A stretch of 64,000 nucleotides of DNA from a bacterium EF100-94H03 bin56 (GTDB taxonomy: Bacteria > Pseudomonadota > Alphaproteobacteria > SP197). Positions 1 to 64,000 of this stretch are shown here, one piece after another; within the stretch, counting starts at the first letter, position 1; the number at the start of each line of letters is the position of its first letter. The notes beneath the pieces are model-generated. The model was not told the origin of the DNA. It did not search any database and saw only the letters and a list, made by a program, of their open reading frames with translations. Location: assembly GCA_002238685.1 (NCBI GenBank), contig MPMV01000004.1, positions 1-64,000 of the forward strand. Direction: 5' to 3'. The position numbers and the translations under genes were made by a program.

Positions 1-24
1 GGGGTTAACGGATCGATCAGAAAA

Positions 25-61
25 CTCCCCCGGAGCGCCTGTTGCAAGGCCTTCGGGGGAG
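25..61. other. Inverted repeat (8-bp stem) near window start
   Basis: CTCCCCCG at 25-32 pairs exactly with CGGGGGAG at 54-61, leaving a 21-nt loop. No T-run follows on either strand, so it is not a clear intrinsic terminator. It may end an operon lying outside the window. Confidence 0.3.
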
Positions 62-109
62 ACCCGGCACACCCGGGAACACACAACCCTCCCTCATAAA
101 CCGTGCTCG

Positions 110-1015
110 GTGGAACCGGATTCACCATCAAACTGCGTGGCGGCTAACAATCGTGTGCGGGGATTGTCGACTTCTGGTACCACTCGCCCCTATGCGCGGT
201 GCCGGCGCAGCGTTCCGCACGGACGGGGAATTGCTAAGCATGTCGCCCTGGTCCGCCCCGCCGTTGACGCGATCATCGTATTCGTCGCTCCATGGCTGAG
301 CGCGCACAACCGCTCGCGCCTCATCGGACAGGGGGTTCCGTTCGTCGTGCCCGGCAAGCAGCTCTACATCCCTGCCCTCGCGATGGACTTGCGCGAACGC
401 TTCCGCACGCCGAAGCCGCGCCGCGCAGTCGGCCTCTCGCCTGCGGCTCAAGCGGTATTGTTCCATCGCCTCCTGCGGCTCGACGAGACCGCGACCACCC
501 CTTCTCTCGTGGCAACGCAGTTGCACTACTCGGCGATGTCGATCAGCCGCGCGTTCGACGAACTGGTTGGTGCCGGGCTTGCCCATACCGAAAGACACGG
601 CAGGGAGCGGCATATCCGTTTCCAGGCCGAAGGGAGGCAACTGTTCGACACCTCGCACGACCTGTTGCGCAGCCCGGTGCGCACCGAAAAGTTCATTCGA
701 AACATTCACGCCGCGCCGCAGCTGAAACATGCGGGCGAGAGCGCGCTCTCCGAGCTGACCAACCTGTCCTCGCCGCCGCTACCCGCTTTCGCGGTAGCGG
801 CCATCGACTGGAAGACTGTTGCCCAGACCTGCGAACTCGTCGAAACAAACCGGGATCAAGCTTCCCATATCGTGGAAACCTGGTCATATGATCCCGCTGC
901 CTTGTCCACTGCGCGCACAGTGGATCCGCTGTCGCTCTACGCGCAATTTCACGATCACCGCGATGAGCGCGTTTCCATGGCGGCGGAACGACTGTTGGAC
1001 GGAATGCCGTGGTAA
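110..1015 (+). CDS. AbiEi-like antitoxin / MarR-type winged-helix regulator (N-terminus damaged)
   Basis: Likely antitoxin and autorepressor of a type IV (AbiE-like) toxin-antitoxin pair. The family block starts near residue 60 (VPFVVPGKQLYIPALAMDLR), followed by a winged-helix segment with the recognition-helix-like stretch HYSAMSISRAFDELVGAGLA around 140-160. The C-terminal half ends with the family-like motif DPLSLYAQFHDHRDERV. Residues 1-55 look like read-through of unrelated sequence, and from memory relatives carry a longer ordered N-terminus, so the true 5' end is probably lost and the start at 110 is arbitrary. The next gene, a nucleotidyltransferase-like toxin, overlaps its stop by a few bases, as in AbiE operons. 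Family assignment is from remembered sequence patterns, not a search. Confidence 0.6.
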   Translation: MEPDSPSNCVAANNRVRGLSTSGTTRPYARCRRSVPHGRGIAKHVALVRPAVDAIIVFVAPWLSAHNRSRLIGQGVPFVVPGKQLYIPALAMDLRERFRTPKPRRAVGLSPAAQAVLFHRLLRLDETATTPSLVATQLHYSAMSISRAFDELVGAGLAHTERHGRERHIRFQAEGRQLFDTSHDLLRSPVRTEKFIRNIHAAPQLKHAGESALSELTNLSSPPLPAFAVAAIDWKTVAQTCELVETNRDQASHIVETWSYDPAALSTARTVDPLSLYAQFHDHRDERVSMAAERLLDGMPW

Positions 1016-1707
1016 CCGGAATCGACAAGTTTCGCGAACACTTCGCGGCCCGCGAGGGTCAGTACGCCATCATTGGTGGCACCGCTTGCGATCTGCTGTT
1101 CGACGCAGCGGGTCTCGATTTCAGGGCGACCAGGGACATCGACATGGTGCTCTGCGTCGAGGTAGTGGACGCCAAATTCGGAAGGACCTTCCAGGCATTC
1201 CTGGACGCAGGCGGATATCAGGCCCACGAACGGAGCGACGGGCGAACGGAATTCTACCGCCTCCATCGTCCGACCGACCCGTGCTTCCCCTTCATGATCG
1301 AGCTCTTTGCACGCCGGCCGATCGACTTCGATCTGCCCGATGACGCGATCTACACGCGAATGCCGGTAGACCAGGACACAGTCAGCCTTTCCGCAATCCT
1401 GCTGGACGACGCCTATTTCGACGCGCTCCAGGCTGCTACGCGCCAGGTTGACGGCGTCACGATCGTCGACGAGACCCTGCTCAGACCGTTCAAGGCCCGT
1501 GCAGTTCTCGACCTCACCGCTCGGTCCAAGGAAGGCGCGAACGTCAACCGAAAGGACATCAGGAAGCACCGCAACGATGTCTTTCGGCTGGCGCAGCTTC
1601 TGCCTCAGAATGCACGGGTCGAACTGCCGGAACCCGTCCGCCAGGACCTTCGCGCTTTCGTCGACCTGGGCTCACGCAGACCAAACTCTCGATCCCAGGG
1701 CATTTGA
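1009..1707 (+). CDS. AbiEii-like nucleotidyltransferase toxin, 3' end frameshifted
   Basis: A nucleotidyltransferase-fold protein matching the toxin half of AbiE-type systems. The segment GGTACDLLFDAAGLDFRATR followed by DIDMVL carries the GG...D-x-D pattern of the fold. It starts with GTG at 1009, overlapping the preceding antitoxin-like gene, which implies translational coupling. The frame ends at 1707 in a low-quality tail (LGSRRPNSRSQGI). The +2 frame continues instead with a plausible C-terminus containing DPRAFDVPFTRDEATDLLR and stops at 1768. A single-base slip near 1660-1670 would restore about 20 residues. The catalytic region is intact, so activity cannot be excluded. Confidence 0.6.
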   Translation: MVTGIDKFREHFAAREGQYAIIGGTACDLLFDAAGLDFRATRDIDMVLCVEVVDAKFGRTFQAFLDAGGYQAHERSDGRTEFYRLHRPTDPCFPFMIELFARRPIDFDLPDDAIYTRMPVDQDTVSLSAILLDDAYFDALQAATRQVDGVTIVDETLLRPFKARAVLDLTARSKEGANVNRKDIRKHRNDVFRLAQLLPQNARVELPEPVRQDLRAFVDLGSRRPNSRSQGI

Positions 1708-1768
1708 CGTTCCCTTCACCCGGGACGAGGCAACCGATCTTCTGCGCACCGTGTACGGGCTGACATAG

Positions 1769-2627
1769 AAGGACAGAAAGCGCGAGGGCGCCAAGTCCTC
1801 TGACCGACAGCATGCCCACAGCTTCCACCACTTCGATGACGCCGGAAGGCCTGTCCATCGTCATCCAGGACCTCAGGCAGTTCTCCACACGCTCGGACAA
1901 ACTTGTGCATCGCTCCGGCGCGTTGTGCGCACTGTAAGACACATGCCGATCGGTCTGTCTCGGCCTCAAGGAGCGGCACCTTCAACGGGCGCCTTCCGTC
2001 AGAGTCAGCCCCAACGTGCTGAGCCAGGCTCTTCACAACTTCTTCCGGTGGAACGGCGCATCTTGATTCGGAGATCGGGCGCCCGACGGCCCAGGAACGG
2101 CCGCATCGCTGCACCGTACGTTCCTGCGCCAATCCGTCCGCCGCACCTATCTCGTTCCGCTTGACCGGCTCTCCCTTGAGGATCGTGCCTCCGGCAACAG
2201 ACACGACGACGCCCACGTCAGCTACGGCCCCAACGAATCGTACGCCTCGACGGCGACGGCCTCGCCCGATACGTCCCTGTCGACGCACCCGCAAGGTTCG
2301 GATCCCGCTACCAGTTCCGCGGTCCTCGACCGCACCCTTGGCAAGGGCATCCATGATCGTCTGAGGCGCCGCCTTGCCACTCTTGAATCGTGCAAGGGTT
2401 CGGTCGGACAGATCGGCGATCTGTAAGCATCCGGTAAAGGCCGTACACTGTGCGACAGGATCTCGATGGCGTGCGGCCGTGAGTCGGCAATCACCGGGGC
2501 CAGCTGAACGAGGTGATTGCACGTCCTTGGTTTGACGGCGACCGGCGCCATATGTCTGACATCCCGGCAATCCGATCAGGCAGTGCTGCCCGATCAAGCC
2601 GTACCCACTAGGCAGCGTGAATTTGCG
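1769..2627. other. About 860 bp without a supported gene
   Basis: In one plus-strand frame from about 1800 to 2425 only two stops interrupt (at about 1936 and 2068), and that frame contains protein-like stretches such as RQSVRRTYLVPLDRLSLEDR. I cannot assign it. It may be a decayed gene of the same accessory zone. The long minus-strand open frame through this area overlaps the VOC gene and has no recognisable motif. Confidence 0.25.
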
Positions 2628-3044
2628 ATGACCAAGCAACGCCAACCTCGTCTTCCAGTGCCCGTCCTCGGCCGAATACTGCTCTACGTCCGCGACATCG
2701 ACACCGTTGCCGAATTCTACGCACGCCATTTCGGTTTCCGAGTTCACAGAGAAGAGGGCGATCGCGTCGTCGAATTGGAGAGTTTCACCGACGCCGGAGC
2801 CAACATCATGCTTCATCCCTTGGGGCGTGGGCGCAGAGGTGGCCAGACGGTCGCCAAGCTGATTTTCGATGTACCCGATGTCGAAGCATTTTGCACCCAG
2901 GCTGCCGAGCACGGGCTCCCGTTCGGCGCTGTCCATAGGGCCGACGGATACGTCTTCGCCAATACCAAAGACCCGGCGGGCAATGCCATTTCCATATCGA
3001 GCCGAGCCTACCGATACGCCGACTTCTCAAGAACCTCCGACTAA
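2628..3044 (+). CDS. VOC superfamily (glyoxalase/dioxygenase-fold) protein
   Basis: A 138-residue single-module vicinal-oxygen-chelate protein. The N-terminal half has the typical strand-helix pattern LGRILLYVRDIDTVAEFYAR followed by HFGFRV. The second half ends with the usual FANTKDPAGNAISIS segment, where relatives place a metal-ligand Glu after DPDGN; here Ser replaces it. The start ATG at 2628 is chosen because the VOC fold begins immediately afterwards. Substrate unknown. Neighbours are broken genes, so no pathway can be inferred. Confidence 0.7.
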   Translation: MTKQRQPRLPVPVLGRILLYVRDIDTVAEFYARHFGFRVHREEGDRVVELESFTDAGANIMLHPLGRGRRGGQTVAKLIFDVPDVEAFCTQAAEHGLPFGAVHRADGYVFANTKDPAGNAISISSRAYRYADFSRTSD

Positions 3045-3097
3045 CAACGTCGGTTGCCGCTGCGATCGACCGACATACCTACGGGCAAGATCGCTGA

Positions 3098-3292
3098 CTA
3101 TGCAACGAGGGCGTCTGCGGGCCAGACATCGGGCGAAGGCTCATGGACGAAGCCGTTGCCTGGGCCCGGACGACAGGCGCAATCCGCATTCAACTGGGGG
3201 TCTATTCCCGCAACGAGGATGCACGGGCTTTCTACCGTCGCCTCGGCTACGGAGAACTCCTCCATACGCTCTATCTCGACATTTCGTTATGA
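3098..3292 (+). pseudogene. GNAT acetyltransferase, C-terminal remnant
   Basis: A short frame, open from the stop at 3095-3097 to 3292, reads PDIGRRLMDEAVAWARTTGA and then the classic GNAT ending NEDARAFYRRLGYGE. The acetyl-CoA-binding motif A is present only in part (GRRLMDEA), and the N-terminal half of the fold is missing. An ATG at 3143 could start only a 49-residue peptide that lacks the cofactor loop, so it is treated as a truncated gene. Confidence 0.65.
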
Positions 3293-3388
3293 CACCGGTC
3301 CTCGCTCCCCGAGCCGCCGCCTCGCCATCGAGGCCGCCCCGCCTCTCGCAGGCGGCGCGCTCTTCAATCTGCTCGGACGCGACACGTT

Positions 3389-4414
3389 CTAGTAATCATT
3401 CAAATCACTAAGCAATGATGTCTTTTGACTTCTCTCCATCCATGAGGATTGAACTGCATTTTGCATAAATTTCTTGATTTCATTATCCGAAAAACCGCCG
3501 GACGCTTGTGCCGAGGCAAGCGCAGACGATAACCAACCACTCCCCAGTTGGACAGGGTCGTCCGAGTTCAACGAGATGAGCACTCCCATATCCAGCATTC
3601 CCCGAATACATTCCATTGTCTTATCCGGACAAGATTCCCCTGCCGAATAGAATGTGGGGCATGCTGCCACGCCGATACCTCTTTCGAGAATGTCCTGGGA
3701 CAACGATTCATCAAAGTATGCATCCAACCCATGATCCAGACGTTCGACTCTCAACAGATTAAGGCAATCTCGAATATGATTCAGTGAATTTGGTTGGTGT
3801 ACATCGCAATGTGAAGTCAGATGATATCCTTGCGCGCGCGCCAGATCAAACAATGGCAAGAATTTGCGAGGGAAATTGGAGACTTCAAAGTTGTCCAAAC
3901 CGACAGCTACAATATCCTCACGGTACTTCTCTGCATTGGACAATGTTTCAACAGCCGACTCGAGCGAGAAATCTCTTTGTAGATTCATGATCCATTGAGA
4001 TCTGACATGAAAACGCTCAAGAGCATCATCCCTGGCTTGACATAACGCCTCGATGCAACCCTCAAATGGAACGCCTTGTCGTACAGCCTGCTGAGGATCG
4101 AACATGATCTCCGCGTACTGAATGTTCTCTTGCTTGGCACGAGAGTAAAATGACATTGCTATTTCATAATAGTCTGTGTCTCTCCTGAGAGCGCCGCGAG
4201 ATGCGTCAAGGCATTCCAGGAAACTTCTCAAGCTTTCAGTGTCACTTGTTTTGTTCGAGTTCTGCAACGCAAGAATGTCGTCAGGTGTTTCATACGGGAG
4301 TTTGATGCCATTTCTGTCTGCAATATCGAACAACAGTTGGCCTTCGATTGTTCCCTCAATATGAATATGTAGCTCGATCTTGGGCATGCCCAATACATAG
4401 TCGGATATGGTCAT
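3389..4414 (-). CDS. Adenosine/adenine deaminase-like protein lacking the catalytic Glu
   Basis: A 341-residue TIM-barrel amidohydrolase of the adenosine deaminase family. It starts at the ATG at 4414, preceded by AGGAG. Zinc ligands are visible: HIH at residues 16-18, His202, and the aspartates in NSDDP near 284-287; His228 (LDHG) is also present. The family signature HAGE, whose Glu protonates the purine ring, reads HCDV at 202-205, so that acid is missing. FDPQ near 105 links it to the adenine-deaminase branch. The gene is clearly richer in A+T than its neighbours, which points to recent transfer. It could be an altered-specificity deaminase or an inactive relative. A canonical adenine deaminase lies at 62473-63492. 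Confidence 0.8.
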   Translation of the reverse strand: MTISDYVLGMPKIELHIHIEGTIEGQLLFDIADRNGIKLPYETPDDILALQNSNKTSDTESLRSFLECLDASRGALRRDTDYYEIAMSFYSRAKQENIQYAEIMFDPQQAVRQGVPFEGCIEALCQARDDALERFHVRSQWIMNLQRDFSLESAVETLSNAEKYREDIVAVGLDNFEVSNFPRKFLPLFDLARAQGYHLTSHCDVHQPNSLNHIRDCLNLLRVERLDHGLDAYFDESLSQDILERGIGVAACPTFYSAGESCPDKTMECIRGMLDMGVLISLNSDDPVQLGSGWLSSALASAQASGGFSDNEIKKFMQNAVQSSWMERSQKTSLLSDLNDY

Positions 4415-4514
4415 TTTGCTCCTATCTGCTGATAGTCGAATCAATTCATATTGTTAAAGGACTTGAGTTGACTTGGAATGGAACTTCACTTCCGCGCCAT
4501 TTGAGACAGTGCCT

Positions 4515-4823
4515 TCAGTGTTCGATCCAGACATTCTCAAGGTTCATTTCTCGCGCCTGGTGCATTTCGATTCCATCTGGTAACACTCTCACCAATTTTG
4601 CAGCAAACGCCTCGGTTACCTCACAAGCACGACCCACAAATCTGTGGTAGTAGGCCAAGCGGTTCATCTGATCGGCAGCAGCGGAGGCAAGGCGCGGCGG
4701 ATTGAAGCCCAGAGAAGCCGACCACAATCCGGTGACAGCATCAACAAACCTATTGCCCGACAATCTACTACCGCGCATCCATCTCCCCTGACAATCTGAA
4801 CGGTGGGGAGATTTGCGCGGCAA
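4515..4823 (-). pseudogene. Class III aminotransferase, internal fragment
   Basis: The minus-strand frame contains DAVTGLWSASLGFNPPRLAS followed by QMNRLAYYHRFVGRACEVTE, which matches the region just after the N-terminus of omega-amino acid:pyruvate/DAPA aminotransferases (D-x-x-GLW...G, then Q-x-x-L-x-Y-Y-H-x-F). The PLP-lysine half of the roughly 450-residue enzyme is absent and no clean start is seen. This is a two-ended truncation remnant. Confidence 0.6.
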
Positions 4824-5178
4824 CGGGATCGGTAAACGGCCAAAGTTGCCACATCTATTTTCCTGGCAAGAGACGAAAACAACATGCTAGGATAGATATG
4901 TCTGGTCAACCGCCTGTCGCTTCATCGGCCTTTTCCGGTTCGTCGTCAGAGTCGGGGTGCGACCTCGCCGACACTCATGGCCCGTGCGTGCTGCGCCGTC
5001 AGATCGGTAGTCTGCACCCTCAGCTGCGTGACCTCGCGGAAGTCGGGGACGAACGTCTCGGCACTGACGACTTCGCCGGCCGCCGGTTGAGCCAGCGCCG
5101 CCCTGACCTTGTGACTCGGGAAGTGCCCGAGACACACATCGAGATCTGTGCGGAAGGCGTCCCACGACGGAAGGAGAG
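4824..5178. other. About 350 bp without a supported gene
   Basis: A minus-strand frame (5137-4946) reads plausible protein sequence (AALAQPAAGEVVSAETFVPD) but I recognise no family. It could be debris of a gene continuing from the neighbouring secreted protein or aminotransferase fragment. Confidence 0.2.
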
Positions 5179-5739
5179 CTATGGATCCAGTGGCTGCGCC
5201 CCGTCCAGGAATTGAGAGGGGTCGAGTCGAACCAACACATGCAAGTCGCCCTCCAGGGAACTCACGAAATAGTGTTCATGCCCAAAGTGGAGGTTTCCAA
5301 AAACAGCGCCATCGTCCTGAACACCCCAGGTGAGGGAGTTCGTCACATTCATCGTGTCGGAACCGGACAGGAAAAATCCCGACGGTGAATTCCTCTCGAC
5401 GTAGAACTCGTTGAGTTCCATCCGCCGACCGGACGGCGATACCACAACGACGGGAGACTCGTTCAGCACCAAATCAGTGCTCTCGCCCTCCTGCAGCACG
5501 CCCGGCGTCAGCGAGGATACGACGTCACTGTTCACTCTGATCAGGTCAACCGTCATTGTTGTAGGTCGATCGAGAATGGTCTCGATTGTCTTCTCAATGT
5601 CCAGACGACCCTGCAGACCCGCACTCTCCACACTCGTGAATTCAAACAGTTGATTCTTCTGGGAAGCATGGACTTGAAAAAATGGCGAGATCAAGACAAC
5701 GCAGACAACCGATACCAGCAGGCCCTTCATTCTAGCCAT
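5179..5739 (-). CDS. Secreted protein, possibly a truncated metalloprotease pro-region
   Basis: The start ATG at 5739 is preceded by GGAGAAGA. Residues 1-27 form a signal peptide: a short basic N-terminus, the hydrophobic core LLVSVVCVVLISPFF, and VHASQ at the likely cleavage site. The mature 160 residues are beta-rich, with NLHFGHEHYFVSSLEGDLHV near the end. This resembles, from memory, the N-terminal region of secreted reprolysin-type (M12) metallopeptidases, where the catalytic domain would follow. Here the frame stops at once and no HExxH zinc motif follows, so it may be the stump of a larger protease. Function unproven. Confidence 0.5.
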   Translation of the reverse strand: MARMKGLLVSVVCVVLISPFFQVHASQKNQLFEFTSVESAGLQGRLDIEKTIETILDRPTTMTVDLIRVNSDVVSSLTPGVLQEGESTDLVLNESPVVVVSPSGRRMELNEFYVERNSPSGFFLSGSDTMNVTNSLTWGVQDDGAVFGNLHFGHEHYFVSSLEGDLHVLVRLDPSQFLDGAQPLDP

Positions 5740-5880
5740 TTCTTCTCCGAACGGCCACTCGAACAATGCCATCGCTGCGTGTGCATGGAGGCCGTGGCCC
5801 GTTGCTTGTCATCGAACCCATCCAACCCCTTCCCTTGAAGGTTCCCTACCAAAGTATCCACGCGCTGGAGCGCTATCCCG

Positions 5881-6099
5881 TCAGGTTGGACCATAGCCGG
5901 CGGCGACGAGGTCGTTGCGGCATTTCTGGGGCAGGAAGGTTCCGAGGAGCCAGACGATGGCTTTCGGCAGGCCTTCCACGGTGTACCCGGCGGCCTTGCT
6001 CAAGGACGCCGTGAGCTTTGCGAAGGTCATCTCGATCGGGTTGAGATCGGGGCTCGAGGGCGGGAGGAAGAGGAGTTCAGCGCCGGCCGATGGGCCGCG
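5881..6099 (-). pseudogene. IS630-family transposase, C-terminal remnant
   Basis: Reading the minus strand gives SAGAELLFLPPSSPDLNPIE, the signature around the last catalytic Glu of IS630/Tc1-type DDE transposases, then MTFAKLTASLSKAAGYTVEG and LPQKCRNDLVAAGYGPT before a stop at 5881-5883. Everything upstream in the enzyme (both Asp residues and the helix-turn-helix) is missing. This is a small IS scar. Confidence 0.75.
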
Positions 6100-6820
6100 C
6101 CTCAGGGATCAGGCGCGGCCGTGACGCACTACGGCCCTGAGGCGATCGGTGACCACTTCCTTGAGGGAGGGTTCAGTCCTCACGCAGCCCGGTGGACGGG
6201 ATGCTGTGCCACGGTTCTGGCTGCTTTCTGAAACATCGAATGCGGCACAGCGCCAGGTGCGCGACCACTTCCCTGGCGACCAGGCGGTACGGATGGTCGT
6301 TGCCCCAAGCCCGCCGGCGCGGCCACAAGCCGGCGGCCTTGCTCAGGGCAAGCTCAATGTCGAAAACGAGATCGTTACTCGAGACGGGGCGAAGGTCGTC
6401 GTCCATGACGTCATCATGAAGGTAGAACACAACCAGAACAAGTGCGCGTTCAGGCACCAGGATCAGGCAATGCCATGACGCCTCGCAATCCGCCACACAG
6501 CGGGAGCGAGCCAGAGTATTGAAGGCCAGTGCCAGTGTGGAGAAGTACGATACAGAGCAAGGGGCGTTCCGCTCACACTGTTCGCTTGTCACTGTACGGA
6601 GTGCCAGCGGCAATCCTCCAGTGCATTTGGAATGGCATTGTGAATTGCAGACCCGGAGGCTTCTTCCATCTTGCGTGTACGTGAAAACAACGTCGGAATA
6701 GCGAACCTCCAATGTTGACCGGCGGTTTGATGGCTCGGTCTTGAACCCTGGAAATTGCCGTTCTGTCCGCACTCGGATACGCTTCCCGAATGCGAACCGA
6801 CTTTCCAACTCCGTGTAATC
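6100..6820. other. About 720 bp without a supported gene
   Basis: Open frames exist on both strands but none shows a recognisable motif or consistent ribosome-binding site. The stretch separates the IS630 scar from the 3' end of tRNA-Glu and is probably old island debris. Confidence 0.3.
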
Positions 6821-6895
6821 TGGTGACCCCTAGGGGAATCGAACCCCTGTCTCAACCGTGAAAGGGTTGTGTCCTAACCTCTAGACGAAGGGGTC
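6821..6895 (-). tRNA. tRNA-Glu(UUC)
   Basis: The minus strand folds as a standard tRNA. The acceptor stem GACCCCT pairs with AGGGGTC, the discriminator A is followed by an encoded CCA (6821-6823), the T-loop is GTTCGATTC, and the anticodon loop CTTTCAC gives anticodon TTC (Glu). Its 3' end points toward the accessory zone at lower coordinates, which makes it a candidate integration site. Confidence 0.95.
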
Positions 6896-6954
6896 GTCCG
6901 GAGCAGATGTTCAGATAACGGCCCGCCTCGACAAATTCAAGCGGCGCGTGAACG

Positions 6955-8718
6955 TCAGGTGGCGATGGCGGCATCCTCGATGACCAGTTGCGGGCGTTGT
7001 CTGCCACGCCATGTGTTGATGGTCAGATGTCCGGCAAGGTGAAAGGCGCCGGTGTCGCTGGTCAACAGGGCCTTGCCCAATGGACCATCCGCGACACGGA
7101 ATGCGATGGCATCGAGCCGCGCACCGCCAGCATCTTTCGCCGTCACCCGGACATGGTGTTCACCGACCCGCTGCGCCCAGCTGACCCGTGCATCCTTGAT
7201 GGCGAAACGCGGCTGAACATTGCCGGTGCCGAAGGGACCGGCGCGCTCGATTGAACGGATCAGGTCCTCGTTGACGGCAGCAACGCTGAGAACGCCATCG
7301 ATGCCGAGTTCGGGCACGTCCGGCAACGATGCTACCTCCTGGGCCAGATGATCATCGAGAAAGGCCTCGAGGTCGGCGATCCTGTCTTCCTCGACCGCCA
7401 GGCCTGCCGCCGCGGGATGGCCGCCTCCCCTGACAAGAATACCCTCCTCCACCGCGCGCGCCACCGCGGCGCCAATGTTCACGCCCCTGACTGAACGACA
7501 CGAGCCCGCACCTGGCGAGTCGGCGGTGGAAATGACCACGGCAGGCCGGGAAAATCGGTCCACCAGCCTGCTCGCCACGATGCCGATGACACCGGGATGC
7601 CAATCCTTCCCCGACACAACGTAGCAGTGGCGTGGCGCCTGGGCCTCGGCCTGGTTCAAGGCGGCCTCGAGCACGTCTTTCTCGATGCGCCGGCGCTCGA
7701 CATTGCAGTCGTCCAGCCTGACGGCAATGCCTGCCACCTCTTCCTCGTCCTGCGAGGTCAGCAGGCGCACACCCAGTGCCGGATCGCCAACCCTGCCGCC
7801 GGCATTGATGCGTGGCCCGAACACGAACACCGCGTGGTGGGCTGTCGGGTCTTCTGCCAGACGTGCGGAACGGCCAAGGGCCGACAGCCCCTCATTGGCG
7901 CCACGGCCCAGAACCTTCAGTCCCTGACGCACCAGCGCCCTGTTCAGTCCGGTGAGGGGAACGCTGTCGCAGAGCGTGCCCAATGCCACCAGATCGAGCC
8001 ACTGCATGAGATCGGGCTCGGGGCCGTCCCCGAACCGGCCCCGCTGACGCAGTTCCCTGTTGATCGCGACAACGGTCATGAAAGTCACGCCAACGGCCGC
8101 CAGGTAACCCAGTCCGCTGCTGCAGTCGGGCCTGTTCGGATTGACCAATGCCGTGGCATGGGGCAACTCGCCTGCCACCTGATGATGATCAAGCACGATG
8201 ACGTCGATCCCCGCCTGGTGCGCGAGACGCAGGGGCTCATGCGCCGTGATGCCGCAATCCACGGTCACCACCGGACCTGCACCTCTCTCCTTCAGGGAAG
8301 CAAGGGCATTGATACTCGGTCCGTATCCCTCCTTCCTGCGATCGGGAATATGGACCACCGTCTTCGTGCCAATGCAAGCGAGGTAACGCACGAGAAGGGC
8401 TGTCGACGTGGCGCCATCGACATCGTAGTCGCCGAAGACACCAATCGTCTCATCCGCTTCGACAGCATCCGCGATGCGCCGGACAGCGCCGTCCATGTCG
8501 ACCATTCCGAGAGGATCGGGCATCAGGTGCTTCACGCGGGGTTCGAGAAATCCGTCGACGTCATCGGCCTCGACACCCCTGGCTGTCAGAAGGCGGGCCA
8601 GGATTTCCGGCAGATCGAGACGCTGTGCCAGCGTCATGACGGCGTGATCGTCACCAAGACGGTTGTTCCAGTACAGTCCGGTGCATGACTGAGTCACGCC
8701 GAGAACCGCTCCGCCCAC
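6955..8718 (-). CDS. recJ: Single-stranded-DNA-specific exonuclease RecJ
   Basis: A 5'-3' ssDNA exonuclease used in recombination and mismatch repair, 587 residues, the normal bacterial length. DHH-family motifs are visible: GDYDVDGATSTALL (motif I), VTVDCGIT (motif II), IVLDHHQ (motif III) and, in the DHHA1 domain, VRGGGHPAAAGLAV. The start is a GTG at 8718. The upstream glpX stop is only a few bases away, so recJ is the last gene of a hom-glpX-recJ transcription unit and is probably translationally coupled. Confidence 0.95.
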   Translation of the reverse strand: MGGAVLGVTQSCTGLYWNNRLGDDHAVMTLAQRLDLPEILARLLTARGVEADDVDGFLEPRVKHLMPDPLGMVDMDGAVRRIADAVEADETIGVFGDYDVDGATSTALLVRYLACIGTKTVVHIPDRRKEGYGPSINALASLKERGAGPVVTVDCGITAHEPLRLAHQAGIDVIVLDHHQVAGELPHATALVNPNRPDCSSGLGYLAAVGVTFMTVVAINRELRQRGRFGDGPEPDLMQWLDLVALGTLCDSVPLTGLNRALVRQGLKVLGRGANEGLSALGRSARLAEDPTAHHAVFVFGPRINAGGRVGDPALGVRLLTSQDEEEVAGIAVRLDDCNVERRRIEKDVLEAALNQAEAQAPRHCYVVSGKDWHPGVIGIVASRLVDRFSRPAVVISTADSPGAGSCRSVRGVNIGAAVARAVEEGILVRGGGHPAAAGLAVEEDRIADLEAFLDDHLAQEVASLPDVPELGIDGVLSVAAVNEDLIRSIERAGPFGTGNVQPRFAIKDARVSWAQRVGEHHVRVTAKDAGGARLDAIAFRVADGPLGKALLTSDTGAFHLAGHLTINTWRGRQRPQLVIEDAAIAT

Positions 8719-8721
8719 CTT

Positions 8722-9711
8722 TCAGGCACCCCCTTCGTGTAGCGCACGGTCCGCGGTGATGACGCGCACGGCGCTTGGACTCATGACAAGGGACTGGGTG
8801 ATGAACCTGGCATCCTCCTCCCGGACACCTCTCAGCAACCAGCCATCGGTCACACCGGTTGCACAGAACACCACGTCACCTGATGCCAGTTCCCCGATTG
8901 AGAAGATGCGATCCGGATCCGTGATACCCATGGCGCGGGCCCGACTGCGTTCACCGTGATCGCGAAAGGCCAGGCGACCCTGAAAATGGCCTCCCACACA
9001 ACGAAGGGCGGCGGCGGCCAGCACACCCTCCGGAGCGCCGCCAATTCCCATGTAGATGTCGATTCCGGTCTCCGGCCTGGTCGTGGCAATCACGCCTGCG
9101 ACATCGCCGTCCTGGATGAGCCGGACGCGCGCACCCGTCTTCCGCACCTCCCGGATCAGGTCATCATGGCGCGGACGGTTGAGGATCAGCGCGACAAGAT
9201 CATCGATCTTGCGACCGCTCGCCTCGGCGAGGCGCTGCATGTTCTCGCCCGGAGACCGATCGAGTCCTACAACGCCTTCCGGCAGATCCGCTCCGACCGC
9301 GATCTTCTCCATGTAGGTATCCGGGGCATGGAGGAGTCCTCCAGCACCCGAAAACGCCAGGACAGCCAGCGAATTGGCTCCTCCCGTCGCACAGAGCGTC
9401 GTTCCCTCAAGCGGATCAAGAGCGATGTCGATGCGCGCACCTTTTCCCGTACCGACCTCCTCGCCGATGTAGAGCATCGGCGCTTCGTCGCGCTCTCCCT
9501 CGCCAATCACCACCCGGCCCTGCATGTCGATGCGGTTGAGAGCGCGCCGCATGGCATCGACAGCCGCCTGGTCTGCGGTCTTCTCATCACCGCGTCCAAC
9601 ATGCCGGGAAGCTGCGATGGCAGCCGCCTCGCAGACCCGAGTCGCGTCAAGGACAAGGTGTTCAATGCACGTCACGGATGTCGTTCCCGACTCGGCCGGG
9701 TCATGCGTCAT
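8722..9711 (-). CDS. glpX: Fructose-1,6-bisphosphatase class II
   Basis: Gluconeogenic FBPase II (329 residues, standard length), which dephosphorylates fructose-1,6-bisphosphate and in related bacteria also sedoheptulose-1,7-bisphosphate. Li+-sensitive phosphatase-fold metal sites are visible as GEGERDEAPML and DPLEGTTL, and GIGGAPEGVLAAAALRCVGG is a GlpX hallmark. Its start overlaps the stop of hom by 4 bases. Gene order hom-glpX-recJ is a recurrent alphaproteobacterial arrangement. Confidence 0.95.
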   Translation of the reverse strand: MTHDPAESGTTSVTCIEHLVLDATRVCEAAAIAASRHVGRGDEKTADQAAVDAMRRALNRIDMQGRVVIGEGERDEAPMLYIGEEVGTGKGARIDIALDPLEGTTLCATGGANSLAVLAFSGAGGLLHAPDTYMEKIAVGADLPEGVVGLDRSPGENMQRLAEASGRKIDDLVALILNRPRHDDLIREVRKTGARVRLIQDGDVAGVIATTRPETGIDIYMGIGGAPEGVLAAAALRCVGGHFQGRLAFRDHGERSRARAMGITDPDRIFSIGELASGDVVFCATGVTDGWLLRGVREEDARFITQSLVMSPSAVRVITADRALHEGGA

Positions 9712-10997
9712 ACCCGTTCGATGCGGATGGTGACCGGTGGCTCGGTCACAGTGTCGAGGGCGGCAATGCGTTCACAGGCCCGGCGCATCGACGCCTCCTC
9801 TGCCTCATGGGTCGTCATCACGACCGGTACTGTCTCGCCGGGGTCCCGTCCTCGCTGCAGAAGGCTACCCAGGGAGATCTGCTCATCGCGCAGTATCGCG
9901 GAAACGTCCGCCATGACACCGGGTTGGTCGATCACCATCAGACGTACGTAGTACTCGCCCTGTCGCTGGTCGATTGCCACCGTTGGACGATGGACCAGTT
10001 CGGGACCAGGGACGGCAAACATGGCGTGACGGACACCCCGGGCAATGTCGGCAAGATCGGCGACCACGGCCGTCGCCGTCGGGCCCGCCCCCGCCCCCGC
10101 CCCGATGAGTGTTGTCACCGGGGCCGCATCGCCCTCGATGACGACGGCATTGAAAACACCATCGATATGCGCGATCGCACCATCTTCCGGAACCATTGTG
10201 GGATGCACCCTTTGTTCCACGCCACCGGTGCCGGCCTGAGCGATGGCGAGCAACTTGATGCGATAGCCGAACTCGCGGGCGAAGGCGATATCCATGGGTG
10301 TCACACCGCGTATCCCCTCGACATGAACTCCCGCAAAATCCACCGGTCGACGGAACGCAAGGGCAGCAAGGATCGCAAGTTTGTGTGCCGCATCGCCGCC
10401 GCCGATGTCGAGGGTGGGATCAAGCTCGGCATAGCCCAGGCGTTGTGCCTCGCCGAGGACGTCTTCGAAAGCCGCGCCGTGTTCGCGCATGGCGGTGAGA
10501 ATGTAGTTCGACGTGCCGTTGAGGATACCGTGGACTCGACGGACCCGGTTCGCCGCCAGTCCCTCGCGGAGCGTCTTGATCACCGGGATGCCACCAGCGA
10601 CTGCCGCCTCGTAGCCGACATGGATGCCAGCATGGTCGGCGGCTGTTGCAAGTTCCGTTCCGTGAATGGCAAGGAGCGCCTTGTTGGCCGTGACAAAGTG
10701 CTTGCCGGCGGCGATGGAACGCCTGGCAAGATCGAGAGCCACGCCGTCCTCGCCACCGATGAGTTCGACGACAACATCGATCTCGGGATCATCCGCGAGA
10801 CTCCGCGCGTCATCGAACCAGCGGCAGTCGCCAAGCTCGATCCCCCGGTCGCGGCTGCGGTCCCTCGCCGACACTCCGGCGATCCCGATCTTGCGGCCGC
10901 ACCCGGCCTCGATGAGATCGGCGTTGCGCCGGAGGAGCCCGATCACCCCCGAGCCAACCGTTCCCAGCCCGGCAATTCCGATTCCGAGAGTCGCCAT
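9708..10997 (-). CDS. hom: Homoserine dehydrogenase
   Basis: Reduces aspartate semialdehyde to homoserine for threonine, methionine and isoleucine synthesis. It has 429 residues: an NAD(P)-binding Rossmann motif (GIAGLGTVGSGV) at the start, the catalytic domain with GGGDAAHKLAILAALAF, and a C-terminal ACT domain (VIDQPGVMADVSAILRDEQI), which suggests feedback inhibition by threonine. The start at 10997 is chosen because its ATG is embedded in the TGATG overlap with the upstream lipoprotein stop. In many relatives an aminotransferase gene precedes hom; here a small lipoprotein does. Confidence 0.95.
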   Translation of the reverse strand: MATLGIGIAGLGTVGSGVIGLLRRNADLIEAGCGRKIGIAGVSARDRSRDRGIELGDCRWFDDARSLADDPEIDVVVELIGGEDGVALDLARRSIAAGKHFVTANKALLAIHGTELATAADHAGIHVGYEAAVAGGIPVIKTLREGLAANRVRRVHGILNGTSNYILTAMREHGAAFEDVLGEAQRLGYAELDPTLDIGGGDAAHKLAILAALAFRRPVDFAGVHVEGIRGVTPMDIAFAREFGYRIKLLAIAQAGTGGVEQRVHPTMVPEDGAIAHIDGVFNAVVIEGDAAPVTTLIGAGAGAGPTATAVVADLADIARGVRHAMFAVPGPELVHRPTVAIDQRQGEYYVRLMVIDQPGVMADVSAILRDEQISLGSLLQRGRDPGETVPVVMTTHEAEEASMRRACERIAALDTVTEPPVTIRIERV

Positions 10998-11242
10998 CAG
11001 TTCCCGGCTTCCGGGTAGGGCCACGATTCCAGTTCTTCCTCGACCGCTTCCCTGACCTCGAGAAGTTCGTCAACGGTGTCGTCAAACTCCTCCAGGGTCG
11101 CAACATCGGGAGGAGTCCCCGGAACGGAAGCCAGACGGGGCCAGGAATCGTCGCTACAGCCCGACAGCATCGACAGTGCGACGGCAAGCACCAGGACCAC
11201 ACGTCCCGGCAACATCACGCTTGAGGTGGCCTGATGAGCCAT
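10997..11242 (-). CDS. Small lipoprotein coupled to hom
   Basis: An 81-residue protein with a hydrophobic signal sequence (VVLVLAVALSMLSGC) ending in a lipobox Cys near residue 29. The mature part is short and acidic, with a VPGTPPDVATLEEFDDTVDE stretch that looks helical. Its stop is fused to the hom start as TGATG, so it is the first gene of the hom-glpX-recJ unit. Similar small envelope lipoproteins with an LASVP motif occur in alphaproteobacteria; their function is unknown. The link to a biosynthetic gene is odd and may reflect only shared transcription. Confidence 0.7.
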   Translation of the reverse strand: MAHQATSSVMLPGRVVLVLAVALSMLSGCSDDSWPRLASVPGTPPDVATLEEFDDTVDELLEVREAVEEELESWPYPEAGN

Positions 11243-11347
11243 TGTATATCCTGATCTCGCACGGTTGCCGATCGCGCCAGGGTAACCTATCGCGTCCGGG
11301 GCAGTCGCTCAACCGGCGTGGCCCCCCCGAAGACGGAACTGCAGACG

Positions 11348-13111
11348 ATGACCGAGACTGACTTCCACGCCCGCGACTGGCAGGCTGTCGCCGAACGCAG
11401 CAGCCGGCTGGTTCAGGAATTCCTGTCCCATCAGGACAACTCCATGGAGGACATCAGGCGCATGAACGAGGTGTTCATGGACGCCTTCACGCGCCTGATG
11501 AAGGACCCGGAGAAACTTGTCGAGGCCCAGACCAGCCTGTGGCGCGACTACATGAGCCTGTGGCAGACAACAACCCGGAGAATGATGGGAGAGGAGGTCG
11601 AGCCGGTCATCGAGCCGGAGGCCGGCGACAAGCGATTCCGCGATGACTCCTGGTCCGGTGACGCCGTGTTTGATCACATCAAGCAATCCTACCTGCTGTG
11701 CTCCAGCTGGCTGCAATCCCTGATGGGCTCTGTCGACGGGCTCGACGCTCGGGACAGACGGAAACTCGACTTCTACACACGGCTCTTCATCGATGGCGTG
11801 TCACCGACCAACTTTGCCGCGACCAATCCGGAAGTGTTGAGGGCCACGGCCGAAAGCAAGGGCGAAAACCTCGTCAAGGGCCTTGCCAACCTTCTCGAGG
11901 ATCTCGAGAGGGGCAAGGGCCGACTCGCCATCCGCACGGTCGACGAGGACGCCTTCGAGGTTGGCGGCAACATCGCCGTGACACCGGGAAAGGTCGTCTT
12001 CCGGAATGATCTCATGGAGCTCATCCAGTATGCGCCGACAACCGAAAAGGTCCGCCGGCGACCCCTGCTGATCATCCCGCCATGGATCAACAAGTACTAC
12101 ATCCTGGACCTCAGTCCGCGGAACTCGTTCGTGCGCTGGATGGTCGACCAGGGGCACACGGTCTTCGTCATCTCATGGATCAATCCCGATGCCTCGCTCG
12201 GCAACAAGACCTTCGAGGACTACATGATCGAGGGACCCGTGGCCGCACTCGATGCCGTCGGCGAGGCCACCGGAGAAGACAAGGTCAACACCCTGGGATA
12301 CTGCATAGGCGGAACGCTGCTCGCCTGCACACTGGCTCACCTGGCGGCGAAGGGTGACCGGCGCGCGGCCTCTGCCACCTTTCTGACGACACTGGTGGAT
12401 TTCGAGGATGTCGGCAACGTCGAGATCTTCATTGACGATGACCAGATCAGCAGTCTCGAGAGCGCCATGAACGAGCGCGGCTTTCTTGACGGCTCGGAAA
12501 TGGCTGCCGTGTTCTCCACCCTGCGCGCCAACGATCTCATCTGGTCCTTCGTCATCAACAACTATCTGCTTGGAAAGGACCCATTCCCCTTCGACATTCT
12601 CTACTGGAACAGCGATTCGACCCGGCTTCCCGCCGCCATGCACAGCTACTACCTGCGGCGCATGTACCTTGAGAACCAGCTCATCCAGCCTGGCGCACTG
12701 GAGCTCGGCGGCACACCGATCGACCTCTCGGCCATCGAGACGCCGGCCTATCTGTTGTCAACGCAGGACGACCACATTGCGCCCTGGACGTCGACCTACC
12801 GCGCCACCGGCCACTTCAAGGGCAAGACCGTCTTCACGTTGGCGAAGTCCGGACATGTCGCGGGCGTCGTCAATCCGCCGGCGAAGAAAAAGTACGGATA
12901 CTGGACCAACAGCACGACACCTGCAGACCCTCAATCCTGGCTCGACAGCGCGCAGAACCACGAAGGTTCCTGGTGGCCCCACTGGCAGACATGGCTCGCA
13001 AGGAGAAGCGGCAGCATGGTCGAAGCCCGAGAGCCCGGTACTGGCAAACTCCCTGCCCTCGCCGATGCCCCCGGCCCCTACGTCAAGGTTGACCTCCGCC
13101 AACAGACCTGA
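11348..13111 (+). CDS. phaC: Class I poly(3-hydroxyalkanoate) synthase
   Basis: Polymerises (R)-3-hydroxyacyl-CoA into storage granules. It has about 587 residues. The alpha/beta-hydrolase domain carries the lipase-like box GYCIGG with the nucleophile Cys near residue 319; the catalytic Asp lies in STQDDHIAP and the His in KSGHVAGVVNPP. The N-terminal region (VFMDAFTRLMKDPEKLVEAQ) is typical of class I. The ATG at 11348 is used; an in-frame GTG at 11318 is the alternative, and neither has a strong ribosome-binding site. No phasin or phaR lies next to it. A PhaJ-like MaoC hydratase at 19004 could feed it. Confidence 0.95.
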   Translation: MTETDFHARDWQAVAERSSRLVQEFLSHQDNSMEDIRRMNEVFMDAFTRLMKDPEKLVEAQTSLWRDYMSLWQTTTRRMMGEEVEPVIEPEAGDKRFRDDSWSGDAVFDHIKQSYLLCSSWLQSLMGSVDGLDARDRRKLDFYTRLFIDGVSPTNFAATNPEVLRATAESKGENLVKGLANLLEDLERGKGRLAIRTVDEDAFEVGGNIAVTPGKVVFRNDLMELIQYAPTTEKVRRRPLLIIPPWINKYYILDLSPRNSFVRWMVDQGHTVFVISWINPDASLGNKTFEDYMIEGPVAALDAVGEATGEDKVNTLGYCIGGTLLACTLAHLAAKGDRRAASATFLTTLVDFEDVGNVEIFIDDDQISSLESAMNERGFLDGSEMAAVFSTLRANDLIWSFVINNYLLGKDPFPFDILYWNSDSTRLPAAMHSYYLRRMYLENQLIQPGALELGGTPIDLSAIETPAYLLSTQDDHIAPWTSTYRATGHFKGKTVFTLAKSGHVAGVVNPPAKKKYGYWTNSTTPADPQSWLDSAQNHEGSWWPHWQTWLARRSGSMVEAREPGTGKLPALADAPGPYVKVDLRQQT

Positions 13112-13384
13112 GCACCTTCCGCCCGGACAGCCAGGGATACCGTCAAGAACCGGGAAGTGTGGCGCTTGCAGACATCCGCACACGAACGAGGCCGCAAACA
13201 TCCTGTCGAACCGTAACGGGTTCCACTGCATGAACGGTCCGGCGGCACCTCACAAGAGCGCAAGCCAATATCAGCGCGGGTTTCTCCTCCTGGTCATCGG
13301 TTGCGCCAAACCTTTGACTGGAGTGCCGGTCGCCCGCAGGCTGTTCCGGAACGCGTCCCATCCGGGGACTATCGGTTACACAAA

Positions 13385-14443
13385 ATGCCCCGAGCGAGCT
13401 CCGAGCCGATCAGTAGAGATGCAATTTTGTCCCGCCTGAGGCTGATGGGCGCGACCATGCTGGTTATTTTCGCGACCAGCGTCCTGTTCGGCGCGACCCT
13501 GCAGGCCGGCTTTTCCTGGTACAACGCCTATGGCTCGATCGGCACCGCCGCCGTCATCGGGTTGCCGATCTTCTCCTTTGAACTGTTCTACGTGACCAGT
13601 CCGCTCGGCGCTGCTTTCCGGCGCTGGCCCTTTGCCCGTTTCATCGCCGTCCGGCTTGCGGTCTGGTGCGCGTGGATCTTCATCGCGACGCAGCTTTCGC
13701 GCCACTGGTTCTGGAGCACCGGAGGGAAAGTGCTTGCGGACGCCGACTTCTGGTGGATCGCCTTGTTCTCCTTCGCGGTCGGCTTCACGGTCGTGTCGTG
13801 CCTGACCCTGAATCGACTGATCGGGCCCGGTGTATTCCGCAATTTCCTTCTGGGTCGTTATCACACGCCGCGGGAAGAGGAGCGCGCCCTCCTTTTCCTC
13901 GATCTGGTCGGCTCCACCGCAATTGCCGAGCGCATCGGGGCCACCCGGTTTCTCGAGCTGGTGAACCGGTTCGTCTACGATGTCGGCGCGGCACTGGAGG
14001 GCAGCGGCGGCACGATCTACCAGTATGTCGGCGACGAGGCGATCGTCACCTGGCGCCTCGACAAGACCCGGGATCTCTCGGATGCGGTGGAGGTCGTCTT
14101 CCGCCTGCGCGCACGCATTGCGGCGCGGGGCGACGAATACCGGAGCCGTTTCGGCGTGATGCCCGCCTTTCGGGCCGCCTTGCATGCCGGTCCGGTCGTG
14201 GCCGGCGAAATCGGCGACAGCAAGCTGGAGATCGTACTGCTCGGTGACACAGTCAACACCACAGCGCGGATCGAACAATCGTGCCGGGATTTCGACCGGG
14301 ATTTTCTCGCCTCGGCCGAAGCGCTGTCCCTCGCCTCCTTGCCCGCCGGCACCCGGAGCGAGGCCATGCCAGCGGTAGCGCTGAAGGGCAAGTCGCAGCA
14401 GGTCGAACTTTACGCCATCACCCGGACCTGTACCAACGGCTGA
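13385..14443 (+). CDS. Membrane-anchored class III adenylate/guanylate cyclase
   Basis: A 352-residue protein. The N-terminal 160 residues hold about four hydrophobic helices (LVIFATSVLFGATLQAGF, AAVIGLPIFSFELFYV, and two more). The C-terminal class III catalytic domain begins near LLFLDLVGSTAIAERIG with the first metal Asp; the second lies in YQYVGDEAIVTW, and GDTVNTTARIEQ provides the transition-state Asn and Arg. All catalytic elements look intact, so it should make cAMP or cGMP. It sits alone. The start is set at the ATG 13385; upstream in-frame alternatives are non-ATG and lack a ribosome-binding site. Confidence 0.9.
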   Translation: MPRASSEPISRDAILSRLRLMGATMLVIFATSVLFGATLQAGFSWYNAYGSIGTAAVIGLPIFSFELFYVTSPLGAAFRRWPFARFIAVRLAVWCAWIFIATQLSRHWFWSTGGKVLADADFWWIALFSFAVGFTVVSCLTLNRLIGPGVFRNFLLGRYHTPREEERALLFLDLVGSTAIAERIGATRFLELVNRFVYDVGAALEGSGGTIYQYVGDEAIVTWRLDKTRDLSDAVEVVFRLRARIAARGDEYRSRFGVMPAFRAALHAGPVVAGEIGDSKLEIVLLGDTVNTTARIEQSCRDFDRDFLASAEALSLASLPAGTRSEAMPAVALKGKSQQVELYAITRTCTNG

Positions 14444-14801
14444 GACTGGAGACTCAAGGAAGGAGATCGAACGAGACCTCTTTCGCGGGATGGTGACGCC
14501 TGGTACGACAATGGCAACGCGGGTCTCGACCGTGGCGCTCTGGATCGTATTGCCAGAGCAAGAACCGAACCGGCCCGTGACGGGCAACGGGTCGTTGCGG
14601 CGCTATCGTTCAGATTCCGGGGTTCGTTGCCGGGCCCGGAAGGGCGTCGGGTGGACGGGCGCAACTTGACAAACTTCGAATCCGGTTTGATGACCGGTTC
14701 AGCGCTTGTCTCCGTCGCATCATGGAGATGGCAGCATTTAGACCAACGATACAGTACGTTATGATAAACGCACGCAATTCTCACCGGATTGAGTGCAGGG
14801 A
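14444..14801. other. Convergent intergenic region, no gene seen
   Basis: About 360 bp between the convergent cyclase and argC genes. I see no convincing ORF, tRNA or strong terminator hairpin here. Confidence 0.4.
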
Positions 14802-15851
14802 TCAGGGGAAGACGGCGACTTGCGGGAGGCCCCGGGTCTCGTCCTGACCGGTCATGACGTTCATGTTCTGGAGTGCCTGTCCCGATGCGCCCTTGACCAG
14901 ATTGTCGAGGGCCGACACGAGGATGGCCCGTCCGGGAACGCGATCCGCAAAGATCCCGATGAGACACAGGTTCGAACCCCTCACCTCATGTGTCGACGGG
15001 GCCTTTCCTTCCTCGGTCAGCCGGACGAAGGGTTCGTCCCGGTAACGCCGGGCCAGGGCGGCGCGCAGATCCTGATGCACGACCCCCGGCTTCAACGACA
15101 CATAGATTGTCGCCAGGATGCCCCGGTTCATGGGAACGAGGTGCGGCGTGAACGTGCAGGTCACCGGCTGGCCTGCGGCCCGCGACAGTTCCTGGTCGAT
15201 CTCGGGGGCATGCCGGTGACGGGCAATCCCGTAGGCCCGCAAACCTTCCGATACCTCTGTATGAAGACTGGATTGCCGCGCTTCCCTTCCAGCGCCGCTG
15301 ACGCCGGACTTGGCGTCGATCACGATCGTCGACGTGTCGATCAGCCCCTCTTCAAGACAGGGAACGAGCGGCAGTTCCGAGGTCGTGGTGTAGCAGCCGG
15401 GGTTGGCGACAACCCGTGCCGCAGTGATCTCGTCGCGCCTGATTTCGGTCAGTCCGTAGACGGCATCACGCTGCAGCCCGGGAGCCACGTGTTCCCTGCC
15501 GTACCACTCAGCATAGACATCTGGATCTGAGAACCGGTAATCGGCGGAGAGGTCAACCACCTTCAGATGTCCGGGAAGGCTGGCGATGGCGGCCTGCGCC
15601 GTGCCATGCGGAAGGCAGCTGAAGACGGCATCGGCCGTCGACCAGTCGACGTCGTCAACCGTCACGAGGTCCGGCAGCATGAGGCCGCCTAGATGGGGAT
15701 GGACGTCACCCAGCGGCGAACCGGCGCGCCTCGCTGCGGTCACGGCCACCACCTCGATGCCACCGTGTGCGGCCACGAGTCGCAGGAGTTCCGCACCGGT
15801 ATAGCCGCTGGCGCCAAGCACCACGACCTTGAGCTTGCTGTTCACCGTCAT
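14802..15851 (-). CDS. argC: N-acetyl-gamma-glutamyl-phosphate reductase
   Basis: Third step of arginine biosynthesis, the NADPH-dependent reduction of N-acetylglutamyl phosphate to the semialdehyde. The 349 residues match the long (type 1) ArgC form. They include the Rossmann motif VVVLGASGYTGAELLRL, the catalytic Cys in ANPGCYTTT, and the region HRHAPEIDQEL with the assisting His. It starts at the ATG 15851 with GGGAG upstream. A 53-codon membrane protein gene is encoded just upstream on the same strand. Confidence 0.96.
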   Translation of the reverse strand: MTVNSKLKVVVLGASGYTGAELLRLVAAHGGIEVVAVTAARRAGSPLGDVHPHLGGLMLPDLVTVDDVDWSTADAVFSCLPHGTAQAAIASLPGHLKVVDLSADYRFSDPDVYAEWYGREHVAPGLQRDAVYGLTEIRRDEITAARVVANPGCYTTTSELPLVPCLEEGLIDTSTIVIDAKSGVSGAGREARQSSLHTEVSEGLRAYGIARHRHAPEIDQELSRAAGQPVTCTFTPHLVPMNRGILATIYVSLKPGVVHQDLRAALARRYRDEPFVRLTEEGKAPSTHEVRGSNLCLIGIFADRVPGRAILVSALDNLVKGASGQALQNMNVMTGQDETRGLPQVAVFP

Positions 15852-15896
15852 CGTTGGCCATCTCCCGGGAGTACTTCACCCACCGGGACGGAACCC

Positions 15897-16058
15897 CTAT
15901 TCGGGGGCAGGAGGCTCGACGCCGAACCAGCCGGCAATATCGACACCCAGCAGCAGCAGAACGATGAGGAGGCCCATGACGAATGTTCCCGCCAGGAGGG
16001 CACGCTCGGTTCTGACGAGGCCGTCTTCTTCGCGAACCAGATCAACCAGCATACGCAT
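15897..16058 (-). CDS. Small single-pass membrane protein, 53 residues
   Basis: A short ORF with its own ribosome-binding site (GGGGAG about 9 nt before ATG 16058). The N-terminal 20 residues are charged (LVDLVREEDGLVRTERALL), followed by one strongly hydrophobic helix (GTFVMGLLIVLLLLGVDIAG) and a short Pro-rich tail ending APE. This predicts a cytoplasmic-in, single-span protein. It lies 45 bp upstream of argC on the same strand and may share its transcript. I recognise no family. Confidence 0.6.
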   Translation of the reverse strand: MRMLVDLVREEDGLVRTERALLAGTFVMGLLIVLLLLGVDIAGWFGVEPPAPE

Positions 16059-16125
16059 GACACGGCTCCCCATCACTGACCGAAGTCCTCACGAGACGCG
16101 CCCATGATACTCACGCCCGCACCGA

Positions 16126-17037
16126 TCACAACCGAAGGATGGCATCTTCGGCTTGCCGTGCCGCCTCGATCAGCCAGTCGCGAAAGGCGCTGACGTTCGG
16201 TTTGCGGGCACTGCCCCTGGGATAGACGAGCCAGTAGGACAAGTCCTCGTCGGTCAGATCACCAAAGGGCATGACTAGACGGCCGTCGTCGACATCGCCC
16301 TGCACGACAATCCGGCTGCCGAGGGCCACACCGAGTCCCGCAGCAGCCGCCTCGAGGGCAAGGTCGCTGCTTTCGAATTTCAGTCCTCCCGTGCCGTCGA
16401 CACCCTCGACATGAAGCGCAGCAAGCCAATAGCGCCAGTCTTCATCATCCTGTTCGTGCAACAACGTGTGATGGCGCAGATCGGCTGGCCCCACCAGTGG
16501 ATGCTGTCCGCTGAGGAGATCGGGACTGCACACCGCAACGTAGCGGTCCTCGAACAGCTTGACCGCGTCGAGGCCCGGCCAGGACCCGGTGCCGTAGCGA
16601 ATGCCGCAATCGATGTCCTCGCGGAAGAAGTCGACCATGCGGTCCGTGGTCACCATGCGGACCTCGACATCGGGGTGAAGCCGGTGAAACTCCCGCAACC
16701 GCGGAATGAACCACCTGACGGCGAAAGTCGCCAGCATGGTGACCGACAGCGGGCCATGGGTGTCCTGACTGATGATGAGGTTCGTGCCATCGGCAATGAT
16801 GTCGAAGGCCTGACGCAGGAACGGAAGGTACATGCCGCCCGTATCCGTGAGCTGCAGACCACGTCCATGGCGCTCGAAGAGACGTGTGTTCAGACGCTCC
16901 TCGAGTTTCCTCACCTGATGACTGATGGCGGCCTGGGTCACGCTGAGTTCCCCCGCCGCGCGGGTGAAGGAGAGGTGGCGACCGGCAGCCTCGAAGGCCC
17001 TCAGGGCATTGAGCGGCGGTAGTCGGCGTGATGACAT
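16126..17037 (-). CDS. GcvA-like LysR-family transcriptional regulator
   Basis: A 303-residue LysR protein. The N-terminal winged helix reads LPPLNALRAFEAAGRHLSFT with RAAGELSVTQAAISHQVRKL, typical of the GcvA subgroup, and the rest is the periplasmic-binding-like effector domain. The start ATG at 17037 is preceded by GAGGGAG. Its 5' third and its upstream region are duplicated in tandem at 17304-17719. A 40-codon ORF and then a homocysteine methyltransferase are transcribed divergently, and these are the likely targets. Confidence 0.9.
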   Translation of the reverse strand: MSSRRLPPLNALRAFEAAGRHLSFTRAAGELSVTQAAISHQVRKLEERLNTRLFERHGRGLQLTDTGGMYLPFLRQAFDIIADGTNLIISQDTHGPLSVTMLATFAVRWFIPRLREFHRLHPDVEVRMVTTDRMVDFFREDIDCGIRYGTGSWPGLDAVKLFEDRYVAVCSPDLLSGQHPLVGPADLRHHTLLHEQDDEDWRYWLAALHVEGVDGTGGLKFESSDLALEAAAAGLGVALGSRIVVQGDVDDGRLVMPFGDLTDEDLSYWLVYPRGSARKPNVSAFRDWLIEAARQAEDAILRL

Positions 17038-17279
17038 ATGCATCTCCCTCATGCCTGAGGTGATCAATCATCGCTGGTTAAGCGCCATGGGGAATTCCCA
17101 GGCTACAAGCCGGAACAGAGCATGGTTCCGAAACGTTTGCGACAAGGAGAATTTCCATGCTCTTCAAAAGAACCGTTCGTGACGAAATTCGCCGTGACAC
17201 GATCCGGACCCGGCGTCAGGCTCTCTCCTCGTTCGCCAGCCGGATCAATGTGCTCAAACTGCTCACTCCTCCGTGGTGA
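16863..17279. repeat. Tandem duplication unit A (gcvA-like 5' end + 40-codon ORF)
   Basis: About 417 bp closely matched by 17304-17719. The unit spans the first third of the LysR gene, the divergent promoter region and the entire 40-codon ORF. Both copies start at a shared GTCCATG.CGCTCGAAGAG junction and keep identical internal spacing. Confidence 0.85.
17157..17279 (+). CDS. Arg-rich 40-residue small protein, copy 1
   Basis: A short ORF preceded by a textbook ribosome-binding site (ACAAGGAGA ending a few nt before the ATG), divergent from the LysR gene. The peptide is very basic. It shares with copy 2 the core RRDTIR.RRQA and then S.ASRIN.LK.L, with the same length of exactly 40 codons. 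The copies differ at many positions but contain no indel and no premature stop, which argues for a translated product. No family is recognised. It could be a regulatory small protein or a leader peptide for the downstream methyltransferase. Confidence 0.6.
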   Translation: MLFKRTVRDEIRRDTIRTRRQALSSFASRINVLKLLTPPW

Positions 17280-17478
17280 TGCACAGGCGGAAGCGCTCTC
17301 CAAGTCCATGACGCTCGAAGAGACGTGTGTTCAGTCGCTCTTCGAGTTTCCTCACCTGATGACTGATGGCGGCCTGGGTCACGCTGAGTTCCCCCGCCGC
17401 GCGGGTGAAAGAGAGGTGGCGACCGGCAGCCTCGAAGGCCCTCAGGGCATTGAGCGGCGGGAGACGGCGCGATGGCAT
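17263..17478 (-). pseudogene. Truncated GcvA-like LysR gene (winged helix only)
   Basis: A second copy of the regulator's 5' end. From the ATG at 17478 it repeats the winged-helix sequence (RAAGELSVTQAAISHQVRKL) almost exactly to RLFERHG, then runs into unrelated sequence (LGERFRLCITTEE) and stops. If made, the roughly 70-residue DNA-binding stub has no effector domain and could compete for the same operators. Confidence 0.75.
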
Positions 17479-17719
17479 ATGAATTTCTCTCATGGCTGGG
17501 GTGATCAATCGTCGCTGGTCAAGTGCCATGGAAAACCCCAGATTACAAGCAGGACCAGAGCATGGTTCCCAAACATTCCAGACAAGGAGAATCGCCATGC
17601 TTATCAGAAAAATCACTCATGATACCTCCCGCCGTGACACGATCCGTATCCGGCGTCAGGCTTCCCCCTCACTCGCCAGCCGGATCAATGCGCTCAAGCC
17701 GCTCATTCCGCTGGCATGA
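17304..17719. repeat. Tandem duplication unit B
   Basis: Second copy of the unit at 16863-17279, with visible point divergence in the 40-codon ORF and few changes in the LysR part. It lies directly upstream of the methyltransferase gene, so it holds the promoter-proximal copy. Confidence 0.85.
17597..17719 (+). CDS. Arg-rich 40-residue small protein, copy 2
   Basis: Paralogue of the ORF at 17157-17279 with the same ribosome-binding site (ACAAGGAGA). It keeps the core RRDTIRIRRQA and LASRINALK, while its N- and C-terminal ends differ. It is the ORF closest to the methyltransferase, about 145 bp upstream and in the same direction, so co-transcription is plausible. Confidence 0.6.
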   Translation: MLIRKITHDTSRRDTIRIRRQASPSLASRINALKPLIPLA

Positions 17720-17863
17720 TGGACAGACGGGAACATCACCCGGGCGGGAGTGGCGTGACTGAAGCACAGTTGGTGCCTGTCACTCTGCTCCCGTCCGGAC
17801 CGTCCTTGCGCGGCAGGGAAATCGTGCGACACAATCACGGCGGTCAGCGGGCGTACCGGAATC

Positions 17864-18955
17864 TTGGACTTCCACACGTTGCCTCACACCGAACGATTCA
17901 GTCACCTCCTCACGACAAGGGGCGTGCTCGTCGCTGACGGCGCCACCGCAACCAATCTCTTCTCCGCCGGCCTCGAGTCGGGAAGTTCACCCGAACTCCT
18001 GAACGTCGACAATCCGGATGGCGTCATGGCCAATCACGAGGCCATGGTCGCTGCCGGCGCCGACATCATCCTCACCAACAGCTTCGGAGGAACCGCCAAC
18101 CGGCTGAAGTTGCACGGCGCCGCAGACCGGGTCAGCGAGCTCAACCGGGAAGCGGCAAGGCTGGCCCGGGCGGTGGCCGACCGGGCGGAGCGCGACATCC
18201 TGGTCGCAGGATCCGCGGGCCCGACCGGCGACCTCATGCAACCCGTTGGCGACCTCGCACACGAGGATGCGGTTCAGGCCTTCCGCGAACAGGCCCTGGG
18301 GCTCGCTTCGGGCGGCGCCGACGTGATCTGGATCGAGACGATGTCCTCCATCGAGGAAACCGAGGCTGCCATCGAGGGCGCGGCCCCGGCGGGCGTGCCC
18401 GTTGTCTGCACCATGACGTTCGACACCAACGGGCGGACGATGATGGGAGTCACTCCCGAACAGGCAGCGGATCATTTTGCGAAAGCACCACTGGCGGCGT
18501 TCGGCGCCAATTGCGGCAATGGTCTTGGCGAACTCATTGCCGCGGTCGCCGCCATGAACACCTCGATGACCTGCCGCCTTCCCCTTGTCGCCAAGGCCAA
18601 CTGCGGCATTCCGGAGTACGTGGACGGTGCGATCCGCTATTCCGGGACTCCGGAAATCATGGCAATCTACGCCCGTCTGGCACGGGACGCCGGTGCCTCG
18701 ATTGTCGGTGGTTGCTGCGGTTCGGCGCCCGACCACATCGCTGCCATCCGTGACTCGCTCCGGGACTACAGCCCGGGACCGGCGCCGGAACTTGCGGACA
18801 TCGAGGCGGTACTCGGTCTTGCCCGTGTGGGACCGGCACACGGCAGGCGGCCGATGAGGGGGCCCCGCCACACCGCGGGCGGCGAATTCGCCGGTCCCGC
18901 AGGCGCCGGTAATGTCTCCGGGGACCGCGGCAAATTGCGCTTGCGCCGCGCGTGA
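17864..18955 (+). CDS. bmt: Betaine-homocysteine / homocysteine S-methyltransferase
   Basis: A zinc-dependent methyltransferase of the MetH-N/BHMT family, which transfers a methyl group to homocysteine, probably from glycine betaine. The barrel begins LLTTRGVLVADGATATNLFS. Zinc ligands are Cys in FGANCGNGL and the pair in VGGCCGSAPDH. The ORF has no ATG near the conserved start; TTG at 17864 (or 17879) is the best option, which makes the start uncertain. The C-terminal 50 residues are Gly/Arg/Pro-rich and look longer than usual. A GcvA-like regulator and small ORFs lie upstream. Confidence 0.8.
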   Translation: MDFHTLPHTERFSHLLTTRGVLVADGATATNLFSAGLESGSSPELLNVDNPDGVMANHEAMVAAGADIILTNSFGGTANRLKLHGAADRVSELNREAARLARAVADRAERDILVAGSAGPTGDLMQPVGDLAHEDAVQAFREQALGLASGGADVIWIETMSSIEETEAAIEGAAPAGVPVVCTMTFDTNGRTMMGVTPEQAADHFAKAPLAAFGANCGNGLGELIAAVAAMNTSMTCRLPLVAKANCGIPEYVDGAIRYSGTPEIMAIYARLARDAGASIVGGCCGSAPDHIAAIRDSLRDYSPGPAPELADIEAVLGLARVGPAHGRRPMRGPRHTAGGEFAGPAGAGNVSGDRGKLRLRRA

Positions 18956-19003
18956 CCGGCGGTATTGTGCATCGCACAATAGCCGGCCCGGGAGCTGCCC
19001 TTC

Positions 19004-19438
19004 ATGTCCCCTCCCCCTTCCGCGATAGCCCTCTCGGATATCCATATCGGACAGACAGAACACTACGAGCGGACGGTCACCGAAGCGGATATCGAACGAT
19101 TCGCGGACGTGTCAGGTGATGACAACCCGGTTCACTTTGACGATGAATGGGCCGCGGCAACCATGTTCAAGGGACGCATCACCCATGGCATGCTGTCGGC
19201 GAGCTACATCTCCGCCGTGATCGGGACCAGGCTTCCCGGACCCGGAACGATCTATATGGGACAGACTCTCAGGTTCCGCGCTCCTGTGAGGATCGGCGAT
19301 ACGGTGTGCGCGACGGTGACCGTGCGCGCCATTGACGAAGAGAAACGCCGCCTTACGCTCGATACCGTATGTACCGTGGGCGAAACGACCGTGATCGACG
19401 GTGAAGCGCTCGTCATGGTGCCCGGCCTCGAGGAGTGA
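19004..19438 (+). CDS. MaoC-family (R)-specific enoyl-CoA hydratase
   Basis: A 144-residue hot-dog-fold hydratase. The hydratase-2 motif DVSGDDNPVHFDDEWA supplies the catalytic Asp and His, and RITHGMLSASYISAVIGTRL follows as in PhaJ. PhaJ-type enzymes convert enoyl-CoA from beta-oxidation into (R)-3-hydroxyacyl-CoA, the substrate for PHA synthase, which this genome also encodes at 11348. The ATG at 19004 has GGGAG upstream. Confidence 0.85.
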   Translation: MSPPPSAIALSDIHIGQTEHYERTVTEADIERFADVSGDDNPVHFDDEWAAATMFKGRITHGMLSASYISAVIGTRLPGPGTIYMGQTLRFRAPVRIGDTVCATVTVRAIDEEKRRLTLDTVCTVGETTVIDGEALVMVPGLEE

Positions 19439-19462
19439 ACCCCGAGCCGGCATGAGGGGTTC

Positions 19463-20398
19463 ATGCGGATTTTTCGTCATCCTGGACCGCTTCCTTGCGA
19501 ATTCGCCCGCCCGGTCATCGCGCTGGGCAACTTCGATGGTGTCCACCTGGGCCACAACAGCGTGATCGAGAGGGCTGTCGACCTTGCCCGCTATGCCGGC
19601 CGGCCGGCGGGTGTTCTCACGTTCGAGCCGCATCCCCGCAGCTTCTTTCACGGAGCCGGGGCACCCTTCCGCCTCACGACCTTCCGCCAGAAATGCCGGG
19701 TCCTGGCCGACACCGGCGTCGACCTCATGGTCAACCTCGTCTTCGGGCCGAAGATGGCGGCGCTGACGGCCCAGGATTTCGTCATCGAAATCCTGGTCAA
19801 CGGACTGGAAATCCACCACGTCCTGACCGGCCCCGGTTTCGTGTTCGGCAAGAATCGTCACGGCAATGCCCACATTCTTTCCCGCATGGCCGAGCGGGAG
19901 GGATTCGGCTACACCGAGGCGCCCGAACTCGCTCTTGGCAGGAAGGGAGTGTCCTCGACCGACATCCGGGTCTTCGTGCGCCGGGGACAGGTCGAACAGG
20001 CGGCCGACCGTCTCGGACGGCTGTGGGAATTCGAGGAGAGGGTGCGCACCGGCGACAGGCGGGGACGCAAAATGGGATTCCCGACCGCCAACCTGCCGCT
20101 TCACGGTGTCCTTCATCCGGCCCCGGGTATCTATGCGGTGCGGGCCGGGCTTGGTCATGGCGCCTCGGCAACATGGCATGACGGCGCCGCCTACATCGGC
20201 ACCCGTCCAACATTCCAGGGCACGACGATGGTTCTGGAGGTCCACCTCTTCGACTTCTCGGGCGACCTCTACGGCCAGCGCATGAGGGTCGCGTTCGCGG
20301 CGCGCGTACGCAAGGACATGACCTTTGACAACGCCGATGACCTGGCCCGCAAGATCGCCGAGGACTGCGATCGGGCGCGAGCCATCCTCGCCACATGA
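19463..20398 (+). CDS. ribF: Bifunctional riboflavin kinase / FAD synthetase
   Basis: Makes FMN and FAD from riboflavin. 311 residues. The N-terminal FAD synthetase (nucleotidyltransferase) domain has ALGNFDGVHLGHNSVIERA and GVSSTDIRVFVRRG. The C-terminal flavokinase domain has GDRRGRKMGFPTANL. The ATG at 19463 is preceded by GAGG. It precedes ileS and lspA, the common proteobacterial order. Confidence 0.95.
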   Translation: MRIFRHPGPLPCEFARPVIALGNFDGVHLGHNSVIERAVDLARYAGRPAGVLTFEPHPRSFFHGAGAPFRLTTFRQKCRVLADTGVDLMVNLVFGPKMAALTAQDFVIEILVNGLEIHHVLTGPGFVFGKNRHGNAHILSRMAEREGFGYTEAPELALGRKGVSSTDIRVFVRRGQVEQAADRLGRLWEFEERVRTGDRRGRKMGFPTANLPLHGVLHPAPGIYAVRAGLGHGASATWHDGAAYIGTRPTFQGTTMVLEVHLFDFSGDLYGQRMRVAFAARVRKDMTFDNADDLARKIAEDCDRARAILAT

Positions 20399-20593
20399 TC
20401 CTCACGCACCGTTCACTGCCGACCGGTACGGCGGTGCCGGTATCGACAATGGGCCATGGCGGTGATAGAGGGGGGCCGAATTCGATGAAACGCGGGACAG
20501 GCTGCGGCTGACGGGTCCGGTCCTCGTGCAGATGACCTTCGTGACGTCCCGCACCTCCTCCCGCTTGTCTGGATCCCGACGGATACCACCTGA

Positions 20594-23428
20594 ATGACTG
20601 CCGACTACAGGCAGACGCTGTTTCTGCCAAAGACCGCCTTTCCCATGCGCGCCGGGTTGCCGAAACGCGAGCCGGAGATCCTGGACCGCTGGGAAGAAAT
20701 CGACCTCTTCGCGACACTGCGCGAGGACGCACGCGGTCGAAAGCCCTTCATCCTTCATGACGGGCCACCCTATGCCAACGGCCACCTGCATATCGGCCAT
20801 GCCCTCAACAAGATCCTGAAGGATGTGATCAACCGCTCGCAGCAGATGCTAGGCCGGGATGCGAACTATGTTCCCGGTTGGGACTGTCACGGCCTGCCGA
20901 TCGAATGGAAGATCGAGGAGGAGTACCGGGCAACGGACCGCAACAAGGACGATGTCGACATCGTCGAGTTCCGCCGCGAATGCCGTGAGTTCGCCGACAA
21001 GTGGATCGACGTCCAGCGCCGCGAGTTCAAGCGCTTGGGCGTGATCGGCAACTGGGACGATCCCTATACGACGATGAGCTATGCCGCCGAGGCACAGATC
21101 GTCCGCGAACTTGGCAAGTTCGTCATGTCGGGACAGCTCTACCGCGGCTCGAAACCGGTCATGTGGTCCTGTGTCGAAAGGACGGCGTTGGCAGAAGCAG
21201 AGGTCGAGTACCACGACCACACGTCGCCGATGATCGATGTCGCCTTTCCCGTCGCAAGTTCTCCGCTGGAGGACCTGCAGGGCGCCGCTGTTGTCATCTG
21301 GACCACGACACCCTGGACGCTGCCAGGCAACCGGGCCATCGCCTATGGCGACTCCCTCGACTACGCCATCATCGAGGTCGAGAGCACCAGTGACGCATCC
21401 GGCGCGGTTGCCGGACAGAAGATTGTCGTTCTCGATGCCCTTGTGGCCGCCACCCTGGAACGCTGCTCGATCACCGATCACAGGGTCATCGGCCGCGTGA
21501 CCGGGGCCATGCTTGCCGGCACCGTCACCTGTCATCCGCTGCACGGCCACGGATATGACTTCGATGTCCCGCTACTGGCAGGCCATCACGTGACCACCGA
21601 CCAGGGCTCGGGCTTCGTCCACATTGCCCCCGGCCATGGTGCCGACGACTGGATTCTCGGCACCGCCAACGGCATCGAGGTTCCCGACACCATCGGCGAG
21701 GACGGCGCCTTTCTCGACCACGTTCCGCTGTTTGCCGGGGCGCGTGTGCTGACGGACGATGGCCGCCAGGGAGACGCCAACGGTCGCGTTATCCGTGAAC
21801 TGGCCCGGTCAGGTGCGTTGCTCGGCGCCGGCAAGCTCGTCCACAGCTACCCCCATTCCTGGCGTTCGAAGGCACCGCTCATCTTCCGCAATACGACCCA
21901 GTGGTTCATTTCCATGGAAGCCGCAGGGCTGCGCGCCAAGGCCCTGGAGGCCATCGACGCGACCCGATGGGTTCCTCCATCGGGGCGCGACAGAATCCGT
22001 GGCATGATCGAGACACGTCCCGACTGGGTGCTCTCCCGGCAGCGTGCATGGGGGGTCCCGATCACGGTGTTCGTCAACCGCAGGAGCGGTGAGCTTCTGC
22101 GCGATCAGGCGGTGATCGACCGCATCGCCGACGCGGTCGAGGCGGAAGGCGCCGACGCCTGGTTCACCGGCGATCCGCAGGTCTTTCTCGGCAACGACCA
22201 CGACGCCGGGGACTACGAGCAGGTGACCGACATCCTTGACGTGTGGTTCGATTCAGGCTCGACGCACAGTTTCGTTCTCGAGGCGCGCGAGGACCTGACC
22301 TGGCCGGCATCGCTCTATCTGGAAGGGTCCGACCAGCATCGGGGCTGGTTTCACTCATCCCTGCTCGAGTCGTCCGGGACACGCAACCGGGCACCCTATG
22401 ACGCCGTCCTCACCCACGGCTTTGTCATGGACGGCAACGGTCGCAAGATGTCGAAGTCGCTGGGCAACGTCATCTCTCCCCAGGAGGTGATCGACGGATT
22501 CGGCGCCGACATTCTGAGAATCTGGGTGGTGTCGGCCGACTACAGCGAGGATCTGCGCATTTCGCGGGAGATCCTCGACTACCAGGCTCACAGCTACCGC
22601 CGTCTGCGGAATACCTTTCGATTTCTGCTCGGGAACCTTGACGCGTTCCGGGAAGAGGAACGTCTTGATGTGGCCGCCATGCCGGAACTCGAGCGTTGGG
22701 TCCTTCACCGCCTCCAGGAGATCGACGGTATCGTCCGCAAGTCCTGCGACGACTTCGACTTCCACACGATGTTCGTCGTTCTGCACGGTTTCTGCGCAAC
22801 GGACCTCTCCGCCTTCTACTTCGACATCCGCAAGGACGCGCTCTACTGCGACACCGCCGATTCGCCTCGCCGGCGCGCCTGCCGGACGGTGCTTGACACC
22901 CTGTTCTCCTGCCTCACGGCATGGCTGGCGCCCATCCTGTGCTTCACCGCCGAGGAGGCGTGGCTGCAGCGGTTCCCGGGGGAACGGGCGAGCGTCCATC
23001 GCCGGCCGTTTCCGGATGTGCCGCAGGAATGGCGCAATGACGACCTGGCGGCGCGCTGGGAGTCCGTGCGACGGGTTCGCCGGGTGGTGACCGGCGCCAT
23101 GGAGGTCGAACGCCGCGACAAGCGTATCGGTTCAAGTCTCCAGGCCCACCCGGTCATTCACGTTTCACCCGATGATCTGGCCATCGTCGACAGTCTGGAC
23201 ATGGCAGAAATCGCCATCGCATCCAGAGTCACGCTACAGGAGGGTGGCGGACCCGCCGACGCATTCCGCCTCGAGGATGTTGCCGATGTCGCCGTAGAGG
23301 TCGCACTGGCGACGGGCCGACGTTGCGAGCGCTGCTGGAAGGTCCTGGACGAGGTGGGAAGCGATTCGGCTCATCCGGACCTGTGCGGACGGTGTTCCAG
23401 TGCCGTGACCGGGAGTGGCGGCTGTTGA
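20594..23428 (+). CDS. ileS: Isoleucyl-tRNA synthetase
   Basis: Class I synthetase of 944 residues, full length. HIGH appears as HIGH at residues 66-69 and KMSKS at about 618. The CP1 editing domain lies between them ([20 protein letters not shown]). The C-terminal zinc ribbon is complete, [13 protein letters not shown] followed by CGRC. The stop overlaps the lspA start as TGATG. Confidence 0.98.
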
Positions 23429-23925
23429 TGAGATGGTCCCCGGGAGCTGCGCTGGGCCTTGCCATGCTCTTCGTGGTTCTCATCGCCGATCAGGTGAGCA
23501 AGGCCCTCATCATCGACTTCATGGCACAACGCGGGTTTCACCCCCTCGACGTCACCCCACATGTCCGGCTCGTGATGGTATGGAACCGGGGTATCAGCTT
23601 CGGCATGCTCTCGCAGGATAGTGGACTCCTGCGCTGGGGTCTGAGCGCCCTCGCCTTCGCCGTTGCCACAGGCCTGATGGTCTGGGTGGCACGCCAGAAC
23701 GATCGCTGGGCGATCATGGGCGGCGGCCTCGTCGCAGGAGGTGCGGTCGGCAACGCGGTCGACCGCATCGTCCACGGAGCGGTCGCCGACTTCATCGATC
23801 TTCATGCCGGCGGATGGAGCTGGCCCGCCTTCAACATCGCCGATTCAGCCATCACGGTCGGCGTTGGCATTCTTGTCCTCAATGCCTTGTTGCGCCCGGA
23901 TCGCGGACGTAGGATGTCGCCATGA
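23428..23925 (+). CDS. lspA: Lipoprotein signal peptidase (signal peptidase II)
   Basis: An inner-membrane aspartyl protease that removes prolipoprotein signal peptides. 165 residues with four hydrophobic segments. The two catalytic aspartates are in [19 protein letters not shown] and [11 protein letters not shown]. The start at 23428 is chosen from the TGATG overlap with ileS. Two lipoproteins, its likely substrates, are encoded immediately downstream. Confidence 0.96.
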
Positions 23926-24464
23926 TCGAGCGTCTTTGTGTGGTTGTGGCCGGTGCCCTCATGATCGCCGGGTGCGGAGATGTGCGGGAGTCCCTCGGGC
24001 TCATTCACAACCCGCCTGACGAGTTCATGGTGGTCTCCCACGAGCCCCTGCAGATTCCAGAGACCCTGGACTCCCTGCCGGAACCGAACAGCGGAACGTC
24101 ACGGCCCCAGGAGACACTGCCGCAGGATGCCGCAGAGGAACTCCTTGGCGGAGCCACCGAGTCCACAGGCGCCACCGTCGCCGAACGTCACCTCATGGCA
24201 GCCGCGGGTACATCGGCCGCCGAACCTGGAATCCGGTCGCTCGTCAATGCCGAACACCGGGCCATCCTCGATGCCGTCACCTGGCTGGACCACCTCAACA
24301 TCTTTCGCCCGCCTGCAGACCGCACGGAGGTGCTCATCGATCCAGAAAAGGAATCACGGCGCATCCAGGCGGTGGCCGCCCTTGGCATGCCGATCAATTC
24401 CGGGGAGTTCACGGAATCAATTCTCGAGGAACAGGAAAAAGCTCTCCTCGAGGGCATCTTCTGA
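23922..24464 (+). CDS. BamF-like outer-membrane lipoprotein (DUF3035)
   Basis: A 180-residue lipoprotein: the signal sequence ends in GALMIAGC (lipobox Cys near 18), and the conserved start of the mature part is [20 protein letters not shown], the DUF3035/BamF pattern of the alphaproteobacterial beta-barrel assembly complex. The start overlaps lspA by 4 bases (ATGA). The ileS-lspA-DUF3035 order is known in this class. Confidence 0.8.
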
Positions 24465-24467
24465 GCG

Positions 24468-24944
24468 ATGCGGACGCCTGCCATGATCCTCGCGGCTGTC
24501 ACCCTGGTGTCAGCCGCATGCGACAGGGAAGAGGTCCTGGCGGGGAAGGTCGACCGCACGGTAAACGTCTCCACCGTACCGCAGATCGTTTCCCTGATCG
24601 TGCCTCCACCCTACCCCTTGCGTCCTGGACTGGGGCCGCGCGAGGAATCGGCTTCGCTCGTCGAACGCCAGGAGGAAACCGGCACCGATCTCGAGGCCCT
24701 GAAGACGACGGCCGGAGAGCTCGAGCTTCTCCGGCAGGCCGGCGCCGGAACCGGCGATCCGGGCATCCGCACGACGATCACCCGCGAAAACAGCGTGCTG
24801 TCGGATGATCCCGAATTCGTTGATGCCCTGCTCTTCAGCGAGTACCCGACAACACCACCCGTTCCGGAGATCATCGAGGAAGATGCCGCCGAAGATGAGA
24901 CCGGCTCAGAGGATGACGACGGCGGATTCTGGGACTGGTTCTAG
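24468..24944 (+). CDS. Second small lipoprotein, DUF3035-like, acidic tail
   Basis: A 158-residue protein with a lipoprotein signal (TLVSAAC, Cys near 18). The middle contains PPPYPLRPGLGPREE, matching the Pro-rich LRPP-type segment of DUF3035 proteins, and ENSVLSDDPEFVDALLFSEY resembles the C-terminal part of the same domain. The tail is strikingly acidic (EEDAAEDETGSEDDDGGFWD). It begins 3 bp after its neighbour, so the two form a tandem pair, perhaps by duplication. Confidence 0.65.
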   Translation: MRTPAMILAAVTLVSAACDREEVLAGKVDRTVNVSTVPQIVSLIVPPPYPLRPGLGPREESASLVERQEETGTDLEALKTTAGELELLRQAGAGTGDPGIRTTITRENSVLSDDPEFVDALLFSEYPTTPPVPEIIEEDAAEDETGSEDDDGGFWDWF

Positions 24945-24974
24945 GCCGCCCCTTCGCTGAGGGCGCGGATGTGT

Positions 24975-24994
24975 CCACAACCCGCCGGTTGTGG
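24975..24994. terminator. Possible terminator hairpin after the lipoprotein pair
   Basis: CCACAACC pairs perfectly with GGTTGTGG around a 4-nt CGCC loop, 30 bp after the stop at 24944. No T-run follows, so it could be a Rho-assisted terminator or a structure ahead of mutL. Confidence 0.4.
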
Positions 24995-25067
24995 CGGGGA
25001 GGACGCAAGGGCACCCTGTCCGGGACACTGGGCATGGTCGGCCAACCCGGCTTCGGGACACAATGCG

Positions 25068-26882
25068 ATGAGCGTGATCAGGCGGCTGCATGAAACAACG
25101 GTCAACCGCATCGCTGCAGGTGAGGTGATCGAGAGACCGTCTTCTGTCGTCAAGGAACTGATCGAGAATGCCATCGATGCCGGTGCCACACGGATCGACA
25201 TCGAAGTCAACGGCGGCGGCAGGGAGTCGATCGTGGTGGCGGATGATGGCGCCGGCATGGATGCCGGCGACCTCTCTCTCTCGGTGGAACGCCACGCCAC
25301 CTCCAAGCTGCCAGGCGATGATCTGACAGATATAGAAACCCTGGGATTCCGTGGCGAAGCCTTGCCGTCGATCGGCGCTGTCTCGAGGATGCGCATCGTC
25401 ACGCGCCGGCATGTGGAGGCGAACGGCCTCATGATTGCCGTCGAGGGAGGCAGAGTTGGTGCCCCTGGCCCTGCCGCGCGCAATCCGGGAACGACCGTCG
25501 ATGTCCGGGATCTTTTCTTCGCAACTCCGGCGCGGTTGAAGTTCCTCAAGTCCGAGCGATCGGAGAATGCCGCCGTCTCCGATGTGGTGAAGCGTCTTGC
25601 GATGGTGCGTCACGACATTGCGATGACACTGACATTCAACGCCAGGAAGAGTCTCGTCGCCCGCAGCGAGTCGGGCGACGGAATGGAAGGCCGGCTGGCT
25701 CGCCTCGCCACCGTGCTGGGCAACGACTTCCGGCAGAACGCGGTGCCCGTCGACAGCGAACGTGACAGCATCCGCATCACCGGCTTCGCCGGCCTTCCCA
25801 CATTCAACCGGGCCAATACCCAAGGCCAGTTCCTGTTCGTCAACGGGCGCCCGGTTCGCGACCGCCTCCTTCTGGGTGCCGTCAAGGGCGCCTACCAGGG
25901 CGTTCTGGCGCCCCAGCGCTATCCTGTGGTGGCGCTTTTCATCGACATCCCGGCCGCGGCCGTGGATGTCAATGTCCATCCGGCCAAGGCCGAGGTGCGG
26001 TTCCGCGACAGTCAGCAGGTGCGCGGCCTTGTGGTGTCCGCCATCCATCGCGCCATCGAACTGCATGGACACCGTACGTCGACGACCGTTTCGCGCGACG
26101 CCCTTGCGGCCATGCGTCCGGGCGACACTCCGTTCCCGGGACGCCTCTTCGACCATGCCCAGGCAGCCTGGACACCGACTTCGGATTTGCGCGGGCTGTC
26201 CGGCGGCAGCCTTTCACGGTCCGGAGCACGGCCCGAGGGCGACAGTGCTTTCCACACCCAACCGTCACCATCAGTCGTTTCCGCTCCGGAAGACACCGAA
26301 CCGGGTCCACTCGGCATCGCCCGCGCCCAGTTCCACGATACCTACGTCATTGCCCAGACCGGGGACGGCATCGTCATCGTTGATCAACATGCGGCACACG
26401 AACGCCTCGTTCTCGAACGCATGAAGGCCGAGATGGCGCAGGAAGGCGTGACACGCCAGGTGCTGTTGTTGCCCGAAGTGGTGGAACTCGAAGAGGCCGC
26501 GGCCAGCCGCCTTGCGGAACGAGGCGATGAACTCAGGCAGTTGGGACTCGTCCTCGAGCAGTTCGGACCCGGTGCCGTAGTGGTCCGTGAAGTTCCCGCC
26601 ATCCTCGCCGACGCCGACATCCGTGGCCTGGTCACCGACCTCGCCGATGAACTGGCCGAATCCGACCAGGCCACAGCGCTCTCTGCACGCATCGAGCACG
26701 TGTGCAGCACCATGGCCTGCCACGGCAGCGTGCGCGCCGGCCGCAAGCTAAGGGAGGCCGAGATGAATGCGTTGCTGCGCGACATGGAAACGACCCCCAA
26801 TTCCGGGCAGTGCAACCACGGCCGGCCAACATTCATCGAACTCAAGCTCGCCGACATCGAACGCCTGTTCGGCCGCCGCTGA
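25068..26882 (+). CDS. mutL: DNA mismatch repair protein MutL with endonuclease motif
   Basis: GHKL ATPase that coordinates mismatch repair, 604 residues from the ATG at 25068. ATPase motifs: ELIENAIDAGA, DDGAGMD and GFRGEALPSIG. The C-terminal region carries DQHAAHERLVLE, matching the DQHA(x)2E(x)4E endonuclease motif found in bacteria that lack MutH, plus the CNHGRP metal-site motif. It is therefore probably a nicking MutL. Confidence 0.96.
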   Translation: MSVIRRLHETTVNRIAAGEVIERPSSVVKELIENAIDAGATRIDIEVNGGGRESIVVADDGAGMDAGDLSLSVERHATSKLPGDDLTDIETLGFRGEALPSIGAVSRMRIVTRRHVEANGLMIAVEGGRVGAPGPAARNPGTTVDVRDLFFATPARLKFLKSERSENAAVSDVVKRLAMVRHDIAMTLTFNARKSLVARSESGDGMEGRLARLATVLGNDFRQNAVPVDSERDSIRITGFAGLPTFNRANTQGQFLFVNGRPVRDRLLLGAVKGAYQGVLAPQRYPVVALFIDIPAAAVDVNVHPAKAEVRFRDSQQVRGLVVSAIHRAIELHGHRTSTTVSRDALAAMRPGDTPFPGRLFDHAQAAWTPTSDLRGLSGGSLSRSGARPEGDSAFHTQPSPSVVSAPEDTEPGPLGIARAQFHDTYVIAQTGDGIVIVDQHAAHERLVLERMKAEMAQEGVTRQVLLLPEVVELEEAAASRLAERGDELRQLGLVLEQFGPGAVVVREVPAILADADIRGLVTDLADELAESDQATALSARIEHVCSTMACHGSVRAGRKLREAEMNALLRDMETTPNSGQCNHGRPTFIELKLADIERLFGRR

Positions 26883-26961
26883 ACCAGCCGACCGGTGCCG
26901 GCACCGTTCCTGCAGCCAGAACCCTGCCACAAGCCCGGCTTCTCCGGGGCGCTGACCTGGT

Positions 26962-27525
26962 CTACGACGCACCGGCAAGGCACAGGAAAACCAGGCGAGC
27001 ACGGCCCAGAGTCCGTTCATCGACAGGCGTGAAACCGTCCGGGACGTGAAGGGACGCGACCTTCGGCTGTTCGACGACGGCAAGGGCGCCGGGATTGAGC
27101 CAGCCGCTCGCCCGCAGGTTCTCCAATGCCGTCCCTGCAAGATCCGAGCGCCAGGGCGGGTCGAGATAGGCGAGATCAACAGGATGAGGGATGGCCGGCA
27201 ATCGCCTTGTCGCATCGCAGCGCACGAGCATGGTGTGGCGATCCTCGCCGAGTGCGATGATGTTCCTCGAAGCCGCGTCGAGGGCGGCCGGCGCATTGTC
27301 GACAAGCACGGCGTGGCTTGCCCCCCGGGAGAGCGCCTCCAGGGCAATCGCCCCGGTGCCACAGAAGATGTCGGCCACCCGCGCGCCGTCGAGCCCGCGC
27401 CACGCACCGCTGGACACCAGGATGTTGAAGAGCGTCTCTCTCACCCTGTCGGCGGTGGGGCGGACACCGGTGCCCTCGGGAGCGATCAGGCGGCGGTGTC
27501 TATGACGGCCGGCGACGATGCGCAT
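26962..27525 (-). CDS. rsmD: 16S rRNA (guanine966-N2)-methyltransferase
   Basis: A 187-residue SAM-dependent methyltransferase. It starts MRIVAGRHRHRRL as RsmD does, the SAM-binding motif is DIFCGTGAIALEALSRGA, and the catalytic NPPY-type motif is YLDPPW. The start overlaps the 3' end of the upstream pseudouridine synthase gene by 26 bases, so the two ribosome-modification genes are co-transcribed. Confidence 0.93.
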   Translation of the reverse strand: MRIVAGRHRHRRLIAPEGTGVRPTADRVRETLFNILVSSGAWRGLDGARVADIFCGTGAIALEALSRGASHAVLVDNAPAALDAASRNIIALGEDRHTMLVRCDATRRLPAIPHPVDLAYLDPPWRSDLAGTALENLRASGWLNPGALAVVEQPKVASLHVPDGFTPVDERTLGRARLVFLCLAGAS

Positions 27526-28252
27526 CGAGCCTCGGTCTCCAGTCCCCGGGGAGTTGCTCTCTCAGCACCTTGACGGGCACCTCCTCGACGGCCCCTCTGG
27601 CGAGCTTGCCAAGCTGGAACGGGCCGTAGGAGGTTCTTATGAGGCGGCTGACGGTGAGACCGAGTGATCCCAGGACGCGGCGAACCTCCCGGTTGCGACC
27701 CTCTCGAAGGGTCATCGTGAGCCAGGCATTGGCGCCAGTCCGGCCATCGAGGCGCGCGGTGATGGAACCGTAGCGGACACCATCGATCGTCACCCCCCTT
27801 TCCAGCGTTTCGAGTGCATCATTCGCCAGGGGTCCATAGACACGCACACGGTATCGCCGGGCCCAGCCGGTCCGTGGCAATTCCATCCAGCGGGCGAGAT
27901 CCCCGTCATTTGTGACGAGCAGAAGGCCTTCCGAAGCGATATCGAGCCTGCCGACGCTCATCAGGTGGGGAGGCGAGTCCCCGAAGAGGTCAAAGACGGT
28001 CCTGCGTCCCTTTTCATCCTGCCTCGTCACCACCAGACCCTGTGGCTTGTTGAGGCGCCACAGACGCAGATGCGGTCGTTCCGGAATGCGCTGGCCGTCG
28101 ATGGTCACGACGTCGTCCGCCGTCACCGTCACACCGGGCGAGGCGAGCACATGGCCGTTGACCGCCACCCTTCCCTCGCCGATCAGCCGTTCCGCTTCGC
28201 GGCGCGAAGCGACACCGGCATGGGCGATGCGTCTGGATACGCGTTCGGCCAT
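27500..28252 (-). CDS. RsuA/RluB-family pseudouridine synthase
   Basis: About 250 residues: an N-terminal S4 RNA-binding domain (RIAHAGVASRREAERLIGEG) and the synthase domain with the catalytic Asp in GRLDIASEGLLLVTNDG. The C-terminal half has LREGRNREVRRVLGSLGL, usual in RluB. The start at 28252 is supported by a TGATG overlap with the upstream amidotransferase stop. Target (16S U516 or 23S U2605) cannot be fixed from sequence alone; RluB is somewhat more likely. Confidence 0.9.
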   Translation of the reverse strand: MAERVSRRIAHAGVASRREAERLIGEGRVAVNGHVLASPGVTVTADDVVTIDGQRIPERPHLRLWRLNKPQGLVVTRQDEKGRRTVFDLFGDSPPHLMSVGRLDIASEGLLLVTNDGDLARWMELPRTGWARRYRVRVYGPLANDALETLERGVTIDGVRYGSITARLDGRTGANAWLTMTLREGRNREVRRVLGSLGLTVSRLIRTSYGPFQLGKLARGAVEEVPVKVLREQLPGDWRPRLDAHRRRPS

Positions 28253-28968
28253 CACCGGCGGCAAGCTTCCACGAAGGCCCTGAAGAGATGCCGGTCGCCC
28301 GTTGAAATGGCGTATTCGGGGTGCCACTGGACACCCAGACAGAAGCGGTAGCCCGCATGCTCGATACCCTCGATGACGCCGTCGCGCGCCACCGCGTTGA
28401 CCGTCACGCCATCGCCCACGGCGTCCGCCGCCTGGTGATGGGCGCTGTTGACCGGGAGCTCCGCGACGCCAACGATATCATGCAGGAGGGTGCTTTCTCT
28501 CACGGTCACGGTATGTCCGGCACGGGTACGCGGCCCCTTCTGTTCGTGGGCGAGACAGTCCGGAACGGAGTCCGGAATGTGCTGGATCAGGGTTCCGCCC
28601 AGCACCACGTTGAGCAGTTGCTGTCCGCCGCATATCCCGAAGACGGGACGGTCACGTTGCAGGGCGTCTTCGGTGACGGCCCATTCGAACCGGGTACGTC
28701 TGTCCTTGGTGGTCACCGACTCATGGCGCATGGCCGCACCGAACAGCATCGGATCGATATCAAAGGCGCCTCCCGTCACCACGACCCCGTCGAGAGCCTC
28801 GACATAGGCCTCTGCAAGACCGGTCTCGTGGCCGATGGCAACCGGCAGTCCGCCCGCATCGACAATGGCGGACATGTAGTTCTGCCGGATGGCGTACCAC
28901 GGCATGTTCGAATAGTGACCGGGCTCCTCGCAATCAAGCGTCAGGCCGATCAGGGGGCGTCCTGGCAT
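28252..28968 (-). CDS. Class I glutamine amidotransferase, PuuD-like (peptidase C26)
   Basis: A 238-residue gamma-glutamyl-gamma-aminobutyrate-hydrolase-like protein. The nucleophile Cys is in VFGICGGQQLLNV and the His-Glu pair in GVQWHPEY. PuuD-type enzymes free GABA from gamma-Glu-GABA in putrescine breakdown, but no other puu gene is adjacent, so the substrate is open. It starts at the ATG 28968, divergent from tadA, and its stop is fused (TGATG) to the start of the pseudouridine synthase gene. Confidence 0.85.
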   Translation of the reverse strand: MPGRPLIGLTLDCEEPGHYSNMPWYAIRQNYMSAIVDAGGLPVAIGHETGLAEAYVEALDGVVVTGGAFDIDPMLFGAAMRHESVTTKDRRTRFEWAVTEDALQRDRPVFGICGGQQLLNVVLGGTLIQHIPDSVPDCLAHEQKGPRTRAGHTVTVRESTLLHDIVGVAELPVNSAHHQAADAVGDGVTVNAVARDGVIEGIEHAGYRFCLGVQWHPEYAISTGDRHLFRAFVEACRR

Positions 28969-29038
28969 GGTGTCCAAATCATCGCGCCTGGGCACTTCAC
29001 TGTGGCGGTTCCCGTGGCTGCGTGCAAGAAGGAAGGCC

Positions 29039-29491
29039 GTGGAACGGACGGCAACATACATGGAAGTCGCGCTCGCCGAGGCCGAGGCCGCCGCCAGGCG
29101 GGGTGAGCCTCCGGTGGGCGCCGTCGTCGTGCTGGACGGGGAGATTGTCGCGGCAGCCGGCAACCGTACGCGCGAGGACGCCGACCCCACCGCCCATGCG
29201 GAAATCATCGTCCTGCGGCAGGCCTGCCGGACACTGGGCCTCCACCGTCTCGACGGCGCCGATCTCCATGTCACCCTGGAACCCTGTCCCATGTGCGCCG
29301 GCGCCATCGCCGAAGCCCGCATCCGGCGTCTCTACTACGGAGCCGAGGACCCCAAGGGAGGCGCTGTCGACAACGGCGTGCGTCTCTTCGATCAACCGAC
29401 CTGCCACCACCGGCCCGAGGTCTATGGCGGCATCCTCGAAACCCGCTGCAGCGAACTCCTCAAGACCTTCTTTGCCGCCAGAAGATCATGA
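29039..29491 (+). CDS. tadA: tRNA-specific adenosine deaminase
   Basis: Deaminates A34 to inosine in tRNA-Arg(ACG). 150 residues. The zinc site is THE-like TAHAEIIVL (His and catalytic Glu) plus PCPMCAGAIAEARI (two Cys). GTG at 29039 is preferred because GGAAGG lies just upstream and the TadA helix begins shortly after; ATG 29060 is an alternative. Confidence 0.95.
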   Translation: MERTATYMEVALAEAEAAARRGEPPVGAVVVLDGEIVAAAGNRTREDADPTAHAEIIVLRQACRTLGLHRLDGADLHVTLEPCPMCAGAIAEARIRRLYYGAEDPKGGAVDNGVRLFDQPTCHHRPEVYGGILETRCSELLKTFFAARRS

Positions 29492-29536
29492 GACCGCACC
29501 GCAACGCCCGCTGACCAGGAGTGTTGCGGTGCGGTC
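29492..29536. terminator. Bidirectional terminator between tadA and binding-protein array
   Basis: GACCGCACCGCAAC at 29492-29505 is perfectly complementary to GTTGCGGTGCGGTC at 29523-29536, a 14-bp stem with a 17-nt loop starting one base after the tadA stop. It sits between convergent genes, so it can serve both strands. Confidence 0.75.
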
Positions 29537-29563
29537 GTCAAGGAACGTGTGTCGCTGACCTCG

Positions 29564-30688
29564 CTAGAGGCCGGCGATGATGTCTTCCCAGGTCTCCAGC
29601 ATCAGCTCATCGATCTCCGGATTGAGCGGAACCCAGAAACTCGTGCCCTCCATCAACCTCACGGGGTCGTCGTAGCCCAGTGCCACGAGTGTTTCGCGAT
29701 CCACCAGATCGAACGACTTCGCGTTGCCATGACCGTAGCCATAGGACTCGATGAGGAACTTTCCGGTCTCCGGAGTGAGCCAGGCATTGATGAAATCGTA
29801 AGCCATCCCCTCGTCGTTCTCGGCTGCGGAAAGATGAACGAGGCCGCAGGCCCAGCCGAAGGCGCCTTCCTTCGGTGCGGCAAAGGCCACCGGAATGCCC
29901 TGGTTGAGGAGATTGACGAGGGCCTCGTTCCAGGCATAGGCGACAACGCACTCGCCCGACGCCATGGCCTGCTCCATGTCGGTCTGGCTGTCCCAGTAGA
30001 ACCTGACGAGACCACGCTGCTGGCGCGCCAGTTCGGCCGATTCCGCGATCTGCTCGGGCGTCGGGTTCATCGGATCGTAGCCCAGCATCTTGAGAGCGAT
30101 CGAGAGGCTCGCAGAGTCATTCCGGCCGCAGATGCGACCGCTGTAGCGCTCATCGAACATCATGCCCCAGGACTCCTCGCCCTCGACGATGTCGGTCCGG
30201 TAGATCACCGAAGACAGTCCGAAATCGGTGATGGCCATGTAGACATCGCCATCGATCACCGCACCGTTCATGGTGTGCAGTGCCGGGAACATGTCGTCCC
30301 AGGCGTCGATGCGGGAGACGTCGAGCGGCTTGATCACCCCAGCGTCATGCCAGCGGGGAACACCGTCCACACAGGGATGAGCAAGATCGGCAACGAAGCC
30401 GGCCCGGATCTTCTGCAGACCATCCTCCGCCGAGGCGAAGATCGACCAGTCCGGAGAACTCCCGTGCTTGTCGACAAAGGACTGGTGCAGCTCCGCCACC
30501 TCGTAGGCCGACCACGTGAAGTAGTGGATCATGTCGCCCTCGGCCGCCCTCGCAGGCGAAACCAGTGACGAGGCGACCGGCGCCAGCCCCGCCGCTGCTG
30601 CGACAGCCATGAAGTCACGGCGGTCAATTTCGCGGTTGAGCATCTTCCTGTGCAGCTGCTCGACTCGCGGCTTTCTCAACACATGCAT
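29564..30688 (-). CDS. Tat-exported PotD-like solute-binding protein, copy 1
   Basis: A 374-residue periplasmic receptor of the spermidine/putrescine type. It has a twin-arginine signal (DRRDFMAVAAAAGLAPVASS). The mature part starts near AEGDMIHYFTWSAYE and shows PotD-family patterns such as YMAITDFGLSSVIYRTD. The true start is ATG 30688, matching the other two copies, with AAGGAG upstream. No permease or ATPase of this system is nearby, so it must work with a transporter encoded elsewhere. The three copies share nearly identical signal regions but differ in ligand-side loops. Confidence 0.9.
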   Translation of the reverse strand: MHVLRKPRVEQLHRKMLNREIDRRDFMAVAAAAGLAPVASSLVSPARAAEGDMIHYFTWSAYEVAELHQSFVDKHGSSPDWSIFASAEDGLQKIRAGFVADLAHPCVDGVPRWHDAGVIKPLDVSRIDAWDDMFPALHTMNGAVIDGDVYMAITDFGLSSVIYRTDIVEGEESWGMMFDERYSGRICGRNDSASLSIALKMLGYDPMNPTPEQIAESAELARQQRGLVRFYWDSQTDMEQAMASGECVVAYAWNEALVNLLNQGIPVAFAAPKEGAFGWACGLVHLSAAENDEGMAYDFINAWLTPETGKFLIESYGYGHGNAKSFDLVDRETLVALGYDDPVRLMEGTSFWVPLNPEIDELMLETWEDIIAGL

Positions 30689-30729
30689 CGTCAAGTCACT
30701 CCTTGATGTTGTCCTGCAGATGAACCGGT

Positions 30730-30789
30730 TCTAGAGTCCGGCAACGACATCCTCCCATATCTCGCACATGAGCTGGCTGATCTCCGGCG
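30730..30789 (-). pseudogene. Remnant C-terminus of a fourth PotD-like copy
   Basis: Immediately after the stop of copy 2, the minus strand encodes PEISQLMCEIWEDVVAGL and a stop. This matches the end of copy 3 (PEITQLMYEIWEDVVAGL) rather than copies 1 and 2 (IDELMLETWEDIIAGL). It marks a lost or recombined fourth gene. Confidence 0.8.
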
Positions 30790-31914
30790 CTAGAGGCCGG
30801 CAATGATGTCTTCCCAGGTCTCCAGCATCAGTTCGTCGATCGCCGGATCCATGGGAACCCAGAAAGCGGTCCCGCTCATCAGTCGCTCGGGATCGTCATA
30901 GCCCAGAGCAACGAGAGTCTCCCGGTCCACGAGATCGAACGACTTGATGTTGCCGTGACCATAGCCGTAAGCCTCAATGAGGAACTTGCCGGTCTCCGGC
31001 GCCAGCCACGCGTTGATCAAGTCGTAGGCCATCTGCTCGTCGTTCTGGGCCGCGGAAAGGTACACGAGGCCACAGGCCCAGCCAAAGGCGCCTTCCTTCG
31101 GCGCCGCAAAGGCAACCGGAATCCCCTGGTCGAGGAGATTGACGAGAGCCTCGTTCCAGGCATAGGCCACGACGCACTCGCCGGAGGCGATGGCCTGTTC
31201 CATGTCGGTCTGGCTGTCCCAATAGAACCTGACGAGTTCACGCTGCTTGCGCGCCATGTCAGCGGCTTCCATGACCTGTTCAGGCGTGGGATTCATCGGG
31301 TCATAACCCAGAATCTTGAGCGGAACGAAGATGCTGGCCGTGGTGTTCCTGGCGCAGACGCGGCCCGCGTACTTCTCATCGTACATGTACATCCAGGACT
31401 CCTCGCCCTCGACGATATCGGTGCGATAGATCATCGATGACAGCCCGAAGTCCGTGATCGCCATGTAGACGTCGCCATCGATCGTCGCACCGTTCATGGT
31501 GTGGAGCGCTGGGAACATGTCGTCCCAGTGATCGATGCGCGAGATATCCAGCGGCTGGATTACCCCGGCGTCATGCCAGCGCGGTACATTGTCGACACAG
31601 GGATGGGCAAGATCGGCAACGAAGCCGGCGCGGATCTTCTGCAGTCCGTCCTCCGCCGAGGCGAAGATCGACCAGTCCGGGGACCGACCGTACTTGTCGA
31701 AGAAGGGCTGGTGAAGTTCCACCGGTTCGTAACCCGACCAGGTGAAGTAGTGGATCATGTCGCCCTCAGCCGCCCTCGCAGGCGAAACCAGTGACGAGGC
31801 GACCGGCGCCAGCCCCGCCGCTGCTGCGACAGCCATGAAGTCACGGCGGTCAATTTCGCGGTTGAGCATCTTCCTGTGCAGATGCTCGACACGCGGTTTT
31901 CTCAACACATGCAT
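30790..31914 (-). CDS. Tat-exported PotD-like solute-binding protein, copy 2
   Basis: Same length (374 residues) and architecture as copy 1, with an identical Tat region (RRDFMAVAAAAG). Differences cluster in the mature domain, for example YTWSGYEPVELHQPFFDKYG-like changes and MYMYDEKYAGRVCARNTTAS in place of MMFDERYSGRICGRNDSAS. This suggests altered ligand preference. AAGGAG precedes the ATG at 31914. The leader between copies is also repeated (CTGCAGATGAACCGGTTCTA). Confidence 0.9.
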   Translation of the reverse strand: MHVLRKPRVEHLHRKMLNREIDRRDFMAVAAAAGLAPVASSLVSPARAAEGDMIHYFTWSGYEPVELHQPFFDKYGRSPDWSIFASAEDGLQKIRAGFVADLAHPCVDNVPRWHDAGVIQPLDISRIDHWDDMFPALHTMNGATIDGDVYMAITDFGLSSMIYRTDIVEGEESWMYMYDEKYAGRVCARNTTASIFVPLKILGYDPMNPTPEQVMEAADMARKQRELVRFYWDSQTDMEQAIASGECVVAYAWNEALVNLLDQGIPVAFAAPKEGAFGWACGLVYLSAAQNDEQMAYDLINAWLAPETGKFLIEAYGYGHGNIKSFDLVDRETLVALGYDDPERLMSGTAFWVPMDPAIDELMLETWEDIIAGL

Positions 31915-31956
31915 CGTCAGGTCACTCCTTGTTGTTGTCCTGCAGATGAACCGGTT

Positions 31957-33081
31957 CTAGAGACCGGCAACGACATCCTCCCATATCTCGTACATGAGCT
32001 GGGTGATTTCAGGATCGACCGGAATCCAGAAATTGGTACCCTCCATCAGGCCCACGGGGTCGTCATAGCCCAGCGCAATGAGGGTCTCGCGATCCACCAG
32101 ATCGAACGACTTGATGTTGCCGTGACCATAGCCATAGGTCTCGATGAGGTACTTGCCGGTCTCCGGCGCCAGCCACGCGTCGATGAAATCGTAGGCCATC
32201 TGTTCGTCATTCTGGGCCGCCGCAAGGTACACGAGACCGCAGGCCCAGCCGAAGGCGCCCTCCTTGGGCGTCGCGAATGCGACCGGAATACCCTGGTCGA
32301 GGAGATTGACCAGCGCCTCGTTCCAGGCATAGGCAATGACGCACTCGCCGGTGGCCACCGCCTGTTCCATGTCCGTCTGGCTCTCCCAGTAGAAACGGGC
32401 CAGCGGGCGTTGCTTGCGGCCCATCTCGGCGGCTTCCCTGACCTGATCGGCCGTCGGGTTCATGGGATCGTAACCCAGAAGCTTGAGTGCGATGGAGAGG
32501 TTCGCCGTACCGGCATTGGGACAGATTCGACCGGCATATCGCTCGTCGAACAGCATGTTCCAGGTTTCTTCACCCTCGTAGATATCGGTGCGGTAGATGA
32601 CTGACGACAGCCCGAAGTCCGTAATCACCATGTAGACGTCGCCGTTGATCGTCGCTCCGTTCATGGTGTGGAGTGCGGGGAACATGTCATCCCAGTGACT
32701 GATGCGCGAGGTATCCAGCGGCTGCAGGACACCCGCATCGTGCCAGCGCGGCACGCTGTCGACGCAGGGATGCGCAAGATCGGCAGCGAAGCCGGCCCGA
32801 ATCTTCTGCAGGCCATCCTCCGACGAGGCGAAGAGCGACCAGTCCGGCGATTGGCCGTACTTGTCGACAAAGGGCTGGTGCAGTTCCGGCACCTCGTAGG
32901 CCGACCATGTGAAGTAGTGGATCATGTCGCCCTCGGCCGCCGTCACAGGCGAAACCAGTGACGGGGCAACCGGCGCCAGACCCGCCGCCGCGGCGGCAGC
33001 CAGGAAATCGCGGCGCCCGATTTCGCGGTTGAGCATTTTCCTGTGCAACTGCTCGACACGTGGTTTTCTCATGACATGCAT
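31957..33081 (-). CDS. Tat-exported PotD-like solute-binding protein, copy 3
   Basis: First gene of the array in transcription order (374 residues) and the most divergent: signal GRRDFLAAAAAAGLAPVAPS, and C-terminus ITQLMYEIWEDVVAGL. GAGGAGGG precedes the ATG at 33081. It is divergent from the Liv-type operon, and the 187-bp gap at 33082-33268 must carry both promoters. Confidence 0.9.
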   Translation of the reverse strand: MHVMRKPRVEQLHRKMLNREIGRRDFLAAAAAAGLAPVAPSLVSPVTAAEGDMIHYFTWSAYEVPELHQPFVDKYGQSPDWSLFASSEDGLQKIRAGFAADLAHPCVDSVPRWHDAGVLQPLDTSRISHWDDMFPALHTMNGATINGDVYMVITDFGLSSVIYRTDIYEGEETWNMLFDERYAGRICPNAGTANLSIALKLLGYDPMNPTADQVREAAEMGRKQRPLARFYWESQTDMEQAVATGECVIAYAWNEALVNLLDQGIPVAFATPKEGAFGWACGLVYLAAAQNDEQMAYDFIDAWLAPETGKYLIETYGYGHGNIKSFDLVDRETLIALGYDDPVGLMEGTNFWIPVDPEITQLMYEIWEDVVAGL

Positions 33082-33268
33082 CGTTCAATCCCTCCTCAGT
33101 TCATCACAAGGGTCAAGAATGCGCCCCTTCAACACCGTCTGCAAGCGATCCGCGCGCCTTGCGTGCGGGGTCCTTGAACGAAAGGGCGATGCTTGTTACG
33201 CACCATCCTGTCAGTTCGCTGACCGTGAGGTATCATGACCGTCCACAACACGTGAAGGAGACAAGGCG

Positions 33269-34408
33269 ATGAGAGCGCTTGTGACAGCCGGTGCGGCACT
33301 GGTTCTTTGTGCCGCGTCGGTGACCGCGTCGGCCGATGGCCTCAAAGTGGGCATGATCACGACCCTGTCGGGTGGTGGCTCGGCTCTCGGAGTGGATGTA
33401 CGCGACGGATTCATGCTGGCTCTTGACCAGTCGGGGCGCACCGACATTGACGTCGTGATCGAGGACGACCAGCGCAAGCCCGAGATCGCGGTCCAGATCG
33501 CCGACAAGATGGTGCAGTCCGACAACGTCGATGTGCTGACCGGCATCATCTGGTCGAACCTCGCCATTGCCGTGGTGCCCTCGGTGGTGCGCCAGGGAAA
33601 GTTCTATCTCTCGCCCAATGCCGGACCCTCGAAACTCGCGGGTGAGGGCTGTCACGAGAACTACTTCAATGTCGCCTGGCAGAACGACAACCTGCATGAG
33701 GCCGCCGGCGGCCATGCCAACGACGCCGGTTTCGCGAAGTCCTTCATCCTGGCTCCGAACTATCCTGCCGGACACGATGCACTGACCGGCTACAAGAGGT
33801 TCTTCACCGGCGAGATCGCGGCCGAGGTCTACACCGAACTCGGCCAGACCGACTATGCCGCGGAAATCGCGCAGATCCGCGCATCGGATGCCGACAGCGT
33901 CTTCTTTTTCCTTCCCGGCGGCATGGGGATCTCGTTCATGAAGCAGTACGCCGGATCGGGCGTCGACCTTCCGGTGGTTGGTCCCGCGTTTTCTTTCGAC
34001 CAGGGCATCCTCAATGCCGTGGGCGAGGCCGCACTGGGTGTGAGGAACACGTCGCAGTGGTCGAAAGATCTCGACAATGCCGCCAACCAGGCATTCGTAG
34101 CCAGCTTCCAGGAAGCCTACGGTCGCCTGCCGTCGCTCTATGCCTCACAGGGGTTCGATACCGCCAATCTTCTGATCAGCGCTCTCGACAAGGCCGATGT
34201 CAGCGACGCCGACGCCTTCCGCGAGGCACTCCGGGCCGCCGACTTCACCTCCGTGAGGGGCGACTTCATGTTCGGTCCCAACCATCACCCGGTGCAGGAC
34301 ATCTACGTGCGCGAGGTGGTCATGGAGGACGGTGTCCTCACCAACCGTATTGTTTCGCTCGCCCTCGAGGATCACGCGGACGCCTACGCCGGCGAGTGTT
34401 CGATGTAA
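33269..34408 (+). CDS. Liv-type ABC transporter substrate-binding protein
   Basis: A 379-residue periplasmic receptor of type-1 fold (LivK/branched-chain amino-acid family). Signal peptide MRALVTAGAALVLCAASVTA ends with ASA. The mature part begins LKVGMITTLSGGGSALG, typical of COG0683. SD GAAGGAG precedes the ATG. It heads a complete five-gene SBP-permease-permease-ATPase-ATPase operon. The ligand may not be branched-chain amino acids; relatives take up aromatic acids, amides or urea. Confidence 0.9.
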   Translation: MRALVTAGAALVLCAASVTASADGLKVGMITTLSGGGSALGVDVRDGFMLALDQSGRTDIDVVIEDDQRKPEIAVQIADKMVQSDNVDVLTGIIWSNLAIAVVPSVVRQGKFYLSPNAGPSKLAGEGCHENYFNVAWQNDNLHEAAGGHANDAGFAKSFILAPNYPAGHDALTGYKRFFTGEIAAEVYTELGQTDYAAEIAQIRASDADSVFFFLPGGMGISFMKQYAGSGVDLPVVGPAFSFDQGILNAVGEAALGVRNTSQWSKDLDNAANQAFVASFQEAYGRLPSLYASQGFDTANLLISALDKADVSDADAFREALRAADFTSVRGDFMFGPNHHPVQDIYVREVVMEDGVLTNRIVSLALEDHADAYAGECSM

Positions 34409-34414
34409 CGCTTC

Positions 34415-34458
34415 CTGCCCTTCCGGCCGGCGCCCAGGCGGGCCTGCCGGAAGGGCAG
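34415..34458 (+). promoter_or_regulatory. Intercistronic stem-loop covering the livH ribosome-binding site
   Basis: CTGCCCTTCCGGC (34415-34427) is a perfect 13-bp complement of GCCGGAAGGGCAG (34446-34458). The right arm contains GGAAGGG, the ribosome-binding site for the ATG at 34464. The hairpin should protect the upstream binding-protein mRNA from 3' decay and limit permease translation, explaining receptor excess. Confidence 0.7.
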
Positions 34459-34463
34459 CACAC

Positions 34464-35441
34464 ATGATGCCGGCAACACTGATCGCCGAGCAGGTTCTCA
34501 ACGGCCTGCAGTTCGGCGTCATGCTGTTCCTCATGTCCGCAGGCCTCACCCTGGTCTTCGGCGTCATGGGGCTCATCAATCTGGCCCACGGTTCCCTCTA
34601 CATGGTCGGAGCCTTCGCCTGTGCAGCGGTGGTGGCGGCCACCGGTTCCTCCTACTGGGTCGGCCCCTTCCCCTCTCCGGGGGTGGTGGCGCCCCCCGGT
34701 TCGTTCTGGCTTGGTCTCGCGGCGAGCCTCGCCGCCGCAGCCGCCGCCGGCGCCCTTGTCGAGGTGACCCTCATGCGGCGCCTCTACCAGAGAGGACACC
34801 TCGATCAGGTCCTGGTCACCTTCGCGCTCATCCTCGTCTTTTCGGAAGGCATCCGCTGGATCTTCGGCGCCTTTCCCCTCTACCTCGACATTCCTCCATC
34901 GCTGGGCGGGACCGTTCCCCTGCCCGGCGGGCTCGATTACCCCCTCTACCGTCTCGTCATCATCGCCGCCGGCCTGGCGGTCGCTGCCGGGCTCTTTCAG
35001 CTTGTCTCCCGGACCCGTCTTGGCATGCGCATCCGGGCCGGCGAGTCCGATCGCGAAATGATCGCCGCCATCGGTGTCAATATCCGCGCACTCTATACCG
35101 CCGTCTTTGCCCTGGGTGCCGCCCTTGCCGGGTTTGCAGGTGCGGTCATCGGATCCATTACTTCCGTGGAGGTCGGCATGGGCGAGCCTGTCCTGATTCT
35201 CGCCTTCGTGGTGATCGTCATCGGCGGTATCGGCTCCATCAAGGGCGCTCTCGTCGGCGCCATCCTGGTGGGCGTGACGGATACCATGGGCCGCCTCCTG
35301 CTCCCCGCACTCTTCGCCACCTTTCTCGAGCCGGCCGATGCTGCCGCCACAGGCGCCTCACTGGCCTCCATGCTCATCTACCTGCTGATGGCGCTGATCC
35401 TGTTCTTCAGGCCTGGCGGCCTCTTCGGCAAGGTCGCCTGA
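34464..35441 (+). CDS. livH: Branched-chain-type ABC permease (LivH family)
   Basis: A 325-residue inner-membrane permease. Begins LIAEQVLNGLQFGVMLFLMS, with the family signature GLTLVFGVMGLINLAHGSLY. About eight hydrophobic helices follow. An extra Gly/Pro-rich loop (SSYWVGPFPSPGVVAPPGS) between the first helices is unusual. It starts at 34464 rather than upstream because the LivH N-terminal helix begins here. A hairpin overlaps its ribosome-binding site. Confidence 0.9.
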   Translation: MMPATLIAEQVLNGLQFGVMLFLMSAGLTLVFGVMGLINLAHGSLYMVGAFACAAVVAATGSSYWVGPFPSPGVVAPPGSFWLGLAASLAAAAAAGALVEVTLMRRLYQRGHLDQVLVTFALILVFSEGIRWIFGAFPLYLDIPPSLGGTVPLPGGLDYPLYRLVIIAAGLAVAAGLFQLVSRTRLGMRIRAGESDREMIAAIGVNIRALYTAVFALGAALAGFAGAVIGSITSVEVGMGEPVLILAFVVIVIGGIGSIKGALVGAILVGVTDTMGRLLLPALFATFLEPADAAATGASLASMLIYLLMALILFFRPGGLFGKVA

Positions 35442-35448
35442 CGCCCCC

Positions 35449-36429
35449 ATGACCGCGAGGATCGCTTCCACGGCCGTCGTTCTCCTGCTTCTCGCCGTGC
35501 CGCTTGCCGGCACGGTCCTGGATGAGCCGTGGCTCATCACCCTGGCAACCCGTGTCGCCATCCTCGGAATGGCGGGCGTGGGGCTCAACCTGGTGCTGGG
35601 CTATGGCGGCATGGTGTCCCTGGGGCACGCGGCCTACTTCGGAGTCGGCGGCTATGTGGCGGGCATTCTCGCTCACCACGCACTGGAAGGTCACCCCGTC
35701 CTGGCGTGGCCAATCGCGCTTGGCGGCACCGATTCCATGATTGTCATCTGGCTCGTCGCCATCGTCTGCGGAGCATTGCTCGCCCTTCTCATCGGCTGTC
35801 TCTCACTCAGAACAACCGGCGTCTACTTTATCATGATCACCCTGGCATTCGCCCAGATGATCTACTACTTCACGGTCTCGTGGCCGGCCTATGGCGGCGA
35901 GGACGGGTTGCCGATCTACCTGCGCAACAGCCTCGTTGGCCTCGACACCATGGATCCGATGACGTTCTTCCTGATTGTCTTCGCCGCCCTTGTCGTCGTC
36001 ATCTTTCTGGTCTCCAGGGTCGTGCGATCCAGATTCGGCCTGGCGCTCACTGCGGTCAGACAGAACGAGGCCCGGGTGCGCAGCGTGGGCATCGGTGGTT
36101 TTCGCATACGTCTGGTCGCCTTCGTCATGTCGGGCGCCATCACGGCGCTTGCCGGCGCGCTCTTCGTCGATCTCAATCGCTTCGTCAGTCCGTCCATGCT
36201 GAGCTGGCACACCTCCGGAGAGATCATGGTCTTCGTCATCCTCGGCGGCGTGGCCCGCCTGTGGGGGCCCATTGCCGGCGCGGCACTCTATGTCTTCCTC
36301 GAACAGGTCCTCGGCTCCATGACTGACCACTGGCAATTCTGGGTCGGGCTGTTGCTCATCGCCGTGGTACTCCACGCCCGTGGCGGCATCATGGGGTTCA
36401 CATCCGGCAGACGCTCCGATGACGGTTGA
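35449..36429 (+). CDS. livM: Branched-chain-type ABC permease (LivM family)
   Basis: A 326-residue partner permease. The signature AGVGLNLVLGYGGMVSLGHA and the cytoplasmic coupling region SRFGLALTAVRQNEARVRSV are LivM hallmarks. About eight to ten hydrophobic segments. Its stop overlaps the start of the next ATPase gene. Confidence 0.92.
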   Translation: MTARIASTAVVLLLLAVPLAGTVLDEPWLITLATRVAILGMAGVGLNLVLGYGGMVSLGHAAYFGVGGYVAGILAHHALEGHPVLAWPIALGGTDSMIVIWLVAIVCGALLALLIGCLSLRTTGVYFIMITLAFAQMIYYFTVSWPAYGGEDGLPIYLRNSLVGLDTMDPMTFFLIVFAALVVVIFLVSRVVRSRFGLALTAVRQNEARVRSVGIGGFRIRLVAFVMSGAITALAGALFVDLNRFVSPSMLSWHTSGEIMVFVILGGVARLWGPIAGAALYVFLEQVLGSMTDHWQFWVGLLLIAVVLHARGGIMGFTSGRRSDDG

Positions 36430-37189
36430 ACCCGGAGGAGCGCCCGTCGTGCTCGACGTCGTCGGCCTGACCAGGAGTTTCGGCGCCGTCAGGGCCAACG
36501 ACGACGTCTCTCTCGATCTCGTGAGCGGAGAGATCCACGCGCTGATCGGCCCCAACGGAGCCGGCAAGTCCACCTTCATCAGTCAGGTGGCCGGCGACCT
36601 CGCCCCGGACAGCGGGTCCATCCACTTCAGGGGCCGTGACATCGGCCAGATGAGAGCCGCGGAAAGAGCACGCCTCGGGATGGCCCGCACCTTTCAGATC
36701 TCGTCCCTCATCGGAGGATTCACGGTTCTGGAGAACGTCATGCTCGCCCACCTGGGACGCCTGGGAGAGAGCATGCGGTTCTTCGCTCCCGTCGCCCGGG
36801 ACAGGAAACTGCGGAAACTGGCACGAGAGTGCCTCGAGCAGGTCGGCCTCGACTCCCGGCATCGCAAGCGGGTTTCGGAAATCAGCCATGGTGAACGACG
36901 GCTTCTCGAGATCGCCATCGCCCTTGCCCTGGAGCCCGCCGCCTTCCTTCTCGATGAGCCCATGGCCGGCCTGGACCAGGAAGGATCGCACATGCTGATC
37001 GGCCTTCTCGATTCCCTGCGGCAGACCGCGCCCGTACTCCTCGTCGAACATGACATGGATGCCGTCTTTGCCCTCGCCGACAGAATCTCGGTTCTCGTTG
37101 ACGGCCGCCTCATTGCCACCGGAAAACCCGATGCAATCCGGTCCGACGACACGGTGCGTGCCGCCTACCTGGGAGTTGAACAACCGTGA
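36419..37189 (+). CDS. livG: Liv-type ABC transporter ATPase (LivG family)
   Basis: A 256-residue ATP-binding subunit: Walker A GPNGAGKST, signature ISHGERRLLEIAIAL (SHGE, as in many LivG proteins), Walker B AFLLDEPMAGLD, and H-loop LLVEHDMD. The start at 36419 overlaps the 3' end of livM; the longer upstream frame is out of family. Confidence 0.94.
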   Translation: MTVEPGGAPVVLDVVGLTRSFGAVRANDDVSLDLVSGEIHALIGPNGAGKSTFISQVAGDLAPDSGSIHFRGRDIGQMRAAERARLGMARTFQISSLIGGFTVLENVMLAHLGRLGESMRFFAPVARDRKLRKLARECLEQVGLDSRHRKRVSEISHGERRLLEIAIALALEPAAFLLDEPMAGLDQEGSHMLIGLLDSLRQTAPVLLVEHDMDAVFALADRISVLVDGRLIATGKPDAIRSDDTVRAAYLGVEQP

Positions 37190-37875
37190 CGCGGCTCCTT
37201 GCCATCGAGAGTCTGGAAGCCTGGTACGGACCGGCCCAGGCGCTCTTCGGTGTCGATCTTGACGTCGCCCCCGGAGAGGTGGTGGCCCTCATGGGACGCA
37301 ATGGCATGGGCAAGACGACGACCATCAGGGCCCTGTGCGGTCTCATGAGACCATGCCGGGGTGCTGTCCGCCTTGAGGACCAGGATGTTCTCGGTGCCCA
37401 GCCCCACCACATTGCCCGCTCCGGCGTCGGGCTGGTTCCCGAGGGACGCCGGTGTTTTGCGAATCTGACGGTCTACGAGAACCTCGTGGTGGCAGCCCGG
37501 CGGGGTGCGTGGGACATCCCGCGCATCCTGGAACTGTTCCCGACCCTGGAGCCGCATCTTTCCCGGGAGGCGTCAACACTCTCCGGCGGCGAACAGCAGA
37601 TGCTGGCGATCGGCCGGGCTCTCATGACCAATCCGAAACTCCTCGTCATGGATGAAGCGACCGAAGGCCTGGCCCCCACCGTGCGCCGTGACATCTGGCG
37701 GGCCATCGCCATCCTCAAGGCCACGGGCCAGTCGATCCTTCTCGTCGACAAGGTTCTCGGTGACCTCCTCGCCAATGCGACCCGTTGCGTCATTCTCGAA
37801 AAGGGCCGCACCGCCTGGCGCGGCAGTCCGGCTGAACTCGACGAGGCCACACTCCACCGATACCTCGGAGTCTGA
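37186..37875 (+). CDS. livF: Liv-type ABC transporter ATPase (LivF family)
   Basis: A 229-residue second ATPase: Walker A GRNGMGKTT, signature STLSGGEQQMLAIGRAL, Walker B LLVMDEATEGLAP. The switch region normally reading VEQN appears as LLVDKVLGDLL, an unusual variant. GTG start overlapping the previous gene by 4 bases. Confidence 0.92.
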   Translation: MTRLLAIESLEAWYGPAQALFGVDLDVAPGEVVALMGRNGMGKTTTIRALCGLMRPCRGAVRLEDQDVLGAQPHHIARSGVGLVPEGRRCFANLTVYENLVVAARRGAWDIPRILELFPTLEPHLSREASTLSGGEQQMLAIGRALMTNPKLLVMDEATEGLAPTVRRDIWRAIAILKATGQSILLVDKVLGDLLANATRCVILEKGRTAWRGSPAELDEATLHRYLGV

Positions 37876-37953
37876 CGCGCCCCATTCCGGATTGGACGGC
37901 CCGTATCAACCCCTTCGTGCACCGGTACGCCGAGGCTCCGGTTCGTTTGGCGC

Positions 37954-38925
37954 TCATCGCTCCTTGACATAAGGCACCCCCAGGGCCTTGGGCGGGATCG
38001 CGCGGCCGATGAAACCGGCAAGTAGCACCACGGTCAGAACGTAGGGCAGCGCCTGCACGAACTGCACCGGAACCTCGCCGACACCGGGAAGGTCGACCCC
38101 TTGCAGCCGGATTGCCGTGGCGTCGAGAAAACCGAAGAGCAGACAGGCGAGCATGGCCGGATACGGACGCCACTTGCCGAAGATCAGGGCGGCGAGCGCA
38201 ATGTAGCCCTTGCCCGCCGTCATGTCGTTGATGAAGCTCGCGCTCTGGGCGAGCGACAGGTAGGTTCCGGCCATACCGCATGCGACTCCGGTGCACAGCA
38301 ATGCCCGATAGCGCAGTGCGATGATCGAGATTCCCGCCGTTTCCACCGACTGCGGATTCTCGCCCGCGGCCCGCAGGCGCAGCCCGAAGCGGGTCCGGTA
38401 AAGCACCCAGGCCACGGTCGGCACCGCCAGGAAAGCGAGATAGACCATCAGGTTGTGGCCGCTCAGGAGCTCGCTGTAGAGCGTGCCCACTCCCGGCACG
38501 TCCCGCAACGGCGCCGCGCCTGGCCATTCGAGTGGCAGGAAGCGCGCTTCGCCCGGCAGTTGGGGGGTGCGCCCACCCTGGGCGAACCAGGCGATGCCGA
38601 GCACCGCGGTCACGCCGGAGACGAGGATGTTGAGCGCCAGACCGGACACCACCTGGTTGCCACGGTGGGTGATGCAGGCGTAGCCATGGACCAGGGCGAG
38701 TAGCACGGAGGCGCCGATGCCCGCCGCCAGCCCCGCCCACGGCGACCCCGTGAACGTCGCCGCGGTGGCGGCGGCGAAGGCCGCTCCCAGCATCTTTCCC
38801 TCAAGTCCGATGTCGATGATGCCCGAACGCTCGGAGAACAGACCCGCCAGGGCAGCCAGAATGAGCGGCGCGGAAAGGCGCAGCGTCGAATCGAGCACCA
38901 GCGCCAGCAGGGTGAGGAGTTCCAC
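37954..38925 (-). CDS. BMP/Nup-type nucleoside ABC permease 2 (NupQ-like)
   Basis: About 323 residues, very hydrophobic. It starts with LLTLLALVLDSTLRLSAPLI and contains LAALAGLFSERSGIIDIGLE, the signature of the second permease of basic-membrane-protein-type nucleoside transporters. The GTG at 38925 (or 38931) overlaps the upstream permease stop. It is the last gene of bmpA-ATPase-permease-permease. Confidence 0.9.
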   Translation of the reverse strand: MELLTLLALVLDSTLRLSAPLILAALAGLFSERSGIIDIGLEGKMLGAAFAAATAATFTGSPWAGLAAGIGASVLLALVHGYACITHRGNQVVSGLALNILVSGVTAVLGIAWFAQGGRTPQLPGEARFLPLEWPGAAPLRDVPGVGTLYSELLSGHNLMVYLAFLAVPTVAWVLYRTRFGLRLRAAGENPQSVETAGISIIALRYRALLCTGVACGMAGTYLSLAQSASFINDMTAGKGYIALAALIFGKWRPYPAMLACLLFGFLDATAIRLQGVDLPGVGEVPVQFVQALPYVLTVVLLAGFIGRAIPPKALGVPYVKER

Positions 38926-38926
38926 G

Positions 38927-40039
38927 TCAGCCACCGCTGCTGCGCAGCAGCACCGCACGCACGGCGGGGACAAACATGAACTCCAGCGCCCCGGCGAACA
39001 GGATCACAAGCCCCTGAATCACCACCACCATGTCGCGGGTGATCCCGGGGATTTCGAACGAGAGCTCCGCCCCGCCCTGGTACAGCGCACCAAACAGGAG
39101 CGAAGCAAGCACGATGCCCACCGGATGACCTCGGCCCATCAGTGCCACCGCGATGCCGGCAAAGCCGTATCCGGCGGTGAACTCCAGCACCAGTCGATGC
39201 TGCACCCCCATCAGCTCGTTCAGGCTCATGCAGCCAGCCAGAGCACCGGAGACCACCATCGCGACGATGATCTGACGGGGCGGCGAGATGCCGCCGTAGA
39301 GGGCTGCCGGCGGACTGGCGCCCGCGGTCCTCAGGCGATAGCCGGCCCGGGTGTGCCACATGAACACCCACACAACCGCACAGCACAACAGCGCCCAGAG
39401 GAACGACAGGTTCAGCGGAGAGGCCGCAATGTCGATGCCCATCGCACCCAGCGCCTCGTGCATCAGCGGGAGTCTCGCGTGCAGGGCGAAGTCCCTGCTT
39501 TCCGGCTCCATGGAGCCGGGCCGGGACATGACGTTGACCAGCAGGTAGGCCATCACCGCAGCAGCGATGAAATTGAACATGATGGTGGTGATGACGATGT
39601 GGCTGCCCCGGTACGCCTGCAGCCACGCCGGCACGAAGGCCCAGGCCGCGCCGAACAGCGCAGCCCCCACGACTGCAGCGGGCACGATCAGGGCGAAGGG
39701 CAGAAAATCCAGGTACAGGCACACCAGCGCCATGCCGAGTCCGCCGATGTAGGCCTGGCCCTCACCTCCGATGTTGAACAGGCCGCAGTGAAAGGCCACG
39801 GCCACCGCCAGCCCGGTGAAGATGAAGTTGGTGGCGTAGAACAGGGTGTAGCCGATTGCCTCCTGGAAGCCGAAGGCTCCCCACACGAGCATTCGTACCG
39901 CCTCCCACGGGTTCTCGCCGATCAGCAACACGATCAGGCCGGAAATCGCGAAGGCGGCCAGCAGGTTGAGCGCCGGCAGCAACCCCAGGACGGCCCAGCG
40001 GGGCAGCCCGGCCGCCGGTCCCGTGGCCACGATGCTCAC
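38927..40039 (-). CDS. BMP/Nup-type nucleoside ABC permease 1 (NupP-like)
   Basis: A 370-residue permease. Contains FYATNFIFTGLAVAVAFHCG followed by LFNIGGEGQ, the family signature, and ELMGVQHRLVLEFTAGYGFA later on. Eight or more membrane helices. Overlaps the ATPase stop by 4 bases. Confidence 0.9.
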   Translation of the reverse strand: MSIVATGPAAGLPRWAVLGLLPALNLLAAFAISGLIVLLIGENPWEAVRMLVWGAFGFQEAIGYTLFYATNFIFTGLAVAVAFHCGLFNIGGEGQAYIGGLGMALVCLYLDFLPFALIVPAAVVGAALFGAAWAFVPAWLQAYRGSHIVITTIMFNFIAAAVMAYLLVNVMSRPGSMEPESRDFALHARLPLMHEALGAMGIDIAASPLNLSFLWALLCCAVVWVFMWHTRAGYRLRTAGASPPAALYGGISPPRQIIVAMVVSGALAGCMSLNELMGVQHRLVLEFTAGYGFAGIAVALMGRGHPVGIVLASLLFGALYQGGAELSFEIPGITRDMVVVIQGLVILFAGALEFMFVPAVRAVLLRSSGG

Positions 40040-41601
40040 GGAGCGCTGCGCTCCCGACCCGCAGCGCCGGCCATGAGCAGTCCCAGCTCTCGCTCCGTAG
40101 CCCGGCCGGCCGGAAACTCGCCGGCAATGGTGCCGCCGAACATGACCAGAATACGGTCCGAGAGCCCCATGATCTCGTCAAGTTCGGCGGAGATCAGCAG
40201 AACCGCCCTGCCCGCATCGCGCATGGCCACCAGCCGACGATGGATGAACTCGATGGCGCCAATGTCGACACCACGAGTTGGCTGCCCTACCAGCAACACC
40301 AGCGGATCACGCTCGATTTCCCGAGCCAGCACCAGTTTCTGCTGGTTGCCACCGGAAAACGCCGCGGTGATCCGGCGAGGATCGGCGGGGCGGACGTCGA
40401 AGGCGTCCATCTTGCCCGCGGTGTCGCGCGAGACCGCGGCCCAGTCGAACAGCGCGGCCCGGCGATAGCGTGGATCGTCGTGATGGCCGAGGATGGCGGA
40501 TTCCCGGGCTTGGAACGGCATGACCAGGCCCATGCGCCGACGATCCTCGGGAACGTGGGCGAGCCCGAGGCGGCGCCGGAGACGGCCGCCGGCTCCCACC
40601 GGCTTGCCGGCAACCAGAATTCGTCCCCCGACGACCGGCCGGAGCCCGGCCAGCGCCTCCATCAGCTCGCTCTGACCGTTGCCCGCCACGCCGGCAATGC
40701 CGACGATCTCCCCCGCCCGCACCGAAAAGGAGACGTTGCGTACACTTGACAGGCCTCGGTCGTCGCGGACCCGCAGATTCTCGACCGACAGCAGATCGCG
40801 TCCCGGCTTTACCGCCTCTTTCTCGACCTGCGACAGCACACGGCGCCCGACCATCAGCTCGGCGATCTCGGCGACGGTGGTGGTGGCGGTGTCGCGATGG
40901 GCCACCATCCGGCCTTGGCGCATGACCGAAATCCTGTCGGTCACCGCCATGATCTCGCGCAGCTTGTGGGTGATCAGGACTATCGTCTTTCCCTGCCCCT
41001 TGAGCCGGCGCAGGATACGGAACAGGTGGTCCGCCTCCTGCGGAGCGAGCGTGCCAGTCGGTTCGTCCAGGACGAGTATCTCGGCGCCCCGATAGAGGGC
41101 CTTCAGTATCTCCACCCGTTGCTGCAGGCCTACCGGCAGATCACCGACCAGGGCGTCCGGAGGCACCTCCAGCGCATACTCGCTCGCCAGTTCCGCCAGT
41201 TCCCCGCGAGCCCGGTGTGTACCCGGCGCAAGCAGCCGACCGCCCTCGGCCCCCAGGATGACGTTCTCGACCACCGTGAAGGTGTCCACCAGCATGAAGT
41301 GCTGGTGGACCATGCCGATGCCGGCAGCGATTGCGTCTTCGCTGCCCCGAATGGCCACCGGCCTTCCGGCGATGCGAATCTCGCCCCTGTCAGCCCTGTG
41401 GAAGCCGTACAGGATGCTCATCAGTGTGGACTTGCCGGCGCCGTTCTCGCCGACGATTCCGTGAATGGTGCCGGGAGCAACCGACAGGCTCACGTCCCGG
41501 TTGGCGTGAACGGCACCGAACCACTTGTTGATGCGGAGCAACTCGACAGCCGGCGCGCCGGCTGTCGGCGTCGTGTTCCGCCGTTTCTCCGAGGAGGACA
41601 C
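40036..41601 (-). CDS. BMP/Nup-type nucleoside ABC ATPase (double cassette)
   Basis: A 521-residue fused ATPase. Cassette 1: Walker A GENGAGKST, signature DLPVGLQQRVEILKAL, Walker B EILVLDEPTGTL. Cassette 2 has a degenerate Walker A (GVAGNGQSE), signature FSGGNQQKLVLAREI and a Walker B with LLVGQPTRGVD where the Glu is Gln, as is normal in sugar/nucleoside transporters of this class. GTG start 5 bases after the bmpA stop. Confidence 0.95.
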   Translation of the reverse strand: MSSSEKRRNTTPTAGAPAVELLRINKWFGAVHANRDVSLSVAPGTIHGIVGENGAGKSTLMSILYGFHRADRGEIRIAGRPVAIRGSEDAIAAGIGMVHQHFMLVDTFTVVENVILGAEGGRLLAPGTHRARGELAELASEYALEVPPDALVGDLPVGLQQRVEILKALYRGAEILVLDEPTGTLAPQEADHLFRILRRLKGQGKTIVLITHKLREIMAVTDRISVMRQGRMVAHRDTATTTVAEIAELMVGRRVLSQVEKEAVKPGRDLLSVENLRVRDDRGLSSVRNVSFSVRAGEIVGIAGVAGNGQSELMEALAGLRPVVGGRILVAGKPVGAGGRLRRRLGLAHVPEDRRRMGLVMPFQARESAILGHHDDPRYRRAALFDWAAVSRDTAGKMDAFDVRPADPRRITAAFSGGNQQKLVLAREIERDPLVLLVGQPTRGVDIGAIEFIHRRLVAMRDAGRAVLLISAELDEIMGLSDRILVMFGGTIAGEFPAGRATERELGLLMAGAAGRERSAP

Positions 41602-41606
41602 CGCGT

Positions 41607-42602
41607 CTATCTTGCGGGGCAGTCGCCCTCGGTCACGTAGTCGTGGACCTTGATCTCACCGGAGACGATCTGCCTTGCGGCCTCATCGGCGGCGGCCTTC
41701 ATGGCCGGAGTCACCAGAGCCTCGTTGTGCGCGTCGAGTGACCATCCGACACCGTTCTCCTTCAGTCCCAGGATGCGCACGCCGGAACGCCATTCATCCC
41801 GTCGCGCGGAGTCGAAGACATCGTAGGCCGCCACGTCCACGCGCTTCAGCATGGAGGTGAGTATGTGCCCGGGGTGAAGGTGGTTCTGGTTGGAATCCAC
41901 GCCGATGGCGAGCCGGCCTGCGTCCGCCGCCGCCTGGAGCACCCCGAGCCCCGTACTGCCGGCGGCGTGGTAGACGACGCTGGCGCCGCGGTCGAACTGG
42001 GACTTGGCGAGCTCGCCACCCTTTACCGGGTCATTCCAGGCCGCGCCGGTCGTGCCGGTCATGTTCTGGAAAACCCGGATACCGGGCCTGGCGTGACGAG
42101 CGCCCAGCACGTAGCCGCAGGCGAACCGGCGAATCAGCGGCACGTCCATTCCGCCGACAAAGCCGATGCTGTCACCATCCGCCGCCATCGCGGCCAGGAC
42201 GCCGACGACGAACGAGCCCTCGTGCTCCTTGAACACGATGGACTGCACGTTGGGCTGATCGACCACTGCATCGATGATCGCAAATCGGGTGTCGGGGAAG
42301 CCGGGCGCCACCTTGTCCAGGGCCGACGCGTACTGAAAGCCCACGGCAAGGATGGGATCCAAGCCGCGGCGGGCGAAACTGCGCAGCGCCTGCACCCGCT
42401 GGGAATCGGTCTGCACCTCGAACTCGCGGAAGTCGATTCCGGTGTCGGCCGTGAACTTCGCAGCGCCGTCGTAGACCCCCTCGTTGAAGGACTTGTCGAA
42501 CTTGCCGCCGAGGTCGTAGACAACAGCGGGCGCAATTTCGCCCGCTGTGGCGAAACTCGAGGCGAACAGGGCCGCGAACACGGCGAGGCACAGGCGTTTC
42601 AT
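41607..42602 (-). CDS. BMP-family periplasmic nucleoside-binding protein
   Basis: A 331-residue receptor. Signal peptide MKRLCLAVFAALFASSFATA precedes the mature sequence, which opens with APAVVYDLGGKFDKSFNEGV, the typical BMP/Med opening. No lipobox Cys, so it is soluble. GGGAG precedes ATG 42602. It heads a complete four-gene importer that fits purine-nucleoside uptake; the window also encodes an adenine deaminase. Confidence 0.9.
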   Translation of the reverse strand: MKRLCLAVFAALFASSFATAGEIAPAVVYDLGGKFDKSFNEGVYDGAAKFTADTGIDFREFEVQTDSQRVQALRSFARRGLDPILAVGFQYASALDKVAPGFPDTRFAIIDAVVDQPNVQSIVFKEHEGSFVVGVLAAMAADGDSIGFVGGMDVPLIRRFACGYVLGARHARPGIRVFQNMTGTTGAAWNDPVKGGELAKSQFDRGASVVYHAAGSTGLGVLQAAADAGRLAIGVDSNQNHLHPGHILTSMLKRVDVAAYDVFDSARRDEWRSGVRILGLKENGVGWSLDAHNEALVTPAMKAAADEAARQIVSGEIKVHDYVTEGDCPAR

Positions 42603-43023
42603 GCGCGTGGCTCCCTTGTTTGGATTCGAACGCATACGTTCGGGGAATCATACCCGGAAGTACCGCAAGTGCATTGAAAAACGCAGGGCCGCCAAACGGT
42701 TTCCAGGCAAGTACACGACGGCAGCGGCGGAACCCTCCAACACCTGGTCCCGCTCCGGCCATCGACTTCTGCCGCGTGCCGCGCCGTGGAGTACCGGTGC
42801 TGCCGATGATAGGGAAGAAGGCTACGATGCGGTTGCCGAACACGACCGGCACGAAGAAGTTCCGTGACAGCTCGGAGGGGAGGCAGCTGTTCGCCAGCGC
42901 GCACATGTCGCCGATGTCGATCGAGACCATCGTGTCCGGCGACAGGCCGCCCTGACTCGTGCTCCATGTGAGCCCGATGCGGTTGCACTTGTCGTGGCAC
43001 GTCTCAGTCCCGAGAATGGACCG
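42603..43023. other. Promoter region and unresolved 330-bp stretch
   Basis: Upstream of the BMP receptor. Both strands between about 42780 and 42970 read like protein: plus gives TMRLPNTTGTKKF and ends SIETIVSGDRPP; minus gives ELSRNFFVPVVFGNRIVAFF. I recognise neither, and no ribosome-binding site decides between them. Possibly a gene remnant. Confidence 0.3.
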
Positions 43024-43470
43024 ATGTCGGATGCGAGCCGATCGGACCACGGTGCCACCTCCTCCGGGGGCGATCCCCTCGCCCGGCTTCGCGCCCAGAT
43101 TCTGATGCGCTGGAGCGCGTTTCCGGAGGCACAAAGCGGCGAACTCGATACGCTGCTCACTGATGCGCTGGAACGTGCGGCGACGGCCGAACCGGAAGTG
43201 CTGACGGTGATGGACCCGACGAGCCGCCCCCAGCGGCTGAGGCTCGCCACCGTGGTGGAGGCTGCGGACCTCGACAGCTTCTACCACAACGAATGGGCCG
43301 AGCTCGCGATCTCCCACGACGGCAGGCTCTTCCTCGTCTACCGCAGGCGCGACGGCGGCGACTACGCGGTCACGTGGTCGCAGGCGACCACGGTTCCCGT
43401 TCCGATCATGCGGGGGCTGCCCGACGTGCTCGCCACCGCAATGCTCGAGAGCGATGGCACGGGGAACTGA
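43024..43470 (+). CDS. Hypothetical protein upstream of nfeD
   Basis: A 148-residue soluble protein, no signal peptide. The middle (LTVMDPTSRPQRLRLATVVE) and the end (LFLVYRRRDGGDYAVTWSQA) look globular. No family recognised. It overlaps the next gene's possible starts by up to 17 bases, so it is probably the first gene of the nfeD-floA operon. Confidence 0.55.
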   Translation: MSDASRSDHGATSSGGDPLARLRAQILMRWSAFPEAQSGELDTLLTDALERAATAEPEVLTVMDPTSRPQRLRLATVVEAADLDSFYHNEWAELAISHDGRLFLVYRRRDGGDYAVTWSQATTVPVPIMRGLPDVLATAMLESDGTGN

Positions 43471-43474
43471 CGGG

Positions 43475-45097
43475 ATGCGCCCCTTTCTCCTGCGGTATCT
43501 TGCGGACCGCTTCGCATCGTCGATGGCAGAGACCACCGGAGCGACGACACGAGCGCTCTGCGAAGCGCGCGCCGGGCTCGCCGCGCGGATCGCGGGTTGC
43601 CTCCTCCTGATTGCGGCGTGCGCCGCGTACGCGGAGGATCCGATTTCCACCACCACGGATCACGGCGTCGTCGGCTACATGGAGATCGACGACGCCATCG
43701 ACCGATTCTCCGACCGTTACCTCGCCCGCGCCATCGAGCAAGCCAAGGCCGAGGACATCGACACCCTGCTCGTGCGCATCGACACCGACGGCGGAACGGT
43801 CCACCACGCACGCTCCATGTTCAAGCGCATCCTCGACCTGGAGGCGGAGGGAATCCGGACCGTCGCCTTCATCGATTTTCGCGCGATCTCCGCCGGTGCG
43901 CTGATCGCCTACGCCCACGAGGATGTGTACCTCAGCGAGACCGCATCAATCGGCGACATCGGTGTCGTGTTCCAGTCCCCGGAGGGGGAGATCAAGTACG
44001 CCCCGGAGAAGTTCGAGACCGTTGTGAGGACCCTGCTGACCCAGGCAGCGGAGCAGCGCGGCTGGAACCGCGGAATGCTGCTCAAGATGACCGCGCACAA
44101 GCAGTCGCTCTACCGGATTACCCCACCGGGTGGATCGGTGGAGTACGTCATCGAGGACGATCTCCCGGAGTTCCTCGCCGCTCACCCCGACGTCGACCGC
44201 GACGATCCGACGCAGTTCATCGTCTACCGAGGCCCGGATCGCCTGCTCACGCTGACTGGCCGCGAGGCGGTGCAGTTCGGCATGGCGAGCGGCAACGTCG
44301 CCGATCTCGACGCGATGCACGAACGGCTCGGCGTCAACGGGGACGATGTCGTGGATCTCTCGCCGCGGGGAACCGAACGCCTGGCCTGGGCGCTGTCGCG
44401 GTTCGCGCCAATCCTGGCGGGGCTCGCGGTGCTCTTCCTGCTGTTGGAGCTGCAGACCCCCGGGGTCGGCCTTTGGTTGGCACTCGCCGCCCTGCTCGGG
44501 GCGGGGTTCCTTCTCGCCCAGTACTCCCTCGACCTCATCGAGCACATCGAACTGCTGCTGATCGTGATCGGAATCGGACTCATCGCCGCCGAAATGTACA
44601 CGATGGCAGGAGGCGGGCTGCTCGCGGCGTTCGGTGGAGCGGCAGGGCTCACCGGTCTCGTGCTCGCGTTCCTGCCGAACGAGCTGACGTTCGACTTCGA
44701 CGACCCGATCTTCGTCGATGCACTCATCGACGCCGCGTTCGGCGGTGCGACTGCGGTGGGCATCGTGGTGGTCGGCACCGTGGTCGCCATTCGATTCATT
44801 CCGCGCATCACCGCGCTGCACCGGCAACTCGCGGCAAGGGAAGAGGTGACCGCGACCAGCGCGGGCGAGATCGAGGCCCGCACCGGCGAGCTGCTGGGCA
44901 AGCGCGGCGAGGCGGCCGAGGCACTTCACCCGGGCGGAATGGTACGGCTCGGCGCGGAGTCGATTCGTGCGCGGGCCGAGCACGGCGCCTACGTCCCGGC
45001 AGGGGCGGCGGTGGAGGTGGTGTCGGTCGAGTTCGGCGAGGTGGTCGTGCGATCGGTTGCCGGGGCCGGCGGCAGCGGGGAGATCGACAGTGGATAG
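43475..45097 (+). CDS. NfeD1b-type membrane serine protease
   Basis: About 540 residues: a signal/anchor segment (IAGCLLLIAACAAYA), a ClpP-like protease domain with DTLLVRIDTDGGTVHHARSM and the probable nucleophile in RAISAGALIAYA, then four membrane helices (residues about 310-420) and a C-terminal NfeD OB-fold domain (GEIEARTGELLGKRGEAAEA). NfeD1b proteins are encoded next to flotillin-like scaffold proteins and are thought to process membrane proteins. ATG 43475 or 43454. Confidence 0.85.
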   Translation: MRPFLLRYLADRFASSMAETTGATTRALCEARAGLAARIAGCLLLIAACAAYAEDPISTTTDHGVVGYMEIDDAIDRFSDRYLARAIEQAKAEDIDTLLVRIDTDGGTVHHARSMFKRILDLEAEGIRTVAFIDFRAISAGALIAYAHEDVYLSETASIGDIGVVFQSPEGEIKYAPEKFETVVRTLLTQAAEQRGWNRGMLLKMTAHKQSLYRITPPGGSVEYVIEDDLPEFLAAHPDVDRDDPTQFIVYRGPDRLLTLTGREAVQFGMASGNVADLDAMHERLGVNGDDVVDLSPRGTERLAWALSRFAPILAGLAVLFLLLELQTPGVGLWLALAALLGAGFLLAQYSLDLIEHIELLLIVIGIGLIAAEMYTMAGGGLLAAFGGAAGLTGLVLAFLPNELTFDFDDPIFVDALIDAAFGGATAVGIVVVGTVVAIRFIPRITALHRQLAAREEVTATSAGEIEARTGELLGKRGEAAEALHPGGMVRLGAESIRARAEHGAYVPAGAAVEVVSVEFGEVVVRSVAGAGGSGEIDSG

Positions 45098-45632
45098 CGC
45101 CGCCCTTTCGGCAATGGTCGAAGTCGACTGGCAGGTCCTCGCGCTCTCGCTCGGGCTGCTCGTCCTCGCCATCGCATTGCTGGTCCTCGAGATCTTCGTG
45201 GTGTCGTTCGGGGTACTGCTCGTCGCCTCGATCGCATCGGCCGTTGCCGCGATCCACTATGCGTTCGCCGCCGCCAACGTGGTCGGCTGGGCCATGACGG
45301 TGGCCGTCCCCGTCCTTGCGGTGGTGCTCGGGCGCTGGGGCCTCGCGCGCATCCGTACATCGCGCCGGCTGGTGCCGAAGAGCGAGATCACGGCCGAAGC
45401 GGGCTATCATCACCACGCCGAGCAGGTCGGTGTGCACCCAGGCGCAGAAGGCGTTATGGTGACCAGGGCGCGGCCTTCGGGGCGGGCGCGTTTCGCCGGC
45501 GGGGAGTGCGACGTGCAGGTGCAGAGCGGCATCCTGGGGCGCGGCGAGAAGGTGGTGGTGCTGCACATCGACGGTCCCATCGTGTTCGTCGCACCGGCGG
45601 CGGACAGAGAATCACACGACGTCATGTCGTGA
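45090..45632 (+). CDS. NfeD-like small membrane protein
   Basis: About 180 residues. Two to three hydrophobic helices ([20 protein letters not shown] and more), then a C-terminal OB-fold-like segment ([20 protein letters not shown]). The ATG at 45114 is an alternative to the GTG at 45090, which overlaps the end of the previous gene by 8 bases. Forms the middle member of NfeD1b-NfeD-FloA. Confidence 0.75.
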
Positions 45633-45651
45633 CCTGAGGAGGCAAGACACA

Positions 45652-46665
45652 ATGTCTTTCGATTTGAATCTCATATTCGTGATCGTCATCGCCCTCATCG
45701 CGATCGTGTTCTTCGCGTTCATCTGGAGCGCATTCTGGCTGTGGTGGCAATCGATTCTCTCCAACGCGCCGGTGAGCCTCCTCCAGATCATCTTCATGCG
45801 CTTCCGCAAGGTGAAACCGTCGGTCATCGTGACGGTGCGGATTACCGCGAAGAAAGCGGGAATCAACATTTCCGGTGACGAGCTCGAAGCCCATTACCTC
45901 GCCGGCGGCAACGTCGCGCGCGTGGTGCAGGCACTCATCTCCGCGCACAAGGCCAACATCACGCTCGACTACGATCGCGCCTGCGCGATCGATCTGGCCG
46001 GGCGCGACGTGCAGGAAGCGGTCGGCACTTCGGTCAACCCCAAGGTCATCGACGTGCCCTCGGGGCAGATGGCGCGAAACACCATCGACGGCATCGCCGG
46101 CGACGGCATCCAGCTCAAGGTCAAGGCGCGGGTCACGGTGCGCACCAACCTCGACCGCCTGGTCGGCGGCGCGACAGAAGAGACCATCGTGGCCCGGGTC
46201 GGCGAAGGAATCGTCACCACCATCGGCTCGTCAGAGAGCCACATGTCGGTGCTGGAGAACCCCGACCGCATCTCCAAGGTGGTGCTGGAACGCGGCCTCG
46301 ATTCCGGCACCGCGTTCGAAATCCTCTCGATCGACATCGCGGACATTGATGTTGGTGACAACATCGGGGCACGCCTGAAGATCGACCAGGCGGAGGCCGA
46401 GAAACAGGTGGCCCAGGCCCAGGCCGAGCGTCAGCGCGCACTCGCCGTCGCGAGGGAGCAGGAGATGGTCGCGCTGGTGCAGGAGAACCGCGCCAAGGTG
46501 GTCCTCGCCGAGGCCGAGGTGCCCAAGGCGATGGCCGACGCGTTCAGGGCCGGCAACCTCGGAGTGATGGACTACTACGGCATGCAGAACGTCATCTCGG
46601 ACACCCGGATGCGAACGAGCATCGCTGGCGGCGGTGACGACGCCGCGCCGACGCAGGAGGGATGA
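45652..46665 (+). CDS. floA: Flotillin-like protein FloA
   Basis: 337 residues. An N-terminal hairpin membrane anchor ([18 protein letters not shown]), a PHB-like domain ([20 protein letters not shown]), and a coiled-coil region ([20 protein letters not shown]). The C-terminus is [17 protein letters not shown]. Strong SD GAGGAGGC. FloA organises membrane microdomains. Its last 37 codons are duplicated at 49624-49743. Confidence 0.93.
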
Positions 46666-47257
46666 CTCGTGGAGGCATTCGGTCATCGGACTGCGAATCG
46701 CCGTCCGCACGGGCGTATCTTGGGCCGGGGAGCTTGAGGCATGCCGGGTCTGAGAGCGTTGTTCCGTAAGATCGCCCAAGCCATAGAGGAAGAGGCCGCC
46801 CGGCAGCGCGGCGAAGACCCGAGGGCCCATCCGGGGTACGGCACCCACGATGACAGGGAACAGCCGGAACCGGATCCGGTGTGGGAGCCCGAAAGGGAAT
46901 CCGCGCGCGTTTCGCCGTGGGCGCGGGAACGGAAGACGGTGCAGGGCCCCTGGAGCCGCGAGAGGCCGGGAAGTCCGGCGCCACCGAGCGCAACGCGGCG
47001 GCGTGCGCCCGAGACGCGTGGTGCGCAGACAGCCGACCGCCCTCCCCGGGGCGCGACCGGATCGCGTACGACCCTGCCCTACGCCCTCGCGTCCCCCACC
47101 CACGCACTCTTGGAGCGCCTGCGCGGGCGCCTGGGCACCCCGGATGCACTGCGCGAGGCGTTCGTGGTCAAGGAGATCCTGGACCGGCCACTGGCGCGGC
47201 GGCGCGTGAGGTAACCGGGCTTCACAAACGCAAGTGCGCGGGGGACGATCGGAGGGC
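46546..47257. repeat. Segmental duplication copy 1 (floA tail + Arg/Pro-rich gene)
   Basis: About 710 bp repeated in direct orientation at 49624-50338, with roughly nine of ten bases alike by eye. Weaker matching patches continue to about 47640 and 50645. Confidence 0.9.
46741..47214 (+). CDS. Arg/Pro-rich cytoplasmic protein of the floA operon, copy 1
   Basis: 157 residues. A short amphipathic helix at the N-terminus (LRALFRKIAQAIEEEAARQR), a long disordered, Pro- and Arg-rich middle, and a conserved-looking C-terminal helix (LRGRLGTPDALREAFVVKEI). The SD is TTGAGGC. Located straight after floA. An accessory factor of the NfeD/FloA system is a reasonable guess; not recognised as a named family. 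Confidence 0.65.
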   Translation: MPGLRALFRKIAQAIEEEAARQRGEDPRAHPGYGTHDDREQPEPDPVWEPERESARVSPWARERKTVQGPWSRERPGSPAPPSATRRRAPETRGAQTADRPPRGATGSRTTLPYALASPTHALLERLRGRLGTPDALREAFVVKEILDRPLARRRVR

Positions 47258-47766
47258 TGAAGCACTTGGCAGGTGCCGGTCGGCCGACCGAGTTGCCGCT
47301 TCGGGTCTGCGGCGTGTCGGGCCGCGCTCGGGACCCGGGGCCGCGCAGGCACCACGCTCGCTGCATGTCCTCGACGCGACGAAATCCTTGATCCGGCACG
47401 CTACTCGTTCTCGGCCACGACCCGACGGCCCTCAGCCACTGCCGCGACCAAGGACGGGATCGAGGTCGGCCTCGTCCTGGAGCGCTCGCCCGGCGGCATC
47501 GTCGGGGTTGAGATCGAGGCTGCCGCAACTTGCTCCCCTCCGGGAATTCAGGGGGCTGCGGGGTCTCAGGGACGTCCTCGGCGACTGATCTGTCTGCGGC
47601 ATCGTCCTTCACGATGGCGAACACATCCAACACGCCGGTCAAGGCTCTTCGCAGCCTTGGCGCCGCGCGACCGCCCGTGTTGGCGCCTTGCCCACACAAG
47701 AGATTCTGCTCGATCCTCCCGGCGCCGGAAAGCGTCGGCTTCAGCGCACCGGGGGCGATGGATCGG
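47215..47766. other. 550 bp without a supported gene; degenerate repeat
   Basis: Contains patches matching 50296-50645 (for example GCTGCATGTCCTC.ACGCGACGAA), so it is the downstream flank of the duplicated segment in decay. Open frames on both strands lack recognisable content. Confidence 0.35.
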
Positions 47767-48159
47767 TCAAGCCATTCGGTCGAGAAATGCGCGCGGCGAC
47801 CATATCTCGACCGGCCCGTATCGCGGCTCCGTGAAGTCCCGCGTGTTGCCGGTGATCAGGATCGTACCGCCGGCCGCAGCGGTTGCCAGATAGACCTCGT
47901 CGTCGGGGTCGCGCACGCCGAATACGACATCCACCGGTTCGACCGTGACGGCCAGCCGCTCGATCTCCCCGATGACGAGTCTCAAGGTGTGGCGGTGCGG
48001 GGCCTGATCGGGGCGTCCGGCGACTGTTTCGTATTCCGAGAGGATGGCCGCAGACAGGATGATCTCGTGATGCCGCACGACCCTGTCGATGACCTTGCGG
48101 CACGCACCATCGACCCGCGCCGCCGCCACCACGACATTGCAGTCCAGCACGACCTTCAT
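47767..48159 (-). CDS. PIN-domain toxin (VapC-like)
   Basis: A 130-residue predicted ribonuclease toxin. PIN acidic residues: MKVVLDCNVVVAAA at the N-terminus, Glu in ILSEYETV, and VRDPDDEVYLATAAAGG with the DPDD cluster. This matches the COG1569 PIN-toxin subgroup. It overlaps the antitoxin gene by 4 bases. Confidence 0.9.
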   Translation of the reverse strand: MKVVLDCNVVVAAARVDGACRKVIDRVVRHHEIILSAAILSEYETVAGRPDQAPHRHTLRLVIGEIERLAVTVEPVDVVFGVRDPDDEVYLATAAAGGTILITGNTRDFTEPRYGPVEIWSPRAFLDRMA

Positions 48160-48449
48160 GTATCGCGGGCGTGGCGCTCACGACGCGAGGCGGTTATCTC
48201 CGCGACCGTGTCCTTCATGATCTCGTCCTCGGTGAGCCCGCTATCCCCGGACGAAGGCCGGGCCGCCGCAAGCGTCGCGGCAATCCGGTCGGCCGCTGCG
48301 TTCCGGTCAACCACGACCTTGGGCCTCAACAGGATTCCGTCGCCGAGGAGAGTCGCCTCCATGAGGTCGCCTTCGCAAAGATCGATGTCCTTGCGCAGTC
48401 GGGCCGGAATGGTGACCTGAAACTTCGGCTTCACGGTGACAAGCGGCAT
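48156..48449 (-). CDS. AbrB/MazE-type antitoxin
   Basis: A 97-residue DNA-binding antitoxin. The swapped-hairpin N-terminal domain reads VKPKFQVTIPARLRKDIDLC followed by EGDLMEATL, the SpoVT/AbrB pattern. The C-terminal part (LTEDEIMKDTVAEITASR) should bind and block the toxin. Likely autorepressor of the operon. Confidence 0.88.
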   Translation of the reverse strand: MPLVTVKPKFQVTIPARLRKDIDLCEGDLMEATLLGDGILLRPKVVVDRNAAADRIAATLAAARPSSGDSGLTEDEIMKDTVAEITASRRERHARDT

Positions 48450-48532
48450 GATATTCCCGCGAAGTGGTTGTTGGAATGTCGTATAATCGTACCACCGAAT
48501 CGCAGTAATGGCAACTCTCCCACCGGCGTCCC

Positions 48533-48736
48533 ACCGGAGGCGCTGCTCGCGATTCTGTTGGCGACGAACTTGGTGGGATCGTCGGCAAGATGGCCGTAGC
48601 GGACGATGCTGTGGACCTTGTTGTGCCCGGGCGGGTTGTGGATCATTGGCAGGCCTTCGCCAACCAGCTAGCCACCGCTGGCACAGTTGTGCCGCAAGTC
48701 ACTGATGCGCAGATCCTTGATGTCGAGGCGCTTCAG
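48533..48736 (-). pseudogene. Tyrosine recombinase (integrase), C-terminal remnant
   Basis: The minus strand reads KDLRISDLRHNCASGG, an in-frame stop, then PPGHNKVHSIVRYGHLADDP. These correspond to the RHxxR box (DLRH), the GH of box III and the catalytic Tyr of tyrosine recombinases. An internal TAG and a missing upstream half show it is dead. It abuts the toxin-antitoxin module. Confidence 0.75.
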
Positions 48737-48822
48737 GACGCAATGCTACCGACCGTGCAACTTTCCTACCTGTCGTCTGTCCTCCGACCAACGCGGCGGT
48801 CAGCACCATTGCTCCTGCAGTA

Positions 48823-49266
48823 TCATTCCCATGGAAGCCGCGCTGCCGGCCGCCACCGTCTGCCGCAGGGCGAAGACTGCGTTTCGGAGCCTGTTGATCG
48901 GGATACCGGCATGTCCTGGCATTCGGCGGGACGCCGGGAGAGGCGCAACGCCACCCCGAGGTGGAGCATCACCTGGTGGTGCTCGTAGGAAATGATCGAG
49001 CCGCGGGAGTGGCGGCTCGTGGCCTCGCCGATGATGATGCCGCCTGTTCGTCTGATCAGGAAGATGGCGTCGGGAGCGCCGGAGAGGCCGTCGACGACCA
49101 TCGGTCTCGAACTACGGTGTCGGCCGGGATCGCTTGCGACGACGCGGACTGTCGCGGGTTCGAGGTTCCAACACCGCGCCAGCCGCGCCGAGTATCGCCG
49201 TCGATTCATGGCGATGAGAATCGCCGCAATGGCGAGAACCACCGGGGACTGCAGTTCCGGGATCAC
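48823..49266 (-). pseudogene. Membrane-anchored PDDEXK nuclease-like remnant
   Basis: N-terminal helix VVLAIAAILIAMNRRR, then a nuclease-like core VDGLSGAPDAIFLIRRTGGI and IIGEATSR. The Asp and Glu (residues 66 and 81) fit the D-(x)n-ExK pattern, but the Lys position is Thr. The frame changes character after residue 110. This resembles nuclease genes of conjugative elements, now decayed. Confidence 0.45.
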
Positions 49267-49526
49267 GAGACGACGAATGCGATGAAGAGACCGTGAGTCG
49301 CGAGCAGCAGGTACATCCCCACCCGCGGTCCTGTCGTCCAGGTCACGTCCCGCTTGCGCTGAAACGGCGTCCGGCCTGCGCTGGTCGTGCGGGCCGCCTG
49401 GCCGGTGACTGTATGACGGCCGCCCTACAGTTCGCCGCTCTCAACGAGTTCGCGGCAGATCTCCCTCGACGCGTGCGACGCTCACACCGTGGCGTGTGTC
49501 GCGATCGCGTGGCCTTCACGGATGGC

Positions 49527-49631
49527 CATGCCCCCGAAGCGCTGTTCGCGGGATACCCATAATGCTGAGGAATCGTCGTTGAGAGAAGAGCCACATCGAG
49601 GGGGCCGGTCCATGCGTGATGTCCGGGCCGG
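49527..49631. repeat. 105-bp element end, copy X
   Basis: Closely matches 62367-62471: both contain CATGCCCCCGAAGCGCTGTT, then AATCGTCGTTG.GAGAAGAG and CCACATCGAGGG. It ends exactly where the duplicated floA tail begins. Confidence 0.85.
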
Positions 49632-50338
49632 CAACCTCGGAGTGATGGACTACTACGGCATGCAGAACGTCATCTCGGACACCCGGATGCGAACGAGCAT
49701 CGCAGGCAGCGGCGACGACGCCGCGCCGACGCAGGAAGGATGACGCGTGGAGGCAATCGATCATCGTGGGGCGGCGAGTCACCGACTGTACGGGCGCATC
49801 GTAGATCGGAGAGATTGAGGCATGACGGGTCTGAGAGCGCTGTTCCGTAAGGTCGCCCAAGCCATAGAGGAAGAGGCCGCCCGGCAGCGCGGCGACGACC
49901 CGAGAGCCCATCCCGGGTACGGCACCTACGGCGACAGGGAGCAACCGGAGCCGGATCCGGTGTGGGAGCCGGAGAGGGATTCCGCGCGCGTTTCGCCGTG
50001 GGCGCGGGAACGGAAGACGGTGCAGGACCCCTGGAGCCGCGAGACGCCGGGAAGTCCGGCGCCACCGAGCGCAACGCGGCGGCGTGCGCCCGAGACGCGT
50101 GGTGCGCGGGCAGCCGACCGCCCTCCCTGGGGTACGACCGGGTCACGAACCGCCCTGCCCTACGCCCATGAGTCACCCACCCACGCACTCTTGGAGCGCC
50201 TGCGCGGGCGCCTGGGCGCCCCGGATGCACTGCGCGAGGCGTTCGTGGTCAAGGAGATCCTGGACCGGCCACTGGCGCGGCGGCGCGTGAGGTAACCGGG
50301 TTTCACAAACGCAAGTGCGCGGGGGACGATCGGAGGGC
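49624..50338. repeat. Segmental duplication copy 2
   Basis: Direct repeat of 46546-47257. It starts inside floA (GGGCCGGCAACCTCGG), carries the last 37 floA codons in frame but without the rest of the gene, and a full copy of the Arg/Pro-rich gene. Confidence 0.9.
49822..50295 (+). CDS. Arg/Pro-rich protein of the floA operon, copy 2
   Basis: 157 residues, near-identical to the copy at 46741 (same length, same N-terminal helix LRALFRKVAQAIEEEAARQR and C-terminal LRGRLGAPDALREAFVVKEI). It has the same SD but has lost the floA promoter context, so expression is doubtful. The reading frame is intact, which implies a recent or selected duplication. Confidence 0.6.
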   Translation: MTGLRALFRKVAQAIEEEAARQRGDDPRAHPGYGTYGDREQPEPDPVWEPERDSARVSPWARERKTVQDPWSRETPGSPAPPSATRRRAPETRGARAADRPPWGTTGSRTALPYAHESPTHALLERLRGRLGAPDALREAFVVKEILDRPLARRRVR

Positions 50339-50827
50339 GTCGAGCACGCCGGATCATCGCCATATCGCAGTCCCGGGCCGTGTCTTCGAATGCCACGGCA
50401 GCGGCGCACACCGCGCGGCTTCCGGGGCGGCAGGATACGCAGCCGTCCACCCCGGCGCACGTGCAGCAGGGCCGCGCAGGCGCCACACCGGCTGCATGTC
50501 CTCAACGCGACGAATTCGTTGAACCGGGGCGCCCACGACCTGCGACGGTCAGCCACTCCGGCGCCGAGGACGGGATCGAGGTCAACCTCGCCCTCTGGAG
50601 AGCTCGCCTGGCGACATCGCCCTTCTCCATGGCGAACGCATCCGGCAGGCCGGCTGCTCAGGGAAGCCTGAAGGAATTTCGGAATTCTTCGCGACGTCCC
50701 GTGAATGCCGGGGTGCCGGTCAGTCGTGCAGCAAGACGAGGTCAGTGTCGTGGACGTGGAGTGTCACTGTGTCGCCCTTGCCGGAATTCTGACGGGGAGG
50801 CAGGAGAAGCCGCAGGCCGACGTCTGC
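50296..50827. other. 530 bp without a supported gene
   Basis: The first 350 bp are diverged repeat flank of 47215-47640. The rest shows no recognisable ORF. Confidence 0.35.
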
Positions 50828-51649
50828 CTATGTCTCGAGCGTGGCACAACGAATCATGTGGCGCGGGTGTCCGGCAAAGTCGTCGCACGGCAGATGCAGC
50901 GTGAACCGGTTGTCCCAGACGACAAGCTGACCGGGCTTCCAGCGAATACGGCACGTAAACTCGAGCCGTGTCATGTGCCGCTCCAGGTACTCGATCAGGG
51001 GCTTGCTCTCCTCGGGCGTCATTCCCTCAAAGCGGGTGACAAACATGGTGTTGATGTAGAGGCCTTCGTGACCCGTTCGGGGATGACGCCGCACCACGGG
51101 GTGAACCGCCGTGAGGCCCTTGCGCTCCGGCGCACCGGGTCCATCGTAGCTGTGCACGGCGTTGAGCGTGCGCAAGAGGTCTCGCATGGCCGGACTCAGC
51201 GCAGCAAATGAGGCAATGGTGCTGGCAAAGCCCGTATCGCCGCCAACCGGGGGGACGATCCTGGCATGAAGGAAACTCAAGTAACCGCTCGGCTTCTGGA
51301 AGGTCACATCGGCATGCCAGCCGCCGCCGCCGAACACGTGCGCAGAGCTCGCATCCCGGCGCAATTCCAACACCTCGGGCAGGCCCTCCGCGAAGACGAC
51401 ACCCTCATCGGGATGGTGCATATGGGCCGGCCCGAATCCCGTCGCGAGATCGCGCAGCGCGACGGGTGACAGGTCGAGATCCTCGGCGACAAGAACGAGA
51501 TGTCGGGCCATGGCGTCGAGGAAACGTTCACGCTGGCCGCCGTTCATCGGTCGCTGCAGATCAAACCCGTGCACGACTGCCCCAAGATGCGGCGTGATCG
51601 GTTCGCACCTCGTCCCGTCGTGCACATCGTTGCGTTGCATTCCGGCCAT
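50828..51649 (-). CDS. TauD/TfdA-family Fe(II)/2-oxoglutarate dioxygenase
   Basis: A 273-residue oxygenase with the facial triad visible: H112 and D114 in GGWHADVTF, distal His252 in NRFTLHLPCDDF, and the 2-oxoglutarate-binding Arg at R263 or R267 in RHMIR. GAGG precedes ATG 51649. TauD relatives act on taurine, sulphonates or other small acids. It borders the ectoine-like catabolic cluster but points the opposite way. Confidence 0.88.
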   Translation of the reverse strand: MAGMQRNDVHDGTRCEPITPHLGAVVHGFDLQRPMNGGQRERFLDAMARHLVLVAEDLDLSPVALRDLATGFGPAHMHHPDEGVVFAEGLPEVLELRRDASSAHVFGGGGWHADVTFQKPSGYLSFLHARIVPPVGGDTGFASTIASFAALSPAMRDLLRTLNAVHSYDGPGAPERKGLTAVHPVVRRHPRTGHEGLYINTMFVTRFEGMTPEESKPLIEYLERHMTRLEFTCRIRWKPGQLVVWDNRFTLHLPCDDFAGHPRHMIRCATLET

Positions 51650-51969
51650 GAAGCCTCAGTGAATCGAGACGGTCATACCATCACAGGCGGGCGCCGTGCG
51701 GCAAGGCCAGGGCCTCGCGACGCCTGCGCTCCCTGGCGGTTCAGTCATCGTCTTTACCAATGGACATGCCGGACGATTCCGCAACGGATCCTCCCGCGCC
51801 TGCAACACATGGCAGGAGGGGATCGATGGCGACAGCACCACCCGTACAACACGACCCGCTCAACCGCGCTTCGGCTGCAACGGCAGCGGGCCCACGCTCG
51901 TCACCCGTGTCCGGCAAGATCGCCGGCTGTGTGTCCACCGTGGCCTGCGGGACGGGGCGCCTCGATCAG
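51650..51969. other. 320 bp without a supported gene
   Basis: Between two minus-strand genes. No ORF with a family match, RNA gene or strong hairpin seen. Confidence 0.4.
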
Positions 51970-52719
51970 TCAGGCCCGTTGTGCTGCAGTCAGGGTGGAC
52001 GCGGCGAGTTTCAGGAAGTTGTCGATCAGAACGCCGCCGTCATGCTCGTCGTCGTAGGCAGCGATCCGTTCGGGGTGTGACGCGCCGTAGGTGCACACCC
52101 ATGTCGCCTTGCGGGACTCAGGATGAAACTGCGTGCTGTACCAGTGGCCGCCATGGTCGATGGCAAGACCTTCGCTTTCGCTGTCGACGGCCAGCACCCG
52201 CGCGCGCTGTGCCGGCGACGGTTCGACATCGAGGTAGTTGGCAAAGTGAAATCGCGCTGTCGGCCCGAGTCCCGCAAACAGTGCGTGCGATCTGCCACTC
52301 TCCGTAAGGCATATGTCGCTGGTACCCGCGAGGGTGCCCGAGCGCCGGCCGACGAGCCTGCCGTCGGCAAGGCGCGTGGAAAGGAGCTGGTGGCCGCCGC
52401 AGACCGCGAGCAGGGGTCGCGCCGTGTCGCGATAGGCGGCGAGCCAGTCCTTCAGTCTGCCGAGCCATTCGCGATCCTCGTCGATGACATGCATCGTTCC
52501 CCCGAGAATGACGCAGTCCACCAGCCCGGCGTCGGGAATCGCATCTCCGCGGCAGATGTCGACGGCTGTCATAGAGAAGCCCGACCGTTCGGCGGCATCA
52601 CCGTGCCAGGTCACAATCCAGTCCCTTTCGAGGCCCGAGGAACAGATGCTGCGATAGTTCACGGGATCGAACTGATCACGCTCACCGAACATCGAAATGA
52701 ACAACAGGTTCCACGCCAT
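51970..52719 (-). CDS. Class I glutamine amidotransferase-like protein
   Basis: A 249-residue GATase1-fold protein: nucleophile Cys in LLAVCGGHQLL, His-Glu in STQFHPES. It starts at the ATG 52719 (MAWNLLFISMF). No synthetase domain is fused or adjacent, so it may be a stand-alone gamma-glutamyl hydrolase. The M20 deacetylase gene is divergent, 134 bp away, and the two may share regulation. Confidence 0.8.
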   Translation of the reverse strand: MAWNLLFISMFGERDQFDPVNYRSICSSGLERDWIVTWHGDAAERSGFSMTAVDICRGDAIPDAGLVDCVILGGTMHVIDEDREWLGRLKDWLAAYRDTARPLLAVCGGHQLLSTRLADGRLVGRRSGTLAGTSDICLTESGRSHALFAGLGPTARFHFANYLDVEPSPAQRARVLAVDSESEGLAIDHGGHWYSTQFHPESRKATWVCTYGASHPERIAAYDDEHDGGVLIDNFLKLAASTLTAAQRA

Positions 52720-52853
52720 CGACCCGTCCACGGAGTTCTGCGCCCGACGTCCCAACGCTATCCGCAAGCACCCTCCCGCGGCAACGGACTTTACAGCGAT
52801 CGTCGCCACTGCGTAGGCTCCGTGCCTTGCGGGCGAAGGGGAGGTGAGGCCGG

Positions 52854-54023
52854 GTGAACGGGAACCTCGATACCGTCGTCGACATTCTATCCCGCCTGGT
52901 CGCCTGCCCGAGCGTTTCCGGAAGGCCCAACCACGACATCGTCGGTGTCGTCAGGGACATTCTGGAGACCCGGGGAATCCCCTGTTCGCTGAGTGTCGAT
53001 GCGTCGGGCGAACGGGCCAACGTCTTCGCCACCGTGGGGCCATCGAGGGATGGCGGTGTCGTGCTGTGCGGTCACATGGACGTGGTTCCCGTCGACGGTC
53101 AACACTGGCAGACCGACCCCTTCCGGATGACCCGGATCGGCGATCGCCTTCACGGTCGCGGCACGGTCGACATGAAGGGTTTCCTTGCCTGTGTCCTGGC
53201 ATCGGTCCCGGTCTGGCAGACGATGGATCTCTCGCGGCCCATCCACATCGCCTTCACCTATGACGAGGAGATCGGCGGCTTCGGCATGCCCGTGCTGTTG
53301 CGGGACATGGCGAAGCGGGACTTCCGCCCCGGCATCGTCATCGTCGGCGAACCGACCGGCATGAAGATCGTTTCGGGTCACAAGGGGGCCATCGAGCTCC
53401 ATACCGTCGTCACCGGCCTCGAGGCCCATTCGTGCAATCCCTTCCACGGCGTCAACGCAATCGCCTACGCCATGCGCCTCGTCAACCGCATCGAGGAGCA
53501 CGCCCGCAGGAACTCCGCCAATCCTGTCGCGGGATCGCCTTACGATCCCCCGTTTCCAACGCTCAATGTCGGCAGGATCAACGGCGGAACGGCGCGCAAC
53601 ATCACGTCCGGATGGTGCGAATTCGACTGGGAAATCCGCATGCTTCCCGGAGACGACGGGATGGATGTCGTCGACGACATACGCCGCTACTGCGAACAGC
53701 AACTCGTTCCGGAAATGCGCCTTCGACACCCCGAAGCCGATATCGTGACCACCATCGAAGCCCGTGTTCCAGGACTTGACGACCGCCACGCTGGCGACGC
53801 GGTCGACTTCGTCCGGAGTCTGACCGGCCTCAACACCGAGGATGTCGTCTCCTTCGGCACGGATGCCGGGTACTTCAGCGAAGAGGCGTATTCGACCATC
53901 GTCTTCGGACCAGGCAGCATCGACCGCGCCCACAAGCCGGACGAGTACATCGAACTCGGCGAACTGGCCGAAGGGCTCGAGTTTCTCGGCAAGGTGGGGC
54001 GCCAGCTGGCGGTCTCCTTGTGA
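52854..54023 (+). CDS. M20 metallopeptidase, ArgE-like N-acyl amino acid deacetylase
   Basis: 389 residues. Zinc ligands: H in VVLCGHMDVVP, D in GRGTVDMKGFLA, general base Glu in YDEEIGGFG, and E in IVGEPTGMKI. This is the acetylornithine deacetylase pattern. GTG start with GGGGAGG. Because it heads the Ehu-importer operon, a role in deacetylating N-acetyl-diaminobutyrate (the product of ectoine hydrolysis) instead of acetylornithine is a reasonable inference, replacing DoeB. Confidence 0.85.
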   Translation: MNGNLDTVVDILSRLVACPSVSGRPNHDIVGVVRDILETRGIPCSLSVDASGERANVFATVGPSRDGGVVLCGHMDVVPVDGQHWQTDPFRMTRIGDRLHGRGTVDMKGFLACVLASVPVWQTMDLSRPIHIAFTYDEEIGGFGMPVLLRDMAKRDFRPGIVIVGEPTGMKIVSGHKGAIELHTVVTGLEAHSCNPFHGVNAIAYAMRLVNRIEEHARRNSANPVAGSPYDPPFPTLNVGRINGGTARNITSGWCEFDWEIRMLPGDDGMDVVDDIRRYCEQQLVPEMRLRHPEADIVTTIEARVPGLDDRHAGDAVDFVRSLTGLNTEDVVSFGTDAGYFSEEAYSTIVFGPGSIDRAHKPDEYIELGELAEGLEFLGKVGRQLAVSL

Positions 54024-54084
54024 CAGGGGCAACCCCGTGCTACAGCGCAGCGCGTATCAATAAACTATTCGGAGGTCATACGTC

Positions 54085-54939
54085 ATGAAATTCATCAAGT
54101 TGTCGTGGGCGGCGATCATCACCGGCCTCATCCTGACACCCTGGACAACAGAGGTCCGTGCGGATGCGCACACACTCCTCGAAAAGGCGATGGCCGGCGA
54201 AACCGTGCGCATCGGCTTCGCCAACGAGGTCCCGTGGGCCTATCCCGGCGAGGACAACGAGCCGCTGGGATTCGTCAACGCGATCGCAACCGGCATCCTG
54301 ACCGAGATGGGAATCACCAATATCGAACCGGTGGTGACCGATTGGGGCGGGCTGATTCCCGGGCTCAACGCCAATCGCTTCGATATCATCACCGGCGGCA
54401 TGTACATCCTCACCAGCCGCTGTGAAAACGTGACGTTTTCCGAACCGATCGGCGTGTTCGGCGATGCCTTCATCGTCGCCGCAGGCAATCCGAAGGGAAT
54501 CCAGACCTACGACGATATTCGCGACATGGGAGCAGTCCTCGTCACCGGAGCGGGCTACAACATCGTTGAAGTCGCCAAGAGACTGGGGATCGAGGACTCC
54601 AACATCATGCAGGTTCCCGGCCCCACGGAGATCCTCGCCGCGGTCCGTGCCGGCCGTGCCGACGCCGGCGGTGTGACGTTCTTCACGGCGCGCTCCCTTG
54701 CCGCGGAGAGCGAAGGCGAGATCGACATCACCGATCCCTCTCTCCTTCCGGAATGGACCTTCAACTGGGTCGGCATAGCGTTCCGTCATGAGGACACCGA
54801 TTTCGTCGCCGCATTCAACGATGCGCTGGCATCCTGGATCGGTTCGGACGCGATGATGGCCGCCGTGGCCGAGTACGACTACACGGCCTCCCAGCTGCCC
54901 GGCGAGGGCAGTACGGAGTATGCCTGCGCCAACCGCTGA
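54085..54939 (+). CDS. ehuB: Ectoine/amino-acid ABC receptor, EhuB-like
   Basis: A 284-residue polar amino-acid-type receptor. A signal peptide precedes ADAHTLLEKAMAGETVRIGF. EhuB-like features are FANEVPWAYPG, ITGGMYILTSRCENVTFSEP and the C-terminal ending GEGSTEYACANR. In EhuB these regions line the ectoine pocket. The Ehu assignment is by pattern, and a related zwitterion is possible. Confidence 0.8.
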   Translation: MKFIKLSWAAIITGLILTPWTTEVRADAHTLLEKAMAGETVRIGFANEVPWAYPGEDNEPLGFVNAIATGILTEMGITNIEPVVTDWGGLIPGLNANRFDIITGGMYILTSRCENVTFSEPIGVFGDAFIVAAGNPKGIQTYDDIRDMGAVLVTGAGYNIVEVAKRLGIEDSNIMQVPGPTEILAAVRAGRADAGGVTFFTARSLAAESEGEIDITDPSLLPEWTFNWVGIAFRHEDTDFVAAFNDALASWIGSDAMMAAVAEYDYTASQLPGEGSTEYACANR

Positions 54940-54964
54940 CGGTGCGACTACAAGGTGTTTGATT

Positions 54965-55002
54965 CAGGGTCTCCCGGCCGTTGCCCCGGCGGGGGGACCC
55001 TG
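54965..55002 (+). promoter_or_regulatory. Intercistronic hairpin between receptor and permease genes
   Basis: CAGGGTC at 54965-54971 pairs with GACCCTG at 54996-55002, extended by inner CCC/GGG pairs, followed by a short TTT. It lies 26 bp after the receptor stop, where a stem-loop typically stabilises receptor mRNA and lowers permease expression. Confidence 0.65.
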
Positions 55003-55028
55003 TTTCCTGAGGCCGGCAGGCACTCCTG

Positions 55029-55706
55029 ATGGAGCGCTACCTCGATTTTCTTGTGGAGTACGGTCCTCGTTTCGTTGATGGAACCATCGTCACTGTCCAG
55101 CAGACCGTGCTCGCCGCCCTGCTGGCGGTGGCCATCGCCCTCGTGATGGGGCTGATGAAGCTCTCGAAGCTGTTCCTCGTCCGCTCCGTTGCCACCACCT
55201 ATATCGAGATATTCCGGGGCACATCCCTCCTCATCCAGCTGTTCTGGATCTTCTTCGTGCTGCCCCTGTTTGGCATCACCCTGGAGAAATTCACCGCTGG
55301 TTTCATCGCCGTGGGCATGAATCTCGGCGCCTACGGAGCCGAAGTCGTCCGCGGCGCCATCATTTCGGTTCCACGAGGGCAGTACGAAGTCGCCATCGCG
55401 CTCAATCTCTCCCCCTACAAGCGCATGACGAGAATCATCCTGCCGCAGGCGCTGATCGCCATGCTGCCGCCCTGGGGCAACCTCTTCATCGAGCTTCTCA
55501 AGGGAACGGCGCTGGTGGCGCTCATCTCCGTCACCGACCTCATGTTCGAGGCGCGCCAGATCAACGGCACGACCTTCCTGTCCGCCGAAGCCTTCGGCAC
55601 GGCCCTCATCATCTACTACCTCCTGGCGCGGCTGCTGATATCGCCGTCGATGCTGGCCCTCGAGAGAGTCATGGCGCGCAAGATGGGCCGGACTCCCGGA
55701 GGATAG
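55029..55706 (+). CDS. ehuC: EhuC-like ABC permease
   Basis: A 225-residue HisM-type permease with the EAA-loop region GAIISVPRGQYEVAIALNLS and about five membrane helices (AALLAVAIALVMGLMKL and more). The motif FRGTSLLIQLFWIFFVLPLF is typical of the family. First of two heteromeric permeases. Confidence 0.88.
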   Translation: MERYLDFLVEYGPRFVDGTIVTVQQTVLAALLAVAIALVMGLMKLSKLFLVRSVATTYIEIFRGTSLLIQLFWIFFVLPLFGITLEKFTAGFIAVGMNLGAYGAEVVRGAIISVPRGQYEVAIALNLSPYKRMTRIILPQALIAMLPPWGNLFIELLKGTALVALISVTDLMFEARQINGTTFLSAEAFGTALIIYYLLARLLISPSMLALERVMARKMGRTPGG

Positions 55707-55709
55707 GCC

Positions 55710-56378
55710 ATGTTCGACTGGAAATGGGACTTCACCTTCGAGATCCTGCCGCGTCTCCTGCTGGCCACCACCAACACCCTGCTCGCCGCCGGGATCGGCT
55801 ATACCATCGCCCTTGTGGTCGGCCTGGCCTTTGCACTGGGACAGCGCACGTCCATCACCCTTCTCACGGTTGCCGTACGCGAGTGCGTCGAGTTCATCCG
55901 CTCCACGCCGCTGGTCCTGCAGATCTTCTTCGTCTTCTACGTCGGACCGCAGGTGGGCGTGACGCTCGCTCCCTGGACCGCCGGCATGATCGCCATCGGC
56001 CTGCACTACGCCTCGTACCTATCGGAAGTCTACAGGGCGGGTCTCGACAGCGTTCCGAAGGGACAATGGGAAGCCTGCAAGGCTCTCAATCTGTCGATGG
56101 GCAGGAGCTACTTCAGGATCATCATTCCCCAGGCGCTGCCGCCTGCAATCCCGGGCATGGGGAACTATCTTGTCGGTATCTTCAAGGATACGCCCATGCT
56201 TTCGGTGATCGGAGTCGCCGAGCTCCTTCACACCGCCAATGCCGTCGGTTCCGAAACCTACCGCTTTCTCGAACCCTATACCCTGGTCGGCATCCTCTTC
56301 CTTGCCATTTCCCTACCGGCGGCCTTCGGTCTAAGAAGGTTCGAGACATGGGCGCGACGCGCCCTTGGCGTCGATTGA
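55710..56378 (+). CDS. ehuD: EhuD-like ABC permease
   Basis: A 222-residue partner: FIRSTPLVLQIFFVFYVGPQ, and the EAA-loop YRAGLDSVPKGQWEACKALN. Four-base gap after ehuC. Same fold as ehuC but clearly distinct, as in amino-acid importers with two membrane subunits. Confidence 0.88.
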   Translation: MFDWKWDFTFEILPRLLLATTNTLLAAGIGYTIALVVGLAFALGQRTSITLLTVAVRECVEFIRSTPLVLQIFFVFYVGPQVGVTLAPWTAGMIAIGLHYASYLSEVYRAGLDSVPKGQWEACKALNLSMGRSYFRIIIPQALPPAIPGMGNYLVGIFKDTPMLSVIGVAELLHTANAVGSETYRFLEPYTLVGILFLAISLPAAFGLRRFETWARRALGVD

Positions 56379-56402
56379 CGGGGCCCCGGGACAAACGAAG
56401 CC

Positions 56403-57215
56403 ATGGACAACGACACCCACCCCATTCGACTCAGGGAAACCGATCCACCCGCGGTGCGATTCTCCCAGGTGTCCAAGCATTACGGCGACCTCACCGTGCT
56501 CGATTCACTCGATCTCGACATCGCAGCCAACGAGATCGTCTCGATCATCGGACCGTCTGGCTCGGGAAAAACCACGGTCCTGCGTGTCCTGATGACTCTC
56601 GAACCCATCGACGACGGCGTCATCTATCTCTATGGCCAGCCGCTCACCCACATGGAAAGGGGCGGAATCCTTGTCCAATCCAGCGACGCCCATCTCAGGA
56701 AGATGCGATCGGACATCGGCATGGTGTTCCAGCACTTCAACCTCTTTCCTCACATGACCGTGATAGAGAACTGCATGGAAGCCCCCGTACAGGCGCTGGG
56801 TCTCAGCAAGGATGAGGCGCGGGAACGCTCCATGGATCTCCTGACCATGGTGGGCATTGCCGACAAGGCGGGCCAGCATCCGTCGCGCCTCTCCGGCGGC
56901 CAGCAGCAACGCGTCGCCATCGCCCGGGCGCTCGCCATGCGACCGAAGGTCATGCTCTTCGATGAAGTCACCTCGGCACTCGACCCGGAGGTGATCGGCG
57001 AGGTTCTGAACGTCATTCGCCAGCTCGCCGGAGAACATGACCTGACCATGATCATCGTGACGCACCAGATGGGATTTGCCCGCGAGATATCGGATCGCGT
57101 CTGCTTCTTCTACGAAGGCAGGATTGCCGAACAGGGACCGCCGGACCAGTTGATCGGCAACCCGCAGAACGAGCGCACGAGGATGTTCCTCAGCGCCGTG
57201 CTCGACGCGGATTGA
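56403..57215 (+). CDS. ehuA: EhuA-like ABC ATPase
   Basis: A 270-residue ATPase: Walker A GPSGSGKTT, signature RLSGGQQQRVAIARAL, Walker B VMLFDEVTSALDPE, H-loop IIVTHQMGFA. Completes the importer; two oxygenase genes follow at once. Confidence 0.92.
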   Translation: MDNDTHPIRLRETDPPAVRFSQVSKHYGDLTVLDSLDLDIAANEIVSIIGPSGSGKTTVLRVLMTLEPIDDGVIYLYGQPLTHMERGGILVQSSDAHLRKMRSDIGMVFQHFNLFPHMTVIENCMEAPVQALGLSKDEARERSMDLLTMVGIADKAGQHPSRLSGGQQQRVAIARALAMRPKVMLFDEVTSALDPEVIGEVLNVIRQLAGEHDLTMIIVTHQMGFAREISDRVCFFYEGRIAEQGPPDQLIGNPQNERTRMFLSAVLDAD

Positions 57216-57222
57216 GGAGCCC

Positions 57223-58056
57223 ATGCCCGCCTCGCCACTGACGACCAGGGAGCAGCGTGACTCTCTTGAGAAGGACGGCGTCGTCTGCCTTCGCGGGGCC
57301 TTCGACCCTCGCTGGCTGGCTGTAGCGAGCGACGCCATCGACCAGGGCCTGGCGAACCCCGGCCCGATGTTCGTCGACTATTCGGCGGATACGAATCCCG
57401 GCACGTACTGCACGGACTTCTGGATCTGGCAGCAGGTGCCGGCGATGCGCGATTTCATCTTCGAATCGCCGGCCGCCCGGATCGCCGGCGAACTCATGGA
57501 CGTCCCTTCCGTCATGCTCGTGACCGACAACTGGCTCGTGCGCAAGGCCGGCGCCGTCAACCGTGCACCCTGGCATCACGATGCGCCGTATTTTGATCTC
57601 GACGGCACGTGGTGCGTGCTGTGGATGGCGCTGGAGCCGGTTGCCCGGGGTGAGGGCGTTACGGTTCTCAAGGGCTCCCATACCTGGAACAGGCACTTCA
57701 TGCCGGAGAGTTTCGCGGGTACCGGACCGAAAGCCGATCCCCACGGCATCTACGAGAGGACCCCCGACTTCTCACGTCTGAGTGAATACGGCGACCGGGT
57801 TGACTACACGCTCCAACCGGGAGACTGCCTCGTCTTCGATTCGCACACGGTCCATGGCGCACCGGACGCCACTCCGCCGCAGCGCACCATCAGGCGGCTC
57901 ACCATGCGCTTCGCCGACGGCGATGCCGTCTACCGACGGCGGGGGCCATGGACCCGCGACATGACGGATTTCCTGGAAGCGGAGCATGGACTCATCGAGG
58001 GTGGTCCCTACCGTTGCGACCTCCTGCCGATCCTCTGGGAACGGTGCCATGGCTGA
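57223..58056 (+). CDS. Phytanoyl-CoA dioxygenase (PhyH) family protein 1
   Basis: A 277-residue Fe(II)/2-oxoglutarate oxygenase. Iron ligands H118 and D120 in RAPWHHDAPYF, distal His in FDSHTVHGAPDA, then the Arg-rich 2-oxoglutarate region. GAGGAG precedes ATG 57223. Seven bp after ehuA, so part of the same operon. It lacks the long ectoine-hydroxylase motif F-x-WHSDFETWH, so it is not a standard EctD. Predicted to hydroxylate the imported compound or an intermediate. Confidence 0.85.
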   Translation: MPASPLTTREQRDSLEKDGVVCLRGAFDPRWLAVASDAIDQGLANPGPMFVDYSADTNPGTYCTDFWIWQQVPAMRDFIFESPAARIAGELMDVPSVMLVTDNWLVRKAGAVNRAPWHHDAPYFDLDGTWCVLWMALEPVARGEGVTVLKGSHTWNRHFMPESFAGTGPKADPHGIYERTPDFSRLSEYGDRVDYTLQPGDCLVFDSHTVHGAPDATPPQRTIRRLTMRFADGDAVYRRRGPWTRDMTDFLEAEHGLIEGGPYRCDLLPILWERCHG

Positions 58057-58852
58057 CGACGCTGCCCACCGCTACAGGCGGGACGGCTTCGCCTTTCCCT
58101 TCGATGCGGTCTCCAGGGTGAGGGCCCGCGAGGCGGCTACGCGCATCGAGAGGCTCACGGAGGAACCGCCGGCGGGTCTGCAGCATCCCTGGCGCATCAA
58201 GATGCACCTGCTCTGCGACTGGATCTTCGACCTCGCGACAGATGACGCCGTGCTCGACCGCGTCGAATCGGTCATCGGACCGGACATCCTTCTTCAGGCG
58301 GTTGATCTCTTCTGCAAGCCGCCCGGGGGACGACAGCACATCAACTGGCATCAGGACGCCAACTACTGGAATCTTGAGCCCTTCGAGATCTGCACGGCGT
58401 GGATCGCCCTCACCGACGCCCGTCCGGAGAATGGATGCATGCGGTTCATGGCGGGCACCCACGCACGCGACAAGCTCCGCCACCGGGAGACTCTTTCGGA
58501 AAGGAGCGCCCTCACCCGAGGTCAGGAAATCGCCCTCGACATGGATGAATCGCGCGCCGTCCCGGTCATCCTCGACGCTGGAGAGATGTCGCTCCACCAC
58601 TGTCTTCTGGCCCATGCGTCCGGCATCAACCGCACCGGATCGCCACGCATCGCCCTCGCGGTCCGCTTCCTGCCCGCTCATGTGCGCCAGACCGCCGGAC
58701 CGGGACTTTCCGCCATCCCGGTGCGCGGCAATGACACCGGACGGCATTTCATCCGCGACACGCCGCCTGACGGCAGTTTCACGGCGCGCGCGATCGCTGC
58801 GCATGCGAGGGCCATGACTCCCCACGCGGCGTCGGGATACGCCACAGCCTAG
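58049..58852 (+). CDS. Phytanoyl-CoA dioxygenase (PhyH) family protein 2
   Basis: A 267-residue paralogous-fold oxygenase. Ligands H101 and D103 in HINWHQDANYW; distal His in LHHCLLAHASG. Starts at ATG 58049, inside the end of gene 1 (8-base overlap), so the pair is translationally coupled and may act as a complex or in series. Its sequence differs strongly from gene 1, so they are not a recent duplication. Confidence 0.85.
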   Translation: MADDAAHRYRRDGFAFPFDAVSRVRAREAATRIERLTEEPPAGLQHPWRIKMHLLCDWIFDLATDDAVLDRVESVIGPDILLQAVDLFCKPPGGRQHINWHQDANYWNLEPFEICTAWIALTDARPENGCMRFMAGTHARDKLRHRETLSERSALTRGQEIALDMDESRAVPVILDAGEMSLHHCLLAHASGINRTGSPRIALAVRFLPAHVRQTAGPGLSAIPVRGNDTGRHFIRDTPPDGSFTARAIAAHARAMTPHAASGYATA

Positions 58853-58861
58853 AGGAGCCCG

Positions 58862-60067
58862 ATGACAACGGCCGCCTTCGATGAATCAGAGTACGCACAG
58901 CGCCGTGCCAGGGTTCGTCAACGCATGGACGAGACCGGGTTCGATCTTCTGATCTGCCAGGATCCGGCCAACATGCACTGGCTGACCGGCTTTGACGGAT
59001 GGTCGTTCTATACGCCGCAGGCTGTGCTGTTCCATCGCGACGACCAGTTTCCGGTGTGGTTCGGCCGCGCCCAGGACGCCCTTTCCGCCGCCATGACGAC
59101 GGATCTTCCCGACGACAACATCGTGGCATTCTCCGAACCCCTGGTTCACCACCCGGATCGCCATCCCTTCGACGAGTTGTGCGAACTGATCAGGCAGCGC
59201 GGCTGGAGTTCCGCGAGCATTGGCGTCGAACTGGACGCCCACTACTACACGGCAAGGGCCCATCGGCACCTCGTCGACGGACTGGGCGGCGCCCGGATTG
59301 CCGACAACCGCGAACTGGTGAACTGGGCGCGGCTGGTCAAATCGCCCGCGGAACTGTCGTACATGCGCGAGGCCGGCAGACTCGCGACAAGGGTCATGGA
59401 AAGGGCTCTGGAGCGCCTTCGCCCGGGGTCACCGCAAAAGGACATCATCGCGGAGGTCTATCACACGCAGATCAGCGGCCTCGACGACAGGCACGGTGAC
59501 TACACCAGCATTTGCCCGCTGATTCAGGTCGGGAATGGTACTGCGACGCCACACCTCACCTGGACGTCCGACGCCCTGCCTGATGAGGGGCTTGTGGTCA
59601 TGGAACTGGCCGCGGCCCGTCGCCATTACCACGCGCCAATCACCCGGACGGCGCATATCGGCACGCCGCCGCGTGACGTCGCCATGCTCGCGGAGACGAT
59701 CCTGGAGGGGCGCGCCGCGGAGCCGGTGGGGGAGGGCGGCGCCGCGGCGCTGCAGGCGGCCCGTCCCGGCGTGACGTGCGCCGAAGTGGAAGCCGTGTGG
59801 CAGGGCGTGCTCAACCGTCACGGCTACCGCAAGGAGAGCCGCGTGGGCTATTCCATCGGTCTCGGCTTTCCGCCCGACTGGGGAGAACGGACCGCCAGCC
59901 TGCGCCCCGGCGAAAACACCGTCCTCGAGGCCGGCATGTGTTTCCACTTCCAGTCAGGCATGTGGCTGGAGCGCTATGGTGCCGCAATCTCCGAATCCTT
60001 CGTCGTCACCGCCGACGGAGGCGAGCGACTTTGCAACGTAGAACGCGCACTCCACGTCATCACCTGA
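58862..60067 (+). CDS. M24 creatinase-fold hydrolase, ectoine hydrolase (DoeA/EutD)-like
   Basis: 401 residues, pita-bread fold. Metal-binding residues of true aminopeptidases are replaced: the first ligand block reads VMELAAARRHYHAPITRT instead of D...D, while Glu248 is kept, the position reported to attack the ectoine ring in EutD. GYSIGLGFPPDWGERTASLR and ERLCNVERALHV near the C-terminus match DoeA. So it probably opens ectoine or a cyclic amidine to an N-acyl diamino acid. GAGGAG precedes ATG 58862. Confidence 0.82.
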   Translation: MTTAAFDESEYAQRRARVRQRMDETGFDLLICQDPANMHWLTGFDGWSFYTPQAVLFHRDDQFPVWFGRAQDALSAAMTTDLPDDNIVAFSEPLVHHPDRHPFDELCELIRQRGWSSASIGVELDAHYYTARAHRHLVDGLGGARIADNRELVNWARLVKSPAELSYMREAGRLATRVMERALERLRPGSPQKDIIAEVYHTQISGLDDRHGDYTSICPLIQVGNGTATPHLTWTSDALPDEGLVVMELAAARRHYHAPITRTAHIGTPPRDVAMLAETILEGRAAEPVGEGGAAALQAARPGVTCAEVEAVWQGVLNRHGYRKESRVGYSIGLGFPPDWGERTASLRPGENTVLEAGMCFHFQSGMWLERYGAAISESFVVTADGGERLCNVERALHVIT

Positions 60068-60093
60068 CAGGCAGCGATCCACGGGAGGCCGCC

Positions 60094-61254
60094 ATGACCG
60101 CTCACCAGCCCTTTCCGCGCCAGGAACTCGATCGGCGCCTTGACAAGCTCCGCGACGCGATTGCGGACCGCGATCTGGACGGCCTTCTCGTCGCCAGTCC
60201 GGAGAACATCTACTACCTCACCGGTCTCGATCACTGGGGATTCTTCGCGACGCACATCCTCGTCGTGCCGCGCGACGGCGAACTCCGCCTCGTGGCCCGG
60301 GCGATGGAGCAGATTACGGTCACGAACCAGGTCGCCAATGCCGTGTTCCATGGCCACGCCGATGGCGAAGAGCCGGCGGACCATGTGCTCGAGGCGATGA
60401 CCCTGCTCGGAATTCGCGATGGCCGGGTCGCGCTCGAGGAGCGATCCCTGTTTCTCACGCCGTACACGGCAAGCCGCATCAAGGCGGGGGCGCCGGCGGC
60501 TGCATGGAGCGATGGCTCGGGCCTCGTCGATACCCTGCGGATGGTGAAGTCACCGCTCGAAGTCACCTATACGCGCCGCGCCGCGGAGGCGGCGGACGCC
60601 GGGACGCTGGCGGCAATCGATGCCATCCGCCATGGCGCAAGCGATCATGAGGTCGCGGGCGAATGCCAGCGCGCCCTGTGCCTGGCGGGCAGCGAGTATC
60701 CCGGTTTCGGGCCGTTCATCAGGCCGACCTCGAGACTTGGCGAGGAGCACACGACGTGGCGAGGCGAGACGTTCCGCAACGGCGAAGCCGTGTTCCTGGA
60801 GATCGGTGCGGCCTGCCGCAAGTACCAGGCGCCCATGGGCCGTCTGGTCTACGTCGGAAGCGCCCCTGCCGGCGTCGAACGCTCCGTCGGGATGGCCATC
60901 GACGCCATGGAGGCGATCGCTGCAGCGATCGTCCCGGGCGCGCGGGCCCGGGACGCCTATGCGGCGTGGAGGGATGTCGCAAGGAGCCACGGGCTCAAGG
61001 GCTACGAGCGGCATCACTGCGGCTACCTGACGGGGATCGGTTTTCCACCGAGCTGGACCGGAGGCTCCATGGTCACGAGTCTCGCACCCGATTCGGACCT
61101 GGAAATGAAGCAGGGAATGTCGTTTCACCTTCATTCCTGGTTCACCGACACGGACTGTGTCGACTACTTCATCTCCAACGCCGCCATCCTCACGGAAATG
61201 GGGTGCGAGATCCTCACCACGCGCTCACCCCAGACTCTCATCGTGCGCGCGTGA
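60094..61254 (+). CDS. M24 creatinase-fold hydrolase, second DoeA-like paralogue
   Basis: 386 residues. Opening NIYYLTGLDHWGFFATHILV, ligand block replaced as in its partner (FLEIGAACRKYQAPMGRLVY, with Glu236 kept), and HHCGYLTGIGFPPSWTG near the active-site His. It lacks the ERLCNV C-terminus of gene 1. GGGAGG precedes ATG 60094. Two different non-metal M24 enzymes side by side suggest two ring-opening or amide-splitting steps, or a heterodimer. It is the last gene of the operon. Confidence 0.8.
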   Translation: MTAHQPFPRQELDRRLDKLRDAIADRDLDGLLVASPENIYYLTGLDHWGFFATHILVVPRDGELRLVARAMEQITVTNQVANAVFHGHADGEEPADHVLEAMTLLGIRDGRVALEERSLFLTPYTASRIKAGAPAAAWSDGSGLVDTLRMVKSPLEVTYTRRAAEAADAGTLAAIDAIRHGASDHEVAGECQRALCLAGSEYPGFGPFIRPTSRLGEEHTTWRGETFRNGEAVFLEIGAACRKYQAPMGRLVYVGSAPAGVERSVGMAIDAMEAIAAAIVPGARARDAYAAWRDVARSHGLKGYERHHCGYLTGIGFPPSWTGGSMVTSLAPDSDLEMKQGMSFHLHSWFTDTDCVDYFISNAAILTEMGCEILTTRSPQTLIVRA

Positions 61255-61400
61255 ACACGACGTGATGTGTGCTCCGGATTCACAGGCCAACACAACTTCC
61301 GGTGCATGGTCTTGACGGGGAGGGTCGCCTTGTCCCGGCACCCGGTCGTCCACCCGCCGAACCACCGCCCGTCAATCATGTGAGGTCAGGCGCCCCGGAA

Positions 61401-62402
61401 CGTCTCACACCGTCCGGTGCTTGACATCACCTTTTCGGCGCCGAAGTCGGTGTCGCTGGCGGCCCTGTTGCCGACCGAGCGCCATGCCGGTGGCGACCGC
61501 GGTGTGGTGCATGCCCATGACGAGGCGGTGCGCGACGCTGGACTGGATCGAGGGGAACCTCCTGGAGACCCGTGGCTGGGACCCTGCGACACAAAAGCGT
61601 CCGCGAATCAAGGCGCCCACATGGTCGCGGCGACCTTCCGCCATGTCGCGGGCCGCAATCTCGATCTCCAGCTCCAAACCCACGCCGTGATTGCCAAAAT
61701 GACGCGCAACCCACAGGGGCGCTGGCGCAGTATCGAGGCCACTCTCCTGCACCGCCACGCTCAGACAGTTCGGCGCATACAACCGCAACGAACTGTCGTG
61801 CAGGTTGATGGAACGGGGCTATGACGTCGAGCCCGCCATGGCGGGACGGATACAGAGTCTCGAGACCGCGGGCTACCACAAGAAGCTGAGGGGCGCGTTC
61901 TCGACGCGCAGGAGAGAGATCCTGACCTACATGGCCGAGAGGGGCTGGGACCACAGCCAGGCCTCGGCGCAGATGGCGACGCTGGCGACGCGCCGCCGCA
62001 AGGACGAACCGCTGCGGGCGATGCTGGAGACGGTCTGGGCGGAGCGAGCAGGGGACCTCGGCCTCGCAGCGGTTCGTCCTCTCCGGGCCTTGCCGACCGG
62101 TGCGGGCGGCTGAGGACCTGTCAGCCCTGGAGTTCGTTGCCCGCGCGACGGAACGCCTCGAAGAGCGGCAATCGGTGTTTGCGGCGCACGACCTCGAAAC
62201 CCTGGCGCTGGCGCATTCGCCGGGACGCCATACGCTTAGCGCGATCAGGCAGGCTGTGAAGCATCTGGTGAGCGATGGACACCTTGTCCCGGCCACGTTG
62301 CGGCGCGCCGACCGGACCCTGAAGGCGGAGCCCTCGGTGATCACTATGATGAAAGCCGGCCTCGGTCATGCCCCCGAAGCGCTGTTCGTGGGTTGCCCAT
62401 AA
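61401..62402 (+). pseudogene. MobF-family relaxase (TrwC/TraA-type), frameshifted remnant
   Basis: About 1 kb of a conjugative relaxase spread over all three plus frames. Segments: LDITFSAPKSVSLAALLP (61420 on), then TLDWIEGNLLETRGWDPATQ in another frame, HVAGRNLDLQLQTHAVIAKM with the His-motif region, NRNELSCRLMERGYDVEPA, AERGWDHSQASAQMATLATR, and ALEFVARATERLEERQSVFA (62130 on). At least four frameshifts; the N-terminal catalytic Tyr region and the helicase part are missing. Conclusive evidence of a former conjugative element. Confidence 0.8.
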
Positions 62403-62471
62403 GGCCAGGAATCGTCGTTGGGAGAAGAGCCACATCGAGGGGGGCCGGTCCATGCATGATGTCCAGGCCGG
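62367..62471. repeat. 105-bp element end, copy Y
   Basis: Partner of 49527-49631. It begins at the end of the relaxase remnant and ends next to the adenine deaminase stop, so it marks the right boundary of the lost element. Confidence 0.85.
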
Positions 62472-62472
62472 A

Positions 62473-63492
62473 TTACCCTTCCATCGCGGCAATCCGGTCG
62501 ATGCTGTCCAGATGCGTCTTCCTGGCCGGCGCGTCGAGGAATGAGCCTTCGATGGAATTCCGGGCCAGCGTCACCAGGTCCGCCGCCTCCAGTCCGAGCG
62601 CCTCGGCCACCGCCACGCAATTGTCCAGCAGATAGCCGCCGAAATAGGCCGGGTCGTCCGAGTTGACCGTCACCTTGAGACCCGCGTCGAGCATGCGTTT
62701 CAGCGGGTGTTGCTTCAGGTTCGCGACCCCGCCCAGCCGCAAGTTGGAGAGCGGGCACACTGTGAGGGTCATGCCCCGTTGGGCAAGACGGCGGACCAGC
62801 GCCGGGTCCTCCAGCGCGCGGTTGCCGTGGTCGATCCGATCCACCCGCAATCGGTCCACTGCGTCGGCGACGTAGGATGCCGGGCCCTCCTCGCCGGCAT
62901 GGGCGACGAGCCTGAGACCGGCCTCCCGCGCCGCGGCGAAGAGGCGCTCGAACCTGGCGGGCGGATTGTCCTTCTCCGTGGAGTCGAGGCCGAGGCCGGC
63001 GATCCGCTCGTCGGCGATATAGGGCTCGGCCTCGCGATAAGTGGCAAAGCCCTCGTCTTCGGTGAGATGGCGCAGGACGCACATGATGAGTAGCGAGGTG
63101 ATGCCGAACCGCTCGTGTCCCTCGGCGAGCCCAGCCAGGATGCCGTCCGCCACGGTCGTGAATGGGATGCCGCGCGCTGTGTGGCCTTGGGGATCGAAGA
63201 ACACTTCCACGTGAACCGCCCCGTCGGCGGCCACGCGCTCCAGATAGGCCAGGGTGAGCTCGTGGAAATCCTCTTCGGCGCGAAGAACGTCCATGCCCCG
63301 ATAGTAGATGTCCAGGAAGTCCTGCAGCCGGGTGAAACGGTAAGCGGCCCGAATCTCCTCGACCGAGCGGAACGGAATCTCGACCTTGTTCCTCGCGGCC
63401 AACCGAATCATCAGTTCCGGCTCAAGCGTTCCCTCCAGATGTAGGTGCAGCTCGGCCTTGGGTAGCGCCCGGAAATACGAACTCAAGTCCAT
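62473..63492 (-). CDS. Adenine deaminase (adenosine deaminase-fold, type 2)
   Basis: A 339-residue amidohydrolase. Zinc and catalytic residues intact: HLH at 16-18, HAGE at 198-201, DHG at 221-223, and VTVNSDDPAYFGG. The motif HVEVFFDPQGHTARGIPF is typical of Aah1/PA0148-type adenine deaminases, not true adenosine deaminases. GGAG precedes ATG 63492. It converts adenine to hypoxanthine. Together with the BMP importer it suggests purine scavenging. Confidence 0.88.
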   Translation of the reverse strand: MDLSSYFRALPKAELHLHLEGTLEPELMIRLAARNKVEIPFRSVEEIRAAYRFTRLQDFLDIYYRGMDVLRAEEDFHELTLAYLERVAADGAVHVEVFFDPQGHTARGIPFTTVADGILAGLAEGHERFGITSLLIMCVLRHLTEDEGFATYREAEPYIADERIAGLGLDSTEKDNPPARFERLFAAAREAGLRLVAHAGEEGPASYVADAVDRLRVDRIDHGNRALEDPALVRRLAQRGMTLTVCPLSNLRLGGVANLKQHPLKRMLDAGLKVTVNSDDPAYFGGYLLDNCVAVAEALGLEAADLVTLARNSIEGSFLDAPARKTHLDSIDRIAAMEG

Positions 63493-63546
63493 TCCGGTCT
63501 CCGTTGCACCCCTTGCTCACATAAACCAGCGGCCCGAACAAATCGA

Positions 63547-63840
63547 GTGGAAACCGGCGGAGTCCCAACAGAAAGCGTGCTCGCTCGCACTGGCTGGGAT
63601 GTCCGGAAAACGTGCGTTTGTCAGACCTTGCCAAGGCGGGTCGAACCCGGCCGGCCCGCGGCACTCGATGATCGCACGATCGCCGTGACCGGTGCCCTGC
63701 TTCGCAATCCATCCATCCCGATTCGTGAGGTAGCGTGCCGTGTCGGCGTTTCACGTACAACGCTCTACAGCCATTTTCCCTGCGTTCGGCACAGCGTCCT
63801 GATGGACGACGACCAGCACCGCATTGAACCTGTGGCCTGA
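63547..63840 (+). pseudogene. Resolvase/invertase C-terminal (HTH) remnant
   Basis: The frame includes EPGRPAALDDRTIAVTGALL followed by REVACRVGVSRTTLYSHFP, the DNA-binding end of serine recombinases (GGRP...LD, then GVSRxTLYR). The catalytic serine domain is absent, and the linker region upstream reads as frameshifted sequence. A decayed transposon resolvase or invertase. Confidence 0.7.
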
Positions 63841-64000
63841 CGGGTTGGCCGCGGTCAAAGCAGACGGAGAGGCGGAGATCTTGTGGGTGCCGCGACGTGT
63901 GAGTGGTGGAATCACCGCGAAGGTGCAGTGCGAATCCACCTGGTTCCTGTTCGCCCTACTCACCAACAAACAACGCGCGTCTGACCGCCTCCGGCTCCTT
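63841..64000. other. Window edge, no gene assigned
   Basis: Only a short open frame running off the end, with no recognisable motif. Confidence 0.3.

Follow-up and report, generated by a model that had tools for sequence, protein, structure and literature searches.

By comparison of related genomes, a receptor gene of an alphaproteobacterial lineage can be traced from a catabolic cluster to a new locus, where it has multiplied, and the region that likely sets its specificity can be located from the sequence. The explanation that we favor, and regard as fairly probable when its parts are taken jointly, is that the proteins of the three genes now at this locus (c1, c2 and c3) are functional receptors of the PotD/PotF fold, exported to the periplasm by Tat and lacking a dedicated transporter next to them, that the genes were relocated and multiplied, that the receptors bind ligands other than polyamines with diverged specificities, and that they feed an ABC importer of Pot type whose genes lie elsewhere. 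Of greatest use are the relocation out of the catabolic cluster, the reading of a short intergenic fragment as a duplication scar, and the evidence against a polyamine ligand.

Results

Three intact receptor genes without a linked transporter

The window, that is, the whole 64,000-nucleotide stretch analyzed, lies on contig C8 of draft genome G000 (4.53 Mb, 102 contigs, 98.45% complete, 4.2% contaminated). Its minus strand carries three complete 374-codon open reading frames, transcribed in the order c3, c2, c1 (Table 1), intact and at exactly the coordinates given in an earlier note made from this DNA alone. The proteins are 87% (c1/c2) or 81% (c1/c3 and c2/c3) identical. All three exceed the curated Pfam cut-off for SBP_bac_8 (68 to 76 bits against 27, E values of 1e-18 to 7e-21), and none has a match to the TctC (Bug) family in Pfam. 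Their best PDB matches are of the PotF and PotD type, aligned over nearly the full length, and their best NCBIfam equivalogs are PotD and PotF, yet at 55 to 62 bits against cut-offs of 582/636 the scores reach only about a tenth of what assignment calls for. A twin-arginine leader motif predicts export by the Tat pathway: TIGR01409 is above its cut-off in c1 and c2 and just below in c3 (15.9 versus 16.7), and 26 of the 27 receptor-family members compared in this genome have RR at residues 23 and 24. An AAGGAG site precedes c2 and c1, and a comparable purine-rich stretch precedes c3; a promoter scan gave a single match, on the opposite strand and no more than expected by chance.

Table 1. Positions of the array genes, intergenic elements and flanking genes in the window
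Feature	Position	Strand	Remarks
c3, receptor gene 3 (first transcribed)	31957..33081	-	374 aa, SBP_bac_8, twin-arginine leader; same-locus orthologs in G001 and G007
c2, receptor gene 2	30790..31914	-	374 aa; clade with G001_c2 and G007_c2, support 100/98
c1, receptor gene 1	29564..30688	-	374 aa; mosaic, with head resembling c2 of the same genome, center resembling G006_c1 and last codons resembling c2; clade with G006_c1, support 98/92
42-nt spacer between c3 and c2, AAGGAG ribosome-binding site	31915..31956	-	similar in G001 and G006
42-nt spacer 5' of c1, AAGGAG ribosome-binding site	30689..30730	-	40/42 identical to c3-c2 spacer
Putative 57-nt duplication scar (18 codons and stop) copied from a c3-type tail	30731..30787	-	52/57 identical to c3 tail
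Putative duplication unit of 1226 nt (last 57 nt of c3, spacer, c2 and the 2 nt that follow its stop)	30788..32013	-	second copy at 29562-30787; spacing 1226 versus 1167
Variable loop, codons 187-197 of c3	32491..32523	-	homologous codons differ in c2 and c1
tadA-like deaminase, array flank	29049..29491	+	without adjacent receptor in G005, G008 and G012
livJ-like receptor of divergent branched-chain amino-acid ABC operon	33269..34408	+	by type no partner

That the genes stand without permease or ATPase, as had been noted, is correct as far as partners of a fitting type are concerned: no Pot-type (TOBE_2) ATPase was found on contig C8, where 22 kb separate the array from the closest PF00528 permease, part of an amino-acid ABC operon. 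The divergent neighbor of the array is a branched-chain amino-acid ABC operon (from 33269 onward). This liv operon was ruled out as a partner because it belongs to another ABC type and has its own receptor. The orphan state is old, in that the single-copy orthologs of relatives likewise have no Pot-type ABC genes nearby.

Relocation from a catabolic cluster

The array occupies the tadA locus in four genomes of the genus, with three genes in G000, c3 and c2 in G001 and G007, and c1 after a c3-type tail at a contig edge in G006. Other relatives have a single ortholog in a catabolic cluster, 64 to 68% identical to c3 in G002, G003, G005, G008, G012 and G015; the ortholog in G009 is truncated. This gene is directly beside that of a Rieske oxygenase in G002, G003, G005 and G008, and in G002, G005 and G008 it sits in the gap of 1433 to 4405 nt between the Rieske and a cold-shock-type gene; in G012 and G014 its immediate neighbor is another gene (#34) rather than the Rieske gene. 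On another contig, which in G000 is C91, the four array genomes keep the Rieske, #35, FAD-oxidase, sulfatase and cold-shock-type genes; a clean gap of 46 to 49 nt, holding no receptor, marks the receptor position. Between array genomes and relatives, the cluster proteins are 70 to 71% (Rieske), 66 to 67% (FAD oxidase) and 66 to 68% (sulfatase) identical. The mutL-rsmD-rsuA-gatase-tadA block is syntenic and free of receptors in G005, G008 and G012, where the receptor lies about 26 to 67 kb from tadA on the same contig, so the move may have been a short one. In the tree, the array clade (100/100) is nested within the clade of cluster receptors (100/100).

The gap in the cluster of the array genomes, together with the receptor-free tadA locus of three relatives, indicates relocation of the receptor gene followed by its multiplication. 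The comparison shows an ancestral single receptor gene in the catabolic cluster, absent there in one lineage, whose descendants now stand beside tadA.

Copy number and the mosaic structure of c1

Each copy groups in the tree with orthologs of its own type (Table 1; for c3 with G001_c3 and G007_c3, 100/99), from which it follows that the three types predate these species. The genomes with two genes have therefore probably each lost one type, unless types were exchanged between species. The earlier note's claim of past copy-number change by recombination is borne out, both by the differing two-gene states of relatives at the same locus and by the mosaic c1; through tandem duplication, recombination and loss, the array beside tadA varies between two and three genes.

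The 57-nt fragment downstream of c2, which translates as PEISQLMCEIWEDVVAGL-stop, is real, as is its match to the end of c3: elsewhere in the window, with both strands scanned, no 57-mer exceeds 30/57. Together with 2 nt on its c2 side and a 42-nt spacer on its c1 side, the fragment makes up the 101 nt that separate c2 from c1. Two of the 42 spacer positions deviate from the spacer between c3 and c2, and the likeness continues into c1, where 4 differences from c2 occur in the first 168 nt. From start to start, c2 and c1 are 1226 nt apart and c3 and c2 1167 nt. The spacings, the fragment and the matching spacer fit one tandem duplication with a breakpoint inside the c3 tail, and under this reading two observations that had been listed separately, the fragment and the close match of the c1 and c2 heads, belong to one tract. 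The fragment is thus most likely the left edge of a duplicated unit rather than a dead gene. The 2 nt (CG) after the stop of c2 agree with the start of the 3' flank of c1 (CTAGCGAGG; CTAGCG), unlike the start of the spacer (AA/AG).

Beyond the head, the body of c1 is not recent. Synonymous divergence (dS) of c1 from c2 rises from 0.08 over codons 1 to 50 to values of 0.63 to 0.80 beyond them, so the near-identity of the signal regions that had been described applies to c1 and c2 and fails for c3 (dS of 0.42 to 0.46). Compared in segments with c2 and G006_c1, c1 is a mosaic with a c2-like head and a center like G006_c1. Of the sites in nt 1-165 at which c2 and G006_c1 differ, c1 sides with c2 at 15 and with G006_c1 at 2; in nt 451-675 it sides with c2 at 12 and with G006_c1 at 45 (Fisher p about 8e-7). 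Two orders of events would give this pattern: a c1-type allele may have replaced the sequence of the second duplicate, or an ancient c1 may have acquired a new head and upstream region.

Divergence confined mainly to one region

The ligand-side loops were thought to differ among the copies. Variation is in fact concentrated mainly in one region, codons 166 to 235, and the pocket frame is shared; compared residue by residue, the pockets of c1 to c3 are the same except for A/G61, and the difference lies around loop residues 187 to 197, which are conserved within each ortholog line. In codons 166 to 235, dN among the paralogs of G000 is 0.21 to 0.25, versus 0.07 to 0.11 elsewhere past the leader, and dN among orthologs of c2 and c3 is only 0.006 to 0.018. 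High divergence between paralogs combined with low divergence between orthologs is what would be expected if this region sets specificity that was then kept, and c1 to c3 have probably come to differ in fine specificity; as paralogs they would bind related non-polyamine ligands. Ortholog dN/dS overall is 0.08 to 0.15, which argues that all three gene types are maintained and speaks against silent copies.

Pocket and candidate ligand

The PotF pocket consists of proximal S38, D39 and D247, an aromatic box of W37, W244 and F276, and distal S85, S87, A182, E185, D278 and L348, and D39, D247, D278 and E185 are conserved in at least 96% across 250 polyamine systems (PMC8666671). In a profile alignment with a gap near the E185 site, D39, D247, D278 and E185 correspond to A/G61, A256, C281 and A193 of c1 to c3, and by the same alignment the box is kept as W59, W253 and W279. 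In a comparison of 27 members of the family from this genome, made without c1 and c2, W59 is present in 27/27, W253 in 24/27 and W279 in 25/27, and residue 61 is G in 25/27. Since the carboxylates are replaced and the box is kept, the ligand is probably not a polyamine; "PotD-like," as the genes had been called, is apt for the family and misleading for the ligand, all four polyamine-recognizing carboxylates being gone. The aromatic box without carboxylates and the cluster with Rieske and DAO-family FAD oxidase genes suggest, through distant homology, a ligand that is N-methylated or resembles betaine; against the NCBIfam model of glycine-betaine monooxygenase (GbcA), the Rieske protein stays far below the cut-off. 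An AlphaFold model of the receptor from 15 sequences had a low mean pLDDT (50.6), and placement of the pocket rests on the alignment.

A large receptor family and a candidate importer

The array makes up only a minor share of an extensive receptor expansion. Genome G000 encodes 28 receptors at least 31% identical to c1, and 11 more distant ones were compared with them. A TOBE_2 ATPase lies within 3 kb of none of the 28 members, and 24 of them have no PF00528 permease within that distance, versus 8 of the 11 distant receptors with a permease there (Fisher p 0.0009). The set has the feature of an orphan-receptor expansion as a functional class, namely, many paralogs, most without a linked membrane component. 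All 16 family genomes searched hold 4 to 28 members (E below 1e-60).

Elsewhere in the genome, a Pot-type module at 89-91 kb of contig C11 consists of an aminotransferase-like gene, an ATPase gene, two permease genes and a GST gene, with no receptor gene recognized inside. Downstream of it is C11:85360, which at 45% is the closest paralog of the array genes in G000. Orthologous modules (61 to 96%) are found in most of the 16 genomes and are near a family receptor in the eight examined (G000, G007, G008, G005, G002, G012, G004 and G015), with two tandem receptors beside the module in G002, G004 and G008. G002 and G004 also have another ABC operon with two tandem receptors of the same superfamily. 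In such instances a single ABC module has more than one receptor gene beside it. We regard the C11-type module as the best candidate for a shared importer, to which the receptors would pass their ligands. The earlier proposal of one shared transporter is plausible to this extent, the module being conserved and linked to family receptors, but no close C11-type permease is present in G011 (18 family receptors, 100% complete) or G014, both receptor rich, and G003 has the module with no receptor nearby. A single universal hub is accordingly unsupported, and the C11 module cannot be the sole partner. A module near C48:62 kb, tried as a receptor-less candidate, was set aside because it seems to have its own receptor, judging by eye from the sequence. 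A further module, at C33:118 kb, ends near a contig edge.

Discussion

The history of the array could be read differently at the junction between c2 and c1. If the fragment were the remnant of a true fourth gene, as the earlier note had it, an older array c3-c2-X-c1 would have lost the body of X by deletion; a c3-type tail does stand directly upstream of c1 in G006, and the split of c1, c2 and c3 before the species split makes larger ancestral arrays possible. However, a one-step tandem duplication of 1226 nt already accounts for the fragment and leaves the fourth gene unneeded, no four-gene array was found in the relatives, and the 2 nt past the c2 stop fit the 3' flank of c1 and not the AA or AG of a spacer start expected after deletion of X, although this last clue is weak. 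We consider a fourth gene unlikely. It is very improbable that the assembly of a metagenome bin with two mixed strains created c1 and the junction artificially: the bin is contaminated to the extent given above, and c1 resembles the G006 allele and c2 that of G001 and G007, but the 3' end of c2 meets sequence with no shared word at which an assembler could cross over, and the scar, spacer and c1 head carry the variants of the genome's own c3 and c2, not those of the relatives.

With tandem duplication preferred for the junction, the function of the receptors has two further readings. They would be ordinary polyamine receptors of an unlinked potABC if their closest PDB and NCBIfam matches, PotF and PotD, were decisive; the replacement in c1 to c3 of all four carboxylates conserved in polyamine systems (PMC8666671), at sites altered nearly throughout the family, leaves this hardly credible, and the large receptor family should not be annotated as polyamine transport. 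Nor do we think it likely that the receptors are sensors rather than transport proteins. PotD-like proteins without a permease are known as sensors (PMC9993111), an example being the PotD homolog NspS, whose signal passes through MbaA, and no permease is linked here. However, nspS is coupled to mbaA, and no GGDEF/EAL sensor gene coupled to the receptor was recognized beside the array (neighbors tadA and livJ) or in the relatives' clusters, among neighbors of which part were checked against Pfam; moreover, several members of the same family lie in or beside ABC modules.

The transport reading, with a non-polyamine ligand, leads to a more speculative suggestion. It is possible, if doubtful, that in this bacterial family about two dozen Tat-exported receptors, encoded at dispersed loci, all serve one Pot-type ABC importer as their hub, and that each of them originated with a catabolic cluster and owes its tuning to a single specificity loop. 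Were this true, duplication and relocation of receptor genes would be enough to add new nutrients. The partners of the common orphan receptors are mostly unknown, and a named candidate importer makes the hub idea directly testable.

A literature search brought up Bug, Borrelia OppA, NspS and PotF and, among the papers covered, none on the present receptor family. With PotD and PotF the array shares the Pfam family, the best PDB homologs, a nearly full-length alignment and the aromatic box (W37, W244, F/W276), and it differs in its twin-arginine leader, the lack of a linked potABC, the replacement of the four amine-binding carboxylates and the many paralogs per genome. NspS-MbaA has in common a PotD-like protein without a permease, but NspS has its coupled mbaA, whereas the array has no recognized sensor. 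In Bordetella, the Bug receptors (TctC family, TTT transporters) comprise many paralogous periplasmic receptors without nearby membrane partners, for which sharing of transporters has been proposed (PMC11452294); large sets of paralogous orphan receptors are common to both, and the array differs in protein family and in transporter type (Pot/ABC). The OppA1-A5 proteins of Borrelia burgdorferi, encoded by tandem receptor genes and unlinked orphan genes, serve one ABC system (PMC5736914). Tandem and unlinked receptors are again shared, but OppA is of the oligopeptide family, and the array is remote from Pot-type ABC genes, its importer being only a candidate. The array functionally resembles the orphan-receptor expansions of Bug and Borrelia OppA, of which it is a Pot-family variant.

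Receptor loci and flanking sequence

The C11-type ABC module, the candidate shared importer, is also present in the relative G003, whose number of family receptors (4) is the lowest among the genomes, and no family receptor lies near it (G003:C10:276000-286000). The source genome harbors a second pair of highly alike family receptors, with one gene separating them. Several family receptors contain in-frame stops (among the matches from G005, G010, G011, and G002), and these represent either pseudogenes or sequencing errors.

The tadA-like gene and the receptor gene c1 are convergent, and the stretch between them holds an inverted repeat that is long and rich in G+C (gaccgcaccgcaac ... gttgcggtgcggtc). 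Sequence comparison revealed a comparable inverted repeat, with changes, in the genus relatives G001, G007, and G006. The repeat possibly functions as a bidirectional terminator.

Other genes in the window

The genes listed for the window were judged by eye. The nucleoside ABC operon is located between the two adenosine-deaminase-like genes, one at each window end, and an amino-acid ABC operon adjoins the two tandem pairs.

Coordinates of the features (window positions unless a contig is named)
Feature	Position
Second receptor pair	G000:C48:214232-217665
Inverted repeat	29492-29537
Adenosine-deaminase-like gene	3389-4444
Adenosine-deaminase-like gene	62473-63492
BMP-type nucleoside ABC operon	37954-42635
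Tandem PhyH-like dioxygenase genes, then tandem creatinase/Xaa-Pro-peptidase-like genes	57223-61254
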